DNA of 62,235 nucleotides from Salegentibacter salarius (GTDB lineage: Bacteria > Bacteroidota > Bacteroidia > Flavobacteriales > Flavobacteriaceae), in the NCBI RefSeq assembly GCF_900168265.1, contig NZ_FVZF01000023.1:1-62235 (forward strand), written 5' to 3'. Below, piece after piece: positions 1-62,235 of this stretch. The position numbers were made by a program, and so were the translations under genes. Within the stretch, counting starts at the first letter, position 1; each line of letters opens with the position of its first letter. The notes under the pieces were generated by a model. It was not told the origin of the DNA and did not search any database. It saw nothing but the letters and a program-made list of their open reading frames with translations.

Positions 1-200
1 AAAAAGCTAGGAACCTACTATTAAGTGAAGCGGGAATAGCACATCGTAAACGTCGGTGCTGGGATGTGGAAGCCGTTTTTGGGAATATCAAGCAAAACAT
101 GGGCTTCAAGCGATTTATGCTTCGGGGAATGGAGAAAGTAACTACTGAAATAGGGTTAATCGCTATGGCGCACAACTTAAGAAAATTCAGTATAGCATAG
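1..200 (+). CDS. IS1182-type transposase, C-terminal end only (runs off the left edge)
   Basis: An open frame enters from the left edge and stops at TAG 198-200, giving about 65 residues. It contains WDVEAVFGNIKQNMGF, then RFMLRGMEKV and a final AHNLRKF. This block (E-x-x-FG-x-IK, RGxEKVxxE, AHNLRK) is the recognisable C-terminal DDE region of IS1182-family transposases; the Glu of VEAVFG is the expected last catalytic acid. The rest of the element lies outside the window, so completeness and the terminal inverted repeat cannot be judged. A terminator-like hairpin starts at the stop codon. Family call is by motif memory and fairly secure. Confidence 0.85.
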   Translation, partial: KARNLLLSEAGIAHRKRRCWDVEAVFGNIKQNMGFKRFMLRGMEKVTTEIGLIAMAHNLRKFSIA

Positions 201-223
201 GAAGGGGGCTTCCTTCCTTTTTT
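199..223 (+). terminator. Hairpin with T-run at the end of the transposase
   Basis: AGGAAGG (199-205) and CCTTCCT (212-218) pair around a 6-nt loop and are followed by T residues to 223. The stem begins inside the transposase stop codon, so it would end the IS transcript. Confidence 0.7.
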
Positions 224-282
224 ATCATTAAGAATATCTACAAAAGAAGAAGCGCTTCTCTCACAAAAACTTTTATCAATAA

Positions 283-318
283 AAAAGGCCATCTAAATAC
301 TTTTTAGACGGCCTCTTT
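283..318. terminator. Bidirectional terminator between the IS and the DoxX-like gene
   Basis: GGCC-a-TCTAAA (287-297) pairs with TTTAGA-c-GGCC (303-313), with A-runs before and T-runs after, so it can work for both strands. It lies two bases past the end of the leftward DoxX-like gene. Confidence 0.7.
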
Positions 319-319
319 T

Positions 320-682
320 TTATAGCCATAAAATTGTTAGGCAAATCACAAGCAGAATTATAGCTGGCAAAGTTTGTTTTAAACTGTCCTTAATTTTTAA
401 ATGCATCGCAATAGCACCAAGCATCATTACAGCCATCCCAATTGCAGCAGGATCTACCAGCATTTCCAGCCAAATGCCTGCCAAAAGCATTAAAGCTAAG
501 GTAACTTTTATAAAACCTACTAGATAAACCAGTTTCTCCGGTAATCCGTAGGCCTTGAATTCATCTTTCATATTTGCCGCTTCTCCGCCCCGGTAAGTAG
601 TTTTCTTATTGAATCGTAAGAGCCAAACATTAAGTATTCCCAGGCCAACAATTAGCTGAAGTATTATTTTAAAAGTTTCCAT
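320..682 (-). CDS. DoxX-like small membrane protein
   Basis: A 120-residue protein with four hydrophobic segments (about 5-22, 50-70, 78-95 and 105-120) and a short polar stretch between the first two that contains KDEFKAYGLPE. Four helices with a K/R-x-E-x-x-xYGLP-type loop is typical of DoxX-like (DoxX_2/3) integral membrane proteins of Bacteroidota. The biochemical role of these paralogues is not established. The gene stands alone, ends on a terminator hairpin and starts at an ATG with an A/T-rich leader and no Shine-Dalgarno sequence. Confidence 0.65.
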   Translation of the reverse strand: METFKIILQLIVGLGILNVWLLRFNKKTTYRGGEAANMKDEFKAYGLPEKLVYLVGFIKVTLALMLLAGIWLEMLVDPAAIGMAVMMLGAIAMHLKIKDSLKQTLPAIILLVICLTILWL

Positions 683-795
683 AGTTTAAGTTTTAACTAA
701 AGATATAAATGTTATTATTTATTTAAAAACATTGAACAAAATATTATGTTTGTTTCTTAAACTTTTGGTAAGTAAATACTTGATAAGAAGGCTTT

Positions 796-1200
796 CTATT
801 GCTGAAAAACCTTTTTTAATTCTTCTGAAATCTTTGCAGGTTTCTTCTTTTCCTGGTCCATAAGCGCCCAGATGGTTTTTGCTTCAACCAATACCTTCCC
901 GCTATCTGCATTTTTTATAATAACGTGACGGGTAGACTTTACGTGAGAGGTTTCACCAACATAGGTTTGCAGTAATATTTTATCTCCTAAAAAAGCCTGT
1001 TGTTTATAGCTAATTTCGTGCTTTACTACAATCCAGAAAAATTTATCATTCTGCTCTTTAGTCGCACGCGCATCCCAGTGAGCCCTTGCTACATCCTGGA
1101 CCCATTGTACATATTGAACATTATTTACGTGGTTTTGCTCGTCTAAATGTTTTTTTTCAACTAAAAAACTCTGTTCAAATATTTCGGGAGTGGTAGCCAT
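796..1200 (-). CDS. Acyl-CoA thioesterase, 4HBT hotdog fold (YbgC/FadM-like)
   Basis: A 134-residue single hotdog domain. The N-terminal part has HLDEQNHVNNVQYVQWVQDVARAH, the 4HBT signature in which the Asp-x-x-x-H-V-N-N segment forms the active site, followed by a central strand with VVKHEISYKQQAFLGD. It probably hydrolyses acyl-CoA thioesters in the cytoplasm; substrate cannot be read from sequence. Its ATG (1198-1200) overlaps the stop codon of the upstream gene by one base (TAATG), so the pair is probably co-transcribed and translationally coupled. Length matches the family. Confidence 0.82.
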   Translation of the reverse strand: MATTPEIFEQSFLVEKKHLDEQNHVNNVQYVQWVQDVARAHWDARATKEQNDKFFWIVVKHEISYKQQAFLGDKILLQTYVGETSHVKSTRHVIIKNADSGKVLVEAKTIWALMDQEKKKPAKISEELKKVFQQ

Positions 1201-2267
1201 TATTTTTCTATTATTTCTACTTCAAAAATCGTATCCCAGTTTTTTCCGGTTACGTAGAGTTTTTGGGTGTTTTTATTGTATGCAATGCCATTTAGAACAT
1301 GATTTTGAAGATCTAGACTTGGAAGATTTGATAATTGTTCGCGTAAACCTCTAAAATCTATTACTCCTTCTATTGCCCCATTTTCTGGATTGATAATAGT
1401 AACGCTGGGAAACTGGTAGGTATTGGCATAGATCTTTCCTTCAACCCATTCCAGCTCATTGAACTTCGAGTAAATTTTAGTGTTGGTAGCTACCTGTATA
1501 AAATCTTTTTCAGCAAGCGTTTCTGCATCTAAGATCCAGATCTTTTCGGTGCCATCACTTTTATAAAGCTTTTCGCCATCGTTACATAGACCCCAACCTT
1601 CTTTACTTTGGTTGTAACCGAAAGTACCGGTTTGCTCAAAAGTGTCCAGGTTATAGATCAAACCTTCTTTTTCGCGCCAGGTAAGCAGGTAAAGTTTGTT
1701 ATTAAGAATAGTAAGTCCTTCGCCAAAATAAGTGTCCTCAAGGTTGATCTTATTTAAAACTTCCCCGGTTTCAAGATCGAGTTTTCTTAAAGAAGAATTT
1801 CCATATTGCCCGGTGCTTTCATATAAAGTGTCCTGGTAAAATTCTAAACCTTGCGTATATGCTTCACTATCGTGTGGATATTCCTTAATTACTTTATAGG
1901 TATAAGCTTTTGGTGCTTTATTGTTGTAAATTTTCAGTTCGTCACTAATAGTATCGGTTTCTCCTTCAGAAAAAACGATGGCTTCCAGTTTTTGGCGTCC
2001 TAATTTTGTTTTTTCTAGAGAAACTGAAAATGAAGTTTCCGCGGTTAGGGTTTTTAAATATTTCTGCTGAAAAAACAGGCGAATAGAATCTATTTGGCGG
2101 TCTTTTAGATTTTCAATCGAGCCTTGAATCGTCTCGCCAAGTTGAAATTCAGTCTTGTTTTCGTCGGTTTTCAACTTAAAATAAGAAGTTTTTTTATCAG
2201 AATTACTTCCGCAGGAAAAAATAATTAAGCCTAATAATAACAGGCACAGGAACTTAAATTTATTCAT
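1200..2267 (-). CDS. Glutaminyl-peptide cyclotransferase, lipoprotein
   Basis: A 355-residue protein starting with a lipoprotein signal (hydrophobic stretch ending LIIFSCGS, lipid Cys at about residue 19). Residues 20-115 form a beta-rich Bacteroidota extension with no clear match. Residues 120-355 match the plant/bacterial glutamine cyclotransferase beta-propeller: PHDSEAYTQGLEF, YESTGQYG and LNGIAYN are characteristic, repeated blade edges. Such enzymes convert N-terminal Gln to pyroglutamate; here it would act at the cell envelope. The gene is followed at once by the thioesterase. Enzyme family is well supported; physiological substrate is unknown. Confidence 0.85.
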   Translation of the reverse strand: MNKFKFLCLLLLGLIIFSCGSNSDKKTSYFKLKTDENKTEFQLGETIQGSIENLKDRQIDSIRLFFQQKYLKTLTAETSFSVSLEKTKLGRQKLEAIVFSEGETDTISDELKIYNNKAPKAYTYKVIKEYPHDSEAYTQGLEFYQDTLYESTGQYGNSSLRKLDLETGEVLNKINLEDTYFGEGLTILNNKLYLLTWREKEGLIYNLDTFEQTGTFGYNQSKEGWGLCNDGEKLYKSDGTEKIWILDAETLAEKDFIQVATNTKIYSKFNELEWVEGKIYANTYQFPSVTIINPENGAIEGVIDFRGLREQLSNLPSLDLQNHVLNGIAYNKNTQKLYVTGKNWDTIFEVEIIEK

Positions 2268-2321
2268 TGATTCTTTGCATTAAATACCTTGCTAAAATAC
2301 TTAATTCACTTCAAAAAATAC

Positions 2322-2351
2322 TTGCGCAAAGTAGGAAAGATTGTATATTTG
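2322..2351 (+). promoter_or_regulatory. Bacteroidota promoter for the SRP RNA
   Basis: TTG at 2322-2324, a 19-nt spacer and TATATTTG at 2344-2351 are an exact match to the Bacteroidota sigma-A consensus TTG/TAnnTTTG. The RNA begins about five bases downstream. Confidence 0.8.
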
Positions 2352-2355
2352 CAGC

Positions 2356-2449
2356 GGCAAGTCCCACACAACCAGCTCCTGCTGAATCCCCCAGGGCGGG
2401 AACGCAGCAAGGGTAGGCGGTCGTAGCGGTGTGATGTGGGGTGCTTGCC
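2356..2449 (+). ncRNA. ffs: Signal recognition particle RNA, small bacterial type (4.5S)
   Basis: About 94 nt. The ends pair (GGCAAG 2356-2361 with CTTGCC 2444-2449), next to CCCCACATC-type pairing of GTCCCACACA with the GTGTGATGTGGGG segment. The apical part carries the conserved SRP domain IV core, seen as GCGGGAACGCAGCAAGGGTA with the asymmetric loop and GNAR-type tetraloop. A T-run (2451-2456) follows and an excellent promoter precedes it. The partner proteins would be Ffh (not here) and FtsY, which is encoded at 23712. Confidence 0.9.
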
Positions 2450-2497
2450 ATTTTTTGTTTCTAAAAGGTTCTAAATTTTATCGCATCTTTGCAGCCT

Positions 2498-3319
2498 ATG
2501 AAAACAAATGCATCTCCTCACAAAGTAGTGCTTATAACCGGAGCTTCTTCCGGAATTGGAAAATCTATAGGCGAATATCTATCTAAACATAATTTTAAAG
2601 TTTACGGTACCAGCCGAAATCCTGCAAAAATATCTCATCCACCTTTTACCATGGTTGCTTTAGATGTAACCAAAAAAGAAACTATTGCTGCTGCAATTGA
2701 ACAAATAATTGCGGAAGAAGGCAAGCTTGATGTGCTTATTAATAACGCAGGTGTAGGAATTACCGGACCTATTGAGGAGACTCCAGATGAAGAAATCGCA
2801 AAAGCTTTTGAAACCAATTATTTTGGACCTATAAAAGTGATTAAAGCGGTTTTGCCTGAAATGCGAAAGCAAAACAGCGGACTTATCATAAATATTACTT
2901 CTATTGCCGGCTATATGGGCTTGCCATACCGAGGAATTTATTCGGCTTCAAAAGGAGCTTTGGAACTCACAACCGAAGCTTTTAGAATGGAATTAAAAGA
3001 TTTCAATATAAAAATGACCAATGTGGCCCCGGGGGATTTTGCTACCAATATTGCGGCGGGTCGTTATCACGCGCCGGTGCTGGAAGATTCTCCTTACAAA
3101 GAACCTTATGGCAATACTCTGAAATTGATGAATGAAGATGTAGATGCGGGGAAAGATCCTTTTGTTATGGCTAAAGCAGTGCATAAAATTATTCAGGAAA
3201 AAGATCCTCGTGGACATTATAAAGTAGGGGAAGCACTCCAAAAATTTTCTGTAGGCTTAAAGCGAATTCTGCCCGATAAAGTTTATGAAAAAATGCTGCT
3301 TAAGCATTATAAATTATAA
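2498..3319 (+). CDS. Short-chain dehydrogenase/reductase
   Basis: A 273-residue classical SDR. The Rossmann glycine motif is ITGASSGIGKSIG near the N-terminus, then NNAGVG, the catalytic Ser of NITSIAG, and YSASKGALE with the Tyr-x-x-x-Lys pair. The substrate-binding C-terminal part (EPYGNTLKLM and onward) is of the cP1/'3-oxoacyl reductase-like oxidoreductase' type seen in many Bacteroidota; the substrate is unknown. I chose ATG 2498 over the in-frame TTG at 2489, because that TTG is part of the promoter -7 box (CATCTTTG, 2484-2491). The transcript would start almost on the ATG. Confidence 0.85.
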   Translation: MKTNASPHKVVLITGASSGIGKSIGEYLSKHNFKVYGTSRNPAKISHPPFTMVALDVTKKETIAAAIEQIIAEEGKLDVLINNAGVGITGPIEETPDEEIAKAFETNYFGPIKVIKAVLPEMRKQNSGLIINITSIAGYMGLPYRGIYSASKGALELTTEAFRMELKDFNIKMTNVAPGDFATNIAAGRYHAPVLEDSPYKEPYGNTLKLMNEDVDAGKDPFVMAKAVHKIIQEKDPRGHYKVGEALQKFSVGLKRILPDKVYEKMLLKHYKL

Positions 3320-3357
3320 ATTTGCGAACACAACATATTAACAAACAACTATAGATT

Positions 3358-4014
3358 ATGAAATTTTTTATTGATACCGCTAATCTTGATCAAATAAGGG
3401 AAGCCCAGGCACTTGGTGTTTTAGATGGTGTTACTACCAACCCGTCTCTTATGGCGAAAGAAGGAATTACCGGAAAAGATAATATTTACAAGCATTATAA
3501 AGCGATTTGTGATATTGTAGATGGAGATGTTAGCGCTGAGGTGATCGCAACCGATTTTGATGGGATTGTTAGAGAAGGTGAGGAGCTGGCAGAATTGCAC
3601 GAGCAAATTATTGTAAAAGTTCCTATGATTAAAGAAGGAATTAAAGCGATAAAATATTTTAGTGATAATGGTATTAAAACCAATTGTACACTAGTATTTT
3701 CTGCAGGGCAGGCTTTGTTGGCTGCTAAAGCGGGAGCAACATATGTTTCTCCGTTTATTGGTCGTTTAGATGATATCTCTACCGACGGTCTTAACCTTAT
3801 TGCTGAAATTAGACTGATTTACGATAACTACGGTTTTGAAACCGAAATCCTTGCAGCTTCTGTACGTCACACCATGCACGTATTAGAATGTGCGAAATTG
3901 GGTGCAGATGTTATGACGGGGCCACTTTCTTCTATTGAAGGGCTTCTAAAACATCCACTTACAGATATTGGTTTGGAGAAATTCCTTGCCGATTATAAGA
4001 AGGGAAATCAATAA
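3358..4014 (+). CDS. fsa: Fructose-6-phosphate aldolase / short transaldolase
   Basis: A 218-residue protein of the short class I transaldolase family (FSA/TalC size). It starts [13 protein letters not shown], continues with [13 protein letters not shown], and has the Schiff-base lysine in VKVPM (Lys87). Further family signatures are [28 protein letters not shown] and ASVRHTMHV. Short enzymes of this type either cleave fructose-6-phosphate or act as transaldolase in the pentose phosphate pathway; sequence alone does not decide. It is 38 nt downstream of the SDR and ends before a terminator stem that has been invaded by a repeat. Confidence 0.9.
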
Positions 4015-4038
4015 GATTTTCTGATTAAAATTTTCCAG

Positions 4039-4161
4039 AAAGGCTATTTAAAGAGGTATTAAGTTTAACGTCATCCTGAACTTGTTTCAGGATCTAACAA
4101 GTTAGAAGCTGAAATAAATTCAGCTTGACGTGGCGTAATCAGAACTCTTTAAATAGCCTTT
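4039..4161. terminator. Convergent terminator stem split by an inserted palindromic repeat
   Basis: AAAGGCTATTTAAAGAG (4039-4055) and its exact complement (4145-4161) form a 17-bp perfect stem, with a T-run on each side, between two converging genes. The space that should be a short loop is instead 89 nt and holds a family A repeat (4069-4130). Confidence 0.75.
4069..4130. repeat. Family A palindromic repeat, copy 1
   Basis: Bounded by CGTCATCCTGAA and TTCAGCTTGACG. The left half folds as ATCCTGAA/TTTCAGGAT and the right half as AAGCTGAA/TTCAGCTT, so the unit is two hairpins in opposite orientation. Related copies are at 26694, 43736, 46938, 54256 and 58311. Confidence 0.85.
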
Positions 4162-5580
4162 TTAATTGTTCAAAAACTCCAGGATTTGCCTTTCAAAATT
4201 AGGAGTATTGAGCTGGGCTTTCCCATTAATTATAGTGCCGTCTGTATCCAGGAAAATAAGTTTATTAAGGTAGTTCTTAAGCAAATTGATATTAATATCG
4301 GGGGAGTTTAATTTATATTCCCTGTTTTTATTCATATCATAGGCTTGCACAGTATTCTTCCATGCTTGTTTAGAACCTTCATCAATATTTATTCCTACAA
4401 ACTCCAGTTCAGGATATTTCTCCCTTAGGTTGGAAATAATAGAATGTTGCCATTTATAATGTTCGGGTGCTTCCAAGGACCAGTGATAAGTAACAATAGG
4501 TTTATTTGAAATATCTTCTAATCGAACTATTTCGTCTTCAAAAGTGACTAAAGGTAGATTACCGATATTATTTCCGGGGAGCAGGCTCTTTTGAATATTA
4601 GCCATTTGCTCTAGATGTGGAAGGTTCTCACCATTGTAATTAATACGATCAAGAATGCCTAAAATGCTATCGATCTTTTCAGTATTACTTGAAAAAATTA
4701 GGCCTTGAATTGCCAGCCGGTTTATAAAAATATTCTTGATCTCATTTTGCTCAATTAAAGAATCGGCAAGATTAATTCGGTATTGGATATTTTCTACAGA
4801 ATGGAGTTCAAAACAATTAGAGTTAGTATCAAGTTCATCCAGGCATCGCTCAATAGACCGGGTTCTTAGATGGTCTTCAATGAAGTTTAGATATCCATAA
4901 TATTCTTTGAGCTGGGTATCGTTAAAATTCAGGTTTTTCCGGTAGCTATTAAAATCCTCCGGAATTTGCTGGGCAAGTTCGTTATAATATTTTTTTACTA
5001 AAAATGTATAGCGTTCTCTAAGGTGGTAGAAATCGTAGTCTATACTATTATTGGCGAGTTTCAGAAACGATTCAGAAAACTGCTCCTTCTCGTTTAAAGC
5101 TTTTAATTTATTTTTTCGTGATTTCTTTATGGAATCGGTGATCTCGGCAAATTCGGTAGGATTAATCTTATAATAGGAAAGCATCAAATTATTGTTCCTT
5201 TCGTTGTTAAGGAACATATCGAGTAAAAAACTACTCTTTGCCGCTCCGGTACCACTAAAATTAAGAGACTCGTCAAATTGCATGGTATTTAACCACACCA
5301 AAACACTATCTCCAGGTTCCAAATACATGATCTGGTTTTCGGGCGGATGTTTAAAACTATAAATTCCGGGCTCTATATCTTCCAGCTTTTTCCCAAACTG
5401 ATTGTTTTGATCTAAAAAAAGCGTATCAATGGTTTTGTTGTCTTTAGAAAGTACAAAATAAGGATTGTAGGGGTTCATTATTTGCCCTCCAATAAAAGTT
5501 CCTTCCTGGTCTTTTTTAGAGTCTGTGCAACCGGTAAAAAGTATAACTCCGATAAGAAAAAAAAGTAGATGATATTTCAT
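4162..5580 (-). CDS. Lipoprotein with thioredoxin-like C-terminal domain lacking CxxC
   Basis: A 472-residue protein with a lipoprotein signal (LFTGCTDS). The N-terminal ~110 residues resemble the beta-rich DUF4369-type domain that precedes TlpA-like thioredoxin domains in Bacteroidota. The middle (110-340) is helical and charged. The last ~130 residues follow a TlpA/AhpC-like pattern: NIGNLPLVTFEDEIVRLEDI, then PIVTYHWSLEAPEHYKW where a Trp-Cys-x-x-Cys is expected, then LEFVGINIDEG, and a final LIFLDTDGTIING. Because the redox cysteines are absent, it is probably not a disulfide oxidoreductase. Envelope location is likely; function is unknown. Confidence 0.6.
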   Translation of the reverse strand: MKYHLLFFLIGVILFTGCTDSKKDQEGTFIGGQIMNPYNPYFVLSKDNKTIDTLFLDQNNQFGKKLEDIEPGIYSFKHPPENQIMYLEPGDSVLVWLNTMQFDESLNFSGTGAAKSSFLLDMFLNNERNNNLMLSYYKINPTEFAEITDSIKKSRKNKLKALNEKEQFSESFLKLANNSIDYDFYHLRERYTFLVKKYYNELAQQIPEDFNSYRKNLNFNDTQLKEYYGYLNFIEDHLRTRSIERCLDELDTNSNCFELHSVENIQYRINLADSLIEQNEIKNIFINRLAIQGLIFSSNTEKIDSILGILDRINYNGENLPHLEQMANIQKSLLPGNNIGNLPLVTFEDEIVRLEDISNKPIVTYHWSLEAPEHYKWQHSIISNLREKYPELEFVGINIDEGSKQAWKNTVQAYDMNKNREYKLNSPDININLLKNYLNKLIFLDTDGTIINGKAQLNTPNFERQILEFLNN

Positions 5581-5705
5581 GTAAATCTTAAGAACTAAGG
5601 GACTGGAATGCTGTTAAATAATGCAGTAGGAGCAAATATAGCCAGTGCCCTATATACGGGATGTTAACCGGGAGTTAAAAGAATAATAAAAACGTTAATC
5701 TTTAG

Positions 5706-7388
<1,683 letters not shown>

Positions 7389-7402
7389 AACAACTGAATT
7401 AT

Positions 7403-7441
7403 AAAATAATAAATCCCGCTATCTGCGGGATTTATTATTTT
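7403..7441. terminator. Bidirectional terminator, 17-bp stem
   Basis: Positions 7403-7419 and 7425-7441 are perfectly complementary around a 5-nt loop (core AAATCCCGC/GCGGGATTT) with A/T flanks. It separates the converging ABC-F gene and the TonB receptor. Confidence 0.85.
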
Positions 7442-7455
7442 GTAATAGCCTTTAA

Positions 7456-9738
7456 TTAAAAATTATAATTAATAAAAATCGTAAAATTTCTGCCCGGTTC
7501 GGTGATTGGTTGGCGGGTAAAGTCTGCCTGGTTATTAAATGCGAAATTTAAATGGCTGTAATAATATTTATCAAAAACATTTAGGATGCCCACACCAATA
7601 TTTAGGTTTTTAATAGCGGTAGTTCCGGCTTTTAGATCCATTAAACTATAACCTGGAGTTCTGGTCTCTCCAAAGGAAGGAGCAATGTTCTCCTGGTCTG
7701 CGGTGATATTGTAATAGATCCCGGTCCAAAACTTAGAATTTTCATATTCTACTCGTGATCTACTTACCAATGGTGGAGACAGCGGTAGCGACTCTCCAAG
7801 ATCTTCATTTTGGGTGTAAGTGTAAGCCAGGTCTGTGCTCAGTTTAATACCGGACTTAAACACTAGTTCTCCCGAGAGTTCAAAACCTGTTTTGTAAGCA
7901 TCATCAAGATTTCTAAACACTTTTGGGTGCACAGGCGGCTGATTTGGCATATTCTTTCGCGTTAAGCTTTCATCTACTAAACCAACGATATAATTCTCAT
8001 ATATTGAATAAAATGCGCTTACGGAGAAATTGAAATTTTCCAGGGCACCGGTATAAACTTCTTTTCCATTAAGGCCCAGTTCGAATTGATTATTTGCTTC
8101 CGCTTTCAGATTAGGGTTTCCTACATATTCATAAGGATCTCTTCCAATATTAAAAAAGGCAATATAGCGTTCTTCCATATTTGCCGGCCTGGTACCTCTT
8201 CCGTAGGAAAGTTCCAGGGAATAATTCTCTTTTAATAGGTGTTTATAGGCTACAGTTCCACTAAAAAGCTGTTCGTTGCGCTTTCCATTTTCCGGGTATA
8301 ATTCAGCAAAACTTTCGTCTGGGTCGCGGCTTTCTGAAACAATATGATCTATACGAGCTCCAAAATTAAAAATATTCTCTTTGTTGAGTATAAACCTGGC
8401 TTAGGCAAAAACGCCATAATTATTTACATAGCTATCCTGCCAAACTTTATCCTGGAATTCCATAGGCATTGCTAGAGGTTCGCCTGCCATATTCATTTTA
8501 ACAAGTCGTTCTCTTTGCCCATCACGGGAGAGATTTGTGACATCTATTCCAGAAAATAACCGCCACTTGTTGTTTAGTTTCCATTCGGCTTCCAGTTTTC
8601 CACCATAAGTGGTTGCCTCTACATTAGAAATTGCTTCAATTCGATTAAAAGAAGGACGCTGGTAATTGTCCATAATATGGTCTACAAAAGAATAGTAGAC
8701 CTTTGCGGTTAAACCTTTAAATTTTCCAGCTTCAGCCCTGTAGTTATAATCCAGGCTAAAAATACTGCTATTGTCTTCATCGGTATCCATCATTAATCCC
8801 GCGTGTTTTACATCGCGTCCAAAGGATTGCCTGAATCCTGCTTTTAACCTATTATTTTCGTTGAAGGAATAGCCTGCTTCCAAATTATAACCCAGACTGC
8901 GGAAGGAGGAAGGAATGCTTCTCCCATCTCCATCTTCATAATCTCCATAATCTCTTTGGCTAAAATTCCCCGAAAGATCCCATTTATTTAGGTGGCCTTC
9001 CAGTTGAACCATATTTACCATAGAATTCCCGTTACTTTCGTATCCTGAAGAAATGTTGCCGGAAAATTTATCAGTGGTTTCCACTGCATTGTCGGTTACC
9101 ATATTAATAATTCCACCCGAAGTATTTCCGTATCGAACGCTAAAAGGGCCTTTAATAATTTCAATTCTACTAACTTCTTCGGGATTTACCAGGGTGGTAA
9201 TGGGATCCATCCGACTTGGGCAGGCATGCATCGCCTTAGTACCACCGTCAAATTGAATGTTTATTTGTTCATATTGGCTGGCACGCATACTTGGATCCAT
9301 AGCGTAACTACCTCGCTTAATAAGTGAAAACCCGTTTATATCGCTAAAAAGCTCTCCGGCATTCTTGGGCTGCACCACCTTTTCTCTAAAATTAGTTTTT
9401 ACCAGGCTTTGTGCAGGATCTATTTGTGGGTTTCCCAGGAGAAGGATTTCACTTATTCTAAAAGTGAATCTTTTCAGGTAGATAACCTCACCCGGTTTGA
9501 TGTTTGACATATTTTGTTTTCGGTATTTAAGGTGACTTATCTGAAGCGTATCTTCTTCAGAAAAATTTATAAAAACTTCTCCCTTTTTGTTGCTGACAGC
9601 TGCTTTACTGCTGCCTTTAACCTGTATAGTTGCATCTTTTATAGGTTCCATACTAAATTCGTCTACAAGACTTATTTTAGACTGCGCTTGTAGCAATAGG
9701 GTAGAGAATAGGAATAATAATATGCTTAAAATTCTCAT
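7456..9738 (-). pseudogene. TonB-dependent receptor, probable copper type, split by one in-frame TAA
   Basis: Two open segments, 8401-9738 (445 residues) and 7456-8178, lie in the same frame. The 222 nt between them also read as receptor sequence after TAA 8401-8403 (ARFILNKENIFNFGARID, then YGRGTRPANMEERYI), so one nonsense codon (CAA to TAA would suffice) breaks a receptor of about 760 residues. Order: signal peptide ending LLLQAQS, CarboxypepD_reg-like domain (21-100), plug (about 110-225) and barrel. In the plug, HACPSRMDP gives Cys173-x-x-x-Met177, the copper-ligand motif known from OprC/NosA receptors, and KHAGLMMD (His312) may supply further ligands. The barrel ends NFTIFINYNF with the usual terminal aromatic. 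It follows the CNGKC gene by 82 nt. Confidence 0.8.
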
Positions 9739-9819
9739 TTAATTCTATTTAAAAATTGATATAAGTAGATTGTATCCGCCGGTTTATACCGATGGATTTT
9801 TATGATAAATCTGAAAAAA

Positions 9820-10200
9820 TTAAGCTTTAAGAGAAGGTGGATGGAAAGACTTTGGCAAGTATTGGTAGGTATAATTATTTAAATAAGCTACTGGAGTTTT
9901 TTCGTCTTTTGAAAACTGAAAAACTTCCAGTTGTTGCATTGGGTTAAAAAAGAGAACTAGTTGCCGCTGTAGAAAATCAAGATGTGTTGGTTTCTCCTTG
10001 GTGGTAGAATCCTGACTTAATTTGGAAATTTCACACTTTCCATTACATTCCAATTCAGGTTTGTCCTTATTAACACAGAATAATTCAGTAAAACTTGAAT
10101 TATCTACCAGGTAGAAGCTTATCATAAAACCACTCTTTACGCTGTTAAACAGCATAACTACCGTGAATAGTAAAATGATAAATGTGCTTCTTTTTTCCAT
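9820..10200 (-). CDS. Small envelope protein with CNGKC motif
   Basis: A 126-residue protein with one N-terminal hydrophobic segment (about 7-30) followed by LFCVNKDKPELECNGKCEISK. The C-x(n)-C-N-G-K-C pattern recurs in short Bacteroidota proteins that I recall as annotated hypothetical and often sited next to TonB receptors; three cysteines in the exported part suggest metal binding or a disulfide. The C-terminal half is amphipathic and Pro-rich (YLPKSFHPPSLKA). It is the first gene of a likely two-gene operon with the probable copper receptor. No function is proven. Confidence 0.6.
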   Translation of the reverse strand: MEKRSTFIILLFTVVMLFNSVKSGFMISFYLVDNSSFTELFCVNKDKPELECNGKCEISKLSQDSTTKEKPTHLDFLQRQLVLFFNPMQQLEVFQFSKDEKTPVAYLNNYTYQYLPKSFHPPSLKA

Positions 10201-10282
10201 TTAAATGCAAAGGTAAATGTAATTGTAGGTATTAGAATGTGACTTGAATCACATTGAAGAAGAATTAAATGTTAAAATAAAA

Positions 10283-10305
10283 AACCCGGTATCATCTACC
10301 GGGTT
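10283..10305. terminator. Terminator hairpin after the second receptor gene
   Basis: AACCCGGTA (10283-10291) pairs with TACCGGGTT (10297-10305) around a 5-nt loop, with T-runs in both directions. It serves the leftward receptor gene 10346-12703. Confidence 0.85.
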
Positions 10306-10345
10306 TTTTGGCTAATTAAACTAAACTACAAACTATCTAAATTCT

Positions 10346-12703
10346 TTAGAACATTCCGCCGCCATCGGCTTCGTTATCGTCTCTTTGTTTTCTTTTTAGA
10401 GCCCTGTTTTTTCCGCCACCAAATCTATATGAAAAGCCTACATATACGTTCTGGGTTTCTCCTTTAAACCTTCCTTCTTGAGGTAAAGGCCTTCCATTGG
10501 TGAAGCTGAATTCCTGGGTGTCAAAAACATCATTAAAATTAAGGCTAAGTGTAGCTTTGCCGTCCAGAAAAGAATATCGGCCTCCTAAATTCATAAAATA
10601 CATTGGGTCCATATCCATTTGCAGGTCTTTGGCTTTGCTTCGGTAAAACCCGAATAATTGAAAAGTCAAATTCTCGGTTGCTTTAAAACTATGGTTGGTT
10701 CTAAAAGTCCAGGCTGTATTGTCGGTTTCTAAATACTCGGTGCCAACCACGCCTTTTAATTTCTGGCTATATAAGTCTAAATTTGTATTGGTGCTCCACC
10801 AGTCGGTGAATTTATAATTGGTGCCAAGTTCCAAACCATAAGCATTATTATCTTCAAAATTGTCAAATTGCAGTAGAAGTGAACCTTCTTCGTTGGGATC
10901 TTCTATAAAAACCTGGCTGATTTCATCATTAATATTTCTGAAGAATACTCCGGCAGTTAAGCTTCCTTTTTTAGTGAATTTTCGGGTGTAATTAAGTTCC
11001 AGGGAATTGGTAAACTGTGGGTCTAATTCAGGATTTCCCGAAACAGTTAATCTTGGTGTGCTGATCTCTCGAATAGGACTAACCTGCCCAAAACCGGGGC
11101 GATCAACTCTTCGGCTATAGCTTAATTGATAGGAATTTGTTTCACTTGGAGTATAATTCAAGAATCCGCTGGGATAAATATTGAAGTATTCATCACTAAA
11201 AACATTTTCGCCCTTGTAAATTGCATCTACGCTAAAATTCTCCAATCTGGCACCAAGCTGGTAAGACCATTTTTCGAAATTCTGCCCGTAAGTAGTGTAA
11301 AAGGAATAAATATCTCTTTTGTATTGATAAGTAGCAGCGTCAAGAAAAGTGCTGGTAGTCGTGTAACCGTTATCGGTTTCTAAAAGTCTAACTTCGGCAC
11401 CAACTTCCAGCTTGCTATTTTCTGAAAGAGGATTTTCATAATCTACGTTTGCAATAATATTTTCCCTTGTTTCTTTTACGTGATCACGGTAATCTGTGAA
11501 ACCATCAGTGTCTCCTTCAAAGTTGAAGACTGAATTTTCATCTTCATCAAAAGTATTGTAATCTAATTCAAATAGAATTTTATGACCTTCTTTCTCAAAT
11601 TTTCGGTCATAAGCAAAATTGTAGGTGCTATTAATATTATTGAAATTAGCATCAAGGTTTTGCGTTAGATTTAACTCGGGATTAGTAGGATAAATTATTC
11701 TTAGTGCGCCCAGAGGTCCGCCATCGTAATGGTTCTGGTTTGTGTAAAATGAAAATGTATTCTTGTCGTTCAGGTAAAAATCTACCCCAAGCTTGTATAA
11801 ATAAGATTCTCTGCTATTGGTGATATCGAAAGCCTGACGGTAATTATCTTCGGTAAAATTAATTCGTCCAAGGTTGTTGCGATCCCCAAACTGGGTGCCG
11901 AAATTTCCGTAGAAATTCAATTTCCCTTTTCTATAATTCATATCCAGCGAACCGTTATAGCGAGTGTTTTCACCAATGGTTACGCCAGTATTTAGATTCC
12001 CGTTGAAACCATCGTTAGCATTTTTATGTAATACAATATTGATGATCCCACTCATTCCTTCCGGGTTATATTTAGCTGAAGGATTAGTGATCAATTCAAT
12101 AGTTTTTATAGAAGTCGATGGAATTTGTTTCAGCAATTGGGCCGGATCCATATTGGTTGGCTTGCCGTCTATAAGAATACTTACGTTAGAATTTCCGCGA
12201 AGCGCAATATTACCATTCTGGTCTACATTAACCGAAGGTACATTGTTCATTATTTCTGAAGCACTGGCGCCGGTAGTAGTAAGATCCTTTCCAACATTTA
12301 TCACCTTGCGGTCAATTCTTTGTTCTATGGTAGTGCGTTCTGCAACTACCGTAACACCCTCCAGCATCGCTACATCTGGTTCTAACTCGATATTACCAAA
12401 GTTGTATGTTTTGTGATCTTTGGTGATTTCAATTTCTTTTGAAAAGGGTTTATAGCCCATAAACTGGACTTTAAAGGTGTAAGTGCCATTAGGGATTTTA
12501 TCTATGCTGAAAGTACCATCGGCTGCTGAGGTGTTTCCTGAAACCAGGTTGCCTTCCATATCGGTAATACTAATGGTGGCGTAAGGAATAGGTTCTTCCA
12601 GGTCGCCATCCATTACTGAACCCGAAATTTTGCCCACGGGTTCATTGGCCATTGCAGTAAAACTGCCTATACATAATGCTAAAATTAAAAATAACTGTTT
12701 CAT
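10346..12703 (-). CDS. TonB-dependent receptor-like outer-membrane beta-barrel protein
   Basis: A 785-residue protein. A Sec signal (residues 1-19, ending AMA-NEP) is followed by a CarboxypepD_reg-like domain (about 24-110; PIPYATISITDMEGN, then GTYTFKVQFMGYKPF), a plug-like domain (115-230; VINVGKDLTTTGASASEIM, SVNVDQNGNIALRG, ITNPSAKYNPEGMSGIINI) and a long barrel. This is the 'outer membrane beta-barrel' subfamily (OMP_b-brl_3) of TonB receptors. The Gly-rich basic tail KRKQRDDNEADGGGMF is typical of the flavobacterial group. The ligand is unknown. It is monocistronic, with a terminator downstream and a 491-nt upstream gap. Confidence 0.85.
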   Translation of the reverse strand: MKQLFLILALCIGSFTAMANEPVGKISGSVMDGDLEEPIPYATISITDMEGNLVSGNTSAADGTFSIDKIPNGTYTFKVQFMGYKPFSKEIEITKDHKTYNFGNIELEPDVAMLEGVTVVAERTTIEQRIDRKVINVGKDLTTTGASASEIMNNVPSVNVDQNGNIALRGNSNVSILIDGKPTNMDPAQLLKQIPSTSIKTIELITNPSAKYNPEGMSGIINIVLHKNANDGFNGNLNTGVTIGENTRYNGSLDMNYRKGKLNFYGNFGTQFGDRNNLGRINFTEDNYRQAFDITNSRESYLYKLGVDFYLNDKNTFSFYTNQNHYDGGPLGALRIIYPTNPELNLTQNLDANFNNINSTYNFAYDRKFEKEGHKILFELDYNTFDEDENSVFNFEGDTDGFTDYRDHVKETRENIIANVDYENPLSENSKLEVGAEVRLLETDNGYTTTSTFLDAATYQYKRDIYSFYTTYGQNFEKWSYQLGARLENFSVDAIYKGENVFSDEYFNIYPSGFLNYTPSETNSYQLSYSRRVDRPGFGQVSPIREISTPRLTVSGNPELDPQFTNSLELNYTRKFTKKGSLTAGVFFRNINDEISQVFIEDPNEEGSLLLQFDNFEDNNAYGLELGTNYKFTDWWSTNTNLDLYSQKLKGVVGTEYLETDNTAWTFRTNHSFKATENLTFQLFGFYRSKAKDLQMDMDPMYFMNLGGRYSFLDGKATLSLNFNDVFDTQEFSFTNGRPLPQEGRFKGETQNVYVGFSYRFGGGKNRALKRKQRDDNEADGGGMF

Positions 12704-13194
12704 TTTTTGATTGATTTTGATGATTAGTATGTTTAAAATAATTCCTTGTAATACATATTACTTAAATGTATTTCTTGATAAATTCATAGTTGTGATGAAT
12801 AGAATTTATCGGTTTTGATCGATGAATAACCCCGTTAATTTGTTATACCATATACTTTGCATAACATAATAGAAAAACATCGTTTTTTGCAATTTTGATC
12901 TTTCTCCTACTATAAAGACGAGTAGAAAAATGAAATGTTACAGTATTTTCAAAAGAATTAAAAAAAGCCATCTGAGCGTTTTAAAAAATGGTCCTCCTGT
13001 CAGGATCCAAGCTGCTATTAATTAAAACAACTTAGAAGTTGATACTAGTTTAGCTGAACCACAACTCCCAGACAGCCTAAAGATAAGTCGCCGGTTTACT
13101 AACCATCACATCTATATTCCAGCAAGCCTATCTACACAAAAGACTCTGCTAAAGTATATTTGTTACACTTGGGCCTAAGCCTTAGCTTTGTAAT
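12704..13194. other. 491-nt divergent intergenic region
   Basis: It must hold the leftward promoter of the receptor gene and holds the rightward promoter of the CoA-binding gene (13160-13190). I looked for a riboswitch-like fold and for a small gene. A 31-codon frame at 12930 has no start signal or family resemblance, so nothing further is called here. Confidence 0.5.
13160..13190 (+). promoter_or_regulatory. Bacteroidota promoter giving a nearly leaderless transcript
   Basis: TTG 13160-13162, a 20-nt spacer and TAGCTTTG 13183-13190 match the consensus. The ATG is at 13195, so transcription should begin at or just before the start codon. Confidence 0.75.
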
Positions 13195-13557
13195 ATGGAG
13201 AAGAAAACATTAGTTCTTGGAGCCTCATTAAATTCGGCGAGATATTCAAATATTGCCATAAAGAGATTGGTTAGGTATAATCAACCTACAGTGGCAATTG
13301 GATTGCGTAAAGGAGAAGTGGAAGGAGTGAAAATTGAAACCGAGAAAATTCCGTTTCAGGATATAGATACGGTAACACTTTATCTTGGCCCACCGCGACA
13401 GGGAGAATACTACGATTATATTGTTTCTTTAAATCCACAACGGGTAATCTTTAATCCCGGAACCGAAAATCAGGAATTTTACGAAATACTTAGAAAAAAT
13501 AATATTGAAATTGAAGTAGCCTGTACTTTAATTATGCTTGGAACGAATCAATATTAA
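13195..13557 (+). CDS. CoA-binding domain protein
   Basis: A 120-residue single-domain protein of the CoA_binding_2 type (YccU-like size). It has TLVLGASLNSARYSNIAIKRL, the nucleotide-binding loop and first helix, and later VTLYLGPPRQGEYYDYI and RVIFNPGTENQEF, which follow the family's Rossmann-like pattern. Role unknown; these proteins bind CoA or a related nucleotide. The 3' end overlaps the converging symporter gene by 30 bp. The start lies four bases after the promoter -7 box. Confidence 0.8.
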   Translation: MEKKTLVLGASLNSARYSNIAIKRLVRYNQPTVAIGLRKGEVEGVKIETEKIPFQDIDTVTLYLGPPRQGEYYDYIVSLNPQRVIFNPGTENQEFYEILRKNNIEIEVACTLIMLGTNQY

Positions 13558-14973
13558 TCCCAGTAGGGTTAAGAAACCATTTAGAATTAAAATAAAGAAG
13601 CCAAATTCAAAACCAAACCACACCAGGCTATTTATACTAATTATATAAGATAAAATTGGTGCCAAAATCGCTACTATAGGTACAAGCTTATCTTTCACAT
13701 TAATGCTGGTAAACAAACCAAGCGTATAGAGTCCCAGCAAAGGCCCGTAGGTATAACCGGCAAATTCAAACAATTTATTGATCACACTTTTATCGGCTAT
13801 CGCATATTTGAAAATCAGCATTACTGCGATAAATAAAATTGAAATAGTAATGTGAATTTGCTTCCTGATTTTCATTTGTTTAGCCTCTTCATAGCGTTTT
13901 TCGATATTAAGAATATCAATACTAAAAGAAGTGGTAAGCGCGGTTAAAGTACCATCGGCACTGGAATACGCTGCAGCGATAAGTCCCAGGATAAAAAGAA
14001 TAGCCACGCCAATTCCTAGTTCACCGCCGGTTGCAATAGCAGGGAAAAGTTCATCTTTAATGGCATCTATTCCGCTTAGATCGGCGTATTGCGTAAGTAG
14101 AACGCCCAGAATAAGAAACATCATGTTTACCACGGTAAGCACAATGGTAAAAGAAAACATATTTTTTTGAGCTTCTTTCAGGTTTCGGCAGGTTAGGTTT
14201 TTCTGCATCATATCCTGGTCAAGGCCCGTCATTACAATGGCAATAAATGCACCGCTTACAAATTGTTTTATAAAGTGATCACTGCTTTTCCAGTCTTCAA
14301 AAAAGAAGATTTTTGTAAGTCCGCTTTCTGATAGGTGATTGATCATTCCACCCGCTTTAAGCCCTAATTCATCTGAAACCACGATTAAAGTCACTCCAAG
14401 CGACAACAACATAAAAAATGTTTGCAGGGTATCTGTCCAGACCACGGTTTTAATTCCGCTTCTAAAAGTATATAACCAAATAAGGAATATAGTTGCAGAA
14501 ACGGTAACGTAATATGGAACTCCCAGTTCATCAAAAAGAATAAGCTGCAGCACATTTGCGACTAAAAAAAGCCTGAAACTAGAGCCGACTATCCTGGAAA
14601 GCAAGAAAAATGAAGCCCCGGTTTTATAGGAATATTTTCCGAAGCGTGATTCCAGGTAAGAATAAATAGAAGTAAGGTTTAACCTATAATAAAGCGGCAG
14701 GAGAATAAGCCCTATCACCGCATAACCCACGGTATAACCCAGAACTACCTGAAAATAACTAAAACTATCTGTAGCTACTGTACCCGGTAATGAAATAAAA
14801 GTAACCCCGCTAAGCGAAGCACCAATCATCCCAAAAGCAACAATATACCAGGGTGACTCCCGGTTAGCTCGAAAAAATTCAGCATTACTACCCGCTCTAC
14901 TGGAAAAGAAAGAAACCAAAAATAAAAGTCCGAAATAGGCGGCGATTAGAATTAAAATCTGGTAGGGCTGCAT
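13528..14973 (-). CDS. Sodium:solute symporter (SSS family)
   Basis: A 481-residue integral membrane protein with about 13 hydrophobic segments. It starts with a periplasmic N-terminus (QPYQILILIAAYFGLLFLVSF), then RESPWYIVAFGMIGASLSGVTF, the TM1-TM2 region of the SSS fold, and has GLDQDMMQKNLTCR and AAAYSSADGTLTALTTSFSIDI (TM8, with the Ser-Ser sodium-site region). SSS transporters couple Na+ entry to uptake of sugars, amino acids, sialic acid or similar; the substrate is not deducible. It converges on and overlaps the CoA-binding gene. The 285-nt upstream gap contains a family E element. Confidence 0.88.
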   Translation of the reverse strand: MQPYQILILIAAYFGLLFLVSFFSSRAGSNAEFFRANRESPWYIVAFGMIGASLSGVTFISLPGTVATDSFSYFQVVLGYTVGYAVIGLILLPLYYRLNLTSIYSYLESRFGKYSYKTGASFFLLSRIVGSSFRLFLVANVLQLILFDELGVPYYVTVSATIFLIWLYTFRSGIKTVVWTDTLQTFFMLLSLGVTLIVVSDELGLKAGGMINHLSESGLTKIFFFEDWKSSDHFIKQFVSGAFIAIVMTGLDQDMMQKNLTCRNLKEAQKNMFSFTIVLTVVNMMFLILGVLLTQYADLSGIDAIKDELFPAIATGGELGIGVAILFILGLIAAAYSSADGTLTALTTSFSIDILNIEKRYEEAKQMKIRKQIHITISILFIAVMLIFKYAIADKSVINKLFEFAGYTYGPLLGLYTLGLFTSINVKDKLVPIVAILAPILSYIISINSLVWFGFEFGFFILILNGFLTLLGLILIRSKHN

Positions 14974-15028
14974 AGCGATGATTTTGTGAAGTGGCGAATT
15001 TACAAATTAAGCTTAAACTTTCACCCGC

Positions 15029-15240
15029 TTACTCGATAATCGAAATTAAATGCTCCGAGGCTTGCCTCGAAAATCAAATTATATTTACCAATAATAATGC
15101 TTCGTGAGCTTGCTCCGAAGTCGTTTACTTAAAATGAACGATCAAGAACCTCTGGGCTGGGCAAGCTCAAAAGACGTGGATCTGAAAATTATTTTTCAGT
15201 CCTTGCAGGACAGCATATTTAAATCTCGATTATCGAGTAA
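15029..15240. repeat. Family E element, full-length, with 15-bp terminal inverted repeats
   Basis: TTACTCGATAATCGA (15029-15043) is the exact reverse complement of the right end (15226-15240). The 212-nt interior has several smaller hairpins (for example CTGAAAATTATTTTTCAG at 15182-15199) and no credible gene; a 63-codon frame through it is spurious. Shorter relatives occur at 23549, 30269 and 43709. It resembles a MITE. Confidence 0.75.
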
Positions 15241-15258
15241 AAATCATAAATTCGCAAT

Positions 15259-15876
15259 ATGGATTTTTCTTCAAAACTATTGGAACAGGCCGTAGATGAA
15301 ATGTCTCAACTTCCGGGCATTGGTAAGCGTACCGCTTTAAGGCTGGTATTGCATATGCTAAAGCAGCCCGAATCGCAAACCAAACAACTGGCAGATGCAC
15401 TTACTAAGCTAAGAACCGAAATAAAACTTTGTAAAAATTGCTATAATATTAGCGATACAGATTTGTGTGCCATTTGCGCTAATCCTTCCAGGAATTCAGA
15501 AATTGTTTGCGTGGTAGAGGATATTCGCGATGTAATGGCTATTGAGAATACCGATCAATACCGCGGGCATTATCACGTTCTTGGCGGTAAAATAAGTCCT
15601 ATGGATGGTATTGGCCCTTCTCAGCTTAGTATTAAACCATTAATAGAAAAAGTGCAGGCAGGAAAAGTAGAGGAGATCATTTTTGCCCTAAGCAGCACGC
15701 TGGAAGGCGATACCACTAATTTTTATATCTACAGGCAATTGGAAGGTACCGGTATTAAAACTTCAACAATAGCACGCGGAATTTCGGTAGGAGACGAACT
15801 GGAGTATGCAGATGAAGTGACTTTAGGAAGAAGTATTACCAACAGGGTTCCTTTTGAAAATTCTGCTAAAAATTGA
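15259..15876 (+). CDS. recR: Recombination protein RecR
   Basis: A 205-residue protein of standard RecR length. The N-terminal helix-hairpin-helix is seen as [15 protein letters not shown], the zinc finger as [16 protein letters not shown], and the Toprim domain as [16 protein letters not shown] with the conserved [15 protein letters not shown]. The C-terminal Walker-like segment is [15 protein letters not shown] and the protein ends with [20 protein letters not shown]. RecR works with RecO and RecF to load RecA on gapped DNA. It starts 18 nt after the family E element. The promoter of the next operon lies inside its 3' end. Confidence 0.95.
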
Positions 15877-15884
15877 TATCTTTA
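15854..15884 (+). promoter_or_regulatory. Promoter of the toxin-antitoxin pair, inside recR
   Basis: TTG 15854-15856, a 20-nt spacer and TATCTTTA 15877-15884 fit the Bacteroidota consensus except for the last base. It starts within the recR 3' end and points at the antitoxin. Confidence 0.6.
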
Positions 15885-15912
15885 AGTGAACTTCTCGCTA
15901 CAAAATAAACAG

Positions 15913-16182
15913 ATGGAAATTTCAGCATTTAAAAAAGCGATTATTGAAAAATTAGAGGGACTTAATGAAGCTCAACTGATTCAAGTTCAGGAGTTAATTG
16001 AAAATTTTCATCAACAAGAAAATATTGAGGAACCGCAAACCGATTATCACCTTGAGGAGTGGGATCTAATGCCTGATTGGCAAAAAAAAAGAATTGAAGA
16101 TGCTGAAAAAAGTTTAGGTAGAGTAGCAGGAGTTCCTCATAAAGAAGTTGCAAGAAGAGTAAAAGATAAATATGGCTTCTAA
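15913..16182 (+). CDS. Antitoxin of a ParE-type toxin-antitoxin module
   Basis: An 89-residue protein starting MEISAFKKAIIEKLEGLNE. The first half is helical and the second half acidic then basic (LEEWDLMPDWQKKRIEDAEK), with KEVARRVKDKYGF at the end. The W-x-x-(M/L)P-x-W-Q-x-x-x-I-x-x-A/G core matches the addiction-module antitoxins that pair with ParE in Bacteroidota. I prefer ATG 15913 to GTG 15886, because the predicted transcription start is near 15890. The toxin start codon lies inside its last 11 bases, so translation is coupled. It would bind the toxin and probably its own promoter. Confidence 0.7.
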   Translation: MEISAFKKAIIEKLEGLNEAQLIQVQELIENFHQQENIEEPQTDYHLEEWDLMPDWQKKRIEDAEKSLGRVAGVPHKEVARRVKDKYGF

Positions 16183-16483
16183 AAGGGAAGTTATTTGGGC
16201 TGTTTCAGCCATAAAGGAGTTAGACAGTATTCTTGATTATCTTGAAAATAAATGGGGCAAAACAGTTAGTGAAAATTTCTTTAATACCTTAGACCATTCG
16301 GTAGAGCTAATTAAGTTAAATCCTTATCAGTTTCTTGCACTCATAAAAGAAAAGAGGTTTTATAAATGTGTGGTGACAAAGCATAATTCTATTTTTTATA
16401 GTGTTCCGAATGAAACTCTTATTAGGATTCTACATGTTTTTGATACACGACAGGATCCCCGAAAACTTCCACTTAATCAATAA
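16172..16483 (+). CDS. RelE/ParE family toxin
   Basis: A 103-residue protein with the ParE pattern: VIWAVSAIKELDSILDYLENKWG, where the Ala-x-x-x-L-D-x-I-x-x-Y-L helix pair is diagnostic, then the beta-sheet portion KEKRFYKCVVTKHNSIFYSV and LIRILHVFDTRQDPRKL. The terminal V-F-D-x-R-Q-D-P-x-K/R-L is the conserved end of the family. ParE members inhibit gyrase and RelE members cut mRNA on ribosomes; this looks like the Bacteroidota ParE branch, but the target is not proven. It overlaps the antitoxin by 11 bases. Confidence 0.82.
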   Translation: MASKREVIWAVSAIKELDSILDYLENKWGKTVSENFFNTLDHSVELIKLNPYQFLALIKEKRFYKCVVTKHNSIFYSVPNETLIRILHVFDTRQDPRKLPLNQ

Positions 16484-16665
16484 TATTTCTACTGAAAAAT
16501 TTAGTTTCAGCTTATGAAATTGTAATTTTACCCAAAAGCGGATTTCATTTCTACGAGAGAAAATATATAATGAGAATTTAATTTATTGATTTTTTAATAC
16601 TTTTAAACTTGAATTTTCATTAAATTCGCAAACATAAACCTTAAAATAAGCTTTCAATTATAGAT

Positions 16666-18003
16666 ATGGCAAAGTTTGAACTTAAGCTACCAAAAATGGG
16701 CGAAAGTGTCGCCGAAGCAACGATTACCAACTGGCTAAAAGAAGTTGGAGATACCATTGAAGCCGACGAGCCGGTATTGGAAATCGCTACCGATAAAGTA
16801 GATAGCGAAGTCCCCAGCGAAGTAGAAGGAAAATTGGTAGAAAAACTTTTTGAAGCCGATGATGTAGTGCAGGTAGGCCAAACAATAGCTATTATTGAAA
16901 CCGAAGGTGAAATTCCTGCCGGTAGTGATGATGAATTAGATCTTGATCTTGACGATGAAAGCGAAGAAGAGGAGTATGCTGACGAAGTAGCTGAAAGTGT
17001 AGAGACTGCAAAAGAAACTGCGGGAAGTAAAGATTTTTCTGATGCTTCCAGGTTTTACTCTCCACTGGTAAAGAATATAGCAAAAGAAGAAGGTATAGAC
17101 CTTGACGAGTTGGAAGAAGTAGAAGGTACCGGTAAAGATAACCGGGTAACTAAGGACGATATTTTAGCTTACGTTGAGAACCGTGAGAAAGGAACTTCTG
17201 CCAAGCAAAAGCCAAAGGCAAAACAAGCACCTTCTGCAGATACCGGCAAAATGGCCAGCGCCAAAGCCGAGTCTGAAAAAGTAGTTCCTTCAGGAGAAGA
17301 TGAAATTATAGAAATGAGCCGAATGGGTAAAATGATCGCACACCATATGGTTGATAGCGCTCAAACTTCAGCTCACGTTCAATCTTTTATAGAGGTAGAT
17401 GTTACCAATATCTGGAACTGGAGAAACAAGCACAAAAACGATTTTCAGAAGAAAGAAGGAGAAAAACTTACGTTTACTCCAATTTTTATGGAGGCCGTGG
17501 CAAAAGCTATTCGTGATTTCCCATTGATCAATATCTCGGTAGATGGCGATAAGATCATTAAGAAGAAAAATATTAATCTTGGGATGGCTGCAGCTCTTCC
17601 AGATGGAAATTTAATAGTGCCGGTAATTAGAAATGCTGATCAACTTAACCTTGTTGGCCTTGCTAAAAAGGTAAATGATCTTGCAAACCGTGCACGCCAG
17701 AATAAATTAAAGCCAGACGATATTCAGGGTGGAACTTATACCGTAACCAACGTAGGAACTTTTGGAAGTATTATGGGAACGCCTATAATTAACCAACCGC
17801 AAGTTGCAATTCTTGCCCTGGGAGCCATTAGAAAAGTACCCGCAGTAATAGAAACTCCAGATGGCGATTTTATAGGAATTCGTTACAAGATGTTCCTTTC
17901 GCACAGTTATGATCACAGGGTTGTAAATGGAGCGCTTGGAGGCCAATTTGTACAACGTGTAGCGCAATATCTTGAAGGATTTGACAAGGATCGAGAGATA
18001 TAA
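16666..18003 (+). CDS. 2-oxo acid dehydrogenase E2 component (dihydrolipoyl acyltransferase)
   Basis: A 445-residue protein. The single lipoyl domain (1-80) has the lipoyl-lysine motif EIATDKVDSEV; an acidic linker follows (about 90-120), then the E3-binding domain (about 128-168; FYSPLVKNIAKEEGIDL, GTGKDNRVTKDDI), a Lys/Ala/Pro-rich linker and the catalytic domain (215-445). The active-site motif is SYDHRVVNGALGG: the catalytic His is present, but the usual Asp of HRxxDG is Asn. Branched-chain or 2-oxoglutarate-type specificity cannot be decided, and no E1 or E3 gene is adjacent. A strong terminator follows. Confidence 0.88.
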   Translation: MAKFELKLPKMGESVAEATITNWLKEVGDTIEADEPVLEIATDKVDSEVPSEVEGKLVEKLFEADDVVQVGQTIAIIETEGEIPAGSDDELDLDLDDESEEEEYADEVAESVETAKETAGSKDFSDASRFYSPLVKNIAKEEGIDLDELEEVEGTGKDNRVTKDDILAYVENREKGTSAKQKPKAKQAPSADTGKMASAKAESEKVVPSGEDEIIEMSRMGKMIAHHMVDSAQTSAHVQSFIEVDVTNIWNWRNKHKNDFQKKEGEKLTFTPIFMEAVAKAIRDFPLINISVDGDKIIKKKNINLGMAAALPDGNLIVPVIRNADQLNLVGLAKKVNDLANRARQNKLKPDDIQGGTYTVTNVGTFGSIMGTPIINQPQVAILALGAIRKVPAVIETPDGDFIGIRYKMFLSHSYDHRVVNGALGGQFVQRVAQYLEGFDKDREI

Positions 18004-18020
18004 ATTCAAATAATATTCTA

Positions 18021-18050
18021 AAAAAACCGGCTAATTTTAGCCGGTTTTTT
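18021..18050. terminator. Bidirectional terminator, 14-bp stem
   Basis: 18021-18034 (AAAAAACCGGCTAA) pairs exactly with 18037-18050 around a 2-nt loop. It separates the converging E2 and BLUF genes. Confidence 0.88.
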
Positions 18051-18076
18051 CTTTTTAAAGCTTTTTGATATCGTAT

Positions 18077-18496
18077 TCAAAGATTCTTTACGTAGTTATT
18101 TAATAGGTTTAAAGCAGGATGCTCATCTGGGCTTTGGTAATTGTCAAAAAGCTGCTCTGTTTCCAGGTCTTTATAACCAAGAATTTCAAAAGCTTCATCT
18201 TTTTGTAGCTTTTTAAAGGCCATAGACCAGTCAGAAAAGGCTCTTTCTTTACTGAAGCCAGAATCCAGTTCAGTTATGTTTTGGTGGCGTTTGTCTTTAG
18301 CTATTTTACTATACAGCCAATCAACATTTTCTTCTTCTCCTTCAATATATTGAATAAAAGTTCCCTGAAAATAGATCAGCATTCCGGTAACTGTAATCGC
18401 AGTGTTGTTATTTCGCGCTTTTTCAAGCAATTCTTTTAAAGCCTTATCAGTGATCACGTGACTTTGCCTGCTTACGTACGCAATATATTTAAGCAT
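18077..18496 (-). CDS. Stand-alone BLUF-domain blue-light sensor
   Basis: A 139-residue protein consisting of one BLUF (FAD) domain (1-95) and a short helical cap. All photocycle residues are present and fall one position before their counterparts in the well-studied cyanobacterial protein Slr1694: Tyr7 (in YIAYVSR), Asn31 (in ARNNNTAIT), Gln49 (in FIQYIEG), Trp90 and Met92 (in SDWSMAF). It should bind FAD and respond to blue light. There is no attached output domain, so it must act through a partner; neither neighbour is an obvious one (E2 converges, the exonuclease diverges). Confidence 0.9.
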   Translation of the reverse strand: MLKYIAYVSRQSHVITDKALKELLEKARNNNTAITVTGMLIYFQGTFIQYIEGEEENVDWLYSKIAKDKRHQNITELDSGFSKERAFSDWSMAFKKLQKDEAFEILGYKDLETEQLFDNYQSPDEHPALNLLNNYVKNL

Positions 18497-18628
18497 TCTG
18501 TTTCTTTTGATAAATTCAAAGGTAAAAAATGTAATTTATTTTTGTTCAAAAGAGCTTAAATTGCAAGTTTCTGGAAAAGCAAAGCTCATAAATTATAGTA
18601 TCTTTATCCCCAAAATCAAGCTCCTTTT

Positions 18629-19405
18629 ATGGAATTAAACTTAACCAAACCCATTTGTTTTTTTGACCTGGAAACTACAGGAACAAATGTGGCGAAAGAC
18701 CGTATTGTAGAAATTGCCATTTTTAAAGTTTTTCCCAACGGAAACAAGGAAAGCAAAACCTGGCTGGTGAATCCTGAAATGCCTATTCCCAAAGAAGTTG
18801 TTGCTATTCACGGGATTTCAGATGAAAAAGTAGCTAATGAGCCTACTTTTAAAGAACTTTCTTCGCAGGTTCATGATATGATAAAAGGATGCGATCTTGG
18901 AGGTTATAATTCTAATCGTTTTGATATTCCTTTGTTGGTAGAAGAACTTTTACGGGCCGGAGTAGATTTTGAAATGAAAAACGTGGTGGCAGTAGATGTT
19001 CAAACCATTTTTCATAAAAAAGAACAAAGAACTTTAGCAGCTGCTTATCAGTTTTACTGCGGAAAAGATCTAATAGACGCCCACAGTGCCGAAGCTGATA
19101 CTACGGCTACTTACGAAGTTTTAAAATCTCAATTAGACCGCTATGAAGATTTGCAAAATGATATGAAATACCTGGCCGATTATTCTTCCAGGAAACGTTT
19201 TGCTGATTTCGCAGGATTTATTGCGTTCGATAAAAAAGGAGAAGAAGTTTTTGCTTTCGGAAAATTTAAAGGTAAAAATGTAGAAAAAGTACTGGAAGAC
19301 GAACCCGGTTATTACGGTTGGATCCAGAATGCCGATTTCCCGCTGTACACCAAAAAAGTGCTTACCGCTATAAAGCTAAGAAAGCTGAATAATAAATTGT
19401 CCTAA
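18629..19405 (+). CDS. DnaQ-like 3'-5' exonuclease (DEDDh) with FGKxKG C-terminal segment
   Basis: A 258-residue protein. Residues 1-175 form a DEDDh exonuclease: FFDLETTG (first Asp and Glu), GYNSNRFDIPLL (second Asp) and DAHSAEADTTATYEVL (His and last Asp). The remaining 80 residues carry FAFGKFKGKNVEKVLEDEPGY and a following WIQNADF, a small motif often fused to such nucleases in Bacteroidota that resembles DUF3820. It is often annotated as a polymerase III epsilon-like subunit, but a role in repair or RNA turnover is equally possible. First gene of a tight rightward block, 6 nt before the next gene. Confidence 0.85.
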   Translation: MELNLTKPICFFDLETTGTNVAKDRIVEIAIFKVFPNGNKESKTWLVNPEMPIPKEVVAIHGISDEKVANEPTFKELSSQVHDMIKGCDLGGYNSNRFDIPLLVEELLRAGVDFEMKNVVAVDVQTIFHKKEQRTLAAAYQFYCGKDLIDAHSAEADTTATYEVLKSQLDRYEDLQNDMKYLADYSSRKRFADFAGFIAFDKKGEEVFAFGKFKGKNVEKVLEDEPGYYGWIQNADFPLYTKKVLTAIKLRKLNNKLS

Positions 19406-19411
19406 TAAGCA

Positions 19412-20367
19412 ATGAAGCAAACCTTTATCGTACTGTTTTTGCTGTGCTGCAAGTTTTCTATAGCCCAGGAAAATCGTGTGGTAGGTCAGGTGGTAGATGC
19501 CGTTACTTCGCAAGCCTTAGCCTATGTGAATATTGTTTTAGAGGAAGAACATAAAGGCACTTCTACAGATGCGCAGGGAAGATTTTCTTTTGTATTAAAA
19601 GGTGTCGATACTTCAGCTAGCTTAAAATTTAGTTATGTAGGTTTTAAAACAAAGAATATAAAGCTCGCCGATCTTAATAGCAGGGTTGTAAAATTGGACC
19701 CAGCTGTAAATTCACTTTCTGAAGTTCAGTTATATAATATCACCGAAAATAATTCTGAAAAGATCAATGATTTCCGCGGAAGGGAAAGTATAGGTTTGGG
19801 GAATTTTAGCGGCGGACAGTTTCCAAGTATGGTAGCGCGCTACTATACAAGACCCGAAAATTTTAAGGCAGGCTGTTTTTTGGAGGAGGTAGAGGTGAGG
19901 TTTTTTTCTACTGATATAAAAATGAATAAAAAATCGAAATTCAGGTTAAGAATACTAGAAGTTGGCGAAGACGGAAAACCAAATGGAGACTTGTTAACCT
20001 CGAATTTAATTATAGAACGCGGCGATCACCGTTTTAAAACTAAAATTCCAATGCTTAGGTATCGAATTCCCATACCAAAAGAAGGTTTTTTTTAGCGGTA
20101 GAACATTTGTTTATTGAAGAAAACAAGTATATTGAAGAAAAAGACTACCGTGTTTATAGGCAAACCGATACGCTTATTTACGAAGATTTTAAGGTAGTTA
20201 AATATTTACCGGTTTTTAAAGGTGTGCTGGAAGAGGAGGATGAAAATTTCAATTCATTTTTTAAGGATACTAATGGTTGGAAAAAAATGAATAAATTAGA
20301 TAATTCTCATTCGGTTTTTAAAGGAGAACTTCCGGCGCCGGCCTTTAAAATCACCCTAACCGATTAA
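19412..20367 (+). pseudogene. CarboxypepD_reg-like domain protein, interrupted by a one-base frameshift
   Basis: The first frame (19412-20095) has a signal peptide ending FSIAQE, a CarboxypepD_reg-like domain (ALAYVNIVLEEEHKGTSTD, then LKFSYVGFKTKNI) and a family-specific C-terminal half, but stops right after PKEGFF. One extra T in the T8 run at 20085-20092 would give PKEGFFLAVEHLFIEEN and join the second frame (to 20367), giving 318 residues, a normal end for this Bacteroidota family. So a single T was lost, or the run is miscounted. The envelope protein's role is unknown. Confidence 0.8.
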
Positions 20368-20377
20368 TTATTGAAGC

Positions 20378-20992
20378 ATGAAGATAATTTGTATAGGTAG
20401 AAATTATACCGATCATATTTCTGAATTACAGAATGAAAAACCAGAAGATCCGGTGATCTTTCTAAAACCTGATACTTCCATTTTATTAAAAAAACAGCCT
20501 TTTTTTATACCAGATTTTTCTGAAGAAGTACATTATGAAGTAGAAGTTTTGGTAAAGATCAAAAAAGTAGGAAAACATATTCAGGAGAAATTTGCTCATA
20601 AATATTATGATGAAATTGGCCTTGGGATAGATTTTACCGCCAGAGATCTTCAGCAAAAATTAAAGGAAAAAGGTTTGCCATGGGAAAAGGCAAAAGCGTT
20701 TGATGGCGCCGCAGTTATAGGCGAAAAATGGTTAGCTAAAGATTCGGTAGCCGATATAAATATGCTTAACTTTAGTTTAGAGAATAACGGAGAAACTGTT
20801 CAGAAAGGCAACACAGAGTTTATGCTTTGGAAAATTGATGAACTAATTGCTTATGTTTCCCAATTTTTCACCTTAAAAATAGGCGATATTATATTTACAG
20901 GAACCCCGGCCGGAGTTGGCAAGGTTTCCGCAGAAGATAGATTGACAGGTTTTATAGAAGACAAACAAATTTTTTCAATTCAAACAAAATAG
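20378..20992 (+). CDS. Fumarylacetoacetate hydrolase (FAH) family protein
   Basis: A 204-residue protein of the short FAH fold (YcgM/FAHD1-like). It begins MKIICIGRNYTDHISEL, then PEDPVIFLKPDTSIL; the metal-binding acids are in VHYEVEVLVKI, and GLGIDFTARDLQQKLKEKGLPWEKAKAFDGAA is the best-known family block. It ends IGDIIFTGTPAGVGKV. Small FAH proteins act as acylpyruvate hydrolases or oxaloacetate decarboxylases in a Mg-dependent way; substrate here is unproven. It lies 10 nt after the frameshifted gene and 4 nt before the Hpt gene. Confidence 0.88.
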   Translation: MKIICIGRNYTDHISELQNEKPEDPVIFLKPDTSILLKKQPFFIPDFSEEVHYEVEVLVKIKKVGKHIQEKFAHKYYDEIGLGIDFTARDLQQKLKEKGLPWEKAKAFDGAAVIGEKWLAKDSVADINMLNFSLENNGETVQKGNTEFMLWKIDELIAYVSQFFTLKIGDIIFTGTPAGVGKVSAEDRLTGFIEDKQIFSIQTK

Positions 20993-20996
20993 CGAT

Positions 20997-21338
20997 ATGA
21001 GCAACTACAATTTAAGTGAAGTTAAAGAAATGGCCGGTGGTGACGATGATTTCATGAAGGTGGTGGTGCAGACTTTTTTAGAGGAAATTCCGCCAGATGT
21101 AGAGGCGATGAACGATGCTATTTCTAATGATAACCCAACGCTTGCTTATCAATATGCCCATAAAATGAAACCAAACTTGCAACTTTTTGGTTTAGAACTT
21201 ATGGAAGAAGTAAAAGTGATAGAATCCTGGGCAAAAGCCGGGAAGAAAAAAGACGATGTGCCTGAAGCGGCCACTAAGATCACCAAAAAGGTAAATGTGG
21301 CCAGTATTGCCCTTAAAAGAGATTTTGAGCTGGAATGA
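20997..21338 (+). CDS. Histidine phosphotransfer (Hpt) domain protein
   Basis: A 113-residue all-helical protein. His55, in [18 protein letters not shown], sits in the conserved A-H-K-x-K-x-N context of Hpt phosphoacceptor sites. It would relay phosphate between a hybrid kinase and a response regulator; no kinase or regulator is in the window, so partners are encoded elsewhere. Its stop codon overlaps the cinA start (ATGA), so the two are translationally coupled. Its presence in this housekeeping block is a conserved flavobacterial arrangement as far as I recall. Confidence 0.85.
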
Positions 21339-22597
21339 AAGCAGAGATAATTACCATTGGAGATGAGATCCTTATCGGGCAGATCGTAGATACCAATTCA
21401 GCTTTTATCGCGAAAGAACTCAATAAAATTGGGATCTCGGTAAAACAAATTTCTACGGTAGAAGATGAGAAAAGTCATATCCTGGAAGCTTTAAACGAAG
21501 CCAAAGTTCGAGCCGATATCATAATCATTACCGGTGGATTAGGACCTACCAAAGACGATATTACTAAAGATTGTTTATGTGAATTTTTTGAGGACAAACT
21601 CGTGAAAAACGAGGAGGTGCTCAAACATATAGAATTTCTCTTTGAGAAATATATAGACACTCCAATTTCCGATCTAAATAGAAAACAAGCCATGTTGCCG
21701 TCAAAAGCTTTGGCCTTGATGAACAAATTCGGAACAGCGCCCGGAATGTGGTTTGAAAGTGAAGGCAAAGCTTATGTGTCTTTGCCTGGTGTGCCATTCG
21801 AAATGAAAGCTTTGATTGAAGATGAGGTAATACCACGGCTTCAGCAAAATTTTAAAAGGCCGGTGATCTTGCATAAAACCGTTTTAACCTACGGAATGGG
21901 AGAGAGCGCCATTGCTGATAAAATTGAAGCCTGGGAAGATGGCTTGCCGCCATATATCAGGTTGGCTTATTTGCCAAATTTGGGGCGCGTACGTTTGCGC
22001 TTAACTGCTAAAGGCGACAATGAAGAACATCTAAAGAATAGTGTAGAAAGTCTTATTAGCGATCTTCATAGTATTATTGGCGACATCATTGTAGGTTATG
22101 AAGATGATGAACCGGTGGAAATACAAATTTCAAGATTACTTTTAAAGAACAAAGCGACCATTGCTACAGCCGAAAGTTGTACAGGAGGAAGATTGGGTAG
22201 TTTATTTGCGACCCCACCGGGGGCTTCCAATTATTACAAAGGCAGTGTGGTGAGTTATGCCACGAGTTCTAAAGTAGATGTGCTGAAAATTGATAAGAAG
22301 TTAATCGAAGAACATTCTGTAGTAAGCGAAGAAGTAGCTATGGCTATGGCTAAAAATGTTCGGGAGATCTTTAAAACCGATTATGCGATCTCTACCACTG
22401 GAAATGCCGGCCCGGCTAAAGGCGATAGCGATGCCGATATTGGCACTGTATTTATAGGAATTGCAACCCCAGATAAAGTTTATGCTAAAAAATTCACCTT
22501 TGGGAATCATCGCGATAAAGTGATTGGCAAAGCGGTAAATAAGAGTATTGAATTGATTAGGGAAGAACTGTTTCAGGAGGTTAAAACGCATCCATAA
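21335..22597 (+). CDS. cinA: CinA, nicotinamide-nucleotide amidase / MoCF-domain protein
   Basis: A 420-residue protein of standard CinA length. The N-terminal MoCF-like domain has [17 protein letters not shown] and [13 protein letters not shown]; the C-terminal amidase domain (about 260-420) has [15 protein letters not shown] with the catalytic Ser, YKGSVVSYA and [16 protein letters not shown]. CinA deamidates NMN in the pyridine nucleotide cycle and the N-terminal domain hydrolyses ADP-ribose in some homologues. It starts on the ATGA overlap with the Hpt gene. Confidence 0.94.
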
Positions 22598-22875
22598 GAG
22601 CTTAAATTTCGGTTTAAAAGTTTAAATTTGCCTTCTGGAAGATTTGAAATTCAGAAGTTTAAATATTTTTGAACAACCTGAATTGCTAAAATTTAAACGA
22701 ACCTATATATTGAGATCCTTCCAACAGGAGGTAAACAGCGAGTTTCCGGCTAAAAGATTGGATGGCCGGGAAAATTTCAGAAACCTTGAATATTTTTTTA
22801 AATTAATATTGTTTGTTAGGTGAAAAAATCGTTAATTTGCAGCCTGTTTTGAAATAACGAGAAAAGAATAGAGCA

Positions 22876-23115
22876 ATGTCAAGAGTTTGTGAACTTACTG
22901 GTAAAAGAGCAATGGTTGGGAACAATGTTTCTCACGCTATGAACAAAACCAAACGTAGATTTAATGCCAATTTGGTAAAGAAACGTTTTTTTATTCCTGA
23001 GGAAGATAAATGGGTCACTTTAAAGGTATCTACATCTGCACTTAAAGATATTAATAAAAAAGGCATCTCTGCCGTAATTAAAGAGGCAAGAGAAAAAGGA
23101 TTTTTGAAAAAATAA
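22876..23115 (+). CDS. rpmB: 50S ribosomal protein bL28
   Basis: A 79-residue protein starting MSRVCELTGKRAMVGNNVSH, then NKTKRRFNANL, the bL28 signature (C-x-x-TGK and the N-x-T-x-R-x-F block). First gene of a ribosomal-protein cluster followed by rpmG, a DUF4295 gene and ftsY. The 278-nt leader contains A/T-rich sequence and a -7-like box (TAATTTG near 22836) but no defined regulatory fold that I could identify. Confidence 0.96.
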   Translation: MSRVCELTGKRAMVGNNVSHAMNKTKRRFNANLVKKRFFIPEEDKWVTLKVSTSALKDINKKGISAVIKEAREKGFLKK

Positions 23116-23140
23116 TCCTTAAGCATAAAAACACATTACA

Positions 23141-23323
23141 ATGGCAAAGAAAGGAAACAGGGTACAGGTTATACTAGAGTGTACAGAGCATAAAGCTACC
23201 GGACAACCGGGAACATCAAGATACATTACTACCAAGAATAAAAAGAATACGCCGGACAGGATGGAATTAAAGAAATTTAATCCAATCCTTAAGAAAATGA
23301 CGGTTCATAAAGAGATAAAATAA
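23141..23323 (+). CDS. rpmG: 50S ribosomal protein bL33
   Basis: A 60-residue protein ([18 protein letters not shown], then [24 protein letters not shown]). It has only one Cys, so it is the zinc-free (C-minus) form of bL33. It lies 25 nt after rpmB and 6 nt before the DUF4295 gene, within one operon. Confidence 0.95.
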
Positions 23324-23329
23324 TAAGTT

Positions 23330-23482
23330 ATGGCTAAGAAATCAGTAGCATCGATACAAACAGGGTCTAAGAGATTGACCAAAGCAATAAAAATGGTTAA
23401 ATCTCCAAAGTCTGGTGCCTATACTTTTGTTGAACAAATTATGGCTCCGGAAGACGTGAACGACTTTTTGAAGAAAAAGTAA
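23330..23482 (+). CDS. DUF4295 small basic protein, probable Bacteroidota ribosomal protein (bL38 candidate)
   Basis: A 50-residue basic protein read directly from the sequence: it starts MAKKSVASIQTGSKRLTKAI and ends APEDVNDFLKKK. This is the DUF4295 family, found in Bacteroidota right after rpmB and rpmG. A Bacteroidota-specific large-subunit protein named bL38 was described from the Flavobacterium johnsoniae ribosome; I believe it is this family but cannot check. Size, charge and operon position support a ribosomal role. It is easily missed by gene finders with a length cut-off. A terminator follows. Confidence 0.85.
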   Translation: MAKKSVASIQTGSKRLTKAIKMVKSPKSGAYTFVEQIMAPEDVNDFLKKK

Positions 23483-23513
23483 TTCGAGCAAACTTCCTTG
23501 AAAACATTTACGA

Positions 23514-23545
23514 AGCCGTCTGGATAATCTCTGGACGGCTTTTTG
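23514..23545 (+). terminator. Terminator of the rpmB-rpmG-DUF4295 operon
   Basis: AGCCGTC (23514-23520) pairs with GACGGCT (23534-23540), followed by TTTTG and more T. It separates the ribosomal genes from ftsY. Confidence 0.8.
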
Positions 23546-23548
23546 TTT

Positions 23549-23645
23549 TTACTCGATAATCGAGATTTAAATATTCCTGGATTTATCTCGAAATTGTAAA
23601 TTAGTCTTCTTAATGCTCCGTGGGCTGGCCTCGAAGTAATTTACG
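23549..23645. repeat. Family E element, short form
   Basis: Starts TTACTCGATAATCGAGATTT like the full-length copy at 15029, continues with the shared AATGCTCCGTGGGCT / CTCGAAGT core and ends in AATTTACG. It lies between the operon terminator and ftsY, where it may contribute or displace promoter sequence. Confidence 0.65.
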
Positions 23646-23711
23646 TATATTTACAACGAAAAATTTCGGAAGCGCATTTCCGGAGTTTGTTGATTTTAAA
23701 CCTTCCAAAAA

Positions 23712-24665
23712 ATGAGTTTATTTAAAAAGATATTTTCAAAAGACAAAAAGGAAAACCTGGATAAAGGGCTGGAGAAATCTAAGACCAGCTTTATGTCTAA
23801 GATGAGTAAGGCTGTAGCCGGAAAATCTAAAGTAGATGAAGAGGTTTTAGATGATCTAGAAGATGTATTAATTAGTAGTGACCTAGGCGTGGCTACCACT
23901 ATTAAGGTGATTAATAGAATTGAAGAACGAGTGGCTCGCGATAAATACCTGGGCACAGAGGAGCTTAACAAAATACTTCGCGAAGAGATTGCCGGGTTAC
24001 TTTCAGAAACCGAAACCGGGGAAGCCGCAAATATCCAGTTGCCAGATGTAAAACCGTACGTAATTATGGTAGTTGGTGTAAATGGTGTGGGGAAAACCAC
24101 TACAATCGGGAAACTTGCACATCAATTTAAAAGTGCCGGTAAAAAAGTAGTTTTAGGAGCTGCCGATACCTTTAGAGCAGCTGCAATAGACCAGTTACAA
24201 ATCTGGGCCGATAGAACCGATGTGCCAATTGTACGTCAAAAAATGGGAAGCGATCCGGCTTCCGTAGCTTTTGATACCGTACAAAGTGCTGTAAAACAAG
24301 GTGCCGATGTTGTATTAATAGATACCGCCGGGAGATTGCATAATAAGGTGAATTTAATGAACGAGTTATCCAAGGTAAAACGTGTAATGCAAAAGGTGAT
24401 TCCTAATGCGCCTCACGAAGTCTTATTGGTTTTAGATGGTTCTACAGGTCAGAATGCTTTTGAGCAGGCAAAACAGTTTACAGCGGCTACAGAGGTGACT
24501 TCACTTGCTGTCACAAAGCTGGATGGAACGGCAAAAGGCGGTGTGGTAATTGGCATTAGCGATCAATTTCAAATTCCTGTGAAATATATTGGAGTAGGCG
24601 AGGGTATTGAAGACTTACAGGTTTTTAATAAATATGAATTTGTAGATTCTTTCTTTAAACAATAA
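23712..24665 (+). CDS. ftsY: Signal recognition particle receptor FtsY
   Basis: A 317-residue SRP GTPase. The helical N domain covers about 20-95; the G domain has GVNGVGKTTTIGKLA (G1), DTFRAAAIDQL, VLIDTAGRLHNKVNLM (G3), VTKLDGTAKGGVV (G4) and YIGVGEGIEDLQVF at the end. It lacks the long acidic A domain of E. coli FtsY; a short basic N-terminus is usual in Bacteroidota. It docks SRP-bound ribosomes at the inner membrane, working with the SRP RNA at 2356. Confidence 0.96.
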   Translation: MSLFKKIFSKDKKENLDKGLEKSKTSFMSKMSKAVAGKSKVDEEVLDDLEDVLISSDLGVATTIKVINRIEERVARDKYLGTEELNKILREEIAGLLSETETGEAANIQLPDVKPYVIMVVGVNGVGKTTTIGKLAHQFKSAGKKVVLGAADTFRAAAIDQLQIWADRTDVPIVRQKMGSDPASVAFDTVQSAVKQGADVVLIDTAGRLHNKVNLMNELSKVKRVMQKVIPNAPHEVLLVLDGSTGQNAFEQAKQFTAATEVTSLAVTKLDGTAKGGVVIGISDQFQIPVKYIGVGEGIEDLQVFNKYEFVDSFFKQ

Positions 24666-24745
24666 ACCAGTTTGATGCTGGAAACAAATAATTTGAATTG
24701 CTATAAGTAGCGAATTACTTTGCTCCCTTTGAAATTTATAATTAG

Positions 24746-26368
24746 ATGAAAAAACTTTTATTCCTTCTTTTACTTCCGGCTTTAATTTCCTGCGGAAACG
24801 ATCAAAAATCTAAAGAAAATCTCGAAAATAATCCTGAAACAGATTCGCTAGAAACTGAAAAGGAAATGGAATTTAAAGTTTTAGATTCTAAGAATATTTC
24901 CCAGGATTCTTTATGGGCACCTTTTAAAAGCGATTTAGCTCAATTTTCTGAAGAAAAATATAACGAGCTGAAACCGCTTATTTTTGATAAGAATATTCCC
25001 GAAATCCAGTCGGCTATTAAAAATGGAAAGCTTACTTATAAAGAACTTTCCCTGTTCTATCTCTATAGAATTCAGCAATTTGACCGCGAAAATGAACTTT
25101 CTTTAAATTCGGTGATTTCCTTAAATCCTAATTTACTTGAAGAGGCAGAGAGAAAGGATGAGGAGCTCAAAAATGCTGCAGAAAATCACCCTATTTACGG
25201 AATTCCGATTTTGCTTAAAGATAATATCAATACAGAAAATATGGCGACTACCGCCGGGGCTTTAGCTTTGGAAAATAACCACACCGAAGATGCTTTTATT
25301 GTTCAGAAATTAAAAGAAAACGGTGCGCTAATTTTAGGGAAAGCCAATCTAAGCGAATGGGCTTATTTCTTTTGTAACGATTGCCCAAGCGGATATTCAG
25401 CAGTTGGAGGACAGACTTTAAACCCTTACGGTAGAAAGATTTTTGATACCGGTGGTTCCAGTTCGGGTAGTGCTGTTGCCGTGGCTGCTAATTTGGCTCC
25501 GGTAGCGGTAGGATCAGAGACTTCTGGTTCAATTCTTTCACCTTCAAGTCAAAACTCTGTGGTAGGTTTAAAACCTACGATCGGGAATTTAAGTCGGGGT
25601 GGGATTGTTCCTATTTCGAGTTACCTGGATACGCCCGGGCCAATCACAAAATCTGTGATAGACAACGCGATCATGTATTCAGCAATGATCGGTGAAGATA
25701 AAGAAGACGCTGCGTCAGTAGAAGTGAAAAACGCTGATTTTAATCTTGAAAATCAAAACCTGGAAGGAAAACGCTTCGGCGCTTTTAAAGAATTAATGGA
25801 AGATTCCCTTTATTATCGTGCTGTGCAGGATTTAAAAGATTTAGGAGCTGAAATTGTAGAATTTGAAGCCGAAGAAGTTCAAATGGATAATTTTCTTCGC
25901 TTATTAAGCCTGGATATGAAAAAAGATCTGCCTGAATATTTTGAAAAATATGGTGGTGAAACCGGTTTTTCTTCCGTAGATGATATTGTGAAATTCAATA
26001 ATGAAGATTCTACCGCAAGAATGCCTTATGGACAGTCTTTATTTACCGGAATCATAGAAGATTCAGCAGATAATGCTACCCTGGATTCCATAAAAACTGA
26101 ATTAAGCGCAAAGGGTAAAAAGTATTTTGATGCTCCAATGAAAGAGCACAATTTAGATGGAATTTTATCTATCAATAATTATCATGCCGGTTTTGCCGCG
26201 GTAGCTCATTATCCTGCTATTACTGTTCCTATGGGTTATAACGAAGAGGGTGCGCCAAAAGGCTTGACTTTCTTTGCAAAAACATCTGAAGAAGATAAGT
26301 TATACCAATGGGCATTAGCTTTCGAAAATGCTACTAATCGCCGGAGATCTCCAGAAAATTACGAGTAA
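24746..26368 (+). CDS. Amidase-signature family enzyme, lipoprotein
   Basis: A 540-residue protein with a lipoprotein signal (LPALISCGND). After a charged linker (17-60) comes the amidase-signature domain: GIPILLKDNINT holds the catalytic Lys and FDTGGSSSGSAVAVAANLAP the Ser-cisSer-Lys partners, with GSETSGSILSPSSQNSVVGL following. These enzymes hydrolyse amides; secreted lipoprotein forms in Bacteroidota are of unknown substrate (cell-wall or exogenous amides). The next gene begins on the base after its stop codon, so they are co-transcribed. Confidence 0.88.
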   Translation: MKKLLFLLLLPALISCGNDQKSKENLENNPETDSLETEKEMEFKVLDSKNISQDSLWAPFKSDLAQFSEEKYNELKPLIFDKNIPEIQSAIKNGKLTYKELSLFYLYRIQQFDRENELSLNSVISLNPNLLEEAERKDEELKNAAENHPIYGIPILLKDNINTENMATTAGALALENNHTEDAFIVQKLKENGALILGKANLSEWAYFFCNDCPSGYSAVGGQTLNPYGRKIFDTGGSSSGSAVAVAANLAPVAVGSETSGSILSPSSQNSVVGLKPTIGNLSRGGIVPISSYLDTPGPITKSVIDNAIMYSAMIGEDKEDAASVEVKNADFNLENQNLEGKRFGAFKELMEDSLYYRAVQDLKDLGAEIVEFEAEEVQMDNFLRLLSLDMKKDLPEYFEKYGGETGFSSVDDIVKFNNEDSTARMPYGQSLFTGIIEDSADNATLDSIKTELSAKGKKYFDAPMKEHNLDGILSINNYHAGFAAVAHYPAITVPMGYNEEGAPKGLTFFAKTSEEDKLYQWALAFENATNRRRSPENYE

Positions 26369-26650
26369 ATGAAGCAACGAAATTTAAAAGCGCTAATAAG
26401 TAAGATCATTTTATTTTACAGTATTTTTTATGGTGCGATGAAGATCATTGCGGTGTTATTTAGTGATGCCTGGCCCTTGCCAAATCTTATTATGGCTATT
26501 CCTTTTGTGGTCTTTGCGGTAATAGGTGGAATTATGCTAAAAAGAGATAGCTACTCCTGGGTGTATGTAGCTGCCGGTGTAATTATAATCAGTATTGTGC
26601 GTTATTACGAAATACAATGGTTGCAGCAATTGCATCAGTATTTTAGTTAA
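26369..26650 (+). CDS. Small three-helix membrane protein
   Basis: A 93-residue protein with three hydrophobic segments (about 10-30, 38-57 and 62-82) and a positively charged N-terminus. No family is recognised. It directly abuts the amidase gene (TAAATG), suggesting an operon, though no functional link is visible. Confidence 0.6.
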   Translation: MKQRNLKALISKIILFYSIFYGAMKIIAVLFSDAWPLPNLIMAIPFVVFAVIGGIMLKRDSYSWVYVAAGVIIISIVRYYEIQWLQQLHQYFS

Positions 26651-26693
26651 TGTATGTCTGTTTTTACTTATAAGATCAAAATCATTAATAAAT

Positions 26694-26810
26694 CGTCATG
26701 CTGAATTTATTTCAGCATCTAACATAGCAATACGATACACTCAACTTAGATCTCCGAATAAATTTCGGAGCAGGCTCTGAAACATCCCGAAGCGTCGGGA
26801 CAGGATGACG
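26694..26810. repeat. Family A palindromic repeat, copy 2 (compound)
   Basis: Begins CGTCATGCTGAA and ends CAGGATGACG. Inside are three stems: ATGCTGAA/TTTCAGCAT, TCTCCGAA/TTTCGGAG and TCCCGA/TCGGGA. The middle TCTCCGAATAAATTTCGGAG segment recurs in copy 4 (46938), so copies are mosaics of interchangeable hairpins. Confidence 0.8.
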
Positions 26811-26854
26811 ACCATTTTAAATTATGACTTTTTACGGAGAACAAATCTATTACT

Positions 26855-27715
26855 ATGAAACCTGAAAAGAAGTATCCTTCGGAAGTTTATTTAAACGGAA
26901 AATGGCTAAAACCAGATGAAGCTTTTGTTTCGGTTTTTGACCGGGCGTTTATGTTTGGCGATGGTGTTTATGAAGTAACTCCATTTTATAAAGGCAAAGC
27001 TTTTAAGTTGAAGGAGCACCTAAAACGCCTTCAATATTCCCTGGATCAAATACAAGTAGCTTTTGATGCATTTTCATTGGAGAATTTGATGTATGAAGCC
27101 TTAGACCGCCTTAATCTAAATGAAACAGATGCTGCGGTTTATATCCAGGTAAGTAGGGGAACTGCAGCCAGAAGTCACTTTGTTCCCGAAAAGATTGAAA
27201 CCAGTATTTTACTGTATGCTTTTCCAGTGACCCTGGAAGGTTTTGAAAAAAAGACCTGGGATGTTATGGCTACTGAAGATAAACGCTGGCATCGTTGTGA
27301 TATTAAATCGACAGCGCTACTGGCGAATGTGATGGCCAACGAAGAAGCTATTGCTGCTGGTTTTGCTGAAAACCTGCTGGTACGCAAAGGATATTTTACC
27401 GAAGGTTCACACTCCAGCCTGTTTTTTGTAAAATACGGTGTGCTCCATACTCATCCCGAAGGTCCCGAGATTCTCTCTGGCGTTACTCGTGCAGAAGTGA
27501 TTAATATTTGTGCCGACTTAAACATAAAGGTAGTTGAAAAAGCGGTGCATATTGATGAACTGGTAGAGGTAGAAGAAATTTTTGTCACCGGCACCACCAC
27601 GCAGATTATTCCTGTAAGCTCCATTACCCACAAGAATAAAAAAGTTTATACCGCCAGAAAGGATAGTATTACCAGGAAATTACAAAAGGTTTTTATTGAA
27701 AGGACTAGAGGCTAA
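26855..27715 (+). CDS. Class IV PLP aminotransferase (D-amino-acid transaminase-like)
   Basis: A 286-residue fold-type IV enzyme. FDRAFMFGDGVYEVTPFY is the usual N-terminal signature, the PLP lysine is in CDIKSTALLANVMANEEA, and FTEGSHSSLFFV with the later GVTRAEVINI and VEEIFVTGTTTQIIPV complete the cofactor site. The EGS-x-S pattern favours D-alanine transaminase over branched-chain transaminase or ADC lyase. It may supply D-amino acids for peptidoglycan, which would fit the nearby transglycosylase gene, but they are convergent. Start ATG 26855 is preceded by a family A repeat. Confidence 0.88.
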   Translation: MKPEKKYPSEVYLNGKWLKPDEAFVSVFDRAFMFGDGVYEVTPFYKGKAFKLKEHLKRLQYSLDQIQVAFDAFSLENLMYEALDRLNLNETDAAVYIQVSRGTAARSHFVPEKIETSILLYAFPVTLEGFEKKTWDVMATEDKRWHRCDIKSTALLANVMANEEAIAAGFAENLLVRKGYFTEGSHSSLFFVKYGVLHTHPEGPEILSGVTRAEVINICADLNIKVVEKAVHIDELVEVEEIFVTGTTTQIIPVSSITHKNKKVYTARKDSITRKLQKVFIERTRG

Positions 27716-27783
27716 TGTTTGCTATACATAAGAGACATTTTTTTAAGAGACAGAATGATTTATCACCAGTTTCAAGACAGAAT

Positions 27784-29238
27784 TTATTCTTCAATAAATT
27801 TTTTATAATGCTCGTAGCGTAAAAATATATCCCTTACATAGTTGTATGGTTCTCTTCCTCGAACAAAACCGTGTCTAACCACATCATCCAGGTAGTATTT
27901 CCTGTCTTTTAATTTCAGTATATATTCTTCTACATTTTCGTCCCATATATTGGGATTTTTACCATTTTTCTCAGCCAGGCGCATAGCATCGTATACATGA
28001 CCTGCACCACAGTTAAAAGCAGCTAGCGTGAATTTTACTTTTTGAATAGAGTCCTCAACAGCTTCAAAATTATCGCGCATCCTGTCTAAATACTTTACGC
28101 CTCCTCTTATATTTTGTTCTGGATTATAATTGTTGCTCACACCAACTTCTTTTGCCGTAGCCGGCATTAGTTGTATTAAGCCGGTTGCACCTGCCCACGA
28201 CTCTGCTGTAGGATCAAACCTTGATTCCTGGTATACCTGGGAAGAAAGGAAGCGCCAGTCCCATCCTAATTCAGAAGCATTTTCTTTAATGATGTCGTCG
28301 TATTTACTAATCTTGTTGCTGTTTTTGCTGTAAAAATCGCTTTTAATCCTGCTTCTGTTAGACCTGGTATTTTTAAAATACTTATTATAAATCACATAAT
28401 AATCGTCTGACTTTTTCTCTTTGTTTATCCACTTATTTATCGCCTTTAGCAAGTCGGGGGAATTCTGTCTTACCGCCCAGGCTATACGTTGCGAAAACGA
28501 AACGCGGGTGTCAATATTTAAGATAGGGTAGTAGGTTTTGTTGATAGATGCAATATTGTGATCTGCAACGGTTCTTTCAATTTCACCATCCACTACCATT
28601 TTAATTATTTCATCTGTAGTGACATTTCCGTTAATATGTGCTACCGGAATTTCAGCACCAATCTCATTTTCTAAGTTTTTAATTCTTTCAGCATAAGATG
28701 AATTTTCCCTAACCCAAACGGTATCGTTGCTTAATTCTAGCGTGTTTGAAATGAGTTGTTTATCGATTTTGTAGCCGGGCAGGGAGCGCCAGTTAGAGGG
28801 CATCCGCTGTACTAAAGCCTGGTGTGTTACGTAGTGATTTTCTGTGAAGCTTACGAGTTTTTTTCTTGGTTCGGTTATGGTTAACCCATAGGCAATGATA
28901 TCCCCTTTGCCATTGTTCAACATATCAAATAAGTCATCGATATCTTCAGCTATGGTGATCTTAAGCTTTAAACCTAAGTTTTTGGCGAGGCGAGATAATA
29001 ACTCATACTCAAAGCCCATAGGCATTCCTTTATATAAAAAATAGCTTGTGGAATTGTAGATGGTTATCGCATGTAAAACGCCATCTTCTTTTATGGCCTC
29101 TAAGTCTTTAGAAATTTTATAAGGTTTGGTGTCTGGTTTGCTTCCAAACATTGCACTACTTGCACTATTATCTCCTTGAGAACAACCTGATAAAATTATA
29201 AGAAAAACAATGAAAAAAGTACACTTCTTTAAGATCAT
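27784..29238 (-). CDS. MltF-like membrane-bound lytic transglycosylase, lipoprotein
   Basis: A 484-residue lipoprotein (MILKKCTFFIVFLIILSGCSQ). Residues about 45-290 are a solute-binding protein type 3 domain (GMPMGFEYELLSRLAKNLGLKL, GLTITEPRKKLVSFTE), and about 320-470 an SLT domain with the catalytic Glu in QVYQESRFDPTAESWAGATG, then LIQLMPATAKEVGV and FNCGAGHVYDA. This is the MltF architecture: the first domain senses cell-wall fragments and gates glycan-strand cleavage. The start ATG 29238 is preferred to the TTG at 29247. Confidence 0.9.
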   Translation of the reverse strand: MILKKCTFFIVFLIILSGCSQGDNSASSAMFGSKPDTKPYKISKDLEAIKEDGVLHAITIYNSTSYFLYKGMPMGFEYELLSRLAKNLGLKLKITIAEDIDDLFDMLNNGKGDIIAYGLTITEPRKKLVSFTENHYVTHQALVQRMPSNWRSLPGYKIDKQLISNTLELSNDTVWVRENSSYAERIKNLENEIGAEIPVAHINGNVTTDEIIKMVVDGEIERTVADHNIASINKTYYPILNIDTRVSFSQRIAWAVRQNSPDLLKAINKWINKEKKSDDYYVIYNKYFKNTRSNRSRIKSDFYSKNSNKISKYDDIIKENASELGWDWRFLSSQVYQESRFDPTAESWAGATGLIQLMPATAKEVGVSNNYNPEQNIRGGVKYLDRMRDNFEAVEDSIQKVKFTLAAFNCGAGHVYDAMRLAEKNGKNPNIWDENVEEYILKLKDRKYYLDDVVRHGFVRGREPYNYVRDIFLRYEHYKKFIEE

Positions 29239-29367
29239 AGCCTTCAAAATACGAAAAAATAAGCGAGCTACGTAAAAAAATGTTAAAAAAATGAGGTCTT
29301 GACACTTGTTTAAGCGCTTTAAATTGCCCCGTATTATAAAAAACTTCGTGTGTATTTAAAGAACTTT

Positions 29368-30210
29368 TTAAACTCTATCTGGCCAAATGTTAGGTAGTTC
29401 GCCACTGAAACCCATTTCAGGAAGCTGATCTATTTTTTCCATTTCAGCTGATGTCAGTTCAAAATCGAACAGCTCTATATTTTCCTGAATTCTTTCTGGG
29501 TTTGTAGATTTTGGGATTACAATTACCTCATGTTGTATAATCCATCGCAAACAGACCTGCGAAACCGATCTATTATGATTTTTGGCGATTGCTTTCAAAA
29601 CTTCATTTTCAAATACTTTCCCTCTGGCCAAAGGAGACCATGCCTCCAATGTTATATTCTGTTTTTTACAGTAGGAAACTAATTCCTGTTGCCAATATCC
29701 GGGATGAAATTCTATTTGATTAACAGCAGGAATTACCTTTGCAGTTTCAAATAAAGCCTCTAGATGTTCTTCAAAAAAATTACTTACTCCTATAGATTTT
29801 ATTTTGCCTTCAGCCTGTAATTCTTCCATTGCTCGCCAGGTATCGGCATTGGTTTTTTGCCAGTTGGCATAATTTTTAGCATTGGCAGGCCAGTGAATCA
29901 AATAGAGATCAATGTAGTCTAGATCAAGTCTTTTTAGGGATTTCTCAAATTCCTTTTTGGTTGATTCATAACCTAAACTTTCACGCCATAATTTAGTAAT
30001 TATAAAAATGTCTTCTCTTGCAACACCGCTAGCTTTTATTCCTTTTCCAACAGCATCTTCATTTCCATAAATTGCTGCCGTATCTATTAGCGAATAGCCA
30101 CTGGAAATAGCAGTGGAGACTGCTTCAATTCCCTCCTGGTCTGTAGCTTTGTAGGTGCCGAAGCCTACTATTGGTATTTTTTGTCCATCATTTAAGTTTA
30201 ATTTCTTCAT
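29368..30210 (-). CDS. Aldo/keto reductase
   Basis: A 280-residue TIM-barrel AKR, AKR5-like. The tetrad is visible: Asp and Tyr in LIDTAAIYGNEDAVG, Lys in IITKLWRE and His in LYLIHWPAN. The NADPH site includes VIPKSTNPERIQENIELF. Such enzymes reduce methylglyoxal, 2,5-diketo-gluconate and other carbonyls. It is a single gene; the 120-nt upstream gap ends in a family E repeat at 30269. Confidence 0.9.
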   Translation of the reverse strand: MKKLNLNDGQKIPIVGFGTYKATDQEGIEAVSTAISSGYSLIDTAAIYGNEDAVGKGIKASGVAREDIFIITKLWRESLGYESTKKEFEKSLKRLDLDYIDLYLIHWPANAKNYANWQKTNADTWRAMEELQAEGKIKSIGVSNFFEEHLEALFETAKVIPAVNQIEFHPGYWQQELVSYCKKQNITLEAWSPLARGKVFENEVLKAIAKNHNRSVSQVCLRWIIQHEVIVIPKSTNPERIQENIELFDFELTSAEMEKIDQLPEMGFSGELPNIWPDRV

Positions 30211-30268
30211 AATTCTTTCTTTAAATTCTTAAATGTTTTTTTATAAGCCGTTTATATCACCGGTTAGT

Positions 30269-30345
30269 TTTACTGGATAATCGAGATTAACTGTTCCGAG
30301 GCTACTAATAATAATGCTTCTTGAGCTTGCTCTGAAGTTGTTTAC
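30269..30345. repeat. Family E element, internally deleted, reaching into a stop codon
   Basis: TTACTGGATAATCGAGATTAA then TTCCGAGGCTACTAATAATA and AATGCTTCTTGAGCTTGCTC follow the full-length copy at 15029 with a deletion. The right end (GTTTAC) overlaps the stop codon of the YkgJ-like gene (30342-30344). Confidence 0.7.
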
Positions 30346-30848
30346 AAAAACGAAACACCAAAACTCTTTGTTATTAACTTTTCAAGTGCCTCGAGCTCCA
30401 CTATTAATTCCTGATGGCTTTGTGAGAAGGATAATTCAGACTTATCTTTCCGAAGCAACTTTTTCAATTCGAGCATTTTAAAGTGAAATGATTTGGATTG
30501 TAGTTCAATCTGTAGTGTTGCTACGTGTTTTTCAATGGCTATCTTTTTTTGTTTAACTACCTCAATCACATCAGTAGCCTTATCAAAACTCAACTCCTTT
30601 TTTTCGACAGATTTCAAAACTCCACACTCAAAATTTCTACAGGCTTTTGGTCTTTGAGAATAAATATTACAACCATTGCAGCCAAGTTCATTACAGGGTA
30701 GAAAAAACATTCCATTTTTACCCGTTTGTTCAATATCCATCAGCTGTTTTACTGGTGCCAGCTCTTCAGTATCCAGCTGTACAAAACCAATTAAAGTGCC
30801 ATCACAACAGAGACCACAAGACAAACAGATATTTGTTGGGTCACTCAT
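30342..30848 (-). CDS. YkgJ-like cysteine-cluster protein
   Basis: A 168-residue soluble protein with a Cys-rich N-terminal half: Cys8, 11, 14, 15 (ICLSCGLCC), Cys52, 57, 60 (PCNELGCNGC), then RPKACRNFECG with Cys70 and 75. This is the zinc- or iron-chelating CxxCxxCC family (YkgJ). The C-terminal half (90-168) is helical and charged. The protein may be a metal-cluster carrier; function is unknown. The last codons and stop are in or at the border of a family E repeat, so the natural C-terminus may have been changed by its insertion. Confidence 0.8.
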   Translation of the reverse strand: MSDPTNICLSCGLCCDGTLIGFVQLDTEELAPVKQLMDIEQTGKNGMFFLPCNELGCNGCNIYSQRPKACRNFECGVLKSVEKKELSFDKATDVIEVVKQKKIAIEKHVATLQIELQSKSFHFKMLELKKLLRKDKSELSFSQSHQELIVELEALEKLITKSFGVSFL

Positions 30849-30996
30849 ATTTCCTGATTTTTAAGCTATTTAATATTTTCTTATTCATATCCGGCTAATG
30901 TAGTATAAACATAGCCGTTTGCGCAGGTATAATTTCCGTATTTGTTTTTAATTTAAATTCTTTAGACCTGGTGTAATAATTAAAATATTCTTAGTG

Positions 30997-32130
30997 CTAA
31001 TCTTCCAAAATCCCGGCTTCTTTTAAGTATTGTAAAACTTCCTCTTTAGGTAAAGCTTTTATAGTTCGGCCTTTAAAACCCGTAGTGGTTTCAGCCATAA
31101 ATAAAGAATTTAAAATGGCTTCTTCGGTAGCTTCAATGGCGGCCATAAAGAGTGGAGACATTAAGTCGTTGGGCACTACTTCCTGTGTTAAGGTTTTGGT
31201 CTCTATTTTATAAGGAATTCTCATTCCTTTGGCGGTAGAAAAAACGATCACATAATCGCCGCTGCCGTTGGAAGCGATTCCCCCGGTTTTTGCCAGTCCG
31301 AGGAAGGCTCGTTTAGCCAGGCGTTCCAGGTTTCGGTTGTTCAGTGGCGCATCGGTAGCGACTACCATCATACAGGAACCGTCTACATTATTCTGTAAAT
31401 TATTGCTAAAACTGTAGTTTCCCAGCTTTTGTCCCACGGGTACGCCGGCAATTTGCAAAACCCCGCCAAAATTACTTTGTACCAAAACGCCTAAAGTATA
31501 TCCGCCCAGGCTTTCGGGCAGTTTTCGGGAAGCTGTGCCAATCCCGCCCTTATAACCAAAAGCGATGGTGCCCGTGCCGGCGCCAACGTTTCCTTCAGCC
31601 ACTGCAACGGTTTTCGCATTTTGGATCGCTGAAATTACGTCAGCATTTTTCACATGTTGCCCGCGGATATCGTTTAAATAGCCATCGTTAGTTTCGCCAA
31701 CCACGGCATTTACCGAACGCACGTTTTCATTTCCGGGCAGGTTTAGGGTATATTTTATCACCGCATCCATCGCGGTGGGAACGTTTAAGGTGTTGGTAAG
31801 GATCACCGGGGTTTCCAGGTTTCCCAGTTCATTAATTTGTGTGCTGCCAGCCAGTTTTCCGAAACCATTTCCCACAAAAACCGCTGCGGGTACTTTCTGC
31901 TGAAAAATATTTCCTCCGTGCGGAAGAATAGCCGTCACGCCGGTACGCACCGAATCGCCTTTTATCAGCGTAGTATGCCCAACTTTTACACCTTCAACAT
32001 CGGTGATCGCGTTTAAGGCTCCTCTTTGCATCACCCCAATTTTCAGCGGAATTTCTTCTACACGCTGCTGTGCGGTTAACGTATTCAGCATTAAAAATAC
32101 TAATGAAGTGAGCAGGAGGGAATTTTTCAT
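30997..32130 (-). CDS. P1 family peptidase (DmpA / L-aminopeptidase-D-esterase), secreted
   Basis: A 377-residue protein with a Sec signal (MLNTLTAQQ) and the DmpA fold: GALNAITDVEGVKVGHTTL, LPHGGNIFQQKVPAAVFVGNG, SVNAVVGETNDGYLNDIRG. The self-processing and catalytic Ser is in ASNGSGDYVIVFSTA. P1 peptidases are Ntn-type hydrolases that cleave themselves into two chains and remove N-terminal residues from peptides. Base composition is visibly more G/C-rich than neighbours (many gcc/ggc codons), which is worth noting as a hint of different origin. Next to it is a 525-nt gap. Confidence 0.9.
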   Translation of the reverse strand: MKNSLLLTSLVFLMLNTLTAQQRVEEIPLKIGVMQRGALNAITDVEGVKVGHTTLIKGDSVRTGVTAILPHGGNIFQQKVPAAVFVGNGFGKLAGSTQINELGNLETPVILTNTLNVPTAMDAVIKYTLNLPGNENVRSVNAVVGETNDGYLNDIRGQHVKNADVISAIQNAKTVAVAEGNVGAGTGTIAFGYKGGIGTASRKLPESLGGYTLGVLVQSNFGGVLQIAGVPVGQKLGNYSFSNNLQNNVDGSCMMVVATDAPLNNRNLERLAKRAFLGLAKTGGIASNGSGDYVIVFSTAKGMRIPYKIETKTLTQEVVPNDLMSPLFMAAIEATEEAILNSLFMAETTTGFKGRTIKALPKEEVLQYLKEAGILED

Positions 32131-32262
32131 TGATAACTGGATTCTTAAATTTTCATAAAGTGGAAAGTTACAAAATACTTTGAATGGTAATTTTCGAAAT
32201 TATTAGAAGGATTTTTTTCAACGGCTTACTTTTGTACATCCTTTTTCGCAGAATATGTGGAC

Positions 32263-32417
32263 AAAACCCCGAGATTCAGGATGGTCGATTTTTTCAATCG
32301 GGCATCCGCGGGGTTTTGGTCACGGTTTTTGGCATTTTGCCAAAAAATTCCTTGAAAAAGGCGTCTTTTTCTTTGCTTCGTTTCTTTTGGACGAGCAAAA
32401 GAAACCGATAGGTTCAC
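32263..32417. repeat. Structured dispersed element with two hairpins
   Basis: AAAACCCCG (32263-32271) pairs with CGGGGTTTT (32309-32317); nested inside are GGATG/CATCC (32279-32283/32303-32307) and CGATT/AATCG (32286-32290/32296-32300). A second hairpin TTTTTGGC/GCCAAAAA spans 32326-32346. On the minus strand the following part reads SFARPKETKQRKRR, a peptide that I recall as a recurring short ORF product in Bacteroidota genomes; it marks a dispersed element, not a protein gene. Confidence 0.6.
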
Positions 32418-32567
32418 GAACCCATATTTATTGAATAGAAACTGTGAGCTAAATGAAGGGCAGATTAAAACCGACTAGGATTCAAGTGGAAATAACAAGA
32501 AAAAAGAATGTGAATGAAGAAGTTATTCCTTTCAATATTAACCTGCTGTAGTTCAAATTATAGATTG

Positions 32568-32575
32568 TATCTTTG
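32568..32575 (+). promoter_or_regulatory. Probable -7 box of rimO
   Basis: TATCTTTG matches TAnnTTTG exactly; no TTG lies at the ideal distance, so the -33 part is weak. The leader to the rimO ATG would be about 75 nt and contains a perfect palindrome. Confidence 0.5.
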
Positions 32576-32600
32576 CACCCGCTTTTGGGAAACCAATGAA

Positions 32601-32631
32601 GACCTCACAGGTTTTCAAAACCTGTGAGGTC
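32601..32631. repeat. Perfect 31-nt palindrome in the rimO leader (family D type)
   Basis: GACCTCACAGGTTTT (32601-32615) and its exact complement (32617-32631) flank a single C. The sequence is like the ACAGGTTTTCAAAACCTGT palindromes dispersed in Bacteroidota and is related to the repeats at 40937-41133. Confidence 0.85.
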
Positions 32632-32655
32632 TAAGAGCTTTGAAAATAGAATATT

Positions 32656-34005
32656 ATGAGGACAAAGTCGATAAAGAAGAACCGTATTAATGTAGTAACC
32701 CTTGGTTGCAGCAAGAATGTGTATGATAGTGAGGTGTTGATGGGGCAGCTTAAGGGCAACAATAAAGACGTGGTGCACGAGCAGGACGGCAATATTGTGG
32801 TGATTAATACCTGCGGATTTATAGACAACGCCAAAGAAGAATCGGTGAATACCATCCTGGAGTTTGTAGAACAGAAACAACAGGGAGAAGTTGATAAAGT
32901 TTTTGTAACCGGGTGTTTAAGCGAGCGGTACAAACCAGATCTCCAAAAAGAAATTCCTGATGTAGACCAGTATTTTGGAACTACAGAACTTCCCGGCTTA
33001 CTAAAAGCGCTGGAAGCAGATTATAAACACGAATTGCTTGGGGAGCGTCTAACGACCACACCTAAGAATTACGCTTATCTTAAAATTGCTGAAGGTTGTG
33101 ACAGGCCCTGTTCTTTTTGCGCTATTCCGCTTATGCGTGGTGGCCATAAATCGACTCCGATTGAAGATCTGGTTACAGAAGCTAAAAATCTTGCGGCTAA
33201 TGGCGTAAAAGAATTAATTCTTATCGCACAGGATCTAACCTATTACGGGCTTGATCTCTACAAGAAAAGAAATTTAGCCGAATTGCTTGAAAACCTTGTT
33301 AAGGTTGAAGGCATTGAGTGGATTCGTTTGCATTATGCATTTCCAACCGGTTTCCCAATGGATGTACTGGATGTGATGAAGCGTGAGCCTAAGATTTGTA
33401 ATTATATAGATATTCCGTTGCAGCATATCAATACTGAATTGTTGAAATCTATGCGCCGCGGAACTACGAGCGAAAAAACTACAAAACTGCTAAAAGATTT
33501 CAGGAAATATGTTCCTGAAATGGCTATTAGAACCACACTTATTGTTGGTTATCCGGGAGAAACCCAGGAGCAGTTTGAGGAAATGAGAAATTGGGTTGAG
33601 GAGATGCGCTTTGAGCGTTTAGGTTGCTTTACTTATTCTCACGAAGAAAACACACACGCTTATAATTTGGAAGACGATGTGCCGCAAGAGGTAAAACAAG
33701 ATCGCGCCAACCAGATTATGGAAATACAAAGCCAGATTTCCTGGGAGCTAAACCAACAGAAAATTGGTCAGATCTTTAAAGTGGTGATCGATAGAAAAGA
33801 AGGAAACTACTTTGTAGGTAGAACCGAGTTTGATTCGCCTGATGTGGATAACGAAGTTTTAATAGATGCGAGTTCAATTTATCTAAAAACCGGGGAATTT
33901 TACGAAGTTAAAGTGACCGATGCTGCCGATTTCGATTTGTATGCTGAACCAATTCACGAAGCGCCAAAACCGGTAAGAAAAGAGTTGAAGGTTAAAACGG
34001 TATAA
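32656..34005 (+). CDS. rimO: Ribosomal protein uS12 methylthiotransferase RimO
   Basis: A 449-residue radical-SAM enzyme. The N-terminal MTTase (UPF0004) domain has VTLGCSKNVYDSEVLMGQL, VINTCGFIDNAKEES and VTGCLSERY, whose three Cys bind one Fe-S cluster; the radical-SAM motif is CDRPCSFCAIPLMRG. The C-terminal TRAM domain (about 375-440) has QIFKVVIDRKEGNYFVGRTEFDSPDVD. RimO adds a methylthio group to Asp of ribosomal protein S12. In related genomes I recall rimO directly after ftsY; here 8 kb separates them. Confidence 0.95.
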   Translation: MRTKSIKKNRINVVTLGCSKNVYDSEVLMGQLKGNNKDVVHEQDGNIVVINTCGFIDNAKEESVNTILEFVEQKQQGEVDKVFVTGCLSERYKPDLQKEIPDVDQYFGTTELPGLLKALEADYKHELLGERLTTTPKNYAYLKIAEGCDRPCSFCAIPLMRGGHKSTPIEDLVTEAKNLAANGVKELILIAQDLTYYGLDLYKKRNLAELLENLVKVEGIEWIRLHYAFPTGFPMDVLDVMKREPKICNYIDIPLQHINTELLKSMRRGTTSEKTTKLLKDFRKYVPEMAIRTTLIVGYPGETQEQFEEMRNWVEEMRFERLGCFTYSHEENTHAYNLEDDVPQEVKQDRANQIMEIQSQISWELNQQKIGQIFKVVIDRKEGNYFVGRTEFDSPDVDNEVLIDASSIYLKTGEFYEVKVTDAADFDLYAEPIHEAPKPVRKELKVKTV

Positions 34006-34025
34006 AGTTCGTAGACCGGTAACTT

Positions 34026-34703
34026 TCAATTTCTATACTGAAAAAATATACCCTGCGGAAAAGGTGTCCATAAACAGGCTTTAAGTCCGGAGGCTTTTAA
34101 TGCGGAATTTGTCCAGGTATTGCAGGTTTTAAAAAGGTGGAAAGAAGTTTCAGCTAAATAAAACGCATCATCCTGATAGTAGTGTAAACCTGAAATAGGT
34201 TGAATTTCTCCCTTATTTTCAGCGTTTACAGTTTCCAGAATATATTCAGTTAGCTTTTTATATTGATCTTCTGAAACTGAAATTTTTACCAGGTTTTCTG
34301 AAACTGGTATTTTTTGATAAAATCGAGTGTGTAGTGCACTTTGTGATCTTAGAAAAAGCGCTTTAAAAGCCACATCCAGTTTTAGATCTTCCCATTGTGG
34401 TGTATTTCTATAAAAATTAAGATCACCCCAGCCAAACCCGATAAATTCCGAATTCTGAGGATTTGATAAGCTATGTTCCGGTTTAAAAATCCAATCCCAT
34501 TTTATAATTTCCGACTTTACCGGTAGCAAAATATCGGTATGCATATCCTGTTTATAAAGATAAATATCAATTTTCTCGTTTTTAGATCCAGGATTAGAAT
34601 TCACAGGAATTAACGAACCAATTAGTGCCATCACCAGATAAACAACAGCCGGAGATATTAGGATCAAAAGGAATTTGAAGAAGTAGCGTAAAGCTTGTTT
34701 CAT
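34026..34703 (-). CDS. TIGR02117/DUF2459 family protein
   Basis: A 225-residue protein with one N-terminal membrane segment (about 8-30). The exported domain has DIYLYKQDMHTDILLPV, FIGFGWGDLNFYRNTPQWEDL and NTWTNSALKASGLKACLWTPF, characteristic of the DUF2459/TIGR02117 family ('urease-associated'-like annotation). These have a possible papain-like Cys (the C in KTCNTW) and His (HTD), but no activity is established. It converges with rimO 20 nt apart. Confidence 0.75.
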   Translation of the reverse strand: MKQALRYFFKFLLILISPAVVYLVMALIGSLIPVNSNPGSKNEKIDIYLYKQDMHTDILLPVKSEIIKWDWIFKPEHSLSNPQNSEFIGFGWGDLNFYRNTPQWEDLKLDVAFKALFLRSQSALHTRFYQKIPVSENLVKISVSEDQYKKLTEYILETVNAENKGEIQPISGLHYYQDDAFYLAETSFHLFKTCNTWTNSALKASGLKACLWTPFPQGIFFQYRN

Positions 34704-34742
34704 CGTTTTAAATTATGAATTATTTCCTATTTATAAGAATAT

Positions 34743-34930
34743 CGTCATTTCGAGTAGATTTTAAGGCGGTAGCCGAAGAAATTATATCGAGAACTCGATA
34801 CAATCCCGATTATCATCGGGACCACTCGAAGTGACGCGTTATTTCATCTTCATATTTTATTTTTTACAGGGTGCTACGTCGGTTCGAGTAGGTTCTTGAG
34901 GCGGTAGCCGAAGAAACTGTATCGAGAACT
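34743..34930. repeat. Family B composite repeat, left unit
   Basis: A full repeat (34743-34836) from CGTCATTTCGAGTAG to ACTCGAAGTGACG, with the palindrome CCCGATTATCATCGGG inside, is followed by a spacer (GCGTTATTTCA to ACAGGGTGCTA) and a second half-repeat (34877-34930) from CGTCGGTTCGAGTAGG to ATCGAGAACT. The same two-part order in the same orientation recurs at 35259-35451. Confidence 0.85.
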
Positions 34931-35219
34931 AAGTGAAGTATTTCTTAGCCAGATTCGGTAAGTTTTCAAACCTCCCATTTATCAACGCTTTCTTTTTGGC
35001 TCGAGACCATTTTTTAATTTGCTTTTCCCGCATTATGGCAAAGTTGATATCTGAAAATTCTGCGAAGAATACCAGTTTTAAAGGTCTCCTTTTAGCGGTA
35101 TAACTTGCGGAATGAGCTCCGGTGTTATGCTCAATCATTCTTTTTTCAAGGTTAGAAGTAACTCCAGTGTAATAGGTGTTATCAGCACATTCCAAAATAT
35201 ATACAAAGCTTATTTTCAT
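34929..35219 (-). CDS. GIY-YIG endonuclease domain protein
   Basis: A 96-residue single-domain protein. The GIY-YIG core reads FVYILECADNTYYTGVTSNL (VYI and YTG in place of GIY and YIG), then LEKRMIEHN with the catalytic Arg, and IMREKQIKKW with the metal-binding Glu; the basic tail is RAKKKALINGRF. It is the URI/SLX1-like small group abundant in Flavobacteriia. Catalytic residues are intact, so it may cut DNA. Its stop codon TAG (34929-34931) touches the end of the left family B unit, and an equivalent unit starts 40 nt upstream of the gene. Confidence 0.88.
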   Translation of the reverse strand: MKISFVYILECADNTYYTGVTSNLEKRMIEHNTGAHSASYTAKRRPLKLVFFAEFSDINFAIMREKQIKKWSRAKKKALINGRFENLPNLAKKYFT

Positions 35220-35258
35220 TCTGCCGTTTTAAAGGAATATTAAGTTACTAAATTCTCA

Positions 35259-35451
35259 CGTCAGTTCGAGTAGATTTTTGAGACCGTAGTCGAAGAAATC
35301 GTATCGAGAACTTCTCGATACAAACCCGATTACCATCGGGCTCACTCGAAGTGACGCGTAATTTCAGTTTAAAATTTTTATATTTTTCAGGGTGTTTCGT
35401 CAGGTCGAGTAGGTTTTTGAGACGATAGTCGAAGAAACCGTATCGTGAACT
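35259..35451. repeat. Family B composite repeat, right unit
   Basis: The full part (35259-35356) runs from CGTCAGTTCGAGTAG to ACTCGAAGTGACG with an internal CCCGATTACCATCGGG palindrome; then a spacer (GCGTAATTTCAG to TTCAGGGTGTT) and a half-repeat (35398-35451) from CGTCAGGTCGAGTAGG to CGTGAACTC. It is a direct repeat of 34743-34930 and frames the GIY-YIG gene. Confidence 0.85.
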
Positions 35452-35497
35452 CAAACTTTAAAAAATTTATTATCTTTCTTTCGATATTCTAAAACCT

Positions 35498-35911
35498 ATG
35501 CCACAAATTTCTAAAAAGGTCAGTTTTTTCCGAAGAAACTATTTTTATATCACCGGTGGTTTCTGGTTAGGTATGGGCATAGCTCTTATCTTGGTCGGAG
35601 GGAATGATTTCATTGCTTATCCTTACACTATCGTCGGATTAATAGGAGCCGGATATGGGTACTTCAAAAACGACCTGCCCTTAGAATTCATTCGCTGGGA
35701 TAATGAAAAAATAGAGATCAGCGAATGGCAACAGAGTACCAGATCTTATAATTGGCGAAATATTGATGGTATAAATGTTTCGGCCACTAACCTGACCATA
35801 AAATCTGGACCTGCAGGTGGAACTATGGTCGAGCTTAAAGGCTATTCCGAGGTCGATATTGAAAAACTAAAAACCGAATTAATTCCCGAACAAAACTTGG
35901 CTACCGCCTGA
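35498..35911 (+). CDS. Small membrane protein with C-terminal PH-like segment
   Basis: A 137-residue protein with two hydrophobic segments (about 17-34 and 37-55), then a beta-rich domain: LPLEFIRWDNEKIEISEWQQSTRSYNWRNID, TNLTIKSGPAGGTMVELKGYSEVDIEKLKTEL. I do not recognise a named family; the two-helix plus beta-sheet layout is like bacterial PH-domain (bPH) proteins. It is followed by a close, frameshifted paralogue at 35913. Confidence 0.65.
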   Translation: MPQISKKVSFFRRNYFYITGGFWLGMGIALILVGGNDFIAYPYTIVGLIGAGYGYFKNDLPLEFIRWDNEKIEISEWQQSTRSYNWRNIDGINVSATNLTIKSGPAGGTMVELKGYSEVDIEKLKTELIPEQNLATA

Positions 35912-35912
35912 T

Positions 35913-36322
35913 ATGGAAAGAATAGAGAAAAGGTCAATTTCTTTAAAAGGAATCTCAATTATATCTTTGCATTTTTCTGGCTGTCAATGGGCCTCGCTTT
36001 TTACTTGAATTCTGATTCAGGGCGATATTTAATCTCTTCCCTGTATCTGATTTCCGGTTTGCTATATGCTTTTCTTGCTTTTAAACAAAGAGGTAGAAAC
36101 ACTGAATATATCGCCTGGGACGAAGAAAAATTGATTATTGCGAGATTACATCAAAAACCAAAGACCTATTATTTTGGACCCGAGGTAAATATTCATTTAA
36201 GCAGTTATAACCTGATTATAAAGGCGCCCAGGGCTACCGGAGATATGGTTGAATTAAAAGGATTTACTGAAGAAGATCTGAACTTACTTCGGGAGAAATT
36301 TGCCAACCCAGCCGTTGCTTAA
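35913..36322 (+). pseudogene. Paralogue of the preceding gene, one-base frameshift near the N-terminus
   Basis: From ATG 35913 the frame reads MERIEK and then fails. One extra A in the A4 run at 35928-35931 would give MERIEKKVNFFKRNLNYIFA, which aligns with MPQISKKVSFFRRNYFYITG of the previous gene, and would join the downstream frame that otherwise begins at ATG 35987 (111 residues, ending at 36322). The repaired protein of about 136 residues has the same two helices and beta domain (AWDEEKLIIARLHQKPKTYYF, ATGDMVELKGFTEEDL). The start at 35987 could still make a truncated protein that lacks the first helix. The 3' end overlaps the next, converging gene by 4 bp. Confidence 0.7.
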
Positions 36323-36753
36323 TTATTAACTTCCGAAATTAGTTTAAAGTCAACGCTATCGGCTTCGTTTAATTTATATTGAAAAATTGCTTCGCCGGCT
36401 AAGTGACCGTCTTCATAAGCAGCCCAGATAAATCTTTGATTTAGAATTTCGGTATCTATAAAGCGCATCGTACCTCCTAAAACAGATTTTTCGGGTATAA
36501 GCTGTGAATTTCTTTCCAGGGCTTCTACTATATACACTTCCGGCTTTTCCAGGGAATCAAAATCTTTGCTGAAAACTACAGGATTTCTACTTTTCAGTAA
36601 TTCTAATTCTTTTTCCAGTGAGTCTTTTTCAATCTTAAGTTCAGTAACCTCAGCTTCAAAATTGTCTATTCGCAATTCTGTCTTTTCCTTTTCCGCTTCA
36701 TTAGTGCAACTAAGCAATAATGCTACCGCGGGGAGTAAAAATATCTTTTTCAT
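36319..36753 (-). CDS. Lipoprotein with short coiled coil
   Basis: A 144-residue protein with lipoprotein signal (ALLLSCTNEA). Residues 20-55 form a charged coiled coil (LRIDNFEAEVTELKIEKDSL and onward). Residues 60-144 are a small mixed domain (RFIWAAYEDGHLAGEAIFQY) with no family I know. It converges with the preceding frameshifted gene. Confidence 0.6.
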   Translation of the reverse strand: MKKIFLLPAVALLLSCTNEAEKEKTELRIDNFEAEVTELKIEKDSLEKELELLKSRNPVVFSKDFDSLEKPEVYIVEALERNSQLIPEKSVLGGTMRFIDTEILNQRFIWAAYEDGHLAGEAIFQYKLNEADSVDFKLISEVNN

Positions 36754-36866
36754 TCAGCTAAATTAATTGAATTAAAATTTCGAAAATGAGAAGAAATTTA
36801 TAAAAATCAGCAAGCAACTCGTGACCGTTTTTATCTGCTATTTTTTACAATTTCTTACTCAATAAA

Positions 36867-37829
36867 TTACAATTCCTGCATTATTAAATAGGTGGTGTAA
36901 CCTAAGTAAAAAACCAGTAAAATTAAAGCTTCCCAGCGGTCTAAGCGTTTCCTTTTTCCCGTGAACATAGCCAGAAGAAGAAAAAGAGTACCTCCGGCAA
37001 GAATATAAAGATCCTGGTTGAAATTCAGGTTAAAATCAATGGATTTTATCAGGGAGGCCGTAGAAAGAATTAGGAAGATGTTGAAAATATTAGAACCAAT
37101 AATATTTCCTACGGCTATATCAGCATTTTTCTTAGTGGCAGCCACTATAGAAGTTGCCAATTCGGGAAGAGAAGTACCTGCCGCAACCACCGTAAGCCCA
37201 ATAATTTTCTGACTAATTCCCATATTTTCGGCAATATCTATGGCATTATTCACCACCAGTTGTCCGCCCAGAACAAGTCCGGCAAGACCTCCAATTATAA
37301 AAATTGTTGTTTTTAAAGGAGAAAGGAGTTTAATATTATCTTCTTCGGCTACATCATCATTTTTAAGTTGCTTATAGACATAAAATAGAAAAGCCAGGAA
37401 ACAAAATAGTAAAATAAATCCGTCAAAATTACTTAAAAGACTTGTTTGATCAGGCGAAATAATTTGGTCGTTAACCATCATAAAGAGAATGACCACGGCG
37501 ATAAGCGAAATAGGGATCTCTTTCCAGGCGGTGCTGGATTGCACTGCCAGCGGAGTAATAAGTCCGGTAATTCCAAGAATAATAAACAGGTTGAAGTTAT
37601 TACTGCCAATCACGTTTCCAAAAACAATATCAGAATAGCCATCAGCGGCGGCAAAACTATTCACCACCAACTCCGGCGCCGAAGTTCCAAAAGCTACAAT
37701 GGTGAGACCGATAGCAAGATTTGAAATATTGAATTTTTTGGCGAGGGCAGAGGCGCCATCAACCATATAATTCGCTCCAAAAATTAAAATAACCAGGCCT
37801 AAAACAAGTAAAAGTACAGGAACCAGCAT
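36867..37829 (-). CDS. CaCA-type calcium/sodium antiporter (YrbG-like)
   Basis: A 320-residue protein with about ten membrane helices in two halves. The paired alpha repeats carry the ion-binding acids: IVAFGTSAPELVVNSFAA followed by FGNVIGSNNFN in the first half, and VVAAGTSLPELATSIVAA with VGNIIGSNIFN in the second. An acidic cytoplasmic loop (NDDVAEEDNIK) separates them. It should export Ca2+ in exchange for Na+ or H+. Its ATG overlaps the M16 protease stop codon by one base (TAATG), so the two genes are co-translated. Confidence 0.92.
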   Translation of the reverse strand: MLVPVLLLVLGLVILIFGANYMVDGASALAKKFNISNLAIGLTIVAFGTSAPELVVNSFAAADGYSDIVFGNVIGSNNFNLFIILGITGLITPLAVQSSTAWKEIPISLIAVVILFMMVNDQIISPDQTSLLSNFDGFILLFCFLAFLFYVYKQLKNDDVAEEDNIKLLSPLKTTIFIIGGLAGLVLGGQLVVNNAIDIAENMGISQKIIGLTVVAAGTSLPELATSIVAATKKNADIAVGNIIGSNIFNIFLILSTASLIKSIDFNLNFNQDLYILAGGTLFLLLAMFTGKRKRLDRWEALILLVFYLGYTTYLIMQEL

Positions 37830-40648
37830 TATTCTTCAGTATTATTTAATAGAACAGGTTTTCCTAAACCAAGATTTTCCAGTTTATCCATTTGGGTTTC
37901 GGCATCGCCCACAATTAAAAAATACATTTTTTCAGGGTTAATATACTTTTCCGCGAGTTCTCGAATATCTAAAACCGTAAGTTCGTTTACTGTTTTTTCT
38001 CTTTGCTTTATAAAGTTTTCATCGCGGCCAAAAGTGCTTATTTCGCTTAGCATATCTAACTTAGAATTTAAAGTTTCGAACTTTCTGGCGTTACTCTTTA
38101 TCATAAATCCGCGGGTTACTTCCATATCTTCGCCATCAAAACTAGAAGGATAATCTTCAATAATTTCTTTAATTAGTTTTACGGCATCATAAGTAATATT
38201 AGTTCTTACCCCGCTGGAAATTAAAAATGCACCTTTATTTTTTCCTGCATTAAAGCCTGAGCGAATTCCATAGGTATAACCTTTTCCTTCTCGTAATTCC
38301 TGGGTGAGCTGTGAGGCAAAGCCGCCGCCGCCCAAACGGTAATTCATAACTTCTGCTGCATAAAAATCATCATCGGTAGCGGCCAGGGCAGGAGCCCCAA
38401 ATCTTATAACCGACTGTTTTGCGCCGGGTACGTCATAGAAATAGATCTGCGATTTCTGCGGAAGCTGAGGTTGAGCAACCTCTGGCATTTTAACCGATTT
38501 AGGCGGCCAGGCAACTGAGAGTCCACGTATTCCTTTAACCGCTTCCTCTTTTTGAATAGCACCGGCTACGTGAAAAACACTGCGCTTTGGGGAAAGATTT
38601 TCGGAATAATAATTTTTTACATCTTCTAAAGTAATGGCTTTTACCGAAGCTTCAGTTCCTAAATTATTTTGACTTAAAATATGGTTTTCGCCATAAATAA
38701 GCTTTCTGAATTCGTTATTGGCAATACTGTTAGGATCGGCTTCCTGTCTTTGAATTCGGCTAAGCGCCTGTTGTTTTATAAGTTTAAATTCGGTAGAATC
38801 CCAACGAGGTTCCAATAAGATCTCCTGTACCAGGTCTATAGTTTTCGCATAGTTTTTAGCAAGTGTACTTCCGCTTAAAACCATTTTTTCATCCTGAGCA
38901 TTTACTTGAATATCTGCGCCTAATAACTGAATGGCTTCTTCCAGTTCTTTAGGAGTTTTATTTTTAGTGCCTTTAGTCATTAAATTGGCTAATAGATTAG
39001 AAACTCCAACTTTATCTGGACTTTCAAGCAATAGACCGCCCTGCATTTCCAGGCTGAATTTTACTAAAGGAACTTCATTATTGGTAATTCCGTAAAGTTT
39101 AAGTCCGGAAGGAAGTGTTTTTTTCCATATATCGGGTGCGTTCAATTGCGGAGTGCTGCCATAGGGCGGTTCTATACTACGGTCAAAACTGGAAGGAGTT
39201 TTTTCGTAAGAAACATCTGTAGAAGCATTAACTTCTTCTTCGGCATTTTCAACTATTTTTTCTTCTGCAACTTCAGCTTCTTCAGAGTTTTCTAAGGCAA
39301 GTTCGGTTTGACCTTGCGGCACAAAACTGGTCGCTACAAAATGTTGATCTTTAATATATTCCTGGTAAACCCGCATAACATCTTCTGAAGTAACAGCCAG
39401 TATTTTTTCTACGTCTTTATTGATATAATTCGGATCGTTGGCGAAAATTTGATATTGAGCCAGTTGGAATCCTTTTCCTAAAACGCTGGAAAGGCTATTG
39501 TAAAAATTGGTTTCCTGCTGCGCTTTAATACGCTCTAAGTCACGCTGCGGAATACCTTCGGCTTCAAACTTTTTAAAGGTTTCAAAAACTGAATTTTCTA
39601 CAGAATCTAAATCAACTTCGTTATAAGCGGTAACCTGGAGCATTAGTTGTCCCGCTAATTCTGAAGTATAATTAAACATTTGTACGCGATCTGTAAGTTC
39701 TTTTTCTGCAACCAGGTGTTGATAAAGCGGAGCGTTTTTTCCATCGCTTAAATAATTCGCTAAAACTTCAAGCGCATAAGAATCTTCGTGATAAGAATAA
39801 ACGCTTGGCCAGGCTAGGGTTAACTCTGGAAGACTGGCGAAATTATCTTCGTAATACAATTTTTTTGTTTCATCCAGCTCCACCATTTGTTTTTCCTGGC
39901 GGGATACTTCTGGGCCACGTGGGATTTCATCAAAATATTTATGAACCCATTCTTTGGCCTGATCCCTGTCAAAATCCCCGGCGATGGTAAGCGTTACATT
40001 GTTGGGAACATACCAGCGGTTATAAAAATCCTTTACGTCTTGCAGCGTGGCATTCTGAAGGTCTTCTAAGGAACCAATTACCTGCCAGTTGTAAGGATGA
40101 TCTTCAGGATATAGGTTTTTATCCAGAACATACATGGTATGGCCGTAAGGGCGATTATCTACACCCTGTCTTTTTTCATTTTTTACTACCTGTTTTTCTT
40201 TGGCAAGTACGGGTTCGGTTACGGTATTTATAAAATAACCAAGTTTATCGGCTTCAGCCCAGATCATTTTTTCCAGAGCGTCTTTTGGTACGGTTTGAAA
40301 ATAATTGGTACGATCTCGGCTGGTAGAACCATTGGCGCCAGAACCGCCAATTCTAGCACTCAGTTTATCAAGTCCTCCTTTCCCAAGGTTTTCAGATTCT
40401 AAGAATAGCAAATGCTCAAAAAGATGTGCGAAACCGGTACGGCCTTCTTTTTCCCGGGCAGAACCCACGTGAGCAGTTAAAGCTACAGCTACTACGGGAT
40501 CTGATTTATCGATATGAAAAATGACATTTAAGCCGTTTTCCAGAGTAAAAGTTTCAAAATCTACATTGAAATCGGTTGATTCCTGGGATTGAATAGTTGA
40601 GGAAAGCGCAAAGCTGCAAAGCAGTAAAAGTATAATTCTGAATTTCAT
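37829..40648 (-). CDS. M16 family zinc metalloprotease, two-domain, secreted
   Basis: A 939-residue protein with a Sec signal (ALSSTIQSQES). The N-terminal M16 unit has the inverted zinc motif HLFEHLLF and distal Glu; the C-terminal unit (about 500-939) is inactive in catalysis and has the LREGKGYTYGIRSGF Arg/Tyr segment. An acidic linker rich in Glu (about 470-490; VAEEKIVENAEEEV) joins them. The enzyme degrades peptides in the periplasm or outside the cell, in a clam-shell chamber. It is co-transcribed with the Ca/Na antiporter. Confidence 0.93.
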   Translation of the reverse strand: MKFRIILLLLCSFALSSTIQSQESTDFNVDFETFTLENGLNVIFHIDKSDPVVAVALTAHVGSAREKEGRTGFAHLFEHLLFLESENLGKGGLDKLSARIGGSGANGSTSRDRTNYFQTVPKDALEKMIWAEADKLGYFINTVTEPVLAKEKQVVKNEKRQGVDNRPYGHTMYVLDKNLYPEDHPYNWQVIGSLEDLQNATLQDVKDFYNRWYVPNNVTLTIAGDFDRDQAKEWVHKYFDEIPRGPEVSRQEKQMVELDETKKLYYEDNFASLPELTLAWPSVYSYHEDSYALEVLANYLSDGKNAPLYQHLVAEKELTDRVQMFNYTSELAGQLMLQVTAYNEVDLDSVENSVFETFKKFEAEGIPQRDLERIKAQQETNFYNSLSSVLGKGFQLAQYQIFANDPNYINKDVEKILAVTSEDVMRVYQEYIKDQHFVATSFVPQGQTELALENSEEAEVAEEKIVENAEEEVNASTDVSYEKTPSSFDRSIEPPYGSTPQLNAPDIWKKTLPSGLKLYGITNNEVPLVKFSLEMQGGLLLESPDKVGVSNLLANLMTKGTKNKTPKELEEAIQLLGADIQVNAQDEKMVLSGSTLAKNYAKTIDLVQEILLEPRWDSTEFKLIKQQALSRIQRQEADPNSIANNEFRKLIYGENHILSQNNLGTEASVKAITLEDVKNYYSENLSPKRSVFHVAGAIQKEEAVKGIRGLSVAWPPKSVKMPEVAQPQLPQKSQIYFYDVPGAKQSVIRFGAPALAATDDDFYAAEVMNYRLGGGGFASQLTQELREGKGYTYGIRSGFNAGKNKGAFLISSGVRTNITYDAVKLIKEIIEDYPSSFDGEDMEVTRGFMIKSNARKFETLNSKLDMLSEISTFGRDENFIKQREKTVNELTVLDIRELAEKYINPEKMYFLIVGDAETQMDKLENLGLGKPVLLNNTEE

Positions 40649-40716
40649 TAAGATGAAGTTTTAGCTACCCAAAATTAGTGTTTATTTCGATTATTTCAGA
40701 ATAAATCATTTGTGGT

Positions 40717-40828
40717 ATTGCGAGGACTGCGATAGCAGGACGCGGCAATCTATACTAAAAAATGCCACGAATACACGAATATTAGGTTTTGTCATTGCGA
40801 GACCTGTTTTTACGTGGCGCGGCAATCT
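40717..40828. repeat. Family C repeats, two copies
   Basis: ATTGCGAGGACTGCGATAGC with GGACGCGGCAATCT (40717-40751) and GTCATTGCGAGACC with GTGGCGCGGCAATCT (40791-40828). Each begins ATTGCGAG and ends GCGGCAATCT; the ends ATTGC/GCAAT are complementary. Confidence 0.7.
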
Positions 40829-40936
40829 TTTGTTGGGAATTACACTACCTGTTTAGCGTTTGTGGTTTATATTAGATTGTAAGAGAAAACTCCACAAATG
40901 AGTATAGGAAAATTTTTTTTTAACTTTCCTTCTAAA

Positions 40937-41133
40937 ATACCTACGAGGTTAAAAGAAACCTCGCAGGAGAACCACATCCTGCAAGGTTTTCAAAAACTTG
41001 TAGGTTTGATTCAGAGCAAATTCATGCCGGGATTTAAAATCCTGAAATTTTTACTTCTTCCTTCTTTGGTCAAATGAATTCGAGTAAATTGATAGTGGAA
41101 TATACCTACGAGGTTAAAAGAAAACTCGCAGGA
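40937..41133. repeat. Family D repeats, two near-identical copies
   Basis: 40937-40968 and 41102-41133 are 32-nt copies with one mismatch; each is a hairpin (CCTaCGAGGTT pairing with AACCTCGcAGG). A third related hairpin (CCTGCAAGGTTTT / AAAACTTGTAGG) lies at 40978-41004. Confidence 0.75.
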
Positions 41134-41182
41134 TAATTCTATAAAATTATTCGTGCATTCGTGGCAATAAATTTTCAGATTT

Positions 41183-43663
41183 CTATAAACTGAATTTGTT
41201 ATTATTCACAAAGAAAACTGAATTTGCGAAGAACAATTTCCCGTTCTCCCAAAATGCCCGGAATAAAGGATTATCTACCAAATAAATAATGCTTCCGCTT
41301 CCCAATCTTTCTTCTCCGAAAATCAGTGAATTTTCAAGATTTTTTATAGCTGAACTTCCCGCAAAACCTGCAACTATTTCCGGTTGTTGAACGTAAGAAA
41401 CATTAAAGCCTTTATCCAGAAGTTTGTAGCTGTCACTACTTAATTTTAAACTCAAATAAGTGTCGCCGTAGCCAAATGCCATAGGATGAGTATTATCTAA
41501 TTTGGTTTTTATAATGCTCCCTGTAATCATATCTTTCGCGCCTTCTCGCTCTCTTTGCGCATACGGAATTAAATTCCCTGTAGCCGTAGAATCTTTGGCT
41601 TCTGATTTATTTTCTTTAAGTGCAAAATCGTCTTTTCCGGCAAAAGTGCCTACAGAGCGACCAATCGCGATGAGTTTCCCGCCATTGCTAACCCAGTCTT
41701 TTACTTTTTTCAAGGTATCTTCATCTAAAATATCAGCGTAATTACCTTCCGGCATTATCAATATATCAAATTGAGCCAGGTCAATACTTTTAAAATAGTC
41801 AGTATTTAAAGAGGTTAGCGGATAATTAAGATCCTGTTCGAAAAAGTACCAGATCTCGCCATAATTTAAAGAAGAAGTGCCTTCGCCTTTTAAGACAGCA
41901 ACTTTTGGAGGATTGATAAGTTTTACCTCGGGAGATCCAAAATCGGGTCCGCTACCGGCGAAACTGGTGTTTGCTGCTACAAGTTCTCTTTGATGTTTAT
42001 TAGCAATTTCAACTACAGTTTTGTCGAAATCTTCTTTGGTCTTATTATCGCTTTTGGTAATAATTAAACTTCCACGATCAAATTTCTTTCCTTCACTGGT
42101 AAAAGGAATTTCAGTAAAACGCACCTTAATGTTTTCCTTTAGCAATTCAGCTAAAAACTGGGCGTCTTGCATGGCATTCCATTTTGAAACATAACCCGCT
42201 CCCGAAGGATTTACCGTATTTGTAATTTCAGCATTTGTAGAATTTGCTTCTGAAGAAACTTCGCGTGTACTCGCTACTGCTTCCAAACCGTAAGCATAAG
42301 GCAAACTCCAGGCAGTAATATCATAGGTTAGAGAATCGGTTAGGGTAGTGGAAGGCTCAAAAAGTACGTCTACCATTTTACCTTTTGGCTGGTTTGTATT
42401 GATCACCAAAGTATTTTCATCAGCCTTCAAATTCCCTCTTTTGCCTTCGGAATAATTAAAGCCTTTTACTTTTCCTGCTGCGGCAGTTTGATATTTGATT
42501 TCGTGTTTATCCAGCAATTCTTTTAATGAAGCAATTTTATCTGCATTTCCTTTTACCGCGAAAGATTTATATTCTAAATCTTCATTATCAAAATACTTTT
42601 TGAATTCTGTATTTAAAGTTTCCGTATTCCTACTGGCTACTTCCACGGTTGAAAGTCCGGTGGTGTGATGATGCGCCACGCGGTCTTTAAGAGTGAGTTC
42701 GTAACCTTCATCGGTATTAATTCCCAATCCGGCACGGCCGTGACCAGCTTGTTCGTAGGTCATCCCAATGGCGCCCATATATGTTGGATAAGTGTCACCG
42801 TAACTTGGGTACAGCAAATCAAATCGTTCTTTGGTGAAAAATAACCAGCCTTCTTTATCAAAATACTCGGCGTGGTTTTTTCCTATTTCGGTTTGAAATT
42901 CTCTTTGAAATGGTGTGATAATTTTGTGAAAAGGTTCTGCTGCAGGTGCGAAATAATAGGGTTCGTTAATTCCCTGTTCATGAAAATCTACGTGAATATG
43001 AGGCATCCACTGGTTGTAAATTTTAAGACGTTGCTGGGTTTCCACCTGCGTGGCCCAGGCCCAGTCGCGGTTAAGATCAAATAAATAATGATTTGGTCTT
43101 CCGCCCGGCCAGGGTTCATGGTGCTCGGCTGCAGCCTGCAACGGGCTGTAAGGTTCGGCTTTCACCTGATTGTACCAGTTTACGTATCTGTCGCGCCCAT
43201 CAGGATTTACATTGGGGTCTATAATTACCACGGTATTTTCCAGCCAATCCTGTTTTTCGGTGATCAATTCGTATAAAGTTTTCATAGCCGCTTCGGTACT
43301 GGAAGCTTCATTGCCGTGTACATTATAACTTAACCATACAATAGCTTTATCAGCTTCGGTTTCAGTATCTGAAATTCCGGTATTACCAAGATGAGCATTT
43401 CTTATTTCATCCAGGTTTTTTAAGTTTTTTTCCGAAGAAATCACCGCATAGGTAAGCGGCCGGCGTTCGTTGGTTTTTCCGTAGGTATGATAATTTACCA
43501 GTGGGGAGTTTTCGGCTACGTGTTTAAAATAATTCACCACATCGGCGTGACGGGAGAATTGCTCCCCAATCTCGTAGCCTAGAAATTCTTCCGGACTTTG
43601 TAATTGTGCATTGGTTTGTAAACCTAAAAATAGAAAGACGACAGCAAGTAAAGTTGATTTCAT
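41183..43663 (-). CDS. M14 family zinc carboxypeptidase, secreted
   Basis: An 826-residue protein with a Sec signal (FLFLGLQTNAQLQ). The M14 domain (about 25-350) has the zinc ligands in NVHGNEASSTE (His-x-x-Glu) and later PHIHVDFHEQG, with the general-base Glu near VEVASRNTETL. A C-terminal ThuA/glutamine-amidotransferase-like fold follows (FDILIMPEGNYADI, GGKLIAIGRSVGTFAG). This architecture is common in marine Bacteroidota peptidases that probably digest exogenous protein. It is single, with a 534-nt repeat-rich gap downstream. Confidence 0.9.
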   Translation of the reverse strand: MKSTLLAVVFLFLGLQTNAQLQSPEEFLGYEIGEQFSRHADVVNYFKHVAENSPLVNYHTYGKTNERRPLTYAVISSEKNLKNLDEIRNAHLGNTGISDTETEADKAIVWLSYNVHGNEASSTEAAMKTLYELITEKQDWLENTVVIIDPNVNPDGRDRYVNWYNQVKAEPYSPLQAAAEHHEPWPGGRPNHYLFDLNRDWAWATQVETQQRLKIYNQWMPHIHVDFHEQGINEPYYFAPAAEPFHKIITPFQREFQTEIGKNHAEYFDKEGWLFFTKERFDLLYPSYGDTYPTYMGAIGMTYEQAGHGRAGLGINTDEGYELTLKDRVAHHHTTGLSTVEVASRNTETLNTEFKKYFDNEDLEYKSFAVKGNADKIASLKELLDKHEIKYQTAAAGKVKGFNYSEGKRGNLKADENTLVINTNQPKGKMVDVLFEPSTTLTDSLTYDITAWSLPYAYGLEAVASTREVSSEANSTNAEITNTVNPSGAGYVSKWNAMQDAQFLAELLKENIKVRFTEIPFTSEGKKFDRGSLIITKSDNKTKEDFDKTVVEIANKHQRELVAANTSFAGSGPDFGSPEVKLINPPKVAVLKGEGTSSLNYGEIWYFFEQDLNYPLTSLNTDYFKSIDLAQFDILIMPEGNYADILDEDTLKKVKDWVSNGGKLIAIGRSVGTFAGKDDFALKENKSEAKDSTATGNLIPYAQREREGAKDMITGSIIKTKLDNTHPMAFGYGDTYLSLKLSSDSYKLLDKGFNVSYVQQPEIVAGFAGSSAIKNLENSLIFGEERLGSGSIIYLVDNPLFRAFWENGKLFFANSVFFVNNNKFSL

Positions 43664-43708
43664 TGATTGATTTTAAATGTTGAATGTGTTTGTAAACTAC
43701 CTCGGGCT

Positions 43709-43860
43709 TCTCGATAAGCGATTAAATCTTGTTCTCGTCAAGCTGAACTTGTTTCAGCTTCTAACATGTTTCATATTAATAAGATTTTAGATCCTGAAAT
43801 AAATTCAGGATGACGGCTTTAAGCAAAATCAAAAATACATACCACCAATAATCGAGTAAA
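43709..43860. repeat. Family E ends enclosing family A copy 3
   Basis: TTCTCGATAAGCGATTAAAT at 43709-43728 and TAATCGAGTAAA at 43849-43860 look like decayed inverted ends of a family E element. Between them lies family A copy 3 (43736-43815, CGTCAAGCTGAA to CAGGATGACG). The block separates the divergent M14 and bshC genes. Confidence 0.6.
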
Positions 43861-43942
43861 AACAGTATCTAACGCCAAATTAACTAAAAATTAGTGAATA
43901 AAATTCTTAACTTCGGTATCTTTACCATCCAAAAAATTGCTA

Positions 43943-45556
43943 ATGCCAACCGAGTGTATTCCGTACAAAGAAACCAATTATTTTACCGAGCTTATTTTAG
44001 ATTATCTCGCTGAAAAAGAGGAGCTAAAAACTTTCTATAATCGTTTCCCAGACCTGGAGAATTTTAAAGCGCAAATAGAAGAAAAGTCTTCTTTTCCGAT
44101 AAAAACGCGAGAAATCCTGGTAAAATCTTTAAAAGAGCAATATTCCGGATTGGAAGTTTCAGAAGCCACACAAAGAAATATTGACGCGCTGGCAAAGGAA
44201 AAAACTTTTACCGTAGTAACCGGGCATCAACTTAATTTATTTACCGGTCCGCTTTATTTTTTATATAAAATTGTCTCCACAATTAACCTTACCCGAAAAT
44301 TAAAAGAAAAATATCCTAAAAATAATTTCGTGCCGGTGTATTGGATGGCCACCGAAGATCACGATTTTGAGGAGATCAATTTCTTTAATTTAAACGGAAA
44401 GAAGTTTCAGTGGGCCAATGCGCCTAAGAATGCCGAAAATGATGCGGTAGGAAATTTATCTACCGATGGCCTGGAGGATGTTTTTAAACTTTTTTCAGCT
44501 GAAATTGGTGGAGGTAAAGATGCCGATTATCTAAAGCAACTATTTGAGAAATCTTACTTGAAGCACGATAATCTTGCCGAGGCAACTTTGTACCTCGCCA
44601 ACGAACTTTTTAAGGAGGAAGGTTTGGTGATACTGGATGCGCAGCAAAAAGAACTTAAAAAGCTTTTTATCCCTTATGCTGAAAATGAACTTGTAGAACA
44701 AATTTCTCATAAGACTATCACGCAAACTGCAGAAAAACTGAATGAACTTGGGTATAATGTTCAGGTGAATCCTCGGGAAATCAATCTGTTTTATTTGAGT
44801 GATGGTTTGCGGGAAAGAATTATAGAGCGTGATGGCGAATATTTTGTGCACGAAACCGAAATACAATGGAGTAAGAATGAAATCCTGGAGGAATTAAAAG
44901 AATTTCCGGAGAGATTTAGTCCAAATGTAATGCTTCGTCCTTTATACCAGGAAGTAATTTTGCCCAACCTTTGCTATATAGGCGGTGGCGGAGAGATCGC
45001 ATACTGGCTCGAATTAAAAGAATATTTTAAAGCTGAAAATGTTGTTTTTCCGGTTTTATTGCTTCGGAATTCTGCTTTGATCCAATCGGCAAAACTGGAT
45101 GAAAAGCGAAAGAAATTAAATATTTCAAACAAAGAATTATTTTTGAAACAACACGAGCTTATCAATAGAAAAGTGCGGCAAATTTCAAATATAGATATTG
45201 ATTTTTCTGAACAGAAAGAACATTTGGTGGAGCAATTTCAGCAGATGTATGAGCTGGCAGAGAAAACCGATAAATCTTTTCTTGGCGCGGTAAAAGCCCA
45301 GGAAGTAAAACAATTAAAAGGCCTCGATAATCTCGAAAAACGTCTTTTAAAAGCACAAAAACGAAAACTGGAAGATGAGGTAAGTAGAATTGCAGAGCTT
45401 CAGAATGAGCTCTTTCCGAATAATGGTCTACAGGAACGCCAGACCAATTTTTCGGAAATTTATGCAGAATACGGCCCCGAATTGATTTCAGTATTATTAA
45501 AAGAATTAGACCCGCTGCAGGCGGAATTTAAAATTTTGACATTTGGAAAAGAATAA
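43943..45556 (+). CDS. bshC: Bacillithiol biosynthesis cysteine-adding enzyme BshC
   Basis: A 537-residue protein matching BshC in length. TVVTGHQLNLFTGPLYFLYK is the nucleotide-binding-like signature, followed by PVYWMATEDHDFEEINFF with the H-D-F-x-E active-site block, LRPLYQEVILPNLCYIGGGG and a C-terminal coiled coil (about 385-500). It adds Cys to GlcN-malate, the last step of bacillithiol synthesis. The other bsh genes are not in the window. I prefer ATG 43943 to the TTG at 43937. The promoter box is TATCTTTA at about 43917. One base separates it from the next gene. Confidence 0.93.
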   Translation: MPTECIPYKETNYFTELILDYLAEKEELKTFYNRFPDLENFKAQIEEKSSFPIKTREILVKSLKEQYSGLEVSEATQRNIDALAKEKTFTVVTGHQLNLFTGPLYFLYKIVSTINLTRKLKEKYPKNNFVPVYWMATEDHDFEEINFFNLNGKKFQWANAPKNAENDAVGNLSTDGLEDVFKLFSAEIGGGKDADYLKQLFEKSYLKHDNLAEATLYLANELFKEEGLVILDAQQKELKKLFIPYAENELVEQISHKTITQTAEKLNELGYNVQVNPREINLFYLSDGLRERIIERDGEYFVHETEIQWSKNEILEELKEFPERFSPNVMLRPLYQEVILPNLCYIGGGGEIAYWLELKEYFKAENVVFPVLLLRNSALIQSAKLDEKRKKLNISNKELFLKQHELINRKVRQISNIDIDFSEQKEHLVEQFQQMYELAEKTDKSFLGAVKAQEVKQLKGLDNLEKRLLKAQKRKLEDEVSRIAELQNELFPNNGLQERQTNFSEIYAEYGPELISVLLKELDPLQAEFKILTFGKE

Positions 45557-45557
45557 A

Positions 45558-46922
45558 ATGCACACCATAGATATGGACCTGGTAGAAATGACGCTAGACG
45601 TTATGAAATATACCATAGACCGTATATCCAACATTACTCCCGAAATGGGAGCCCCAAAAAAGGAAGAAGAATTATTTAGAATTGTTGGCGAAACCGTAAC
45701 TCCGGAAGGGATTGGCGGAGAGAACGCCTTCCAGCTTTTTCGTGACGTTTTGGTTAAAGCAACGGTGCCCATAGATCACCCAAGACATTTGGCCTTTGTA
45801 CCCGCAGCCCCAACTAGGGCGGCTATTATGTTCGATTTGGTGACTTCGGCTTCCAGTATTCACGGTGCTTACTGGATGGAAGGTGCCGGCGGAATTTTTT
45901 GTGAAAACCAGGCGATGAAATGGTTGGTTTCGCTTACAGGATTGCCTGAAGGTGCTTTTGGCGTTTTTACCAGTGGAGGTACGGCGGCAAATCTTTCGGC
46001 TATGGTGGCAGCACGAGAGGCATGGCGTTCTAGAGATAGCCAGAACGTAGGGAAAAAAGCGTTGATGCTTACTTCTCACGGTGCACATAGCTCTATACAG
46101 GCCATGGCAAAGGTGATTGATGCCGATGTGGTAATGATAGATTGTGAAGAAGAAAATCTTACTGGTCGCGAACTACAGAATGCAATTAACGAACTGGAGG
46201 AAAAAGACCGAAATCGGCTTTTTGCAGTAGTTGCTACCGGTGGTACTACAAATGCGGGAATTATAGATCAATTAGATACAATTGCTGATGTTTGTGAAAA
46301 AGAAAAAGTTTGGTTTCACGTAGATTGTGCCTATGGCGGCGGAGCTTTAGCGGCACCATCGGTAAGACATTTATTTAATGGCGTGGAGCGAGCCGATAGT
46401 ATTACGATAGATCCGCATAAATGGTTATTTTCTCCTTACGATTGTGGAGCGGTTATATATAAAGACCTGGAACTTGCGAAAAATGCACATTCCCAAAAAG
46501 GTGCTTACCTGGAAATTTTTAAAGATGAAGGAGCCCAGGGTTTCAACCCGGCCGATTATCAAATTCAGTTAACAAGAAGGGTTAGAGGAATGCCGCTTTG
46601 GTTTTCTTTAGCGATGCATGGTACCAATAAATACCGGCAGGCCATCGAAACTGGAATTTCCCTGGCACAAATTGCGGCTAAAAAGATTGAAAAACGGGAA
46701 AATCTTGAACTGGTAAGACCCGCAAGTTTATCGGTTGTTTTATTCCGAAGGAAAGGTTGGACGCCGGTACAATATAAAGACTGGACTTATAAAAATCATC
46801 GTGATGGTTTTGCCCTTGTCACTCCAACCACCTGGAAAAAAGAAACGGTAGTAAGGTTTTGTTTTATCAATCCTGATACAACCGAAGAAGATATTGATAT
46901 GATTTTGGATACTATGGATTAG
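45558..46922 (+). CDS. PLP-dependent group II amino-acid decarboxylase
   Basis: A 454-residue enzyme of the aromatic-L-amino-acid/glutamate decarboxylase fold. It has GVFTSGGTAANLSAMVAAR (phosphate-binding), ATGGTTNAGIIDQLD, WFHVDCAYGGGALAAP with the Asp that binds the pyridine nitrogen, and the PLP Lys in TIDPHKWLFSPYDCGAV. The product could be an aromatic or other amine; specificity is not evident. It follows bshC by one base, so co-transcription is nearly certain although a functional link to bacillithiol is not obvious. The TTG at 45543 in the same frame overlaps bshC and is not needed. Confidence 0.9.
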   Translation: MHTIDMDLVEMTLDVMKYTIDRISNITPEMGAPKKEEELFRIVGETVTPEGIGGENAFQLFRDVLVKATVPIDHPRHLAFVPAAPTRAAIMFDLVTSASSIHGAYWMEGAGGIFCENQAMKWLVSLTGLPEGAFGVFTSGGTAANLSAMVAAREAWRSRDSQNVGKKALMLTSHGAHSSIQAMAKVIDADVVMIDCEEENLTGRELQNAINELEEKDRNRLFAVVATGGTTNAGIIDQLDTIADVCEKEKVWFHVDCAYGGGALAAPSVRHLFNGVERADSITIDPHKWLFSPYDCGAVIYKDLELAKNAHSQKGAYLEIFKDEGAQGFNPADYQIQLTRRVRGMPLWFSLAMHGTNKYRQAIETGISLAQIAAKKIEKRENLELVRPASLSVVLFRRKGWTPVQYKDWTYKNHRDGFALVTPTTWKKETVVRFCFINPDTTEEDIDMILDTMD

Positions 46923-46937
46923 AAATAGTTCTATTTT

Positions 46938-47040
46938 CGTCAAGCTGAACTCGTTTCAGCTTCTAATATGTGTAATTAATCGATAATGTTAGATCTCCGA
47001 ATAAATTTCGGAGCAGGCTCTGAAATGAATTCAGGATGAC
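46938..47040. repeat. Family A palindromic repeat, copy 4
   Basis: Starts CGTCAAGCTGAACTCG and ends TTCAGGATGAC. Its internal TCTCCGAATAAATTTCGGAG hairpin is shared with copy 2 (26694-26810). Confidence 0.8.
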
Positions 47041-47063
47041 AATTGTTTTAAATTCTTACTTCA

Positions 47064-47107
47064 ATCAATTTCATAATTTAACCGCATCGTAATAGATGCG
47101 GTTTTTT
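47064..47107 (+). terminator. Terminator of the bshC operon; copy 1 of a 44-bp duplication
   Basis: CCGCATC (47082-47088) and GATGCGG (47095-47101) form the stem, followed by six T. The whole 44-nt block (47064-47107) repeats at 47975-48018 with two mismatches, where it also encodes the last residues of the SIMPL protein. Confidence 0.85.
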
Positions 47108-47168
47108 ATTCTAATAGTTTGACTCTTTTTTTATATTTGGTTTATATTAAATTAATAATAAATATTAA

Positions 47169-47975
47169 ATGACTAAGAATAAAATATTATTTTTCATTTT
47201 TACTGGTTTTTTTTCAATTTCAAATAGCCAAGAAGTCGATATAGAGAAAATGGTGGAAAAGGAAATAGAGTTAGAAGAAAAAATCAATACGCTCCAGGAT
47301 TCCCTGAAGAAGGTAAAAAGTATGATTGCTTTTAATAATGCACAATTGAAAATAAATAATACCAAAATAGAATCAATTGCAATAGAAGTTAAGGAGGGAG
47401 GTAAGTTACGAGAAAAACCAAGGCCTTCTGGGGATATTTTAATGGCTTTTGAGGAACCTACAAAAGTAGATCTAATTGGGTATGAAGATAGGTATTATGA
47501 AATCTGTTTGGATAACAAAAAATGTGGTTATGTTAGCCATCTATGGATTGAGTCAAATTCGGAAATAAGGAAATTTGTAAACAAATATCAAGAATTGAAG
47601 AATTTGAAAATTGAAACTGCTAAATTAGAGGAAGCTAAAAGAATGGATAAATTGAGAGCTGAGCATCGTAAAAGGTGGGATAGTATTGAAAACGAGCAAG
47701 AAAAAAGAAAGTCAGAAAGGGAAAATGAGATTTTAGCGAAGAAGGAATTAGAAGAAAAGAGATTATTAAATAAATATGGTAAGAAGGTCTTCGATCAATT
47801 AAAAAGAGGTATGTACTGGATAGGAATGAATAAAGAGCAATTGACCTTCTCTTTAGGTTGGCCAGAGGATATTAATAGGAGTGTAGGAAGTTGGGGGACT
47901 AAGGAACAATTTGTTTACAGCACAGATTTATATATTTATCTTGAAAATGGCGTGGTTACTTCCTATCAAAACTAA
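47169..47975 (+). CDS. Exported protein: coiled coil, SH3-like and BamE-like segments
   Basis: A 268-residue protein with a Sec signal (FTGFFSISNSQE). Residues 20-60 are a coiled coil, 70-130 resemble a bacterial SH3 domain (KLREKPRPSGDIL, YYEICLDNKKCGYVSHLWI), 135-210 are a Lys/Glu-rich helix (RMDKLRAEHRKRWDSIENEQ) and 215-268 resemble the BamE/SmpA fold (KRGMYWIGMNKEQLTFSLGW, ENGVVTSYQN). No whole-protein family is recognised. It is more AT-rich than its neighbours and is bounded by a 44-bp direct repeat, which suggests acquisition. Its 3' end overlaps the SIMPL gene by 4 bp. Confidence 0.65.
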   Translation: MTKNKILFFIFTGFFSISNSQEVDIEKMVEKEIELEEKINTLQDSLKKVKSMIAFNNAQLKINNTKIESIAIEVKEGGKLREKPRPSGDILMAFEEPTKVDLIGYEDRYYEICLDNKKCGYVSHLWIESNSEIRKFVNKYQELKNLKIETAKLEEAKRMDKLRAEHRKRWDSIENEQEKRKSERENEILAKKELEEKRLLNKYGKKVFDQLKRGMYWIGMNKEQLTFSLGWPEDINRSVGSWGTKEQFVYSTDLYIYLENGVVTSYQN

Positions 47976-48697
47976 TCAATCTCATAATTTAACCGCATCG
48001 TGATAGATGCGGTTTTTTTCTTATCGCCGGTATTGTAAGCACCACTCCAGGAATAATCCTCTCCGCTATTTTGACCGGTGATCTGGAAAACGCCCATATT
48101 AGCATTTTTTAGTTCACCTAAACTTCCACCGCTATTCTCAGCAATTCGTTCTGCTCTTAATCGGGCATCTTCAGTAGCTTTAGAGATCATTTCAATTTTA
48201 AGATCGGCGAGTTTAGTGTAATAATATCTAGGTGGGGTAGAATTAAACTGTACACCTTTGTTAAGAAGTTCAGTAATTTCACGAGAAACTTCTTCTACAA
48301 GCTCCACATCTGCAGATTCAATTTTTACATTCTGGGTAAGTTGGTACCCCTGGAAGATGCTGCCTACATAATTTCCATTCTGGTATTGATTTTCACGCTG
48401 CTCTGATGTTTGCACCGAATTAAAAACAATATTATCTTCTTTAATTCCTTTTTCTATAAGGTAAGTTCTTACTGTTTCTTTATCAGAATTCAAGTTGTTG
48501 TATGCTTCTTCTAAATTAGGGCTCATTCGGCTAAAACTACCTTCCCAAACAATAAGGTCTGAGGTGAAATTTTCGCTCCCGGAACCGGTTACCGAAATAA
48601 CTCCATCGGGATTTGCCCTGCTCACATAAGATTCTCCAAGGAACCAGGCGGCAAGTACAATTGCGATGGCAAAAATTATAGCACTTAAATATTTCAT
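47972..48697 (-). CDS. SIMPL-domain (DUF541) protein
   Basis: A 241-residue exported protein: one N-terminal membrane segment or signal anchor (about 4-22), then the SIMPL domain with VISVTGSGSENFTSDLIVWEG, NIVFNSVQTSEQ and ATEDARLRAERIAENSGG, ending TMRLNYEID. SIMPL/DUF541 proteins are periplasmic beta-hairpin-rich proteins; some form rings, but the role is poorly defined. The last 12 codons lie within copy 2 of a 44-bp duplication, whose reverse strand acts as the terminator of the converging gene. Confidence 0.85.
   Translation of the reverse strand: MKYLSAIIFAIAIVLAAWFLGESYVSRANPDGVISVTGSGSENFTSDLIVWEGSFSRMSPNLEEAYNNLNSDKETVRTYLIEKGIKEDNIVFNSVQTSEQRENQYQNGNYVGSIFQGYQLTQNVKIESADVELVEEVSREITELLNKGVQFNSTPPRYYYTKLADLKIEMISKATEDARLRAERIAENSGGSLGELKNANMGVFQITGQNSGEDYSWSGAYNTGDKKKTASITMRLNYEID
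47975..48018 (+). terminator. Copy 2 of the 44-bp duplication: terminator inside the SIMPL coding sequence
   Basis: CCGCATC/GATGCGG stem plus seven T, 42 of 44 bases identical to 47064-47107. On the plus strand it terminates the exported-protein gene; on the minus strand it encodes residues near SIMTMRLNYEID and the stop of SIMPL. Confidence 0.8.
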
Positions 48698-48781
48698 TTT
48701 CTGAAAGTGAGGGTTTATAATAAAGATAGAAAATAAATCGGTTGGCTATTTTATTTTTGTCTCAAATTCTTACTTTTGCCT

Positions 48782-50314
48782 ATGCAAAAAAACGTACTCA
48801 TTTTAGACTTCGGCTCGCAGTACACGCAACTGATTGCAAGGCGTGTGAGAGAACTCAATATTTACTGCGAAATTGTTCCATTCAACAAAATTCCAGACGA
48901 TATTTCAAGCTTTAAAGCGGTGATCCTTTCGGGGAGTCCGTTTTCGGTTAGGGGAGAAGATGCTCCGCATCCCGATCTTTCTAAGATTCGTGGAAAACTG
49001 CCAATTTTAGCCGTTTGCTATGGAGCGCAGTATTTTGCTCATTTTCATGGCGGAAAAGTTGAAGCTTCGGAAACCAGGGAATATGGAAGAGCAAATCTTT
49101 CGTTAATAAAAGATGGCGAAACCTTGTTTGACGGGATTATGGAAAACTCACAGGTTTGGATGAGCCATAGTGATACCATAAAAGAATTGCCGGCTAATAG
49201 CGTGAGAATTGCCAGTACTACAGATGTTTTGAATGCAGCTTACCGAATTGAGGGCGAACAAACTTTTGGAATACAATTTCATCCAGAAGTTTATCACTCT
49301 ACCGACGGAAAGCAATTACTGGAAAACTTTTTAGTGAAAATTGCCGATGTAGCACAAACCTGGACACCGGGTAAATTTGTTGATCTAACGGTTTCAGAAT
49401 TAAAGGAGAAAATAGGAGACGATAAAGTAGTCTTAGGTTTAAGTGGTGGCGTAGATTCTAGTGTTGCTGCGGTTTTATTACATAAAGCTATCGGGAAAAA
49501 CCTGTATTGCATCTTTGTAAATAACGGTTTGCTTCGTAAAGGAGAATTTGAAAGTGTTTTAGACCAGTATAAAGATATGGGGCTAAACGTGAAGGGTGTT
49601 GATGCTTCGGCACGATTCCTGAATGCCCTTTCAGGAATAAGTGACCCCGAAGAAAAACGAAAAGCTATTGGAAATGCGTTTATTGAAGTTTTTGACGATG
49701 AAGCGCATAAAATAAAAGACGTAACCTGGCTGGCACAGGGAACTATCTATCCCGATGTTATCGAATCGGTTTCGGTAAACGGAGGCCCTTCTGCAACAAT
49801 AAAGTCGCACCATAATGTTGGTGGACTACCCGATTTTATGAAGTTGAAAATCGTTGAGCCGCTAAAAATGATCTTTAAAGATGAAGTGCGAAGAGTAGGT
49901 GCCGAAATGGGAATTGATAAGGATTTATTAGGTAGACATCCATTTCCGGGACCGGGACTCGCAATTAGAATTCTGGGAGATATTACCGCCGAAAAAGTTC
50001 GTATTTTGCAGGAAGTAGATCATATTTTTATCCAGGGATTAAGAGACTGGATGTTGTATGATAAAGTTTGGCAGGCAGGTGCTATATTGCTACCGGTAAG
50101 TTCTGTAGGAGTTATGGGAGATGAGCGAACTTATGAGAAAGTAGTAGCCTTAAGAGCCGTAGAATCTACCGATGGAATGACGGCAGATTGGGTGAATTTA
50201 CCTTACGAATTTTTGCAAAAAACCTCGAATACTATAATAAATCGGGTTAAAGGCGTTAATAGAGTAGTGTATGATATAAGCTCAAAACCACCGGCTACTA
50301 TAGAATGGGAATAA
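48782..50314 (+). CDS. guaA: GMP synthase (glutamine-hydrolysing)
   Basis: A 510-residue two-domain enzyme. The class I amidotransferase has the nucleophile in [15 protein letters not shown] and the His-Glu pair in [12 protein letters not shown]. The ATP pyrophosphatase has [16 protein letters not shown], and the dimerisation domain ends [19 protein letters not shown] then ATIEWE. It converts XMP to GMP. I chose ATG 48782; the TTG at 48776 lies in the -7 box TACTTTTG (48771-48778), so the mRNA is nearly leaderless. The next gene follows at 46 nt. Confidence 0.96.
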
Positions 50315-50360
50315 AATTTGAGCTTAATTAAACTCTCTTTGAGAGATTAAACCAATAAAT

Positions 50361-52337
50361 ATGAAATACCTTTTAATAGTTTGTTTTTTATTTCAGCTGT
50401 CTACTCTTTCGGCATCAGCCCAGGAATTTAAATACCATACGGTAGAAGCGGGGGAAACTGTTTACAGCATCGCTAAATCCTACAATATTTCAGAAGAAGC
50501 GATCTATAAATACAATCCCGATGCTAAAGGCAATCTAGAGGTATCTTCAAAATTGGTGATCCCATTGAGTAAACAGAAAAAAGAAGTTTCGGCTGAAACT
50601 GAAGATATTCAGTTTATCACCCATACGGTAAAGCGAAAAGAAACTTTATATAGACTTTCCAAGGATTATAATGTTGAAATTGATGAAATTAAAAGGTTTA
50701 ATAAGCACCTTTATTCTGAAGAATTACAGCGAGGTGAAGAGATCTTAATTCCGCAGCGAAAAAAAGCTGCAGGGAATACCGAATTAGCTTCTTCCAGAGA
50801 GCTTGATATACCCAGAGCTGCCAATCAAGAAATATCAGAAACCCGTGAGCACGTAGTTTTACCAAAGGAAACCAAATACGGGATAGCTCGTAAATATGGA
50901 ATTACGGTAAAAGAACTTGAAGAACTAAACCCAAAGGTAGATGTTTTGAAACCCGGGGTAATGATACGTGTAGGTACCGATGTTTTAGATGAACCGGTAA
51001 TTCTAACCGATGAGGTTTTTGAATTTTATGAAGTAAAACCTAAGGAAACATTATTTGGTCTCTCCAGAAAATTTGATGTTTCACAGGATTCTTTAATGTC
51101 TTTAAACCCGGCTTTAGAAGACGGACTCAAAATAGGAATGGTTCTAAAAGTTCCTAATACCGATGATGGGGAGAACTTACCTGGAGACCTTGAAGACCTT
51201 GCCGGTGATGCTGAAAATGACAATGCTAATAAGAAATTAGATCTTTCAAGTAAATTAAGCAATTTCAATACAAAAGAGCTCGTAGTATTATTGCCTTATA
51301 ATCTAAACCAGATAGATCAGGATTCTATTTCAAGTTATAGAGAGGCCATTTTAGATGATCGCGTATTGCGAATTTCTTTAGATTTTTATAGCGGCGTAAA
51401 AATGGCGGTAGAAAAGGCGAAAAGCTTCGGGATTTCTACTCAATTAAAAACTTATGATACCCGCAGAAATGTTCAGGAAGTTACCAATATTATCAACTCT
51501 AACGATTTTAGTAGTGTAGATGCGGTTATTGGGCCTTTGTTGCAGAACACTACAGAAGCCGCGGCTGCAAGATTAGTTCAATATAATATTCCGGTGATAA
51601 GTCCGCTGTCTAACCGCGAAATGAGATCTTATCAAAATCTTTTTCAATCCCGTCCTACCGATGAGATCTTGAAAAATGCGATGTTTGATTACCTGCAGAA
51701 AAACGCAGTTGGTAAAAATGTAATTATTATTGCTGATGCTGCTAAAAATCAGGAAAAGAACGAACTCACTCAAATTTTGCCAAATTCCAGGGTGATATTT
51801 CCTTCAGAAGCTTACCTAAGTGCTGAAAAAATACAAGGAGTACTTTCTAAAACCCAGGAGAACTGGGTAATCCTGGAGTCTTCTAATATCGGTTTAATTA
51901 GTAGTACAACTTCAGCATTAAATCGTTTGGCAAGAGAGCATCAAATTAAATTATTCACTACCAATAGAAACAGTGGTTTTGAAGACGATGTGGTAGATAA
52001 TGAGCATTTAGGTCGACTTAATTTCCATTATCCTTCAGTAGATAAACAGTACGACGATATGATGACTGAAGAGTTTATTGAGGATTATAAAGAACAATTC
52101 AATATGATCCCTAATCAATATGTGGTTAGAGGTTACGATCTTACCTTAGATATTTTACTAAGATTGGCTTCGGCTGAAGATCTTTATGATTCGTTTGAAA
52201 AATATACCGGATTTACTGAATATCACGAGAATAAATTCCATTATACCTCAAAGCGAAATGGCGGATTTTATAATGATGCCGTGTATATTATGAGTTTAGA
52301 TGAAGAACTTAATTTAAAAGTCGCTAATGACCAGTAA
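50361..52337 (+). CDS. Four-LysM protein fused to a periplasmic-binding-like domain
   Basis: A 658-residue exported protein (signal ending LSASAQEF). Four LysM domains lie at about 24-68 (YHTVEAGETVYSIAKSYNI), 88-134 (THTVKRKETLYRLSKDYNV), 167-208 (EHVVLPKETKYGIARKYGI) and 225-268 (FYEVKPKETLFGLSRKFDV). After a linker with Asp/Asn residues, residues 310-658 resemble a type 1 periplasmic-binding fold (VVLLPYNLNQ, VDAVIGPLLQNTTEAAAARL, NIPVISPLSNREM). It probably anchors to peptidoglycan and binds a small ligand or a partner (LpoA-like regulators have the same fold); a role in wall synthesis is a guess. OsmC starts inside its last 11 bases. Confidence 0.85.
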   Translation: MKYLLIVCFLFQLSTLSASAQEFKYHTVEAGETVYSIAKSYNISEEAIYKYNPDAKGNLEVSSKLVIPLSKQKKEVSAETEDIQFITHTVKRKETLYRLSKDYNVEIDEIKRFNKHLYSEELQRGEEILIPQRKKAAGNTELASSRELDIPRAANQEISETREHVVLPKETKYGIARKYGITVKELEELNPKVDVLKPGVMIRVGTDVLDEPVILTDEVFEFYEVKPKETLFGLSRKFDVSQDSLMSLNPALEDGLKIGMVLKVPNTDDGENLPGDLEDLAGDAENDNANKKLDLSSKLSNFNTKELVVLLPYNLNQIDQDSISSYREAILDDRVLRISLDFYSGVKMAVEKAKSFGISTQLKTYDTRRNVQEVTNIINSNDFSSVDAVIGPLLQNTTEAAAARLVQYNIPVISPLSNREMRSYQNLFQSRPTDEILKNAMFDYLQKNAVGKNVIIIADAAKNQEKNELTQILPNSRVIFPSEAYLSAEKIQGVLSKTQENWVILESSNIGLISSTTSALNRLAREHQIKLFTTNRNSGFEDDVVDNEHLGRLNFHYPSVDKQYDDMMTEEFIEDYKEQFNMIPNQYVVRGYDLTLDILLRLASAEDLYDSFEKYTGFTEYHENKFHYTSKRNGGFYNDAVYIMSLDEELNLKVANDQ

Positions 52338-52728
52338 AGTTATTTATACCGGAAGTTTAAGAACCGAAGCCGAACATCTTAAAAGTGGTGCGAAAATAAT
52401 TACTGATGCGCCTACCGATAATCATGGCAAGGGCGAAGCATTTTCGCCAACCGATTCTGTAGCGACCGGTTTAGCTAGCTGTATGCTTACGGTTATGGGA
52501 ATTAAGGCTGAAGAACTTGAGGTAAACTTAAAAGGAACCACCGCCGAAGTGACTAAAACCATGGCGGCTAATCCCAGGCGAATTTCCAAGGTAGAAATTA
52601 TGATTAATTTTCCTGAAACTTATTCGGAAAAATCTCGTAAAATACTGGAAAATACAGCGCGAACCTGCCCTGTAATGCAAAGTCTTCATCCAAATATGGA
52701 AAAGCTTATTAGCTTTAAATATTCATGA
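52327..52728 (+). CDS. OsmC family peroxiredoxin-like protein
   Basis: A 133-residue protein with two conserved Cys of the OsmC/Ohr fold: the first in LASCMLTVMGI, the second in ARTCPVMQSLHPNM, and the Arg-type entry YTGSLRTEAEHLKSGAKI. It would reduce organic hydroperoxides; this branch is the YhfA-like one. It overlaps the LysM gene by 11 bp and the DUF922 gene by 4 bp (ATGA), so a three-gene transcript is likely. Confidence 0.88.
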   Translation: MTSKVIYTGSLRTEAEHLKSGAKIITDAPTDNHGKGEAFSPTDSVATGLASCMLTVMGIKAEELEVNLKGTTAEVTKTMAANPRRISKVEIMINFPETYSEKSRKILENTARTCPVMQSLHPNMEKLISFKYS

Positions 52729-53264
52729 GATTCTGGAGTGTCTTATTCATTTTTGTTTTAAGTCTTCCATTAGTGGCGCAAGACGTTGAAAAAATAACCT
52801 GGGATAAAACTCGGCTTTTAGAATGGGAAGATTTTAAGGCCAATCCTAAAAAACACCTTCCTTATAAAGCCAATACCAATTCCGGGCTTTCCTTTTCCTG
52901 GAATGCTACTGAAAGTAGCGACGGAACAACACTTACCTATGAAGTTGGTAGTAATTTTTACCCAAACCGCTCCTGGGTTAAGGAAATTGAAGAAGTAGAT
53001 TATTTACTTGCCCACGAGCAATTACATTTTGATATCACCGAGTTACACGCCAGGAAACTTAGAAAAGCTTTAAGCAATTACGAGCCCGGCCCGAAGATGA
53101 AAAAAGTATTGAATAATATTTATTCGGAAACCGAACAGCAGCGGCAGCATATGCAAAATCAGTTTGATAAAGATACCAACCACAGTATTAATAAAGAAGC
53201 CGAATATAAATGGCGCAAATTTGTTGAAAAGGAACTGAATAAACTAAGTGAATATTCCAGTTAA
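52725..53264 (+). CDS. DUF922-type secreted zinc-protease-like protein
   Basis: A 179-residue protein with Sec signal (VLSLPLVAQDV). It has the metal-binding HEQLHFD in YLLAHEQLHFDITELHARKL, a His-Glu-x-x-His zinc motif, preceded by KITWDKTRLLEWEDF, which is the DUF922 start. A helical C-terminal third (MQNQFDKDTNHSINKEAEY) follows. A peptidase role is inferred from the motif and unproven. It converges on the next gene with 4-bp overlap. Confidence 0.75.
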   Translation: MRFWSVLFIFVLSLPLVAQDVEKITWDKTRLLEWEDFKANPKKHLPYKANTNSGLSFSWNATESSDGTTLTYEVGSNFYPNRSWVKEIEEVDYLLAHEQLHFDITELHARKLRKALSNYEPGPKMKKVLNNIYSETEQQRQHMQNQFDKDTNHSINKEAEYKWRKFVEKELNKLSEYSS

Positions 53265-54205
53265 AGCGCTGAAACTTCTTTCTTAGCGGTTTCAAATTCT
53301 TCTATTATTTCCTTTACAATTTCAGCGGCAGGTTTGATCTCGTGGATTAATCCTGAGATTTGGCCAATTTCCAGCTCTCCTTCTTCTAAATCGCCTTCAA
53401 ACATTCCTTTTTTAGCCCTGGCGCGCCCAAGTAATTCAATAAGCTGCTCTTTTGAAGGATTTTCAGTATACAATTTCTGAACATCATCAAAGAATTTGTT
53501 TTTCAGAAGTCTTACTGGAGCGAGTTCTTTAAGAGTAAGTTTGGTATCACCCTCCTGGGCTTTCACCACCATCTCTTTAAAATTCTGGTGCGAAGAAGCT
53601 TCAGGGCTGGCAACAAAGCGGCTGCCAATCTGCACAGCATCTGCACCTAATACCATAGCAGCCAACATTCCGCGGCCTGTGGCTATACCACCTGCTGCAA
53701 TTAAAGGAATATCAATTTTTTCTTTTACCATTGGGATCAAGGTGAAGGTAGTAGTTTCATCTCTACCATTGTGACCGCCGGCTTCAAAACCTTCAGCAAC
53801 AACGGCATCTACACCGGCTTCCTGCGATTTTAAAGCGAATTTCACACCGCTAACCACGTGTACTACTTTAATACCGTGTTCCTGCAAATGTTTAGTCCAG
53901 GTTTTGGGATTTCCGGCTGAAGTAAAAACAATTTCTACTTTCTCCCTGATTATAATCTCCATGATCTTATCGATATCAGGATAGAGTAGGGGAACGTTTA
54001 CAGCAAATGGTTTATCGGTGGCTTTTTTACATTTTTCAATATGTTCTTTTAGAATTTCAGGATACATAGAACCCGCACCAATAATTCCGAGTCCGCCGGC
54101 ATTACTCACGGCGCTGGCGAGTTTCCAGCCGCTGGCCCAAACCATTCCGGCTTGAATTAAAGGATATTTAATATTAAAAAGCTGTGTGATCTTATTTTTG
54201 GGCAT
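53261..54205 (-). CDS. FMN-dependent oxidoreductase, nitronate monooxygenase / FabK-like
   Basis: A 314-residue TIM barrel. KYPLIQAGMVWASGWKLASA and GGLGIIGAGSM mark the 2-nitropropane dioxygenase/FabK family; AVVAEGFEAGGHNGRDETTT holds the flavin-interacting His, and GGIATGRGMLAAMVLGADAV the phosphate-binding loop. It may be a nitronate monooxygenase or an enoyl-ACP reductase-like enzyme; I cannot tell which. Converges with the DUF922 gene. Confidence 0.88.
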   Translation of the reverse strand: MPKNKITQLFNIKYPLIQAGMVWASGWKLASAVSNAGGLGIIGAGSMYPEILKEHIEKCKKATDKPFAVNVPLLYPDIDKIMEIIIREKVEIVFTSAGNPKTWTKHLQEHGIKVVHVVSGVKFALKSQEAGVDAVVAEGFEAGGHNGRDETTTFTLIPMVKEKIDIPLIAAGGIATGRGMLAAMVLGADAVQIGSRFVASPEASSHQNFKEMVVKAQEGDTKLTLKELAPVRLLKNKFFDDVQKLYTENPSKEQLIELLGRARAKKGMFEGDLEEGELEIGQISGLIHEIKPAAEIVKEIIEEFETAKKEVSAL

Positions 54206-54255
54206 TTGCTTAAATTTTCTTTATACTCCTAAATAGTTATATTCCAAAATTTGGA

Positions 54256-54337
54256 CGTCAGCCTGAACTTGATTCAGGGTCTAAGTCGAATGTATAGTAC
54301 TATTTATATTAGATGCTGAAACCAGTTCAGCAAGACG
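54256..54337. repeat. Family A palindromic repeat, copy 5
   Basis: Starts CGTCAGCCTGAACTTG and ends TTCAGCAAGACG. It separates the flavin oxidoreductase gene (upstream side) from mnmA (54389). Confidence 0.8.
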
Positions 54338-54388
54338 GTATGTTTATTTTATAAGTAAAAACGAACCTACATTAAATTTTCTCCGAAT

Positions 54389-55579
54389 TTAAGAAATAAC
54401 CCCCGAACCTAATAATTCTTCGCCCTCATACCAGGCTACAAATTGACCTTCGGTAATTGAAGCTTGAGGTTCATCAAAAATCACATACATTCCAGCCTCG
54501 GTTTGATGTAATGTTGCATCTTGTAAGGGTTGGCGATAACGAATTCTGGCTTTTACTTTTAAAGTTTCATCAGTACTTATAGCAAGGTCTTTTCTAACCC
54601 AATGCACTTCGTCTTTATTGATAAAAAGTCCTTTCCTATAAATTCCCGGGTGGTTTTTTCCCTGCCCGGTATAAATTACATTATCTACCACGTCGGTATC
54701 TATAACAAACAGCGGCTCTGGCGTGCCCCCAACGGCAAGGCCTTTACGCTGCCCTTTGGTAAAGTAATGAGCGCCCTGGTGTTTTCCTACAATTTTACCG
54801 TCCTCAGCAGCATATTCATATTTCTTAGCAAGAAAATCGAGTTCTTCCTGTTTATTGCTGAATTCTGGCGTTTCAGAAGAATATAAGTCCTTTTCGGCTT
54901 CAATTTCTATGATCTTACCTTCTTTAGGTTGTAATTTTTGCTGAAGAAAATCTGGTAACCTTACTTTTCCAATAAAGCAAAGTCCCTGTGAATCTTTCTT
55001 ATCTGCAGTAACCAGGTTTTGTTCTGAGGCGATTTTTCTCACTTCAGATTTTTGCAACTCACCAATAGGAAAAAGCGTTTTGGAAAGTTGTTCTTGCGTA
55101 AGCTGGCAAAGGAAATAAGATTGGTCTTTATTATTGTCTTTCCCTGAAAGCAATTGATAAATAGTTTCCCCATCTTTTTCAATTTCTCCTTTTCGGCAGT
55201 AGTGTCCTGTAGCTACATAATCGGCGCCTAAAGAAAGCGCGATTTTCATAAAAACATCAAACTTTATTTCACGATTGCATAGAACATCGGGATTTGGCGT
55301 ACGGCCACGTTCGTATTCATTGAACATATAATCAACGATACGCTCTTTATATTGTTCGCTAAGATCTACGGTTTGAAATGGTATACCAAGTTTATCGGCT
55401 ACCATCATGGCATCATTGCTATCGTCCAGCCAGGGGCATTCATCGGAAATAGTTACCGAATCGTCGTGCCAGTTTTTCATAAAAAGGCCAATTACCTCGT
55501 AGCCCTGCTGTTGCAAAAGATATGCTGAAACACTGGAATCTACTCCACCCGATAAACCTACAACCACTTTCTTTTTCAT
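54389..55579 (-). CDS. mnmA: tRNA-uridine 2-sulfurtransferase MnmA
   Basis: A 396-residue enzyme. The ATP-binding loop is [17 protein letters not shown], followed by VIGLFMKNW. The two catalytic Cys are in [15 protein letters not shown] and [13 protein letters not shown], and the DQSYFLCQL block is present. It thiolates U34 of tRNAs for Lys, Glu and Gln. Residues about 245-262 ([18 protein letters not shown]) look like an extra insertion compared with the E. coli protein. Upstream (55580-55738) lies a short gap. Confidence 0.95.
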
Positions 55580-55738
55580 AAACCTAAATTTGAAATTCCT
55601 TCCGCATAAAGTCGGAAAAGAATTTGCAAAATTACGAAATATAAGAGATTTTGAATATTATAAGTATAATGCTTTCTTATTTTATCATCAATAAAAAAGG
55701 GTGGCAAAAGCCACCCTTATATCTATAATATTCATTTA

Positions 55739-56134
55739 TTATTTTTCGAAAGTAAGGCTAACTCCGGGTAACGATGGTACTGAAAATTTGAATCGGTCAT
55801 TCCCTGAAAATTCAACATTTCCGGTTTGTCTACCAAAGAAAGGTAAATTAAAGGTGTATTGGCCGTTGCTGTTTCTTTCCCAATCCCCGGTACTCATTTC
55901 TGACTGGCATTCTCCTTCAGCTTCTTCATGAACTTCAGAATCTGCAGTATTGTCAGCGTAAAAAGTAATATTAGAATTAAGATTACATTCACTTAATTCA
56001 TCATCAGAAAAGGCATTTTCTAATTCTACTACATACCAGGTACCAAGAATTTTATCGTCTCCATTTGCGTCATCATCTTCGCTGCAGGAGGTAAATAACG
56101 CTATACTAAAAAGTATTAAAAAAAGTTTTTTCAT
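55739..56134 (-). CDS. Small lipocalin-like lipoprotein with surface-export signature
   Basis: A 131-residue lipoprotein (ALFTSCSEDDDANGDDKILG). After the lipid Cys come S-E-D-D-D, an acidic signature that targets lipoproteins to the cell surface in Flavobacteriia. The remainder is beta-rich: ILGTWYVVELENAF, CNLNSNITFYADNT, STGDWERNSNGQYTF, a lipocalin-like (DUF4923-style) pattern with two further Cys. Function unknown. It is divergent from the FAS1 gene. Confidence 0.75.
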   Translation of the reverse strand: MKKLFLILFSIALFTSCSEDDDANGDDKILGTWYVVELENAFSDDELSECNLNSNITFYADNTADSEVHEEAEGECQSEMSTGDWERNSNGQYTFNLPFFGRQTGNVEFSGNDRFKFSVPSLPGVSLTFEK

Positions 56135-56361
56135 AAGCTAGGTTTTAGTTTTATGTAAATATATTCAAATTTAAACACGTCTTTAGAAAAAACGGCATTG
56201 AAGTATGGAATATTATTCTCCAATTGTTTAAATAAAATTCTGTTTAAATAATTTCTATTATAATTAAACATTTAACTCTTGTTTCATGATAATTAACAAA
56301 GAATAAACAGTTTGTAGTTTGCTTCTCGTTTACTTTTACTACATAACAAAAACTTAGAATT

Positions 56362-58215
56362 ATGAAAACTATTAAATTTACTAAAATCGCTTTACTGGCA
56401 TTTTTGACTTTTGGTCTCTTTGCGTGCAGTGATGACGATGATGGAGGAGATGTAATTACCCCTTCAAACACAATTGCCGATTTTGTTGCGGGCAACCCTG
56501 ATTATTCTTCTTTGGGCGCAGCATTAGAAGTAACCGGGCTGGATGCTACTTTAGACGGAACTGCTAACTTCACCGTATTTGCACCTAACAATGCCGCATT
56601 TAACTCATTTTTATCGACCAATGGCTTCAACAGTTTTGATGAAGTTCCAGAAGATGTTTTAACTGAGATCCTTCTAAACCACGTTCAGGAAGGTGAAATT
56701 ATGTCTAATGCCTTATCTACCGGTTATATTGAAAGTATGGCTACCGGTATGGCTTCAGACCAACCTTTAAGTTTGTATATTAATACTGATGATGGTGTAA
56801 CTATTAACGGAGTTTCTTCGGTAACCACTGCCGATGTTGAAGTAGACAACGGGATAATCCACGCTGTAGATGCCGTAATTGGACTGCCGGATGTAACCAC
56901 TTTTGCAACTGCCGATCCTAATTTTGATATTCTTGTACAAGCACTTACTGCAGATGAATCTTTTACTTTCGTTGAAACTTTAATGATGAGTGAAGATCCT
57001 GCACCATTTACTGTTTTTGCACCAACAAATACTGCTTTCGCTAATGTACTTGCAGAACTTGAATTAGCCGGGTTAGGAGATGTTCCTGCCGATCTTTTAT
57101 CGAGTATTTTGAGCTACCACGTAGTTACGGGAGCAAATGTTCGTGCCGAAGATCTTACAGATCAAATGATGGTGGAAACTTTTGAAACCGGAAGTTTCAC
57201 TATCAACCTGGGAGAAAATGTAACTATTACTGATGAAAACGGAAGAACTGCAAAAATTGTTGCCACTAACGTTCAGGCAAATAATGGTGTGATACACGCT
57301 TTAGATACCGTAATGCTTCCTGAAAACGATGCTATTGAAATTGAAACCAATACCATTGCAGATTTTGTTGCTGGAAATGAAGATTATTCTTCTTTATTAG
57401 CTGCACTTGAAGCTACTGGTTTAACTTCAACTTTCACCGGAACCGATATTTATACCGTATTTGCTCCAAATAACGCTGCATTTACAGCCTTTTTAAATGA
57501 TAACGGGTTCAATAGTCTTGATGAAGTACCTGAAGCTTTGTTAACCCAGGTTTTATTGAACCACGTACAAATGGGCGAAATTATGTCTACCGATTTAACT
57601 ACCGGTTACATCCCGAGTATGGCCGTTTGGGGAGCTTCTGAAGAGCCTTTAAGTATGTACATAAATACAGATGACAGCGTAATGATAAACGGAGTTGCTT
57701 CTGTTACCTCTGCAGATATTGAAGCAGATAATGGAATTATACACGCGGTAGATGCGGTAATTGGATTACCAAACATAACCACTTTTGCTACTGCCGATCC
57801 TAACTTTGATATTCTTGTACAGGCCCTAACGAGAGAAGAGTCTTTTACTTATGTTGAAACACTTATGATGAGTGAAGATCCCGCTCCATTTACTGTTTTC
57901 GCTCCAACCAATGATGCTTTCGTAGCTTTATTAGATGAATTGGAATTAGGAGCTCTTGGAGATATCCCTACAGAAACTTTAGAAGCTACTTTAGCGTATC
58001 ACGTAGTTGCCGGAGCTAACGTTAGATCTGGAGACTTAACTGATGATATGGATGTTACCACGCTAGAAGGCGGTGATTTTACCGTAAATCTTGGTGATAA
58101 TGTAACTATTACAGATGAAAACGAAAGAACTGCTACAGTGATTGCAGCCGATGTTCAAGCTACAAACGGAGTAATTCATGCACTTGATACCGTATTACTT
58201 CCTGCTGCGGAATAA
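56362..58215 (+). CDS. Surface lipoprotein with four fasciclin (FAS1) domains
   Basis: A 617-residue lipoprotein with mature start C-S-D-D-D-D-G-G, the acidic surface-export signature. Four FAS1 domains follow (about 36-180, 180-325, 327-470, 470-615), each with the H1/H2-type cores such as FTVFAPNNAAF and NGIIHAVDAVIGLP. Domains 1-2 and 3-4 are near copies: residues 36-325 repeat at 327-615, and the DNA repeats with a period of about 880 bp, so the gene grew by a tandem duplication. FAS1 proteins mediate adhesion. A strong terminator follows. Confidence 0.93.
   Translation: MKTIKFTKIALLAFLTFGLFACSDDDDGGDVITPSNTIADFVAGNPDYSSLGAALEVTGLDATLDGTANFTVFAPNNAAFNSFLSTNGFNSFDEVPEDVLTEILLNHVQEGEIMSNALSTGYIESMATGMASDQPLSLYINTDDGVTINGVSSVTTADVEVDNGIIHAVDAVIGLPDVTTFATADPNFDILVQALTADESFTFVETLMMSEDPAPFTVFAPTNTAFANVLAELELAGLGDVPADLLSSILSYHVVTGANVRAEDLTDQMMVETFETGSFTINLGENVTITDENGRTAKIVATNVQANNGVIHALDTVMLPENDAIEIETNTIADFVAGNEDYSSLLAALEATGLTSTFTGTDIYTVFAPNNAAFTAFLNDNGFNSLDEVPEALLTQVLLNHVQMGEIMSTDLTTGYIPSMAVWGASEEPLSMYINTDDSVMINGVASVTSADIEADNGIIHAVDAVIGLPNITTFATADPNFDILVQALTREESFTYVETLMMSEDPAPFTVFAPTNDAFVALLDELELGALGDIPTETLEATLAYHVVAGANVRSGDLTDDMDVTTLEGGDFTVNLGDNVTITDENERTATVIAADVQATNGVIHALDTVLLPAAE
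56467..58212 (+). repeat. Internal tandem duplication of a two-FAS1 unit
   Basis: The two ~880-bp units (56467-57346 and 57347-58212) align along their length, for example GATCCTAATTTTGATATTCT near 56923 and GATCCTAACTTTGATATTCT near 57803, and the GAGTGAAGATCC block near 56989 and 57869. Confidence 0.8.
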
Positions 58216-58240
58216 AAATCGATTAATTATATAAAACAAA

Positions 58241-58267
58241 AAATCCCCGGGAAACTTCCGGGGATTT
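58241..58267. terminator. Terminator after the FAS1 gene
   Basis: AAATCCCCGG (58241-58250) pairs with CCGGGGATTT (58258-58267) around a 7-nt loop, with T-runs. Confidence 0.88.
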
Positions 58268-58310
58268 TTTATGTGGTAATTTAAAGTTAAGTTACTTTAA
58301 ATTTCAAAAA

Positions 58311-58389
58311 CGTCATCCTGAATTTACTTCAGGATCTAAATTGATGATAGTTCAAGTCTACAGGAAGCTGATACGAGTTCAGCTTGACG
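58311..58389. repeat. Family A palindromic repeat, copy 6
   Basis: Starts CGTCATCCTGAATTTAC and ends GTTCAGCTTGACG, the same pair of ends as copy 1. It sits between the FAS1 terminator and the converging M28 peptidase gene. Confidence 0.8.
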
Positions 58390-58397
58390 AATAAAAT

Positions 58398-59402
58398 TTA
58401 TTCACCAGCTTTATCAACTACCAGTCTTTCGTCGCGGTTAGCGATTTCCCAGGCGGTAAGAAAAACCAATCGAGCTCTTTTCATTAAAGCTTCATATTCA
58501 ATTTTTTCAACTGTATCTGTTGGTTTGTGGTAATCTGGGTGAACTCCGTTAAAGTAGAAAATCACCGGGATGTTGTTCTTTGCGAAGTTGTAATGGTCAC
58601 TTCGGTAATAAAAACGGTTAGGATCATTTTCATCGTTATAAGTATAATCCAAATCCATATTCATATATTCTGAATTTACATTCTCACTAAGTTCGTGAAG
58701 ATCGGTACTTAATTTATCGCTACCAATCAGGTAAACATAGTTGTCGTTACCTTCATGCTCCTTATCAATACGGCCTATCATATCCATATTTAGGTTGGCA
58801 ACAGTATTTTCTAATGGAAAAACAGGGTTTTCTACATAGTATTTAGAACCTAAAAGTCCTTTTTCTTCACCGGTTAAATGAATAAAAAGAATAGATCGTT
58901 TAGGAGTATAACCATCTTTTTGAGCTGCTTTAAAAGCTTCGGCAATTTCTAAAATACCAACGGGACCAGAACCACCGTCATCTGCACCGTTATAGATGTT
59001 ACCTTCATCATCTACTCCTACGTGATCGTAGTGAGAAGTAATTACCAGAATTTCATCTGGCTTTTCACTTCCTTTTATGAAACCAAGCACGTTTTCAGAA
59101 TCCTTAAGTTTACCGTCAAAAAATTCGGTTGGGATTTCCTGATAGTAGTTAGAATAACCTTGAGGAGCTTCAATGCCAATTTCCTGGTATTCGTTAACAA
59201 TGTATTCCGCTGCTTTTTTCTGTCCAGGTTCGCCGGTGTTTCTTCCTTCAAATTCGTCACTGGCAAAAGTGTAAAGGTGTTCTTTTAACTCTGAAGCAGT
59301 GATGGTTTCAGCATACTCCATGGGATTTGCATTTTCAACATTTTTTTGTGTACCACAGGCTACCATTCCGGCAGATAGGGCCACTAAAAGCATTTTTTTC
59401 AT
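58398..59402 (-). CDS. M28 family zinc peptidase, lipoprotein
   Basis: A 334-residue lipoprotein (SAGMVACGTQK). The M28 zinc site is seen as ITSHYDHVGVDDEGNIYNGA followed by DDGGSGPVGILEIAEAF, HLTGEEKGLLGSKYYVENP and NLNMDMIGRID, with a final His in YRSDHYNF and HPDYHKPTDT. It is an aminopeptidase-type enzyme for the cell envelope or exterior. Residues 30-90 are a PA-free N-terminal segment. Single gene. Confidence 0.92.
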   Translation of the reverse strand: MKKMLLVALSAGMVACGTQKNVENANPMEYAETITASELKEHLYTFASDEFEGRNTGEPGQKKAAEYIVNEYQEIGIEAPQGYSNYYQEIPTEFFDGKLKDSENVLGFIKGSEKPDEILVITSHYDHVGVDDEGNIYNGADDGGSGPVGILEIAEAFKAAQKDGYTPKRSILFIHLTGEEKGLLGSKYYVENPVFPLENTVANLNMDMIGRIDKEHEGNDNYVYLIGSDKLSTDLHELSENVNSEYMNMDLDYTYNDENDPNRFYYRSDHYNFAKNNIPVIFYFNGVHPDYHKPTDTVEKIEYEALMKRARLVFLTAWEIANRDERLVVDKAGE

Positions 59403-59525
59403 AGTTTAATTTAATTTTTGCTAATTAATACTTCGTAAAATATTTAGAAGTTTTTATTAAAGTCGCAGCAATATAGCAGTTTCGGTTTAAATTTTAATAA
59501 GTCTGTAAAACTTTCTCTGTTCCTA

Positions 59526-60224
59526 CTATAAAGTATTTTGTATAGCTTTTTTAGTTAGCGGTGCCATTACTCGATAGCCTTCTAGATTTGGATGCACCCC
59601 ATCCTCAGAATATCTTTTCGGCAAACCTTCTTTTTCATCCTTTAGCGGGGTAAAAAGATCGAGATAAGTATGTTTATTTTCTTTAGCATATTTCTTTATC
59701 CAGGTATTGATTTCGGCAATTTTTTGCACCGGTTCCAGGCCGGGTCGCCAGGGATAATCGTAAACGGGTAGGATAGAAGCAAGGATCACTTTTATATTAT
59801 TAGCTTCAGCCAGTTGGGCCATTGCCTGAATGTTATTGGTGATCATTTCTACGGAAGAAAATCCGGTGTTACCGGCTATATCGTTGGTGCCGGCAAGAAT
59901 AACTACGGCTTTGGGCTTGAGTTTTATTACATCTGGCATAAACCGAATAAGCATTTGTGGAGCAGTTTGCCCTCCAATGCCGCGACCTGCGTAATTATTA
60001 TTTTTAAAAAACTCGGGCTGTGCGTTTACCCAGCCTTCAGTAATTGAATTTCCCATAAAAACTACATCTGGGTAATCTTGATTTTCGATTATTTTCTCGT
60101 TTTGTGCTTTATACTTTTTAAGATTTGCCCAATCCTGTTCCATAAGTTCACGGTATTCCTCTTTTTGTGCACAAACTACGTTGCTCAAAAAGATTAATAT
60201 TGATATTAAGAAGAAATTTTTCAT
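59526..60224 (-). CDS. SGNH/GDSL-type esterase, secreted
   Basis: A 232-residue protein with Sec signal (ILIFLSNVVCAQKE). The SGNH blocks are clear: VVFMGNSITEGW (catalytic Ser), YAGRGIGGQTAPQML (Gly), VILAGTNDIAGNTG (Asn) and YSEDGVHPNLEGYRVM (Asp and His). It resembles the platelet-activating-factor-acetylhydrolase-like or acetylxylan-esterase branch common in Bacteroidota. The substrate is probably an acylated carbohydrate or lipid. Confidence 0.9.
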   Translation of the reverse strand: MKNFFLISILIFLSNVVCAQKEEYRELMEQDWANLKKYKAQNEKIIENQDYPDVVFMGNSITEGWVNAQPEFFKNNNYAGRGIGGQTAPQMLIRFMPDVIKLKPKAVVILAGTNDIAGNTGFSSVEMITNNIQAMAQLAEANNIKVILASILPVYDYPWRPGLEPVQKIAEINTWIKKYAKENKHTYLDLFTPLKDEKEGLPKRYSEDGVHPNLEGYRVMAPLTKKAIQNTL

Positions 60225-60351
60225 GATTTTTAAATGTATAAAATTGAATTTATTTAGCGCTGAAAATTCAATTGAAACGGGTTTGAAAATAAATCAAAAC
60301 TGAGACATAAATCCAGTTTTCAGTTCTTTGGAGCGGTTACTACTGGAAATT

Positions 60352-60909
60352 CTAAAACCCGATAGATACTTTAGACCTTAAAATCGTGGTTGGCATTGGT
60401 TGATTAAGTTGAGTGTCTAGAATAGTGCTTGCACCTACATCAATATTAACATTATTAAAATTTCCTCTTAATCCAGCTCCAACTTCGCTTTGAGGAAAAA
60501 TAAACTCCATATGAGGGTTATTGAATCTTTCTTCATTATTAAAAGAAGGAGTTAAATATCGGCCAAACAGGTAAAAGCTAAACCTGTTGTTAATTTTGTA
60601 TTCCACATTAGTACTAAAACTACCGTAAAACCCTGGAGCGTTACTATTATAAATAGTATTCTGTTCCAGAAATCCTGCACCTAAAGTAATGCTCAGTCTG
60701 TCTATCGTATAATTAAGGGTATTGTTATATAGTTTATAGTAGCCAAGACCATCATAGGAATTTTGTGTCTTGAGCTGGGTAGTATAGAAATTAGAAGTTG
60801 AATTCGCTGCATTATTATTTAGTTCTCCTGATTCCTGTGCGCTTATGCCGTTAAAAAATAGCATGAATAGAAAGAGACAGAGGTGAGGCAAGCAAGAAGT
60901 TTTATTCAT
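60352..60909 (-). CDS. Predicted small outer-membrane beta-barrel protein
   Basis: A 185-residue protein with a signal peptide (FLFMLFFNGISAQES). After an Asn-rich segment (NNNAANSTSNFYT) it has alternating aromatic strands (LGAGFLEQ, FYLFGRYL, GAGLRGNFNNVNIDVGAS) and a C-terminal aromatic (SKVSIGF), as in outer-membrane barrels. No family is recognised. Confidence 0.6.
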   Translation of the reverse strand: MNKTSCLPHLCLFLFMLFFNGISAQESGELNNNAANSTSNFYTTQLKTQNSYDGLGYYKLYNNTLNYTIDRLSITLGAGFLEQNTIYNSNAPGFYGSFSTNVEYKINNRFSFYLFGRYLTPSFNNEERFNNPHMEFIFPQSEVGAGLRGNFNNVNIDVGASTILDTQLNQPMPTTILRSKVSIGF

Positions 60910-61090
60910 AGGTTTTTTTTAGGATATAGCAACCACTTGCTAATACATCTGGTAATCTAAACTGGTTTCTGAAATTTGAATAATGAAGATATTCATTTTA
61001 AATAAGAATGAATACTAAAAAAAATATAGGATATGTTAAAACCTGATAATTAGGTAACTCGAAAAAAGCTTTAAAAAAGTTGTAGAAAGC

Positions 61091-61122
61091 TTGTGTGTAT
61101 TTGTAAAAGCTTGTTATATTTG
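61091..61122 (+). promoter_or_regulatory. Promoter of the tRNA-Ser gene
   Basis: TTG 61091-61093, a 21-nt spacer and TATATTTG 61115-61122; the tRNA starts 34 nt downstream of the box. Confidence 0.7.
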
Positions 61123-61155
61123 CATCCGCTAAGCAGAAATGTATAGCATTTTATT

Positions 61156-61240
61156 GGAGGAATGGCAGAGTGGTCGATTGCGGCAGTCTTGAAAACTGTT
61201 GACTGTAACAGGTCCGGGGGTTCGAATCCCTCTTCCTCCG
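61156..61240 (+). tRNA. tRNA-Ser (anticodon TGA)
   Basis: An 85-nt class II tRNA. The acceptor stem is GGAGGAA/TTCCTCC, the anticodon TGA is at 61190-61192 (loop CTTGAAA), a long variable arm follows (TGACTGTAACAGGTCC region) and the T-loop is GGTTCGAATCC. The CCA tail is not encoded completely (CAA follows). It decodes UCA and related Ser codons. Confidence 0.95.
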
Positions 61241-61263
61241 CAACTTTTCTTACAAAATATCAC

Positions 61264-61299
61264 AAAAAGCCTCAAACCCTACGGTTTTGGGGCTTTTTT
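61264..61299 (+). terminator. Terminator of the tRNA-Ser transcript
   Basis: AAAAAGCCTCAAACC (61264-61278) pairs, with G-T pairs, with GGTTTTGGGGCTTTTT starting at 61283. A T-run follows. Confidence 0.7.
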
Positions 61300-61342
61300 A
61301 TTTTTCAATATTTCAAAATATCCCAAAAAATATCATTCTATC

Positions 61343-61391
61343 GGTTACACATTCGGTTACACTTGGTATCCATAAATTAGGTGTAACCAAA
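61343..61391. other. Short direct and inverted GGTTACAC motifs downstream of the tRNA
   Basis: GGTTACAC occurs twice in direct order (near 61344 and 61355) and as the complement GGTGTAACC near 61380. This may be a leftover integrase-binding region of an element that used the tRNA gene as target, but no tRNA 3' duplication and no integrase gene is seen. Confidence 0.3.
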
Positions 61392-61501
61392 GTAATATAA
61401 ATCCTACAAAATAAAACTTAACGCTCTAGTAATAAAGGGATTATGTTGTATCTTAGAACTGTCTAATTAAATATATATAGGATCAATCCCAATTGTTGTG
61501 T

Positions 61502-62235
61502 TTAAGCAAAAATTATAGTTAATCTATATAAGAAGAATTCAACATTTTTCACTCCTCTAAACTGAGCCCTAAACGCTTTTATTTTTGCATTAAAGGATTC
61601 TGCTGAAGCGTTGGTACTTCTGTTGATAAAGTAATTGAGAATAGATCTGTAATTAAGGGTAATGGTGTTGGCTATGGTATTAAAAGCCTTAAACCCCGTC
61701 TCCTCCACATCCTTGTACCAGTGAGCTAGTTTTGTATAAGCCCCTTCTTTTGATTTAGCATTGTTAAATATATTTCTAAGTCTTTGTGTAAGCTTAAATG
61801 CCAACTTTATATCCGGATATTGCTCGAAGAGTATTTTGCTGCGCTCGGATTGATTCTCTGTCCAATTCGAAGGCACTTTATAGAGCAGGTAACGGCTGCG
61901 GGCTAATAATTGTTTTCTGGTATCCCCATTAGCAAAGGTTTCTGGACTAAAACTTTTCTGTTTTAACCTGGCTTGTTTGATTTGTTCATTCTCCAGATCT
62001 ATAGCCTCCCATCGATGCTTGATCCTAATATCCTGCAGGGCTTCAAAGGTGAGTTTCTGCACATGGAAGCGGTCGGTGACCTGTATGGCCTTAGGGAAGC
62101 ATTTCTTGGCAATGGTTTTCATGGAATTGGCCATATCTAAGGTGATTTCCTTTACTCGTGTTCGTTTTGAAGCTGGTATTTTAAGCAGTTGTTCTATAAT
62201 GGGTTCTACCTTGGTTCCCGAGAAAATAGCTACGA
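61502..62235 (-). CDS. ISL3-type transposase, N-terminal part missing (runs off the right edge)
   Basis: The frame is open from the right edge to the stop at 61502, about 244 residues. Beyond the first ATG at 62134 it continues as VAIFSGTKVEPIIEQLLKIP and KEITLDMANSMKTIAKKCFP, the ISL3/ISAon1 block with the catalytic Asp of the LDM motif; VTDRFHVQKL follows. The terminal part has NRSTNASAESFNAKIKAFRA with the DDE glutamate in AESFNAK. Only the 3' end is in the window, so the left boundary of the IS cannot be stated. The element may be intact beyond the edge. Confidence 0.85.
   Translation of the reverse strand, partial: VAIFSGTKVEPIIEQLLKIPASKRTRVKEITLDMANSMKTIAKKCFPKAIQVTDRFHVQKLTFEALQDIRIKHRWEAIDLENEQIKQARLKQKSFSPETFANGDTRKQLLARSRYLLYKVPSNWTENQSERSKILFEQYPDIKLAFKLTQRLRNIFNNAKSKEGAYTKLAHWYKDVEETGFKAFNTIANTITLNYRSILNYFINRSTNASAESFNAKIKAFRAQFRGVKNVEFFLYRLTIIFA

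Follow-up and report, generated by a model that had tools for sequence, protein, structure and literature searches.

A small GIY-YIG nuclease gene of Salegentibacter salarius and the repeats on both its sides probably form a cognate nuclease-REP pair, in which a Slx1-like GIY-YIG nuclease recognises its own CGTC-tagged hairpins. By analogy with the RAYT transposases of other REP elements, stand-alone GIY-YIG nucleases of the COG2827/UPF0213 kind are proposed here as the dedicated enzyme of CGTC repeats, and the observations presented below suggest that they supply the enzyme so far lacking for a widespread class of bacterial repeats. To our knowledge, UPF0213/COG2827 proteins have no known repeat partner, and within the open-access literature (preprints and most subscription papers lying outside it) no report joining GIY-YIG genes with CGTC repeats was found. 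CGTC-tagged REPs were defined in a 2013 paper, which places them in Bacteroidetes, Neisseriae, alpha-proteobacteria and others, counts Neisseria dRS3 and Rickettsia RPE-4 and RPE-6 in the superfamily and G. forsetii among its holders, describes these repeats as ones that 'apparently lack a dedicated transposase', and leaves open what spreads these widespread short bacterial repeats (PMC3733652). An enzyme matched to each family makes that question testable with one 11-kDa protein and oligonucleotides. If the proposal is true, COG2827/UPF0213, a common gene class of unknown function, acquires a role, and at least two separate origins of REP systems, each with an enzyme unrelated to the other, would be suggested.

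The window, meaning the whole analysed stretch of 62,235 nucleotides (contig NZ_FVZF01000023.1), carries the gene at 34929..35219 on the reverse strand. It encodes a B-type, COG2827/UPF0213-like protein of 96 aa that consists of a single GIY-YIG domain (Pfam, 3.3e-18) and little else, no other Pfam family being matched at E 0.1 and HUH and Y1_Tnp domains being absent. The Y, Y-x-G, R and E residues of the GIY-YIG superfamily are present, Y7, Y17, G19, R27 and E65 being among the invariant positions in an alignment of 32 proteins; we take them to be the catalytic residues. The earlier note on this DNA, made from the sequence alone, had described a 96-residue GIY-YIG gene with intact key residues, in agreement with both results. 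Slx1, which acts with Slx4 as Slx1-Slx4, cuts branched DNA. The window protein has the same domain and predicted fold as Slx1 and the stand-alone UPF0213/COG2827 proteins (1zg2, 1ywl); structure prediction (mean pLDDT 80) places it closest to UPF0213 proteins and only then to Slx1, with weak Slx1 and Slx1-Slx4 matches (E 0.006-0.03). It differs from Slx1, for which a zinc finger and the Slx4 partner are described in PMC7017083, in being the GIY-YIG domain alone. A group I intron endonuclease profile also matched weakly, far under its cut-off. Rfam gave zero matches at E 0.1 between 34600 and 35600, ruling out at that threshold the flanking repeats as a known RNA family.

The gene lies between a left unit at 34743-34930 and a right unit at 35259-35451, which align over their full length with 160/193 columns identical and a score of 125, against a maximum of 8.5 among 200 letter shuffles. 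The tail of the left unit runs into the gene's stop codon (TAG, read as CTA at 34929-34931), and the right unit starts 40 nt upstream of the ATG. Two like units of about 190 bp, as well as their contact with the stop codon and their distance from the start, had been claimed from the sequence, and all are confirmed; the anatomy assigned to them holds as regards the units and requires correction as regards their parts. Each unit comprises two CGTC-tagged hairpins in inverted orientation, their tags pointing outward, followed by one more tagged hairpin. In the left unit, the first arm of the pair spans 34743..34795 (forward strand, CGTC tag at 34743) and the second 34796..34836 (reverse strand, tag ending at 34836), while the single REP at 34877..34930 (forward) is the one whose tail overlaps the stop codon. 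In the right unit, the arms span 35259..35312 (forward) and 35313..35356 (reverse), and a worn single REP, CGTCAGGTCGAGT, occupies 35398..35451 (forward) with a weak fold. Thus, what had been called full repeats (34743-34836 and 35259-35356) are better read as REPIN-like pairs, and the half repeats as single REPs. Compared with shuffles, the two full repeats form much better folds (z -4.3 and z -6.8); one half repeat folds well (z -3.1) and the other does not (z -0.8). The window REPs carry the CGTC tag beside the stem that marks the CGTC superfamily. According to PMC3733652, members of that superfamily have a CGTC or TGTC tag, a stem of 8-9 bp starting with A (mostly followed by T), a loop of 4-5 and a short tail, and the sibling A repeats appear to fit this description; on the contrary, the B repeats of the window form a longer, imperfect hairpin, and tails in our A-heavy sample are mostly CT rather than CCA.

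A search of the genome (3.33 Mb, 48 contigs) identified six small and four longer GIY-YIG genes, two of them A-type genes on contig C8. Palindromic GTCA-tagged repeats of four families adjoin five of the six small genes. The sixth, L004 (G000:C5:165299), belongs to a separate clade; no CGTC repeat was found in the 300 bp read on each side of it, and runs nearby resemble GTAATGAAGTAACGAAGTGATG. The earlier note had named, as an outcome telling against its idea, that most paralogues would occur without family B, and this is indeed the case; yet the other paralogues have families of their own, as just described for the small genes. Across the genus, the window protein has matches at 1e-8 in 12/15 Salegentibacter genomes, amounting to 36 rows, two of which (both in G009) are one broken gene. 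Thirty genus loci were fetched and scanned for patterns, and 15 of them were read by eye. Each of the 15 has palindromic repeats close to the gene, those of L015 bearing an altered tag and those of L021 being worn, and the type of repeat corresponds to the protein clade (B, B', C, C', A, D1, D2, D3, E). Side-by-side reading of these 15 loci indicates that inner stems probably differ between families. In the genus, several gene copies are disrupted, whether by stop codons, a frame shift or an insertion.

Some loci deserve separate mention. In L015 (G010:C4), a B-like protein 63% identical is flanked by repeats with the tag CGTTGACTTCGAGTG instead of CGTCACTTCGAGTG, a natural variant useful for addressing specificity. 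In L037 (G008:C1:2213501), a D2-type gene is split by an insertion of ~460 bp, both halves being recognisable. D1-like genes in L002, L226, L230 and L243 stand, as read by eye, among apparent tryptophan-synthesis genes; the hairpins flanking the last three have no GTC tag, and these four genes possibly represent a settled, domesticated clade.

The association extends well beyond the genus. GTDB contigs were scanned by protein only, and the sample consists of the best 80 of at least 523 relatives, a non-random set mostly from Bacteroidota; the hosts of related loci presumably span about a dozen phyla. In these best 80 of at least 523, a GTC-tagged hairpin lies within 300 bp of the gene at 69 loci, on both sides at 54, and went undetected at 11. 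The framing is a general one. Control windows 600-2400 bp away contain a tagged hairpin in 31/877 cases, and among intergenic regions of the same loci a hairpin occurs in 77/85 adjoining the gene versus 17/106 others (p 5.7e-27), so that chance adjacency is ruled out by both controls. When hairpins were detected without reference to the tag, GTC was the commonest trinucleotide beside them in the same best 80 of at least 523 relatives.

Flanks of 18 of the 80 loci were read by eye. Repeats of the form GTCATCCTGAAC...GGATCT were seen on one or both sides in Chloroherpetonaceae, Ignavibacteriae, Auribacterota, Aliifodinibius, Gastranaerophilales, Mesoaciditogaceae, Sulfuricurvum, Sulfurimonas, Treponema, Elusimicrobiales, L120, Kordia and three candidate-phyla genomes. 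No tagged hairpin was seen in the flanks read for L088 nor, outside these 18, in those of L223, L060 has worn repeats without the tag, and Stappia (L111) displays a different, GC-rich GTCACCCCGGG repeat on both sides that the detector missed. In a plasmid collection, 31 records match and a tagged hairpin lies near the gene in 11 of the 14 read, one of the 11 (L224) being doubtful; these loci include Sinorhizobium meliloti, Azospirillum lipoferum and Neisseria gonorrhoeae, the last with dRS3-type repeats. Repeats unscored by the detector were seen by eye in Planktothrix and Novosphingobium, and none was found in the 200 bp read on each side in Rhizobium tumorigenes. The Neisseria gonorrhoeae record L212 (NZ_CP119140.1) is labelled a plasmid, and its size of 2.17 Mb suggests a chromosome. 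Regarding orientation, outward-tagged REPs enclose the gene, which then sits inside a REPIN, in 40 of the 63 loci scored on both sides, the remainder showing the opposite order (14/63) or both hairpins in one direction (9/63). The window gene is an exception, the nearest hairpins on its two sides pointing the same way.

Correspondence between protein clade and repeat family was counted in 167 assigned loci, overlapping rows being kept in: L016 and L027 are one gene, L039 and L041 one Salegentibacter contig, and L034 and L038 overlap and show both A genes of the genome, L038 being scored at the wrong gene and counting as a miss. Loci of A-type proteins (n=113) contain an A repeat in 84 cases and a B repeat in none, and those of B-type proteins (n=31) a B repeat in 25 and an A repeat in none. 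Other patterns were seen as well: D3 in 8, C in 2, D1 in 1 and D2 in 1 of the A-type loci, and D2 in 1 and E in 1 of the B-type ones. For the smaller types, the own repeat was present in 2/3 (C), 3/4 (C'), 3/3 (D2), 2/2 (D3), 2/4 (E) and 2/7 (D1) loci, with off-type A repeats in three D1-assigned loci and C repeats in two C' loci. Protein similarity correlates with stem similarity (Mantel r 0.56, reached in 0/2000 permutations; 83/94 loci with a hairpin, host relatedness uncontrolled). Within an A-heavy sample of 248 hairpins, obtained with a detector that required GTC and preset a stem of 8-9 and a loop of 3-7, the base before GTC is C in 138 and T in 77, the first stem base is A in 240, the second T in 182, the fourth C in 239, and the tail has C in 238. 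The outer part of the hairpin is therefore near constant in that sample: GTC (required), then A, and a C in the tail; the fourth stem base, however, varies just as little. Taken together, an enzyme gene is flanked by a cognate repeat family that differs for each paralogue, as expected for a RAYT-like system.

Repeat number was compared with gene presence in 149 genomes from 148 genera, the counts including copies that flank the gene. At least two A repeats occur in 26/32 genomes with an A-type gene (E <= 1e-25) versus 15/117 without (Fisher 3.4e-13 at the best of five thresholds, each of which gave p <= 2.2e-9), and at least six in 18/32 versus 10/117; the reversed A pattern has zero occurrences in the 149 genomes. 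At least two B repeats occur in 10/21 genomes with a B gene (E <= 1e-30) versus 9/128 without (p 1.8e-6), showing no association with the A gene (5/32 versus 14/117, p 0.067), while for A repeats a weak link to the B gene exists as well (p 0.022). Single B copies may be due to chance, because the reversed form of this short pattern matches 17 times versus 124 real matches in the 149 genomes. The S. salarius genome holds 201 A-pattern copies versus 13 exact B-pattern copies, and several genera have no exact-pattern B copy anywhere but beside the gene; family B has spread little. Thus, repeat number tracks the cognate gene, though there are exceptions: at least five A repeats occur in ten genomes that lack an A-type match at 1e-25 (G145, with no match, has 16 and G097 has 51), six A-type genomes have fewer than two, and G004, which has no B gene, holds 7 B repeats. 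The prediction that A-rich genomes without a strong match would contain a diverged A-type gene framed by A repeats failed, since the 15 loci from nine such genomes, read by eye, show mostly other hairpins and an A repeat in L239 only; in the larger set of 20 loci to which these 15 belong, GTCA-tagged hairpins were seen by eye close to the gene in 13, while the hairpins of the other 7 are untagged. The link between gene and repeat number could reflect joint inheritance of both.

Orthologous sites in relatives were then considered. The gene occupies the window site in S. salarius (G000), G005, G007 and, in broken form, G009, while neither gene nor B repeat is present there in G001, G002, G003, G006 and G008; G004 and G011 keep worn repeat remnants, as judged by eye. 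The comparison leaves out G010 and G012; in G014 the site is cut off by a contig end, and G013 has no match to the neighbour gene. The array itself varies by eye, with two pairs (one worn) in G005 and four pairs plus a single hairpin around the gene in G007, and in most relatives the locus is either entirely occupied or entirely empty. Comparing strains for empty sites, as had been advised, therefore yields five empty relatives, while movement of the gene-bearing unit was not seen. A moving B unit was rejected as a candidate, no second site for the gene-bearing unit having been found and the genome and three relatives sharing the same orthologous site.

The sibling A family combines 201 pattern copies with inverted pairs and so conforms to REPINs, while family B has inverted pairs but 13 exact copies only. 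REPINs of the A family lie in the window at 4069..4130, 43736..43815 and 54256..54337 (within 54216-54372), all without strand assignment. In comparisons that left out clusters too near a stretch end, some species have A REPINs that others lack at the orthologous sites, in the window or close to it, and REPINs therefore differ between species. The site at 54.2 kb is empty in four relatives, being uninterrupted in G007, G009, G011 and G014, and G008 has an element there; the S. salarius REPIN at this site has ~35 bp of extra sequence on each side, and an 11-bp direct repeat, TTAAATTTTCT, delimits the insertion. A general rule of target-site duplication was discarded, since the other junctions read show no clear direct repeat.

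Three other explanations have to be weighed. GIY-YIG enzymes include homing endonucleases, and the gene might be a homing-like element that uses its own REP family as a landing site only, a safe haven, without spreading the REPs. Location of the gene within REP arrays, the weak group I intron endonuclease match, the whole-locus occupancy and empty sites seen at the window locus, and the genera with exact-pattern B copies only around the gene are all in line with it, and free-standing GIY-YIG homing endonucleases are likewise small mobile genes; unlike them, the present genes have no intron or separate DNA-binding domain, and a hairpin family accompanies them. Moreover, A-type genomes hold A repeats away from the gene, as the S. 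salarius count illustrates, with numbers following the cognate gene, and gene-free REPINs differ between species at orthologous sites, which makes the landing-site explanation unlikely.

The nuclease might otherwise serve maintenance, trimming or resolving cruciforms and stalled forks at REPs that some other enzyme, such as a Y1 transposase, spreads. The weak Slx1 likeness of the fold, the one Y1_Tnp gene of the genome and the genomes rich in A repeats without an A-type gene speak for this, which nonetheless appears distinctly unlikely: general upkeep needs no family-by-family matching, none of the repeat patterns used here lies within 1.5 kb of that Y1_Tnp gene, and PMC3733652 reports no CGTC repeat flanking tyrosine transposase genes. 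The surroundings of this gene, the only Y1_Tnp gene found in the genome, likewise speak against a RAYT as mover of these repeats. Finally, small GIY-YIG proteins might provide back-up excision repair, with the hairpins acting simply as terminators or regulators of the gene. PMC1839093 proposes a repair role for the COG2827 genes of Caulobacter, which number three and of which one has an SOS box, and names R. palustris and N. meningitidis as further holders; these holders overlap with the holders of CGTC repeats in PMC3733652. Hairpins that stand on both sides in most loci, are GTC-tagged, recur in the genome and match the protein clade go against a repair role, and genes that are patchy, multi-copy and in several cases broken fit a core repair function poorly, so that this reading is highly improbable.

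A cognate nuclease-REP pair agrees in several respects with the RAYT (TnpA-REP)/GTAG REP and REPIN systems, as these are presented in PMC3116915 and PMC3733652: a nuclease gene lies beside a matching family of tagged hairpins, each paralogue has its own family (a different REPIN cluster lies beside each RAYT; PMC3116915), and inverted REP pairs are spread between genes. On the contrary, the enzyme here is a GIY-YIG protein whereas RAYTs are HUH tyrosine transposases, the tag is CGTC instead of GTAG, and the gene is often inside the pair. The core of the analogy drawn in the earlier note is therefore well supported and general, its restriction to family B was too narrow, and its mechanism is putative. 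The nuclease would bind an extruded or single-stranded hairpin through the shared outer part, GTCA...CT, and a family-specific inner stem, and would cut beside the CGTC tag, a common cutting site being thus combined with a variable recognition stem; host replication or repair would then copy or remove the REPIN, REPINs being on this scheme small, gene-free derivatives. Joining would be left to the host, because GIY-YIG enzymes hydrolyse DNA and are not known to pass through the covalent intermediate formed by RAYTs. Such a course parallels the REPIN/RAYT view published in PMC3116915. There is about an even chance that GIY-YIG nucleases and CGTC REPs constitute a second, independent REP/REPIN class in about a dozen phyla, with a hydrolytic, transposase-free and family-specific spreader of REPINs, and with the gene between outward-tagged REPs as the autonomous form.

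Two further features of the window were recorded: a lone GTCATTGCGAG repeat of the D2-type pattern at 40791, near short direct repeats at 40934-41136, and two 300-nt direct repeats at 56752-57933, 79% alike and 882 bp apart.
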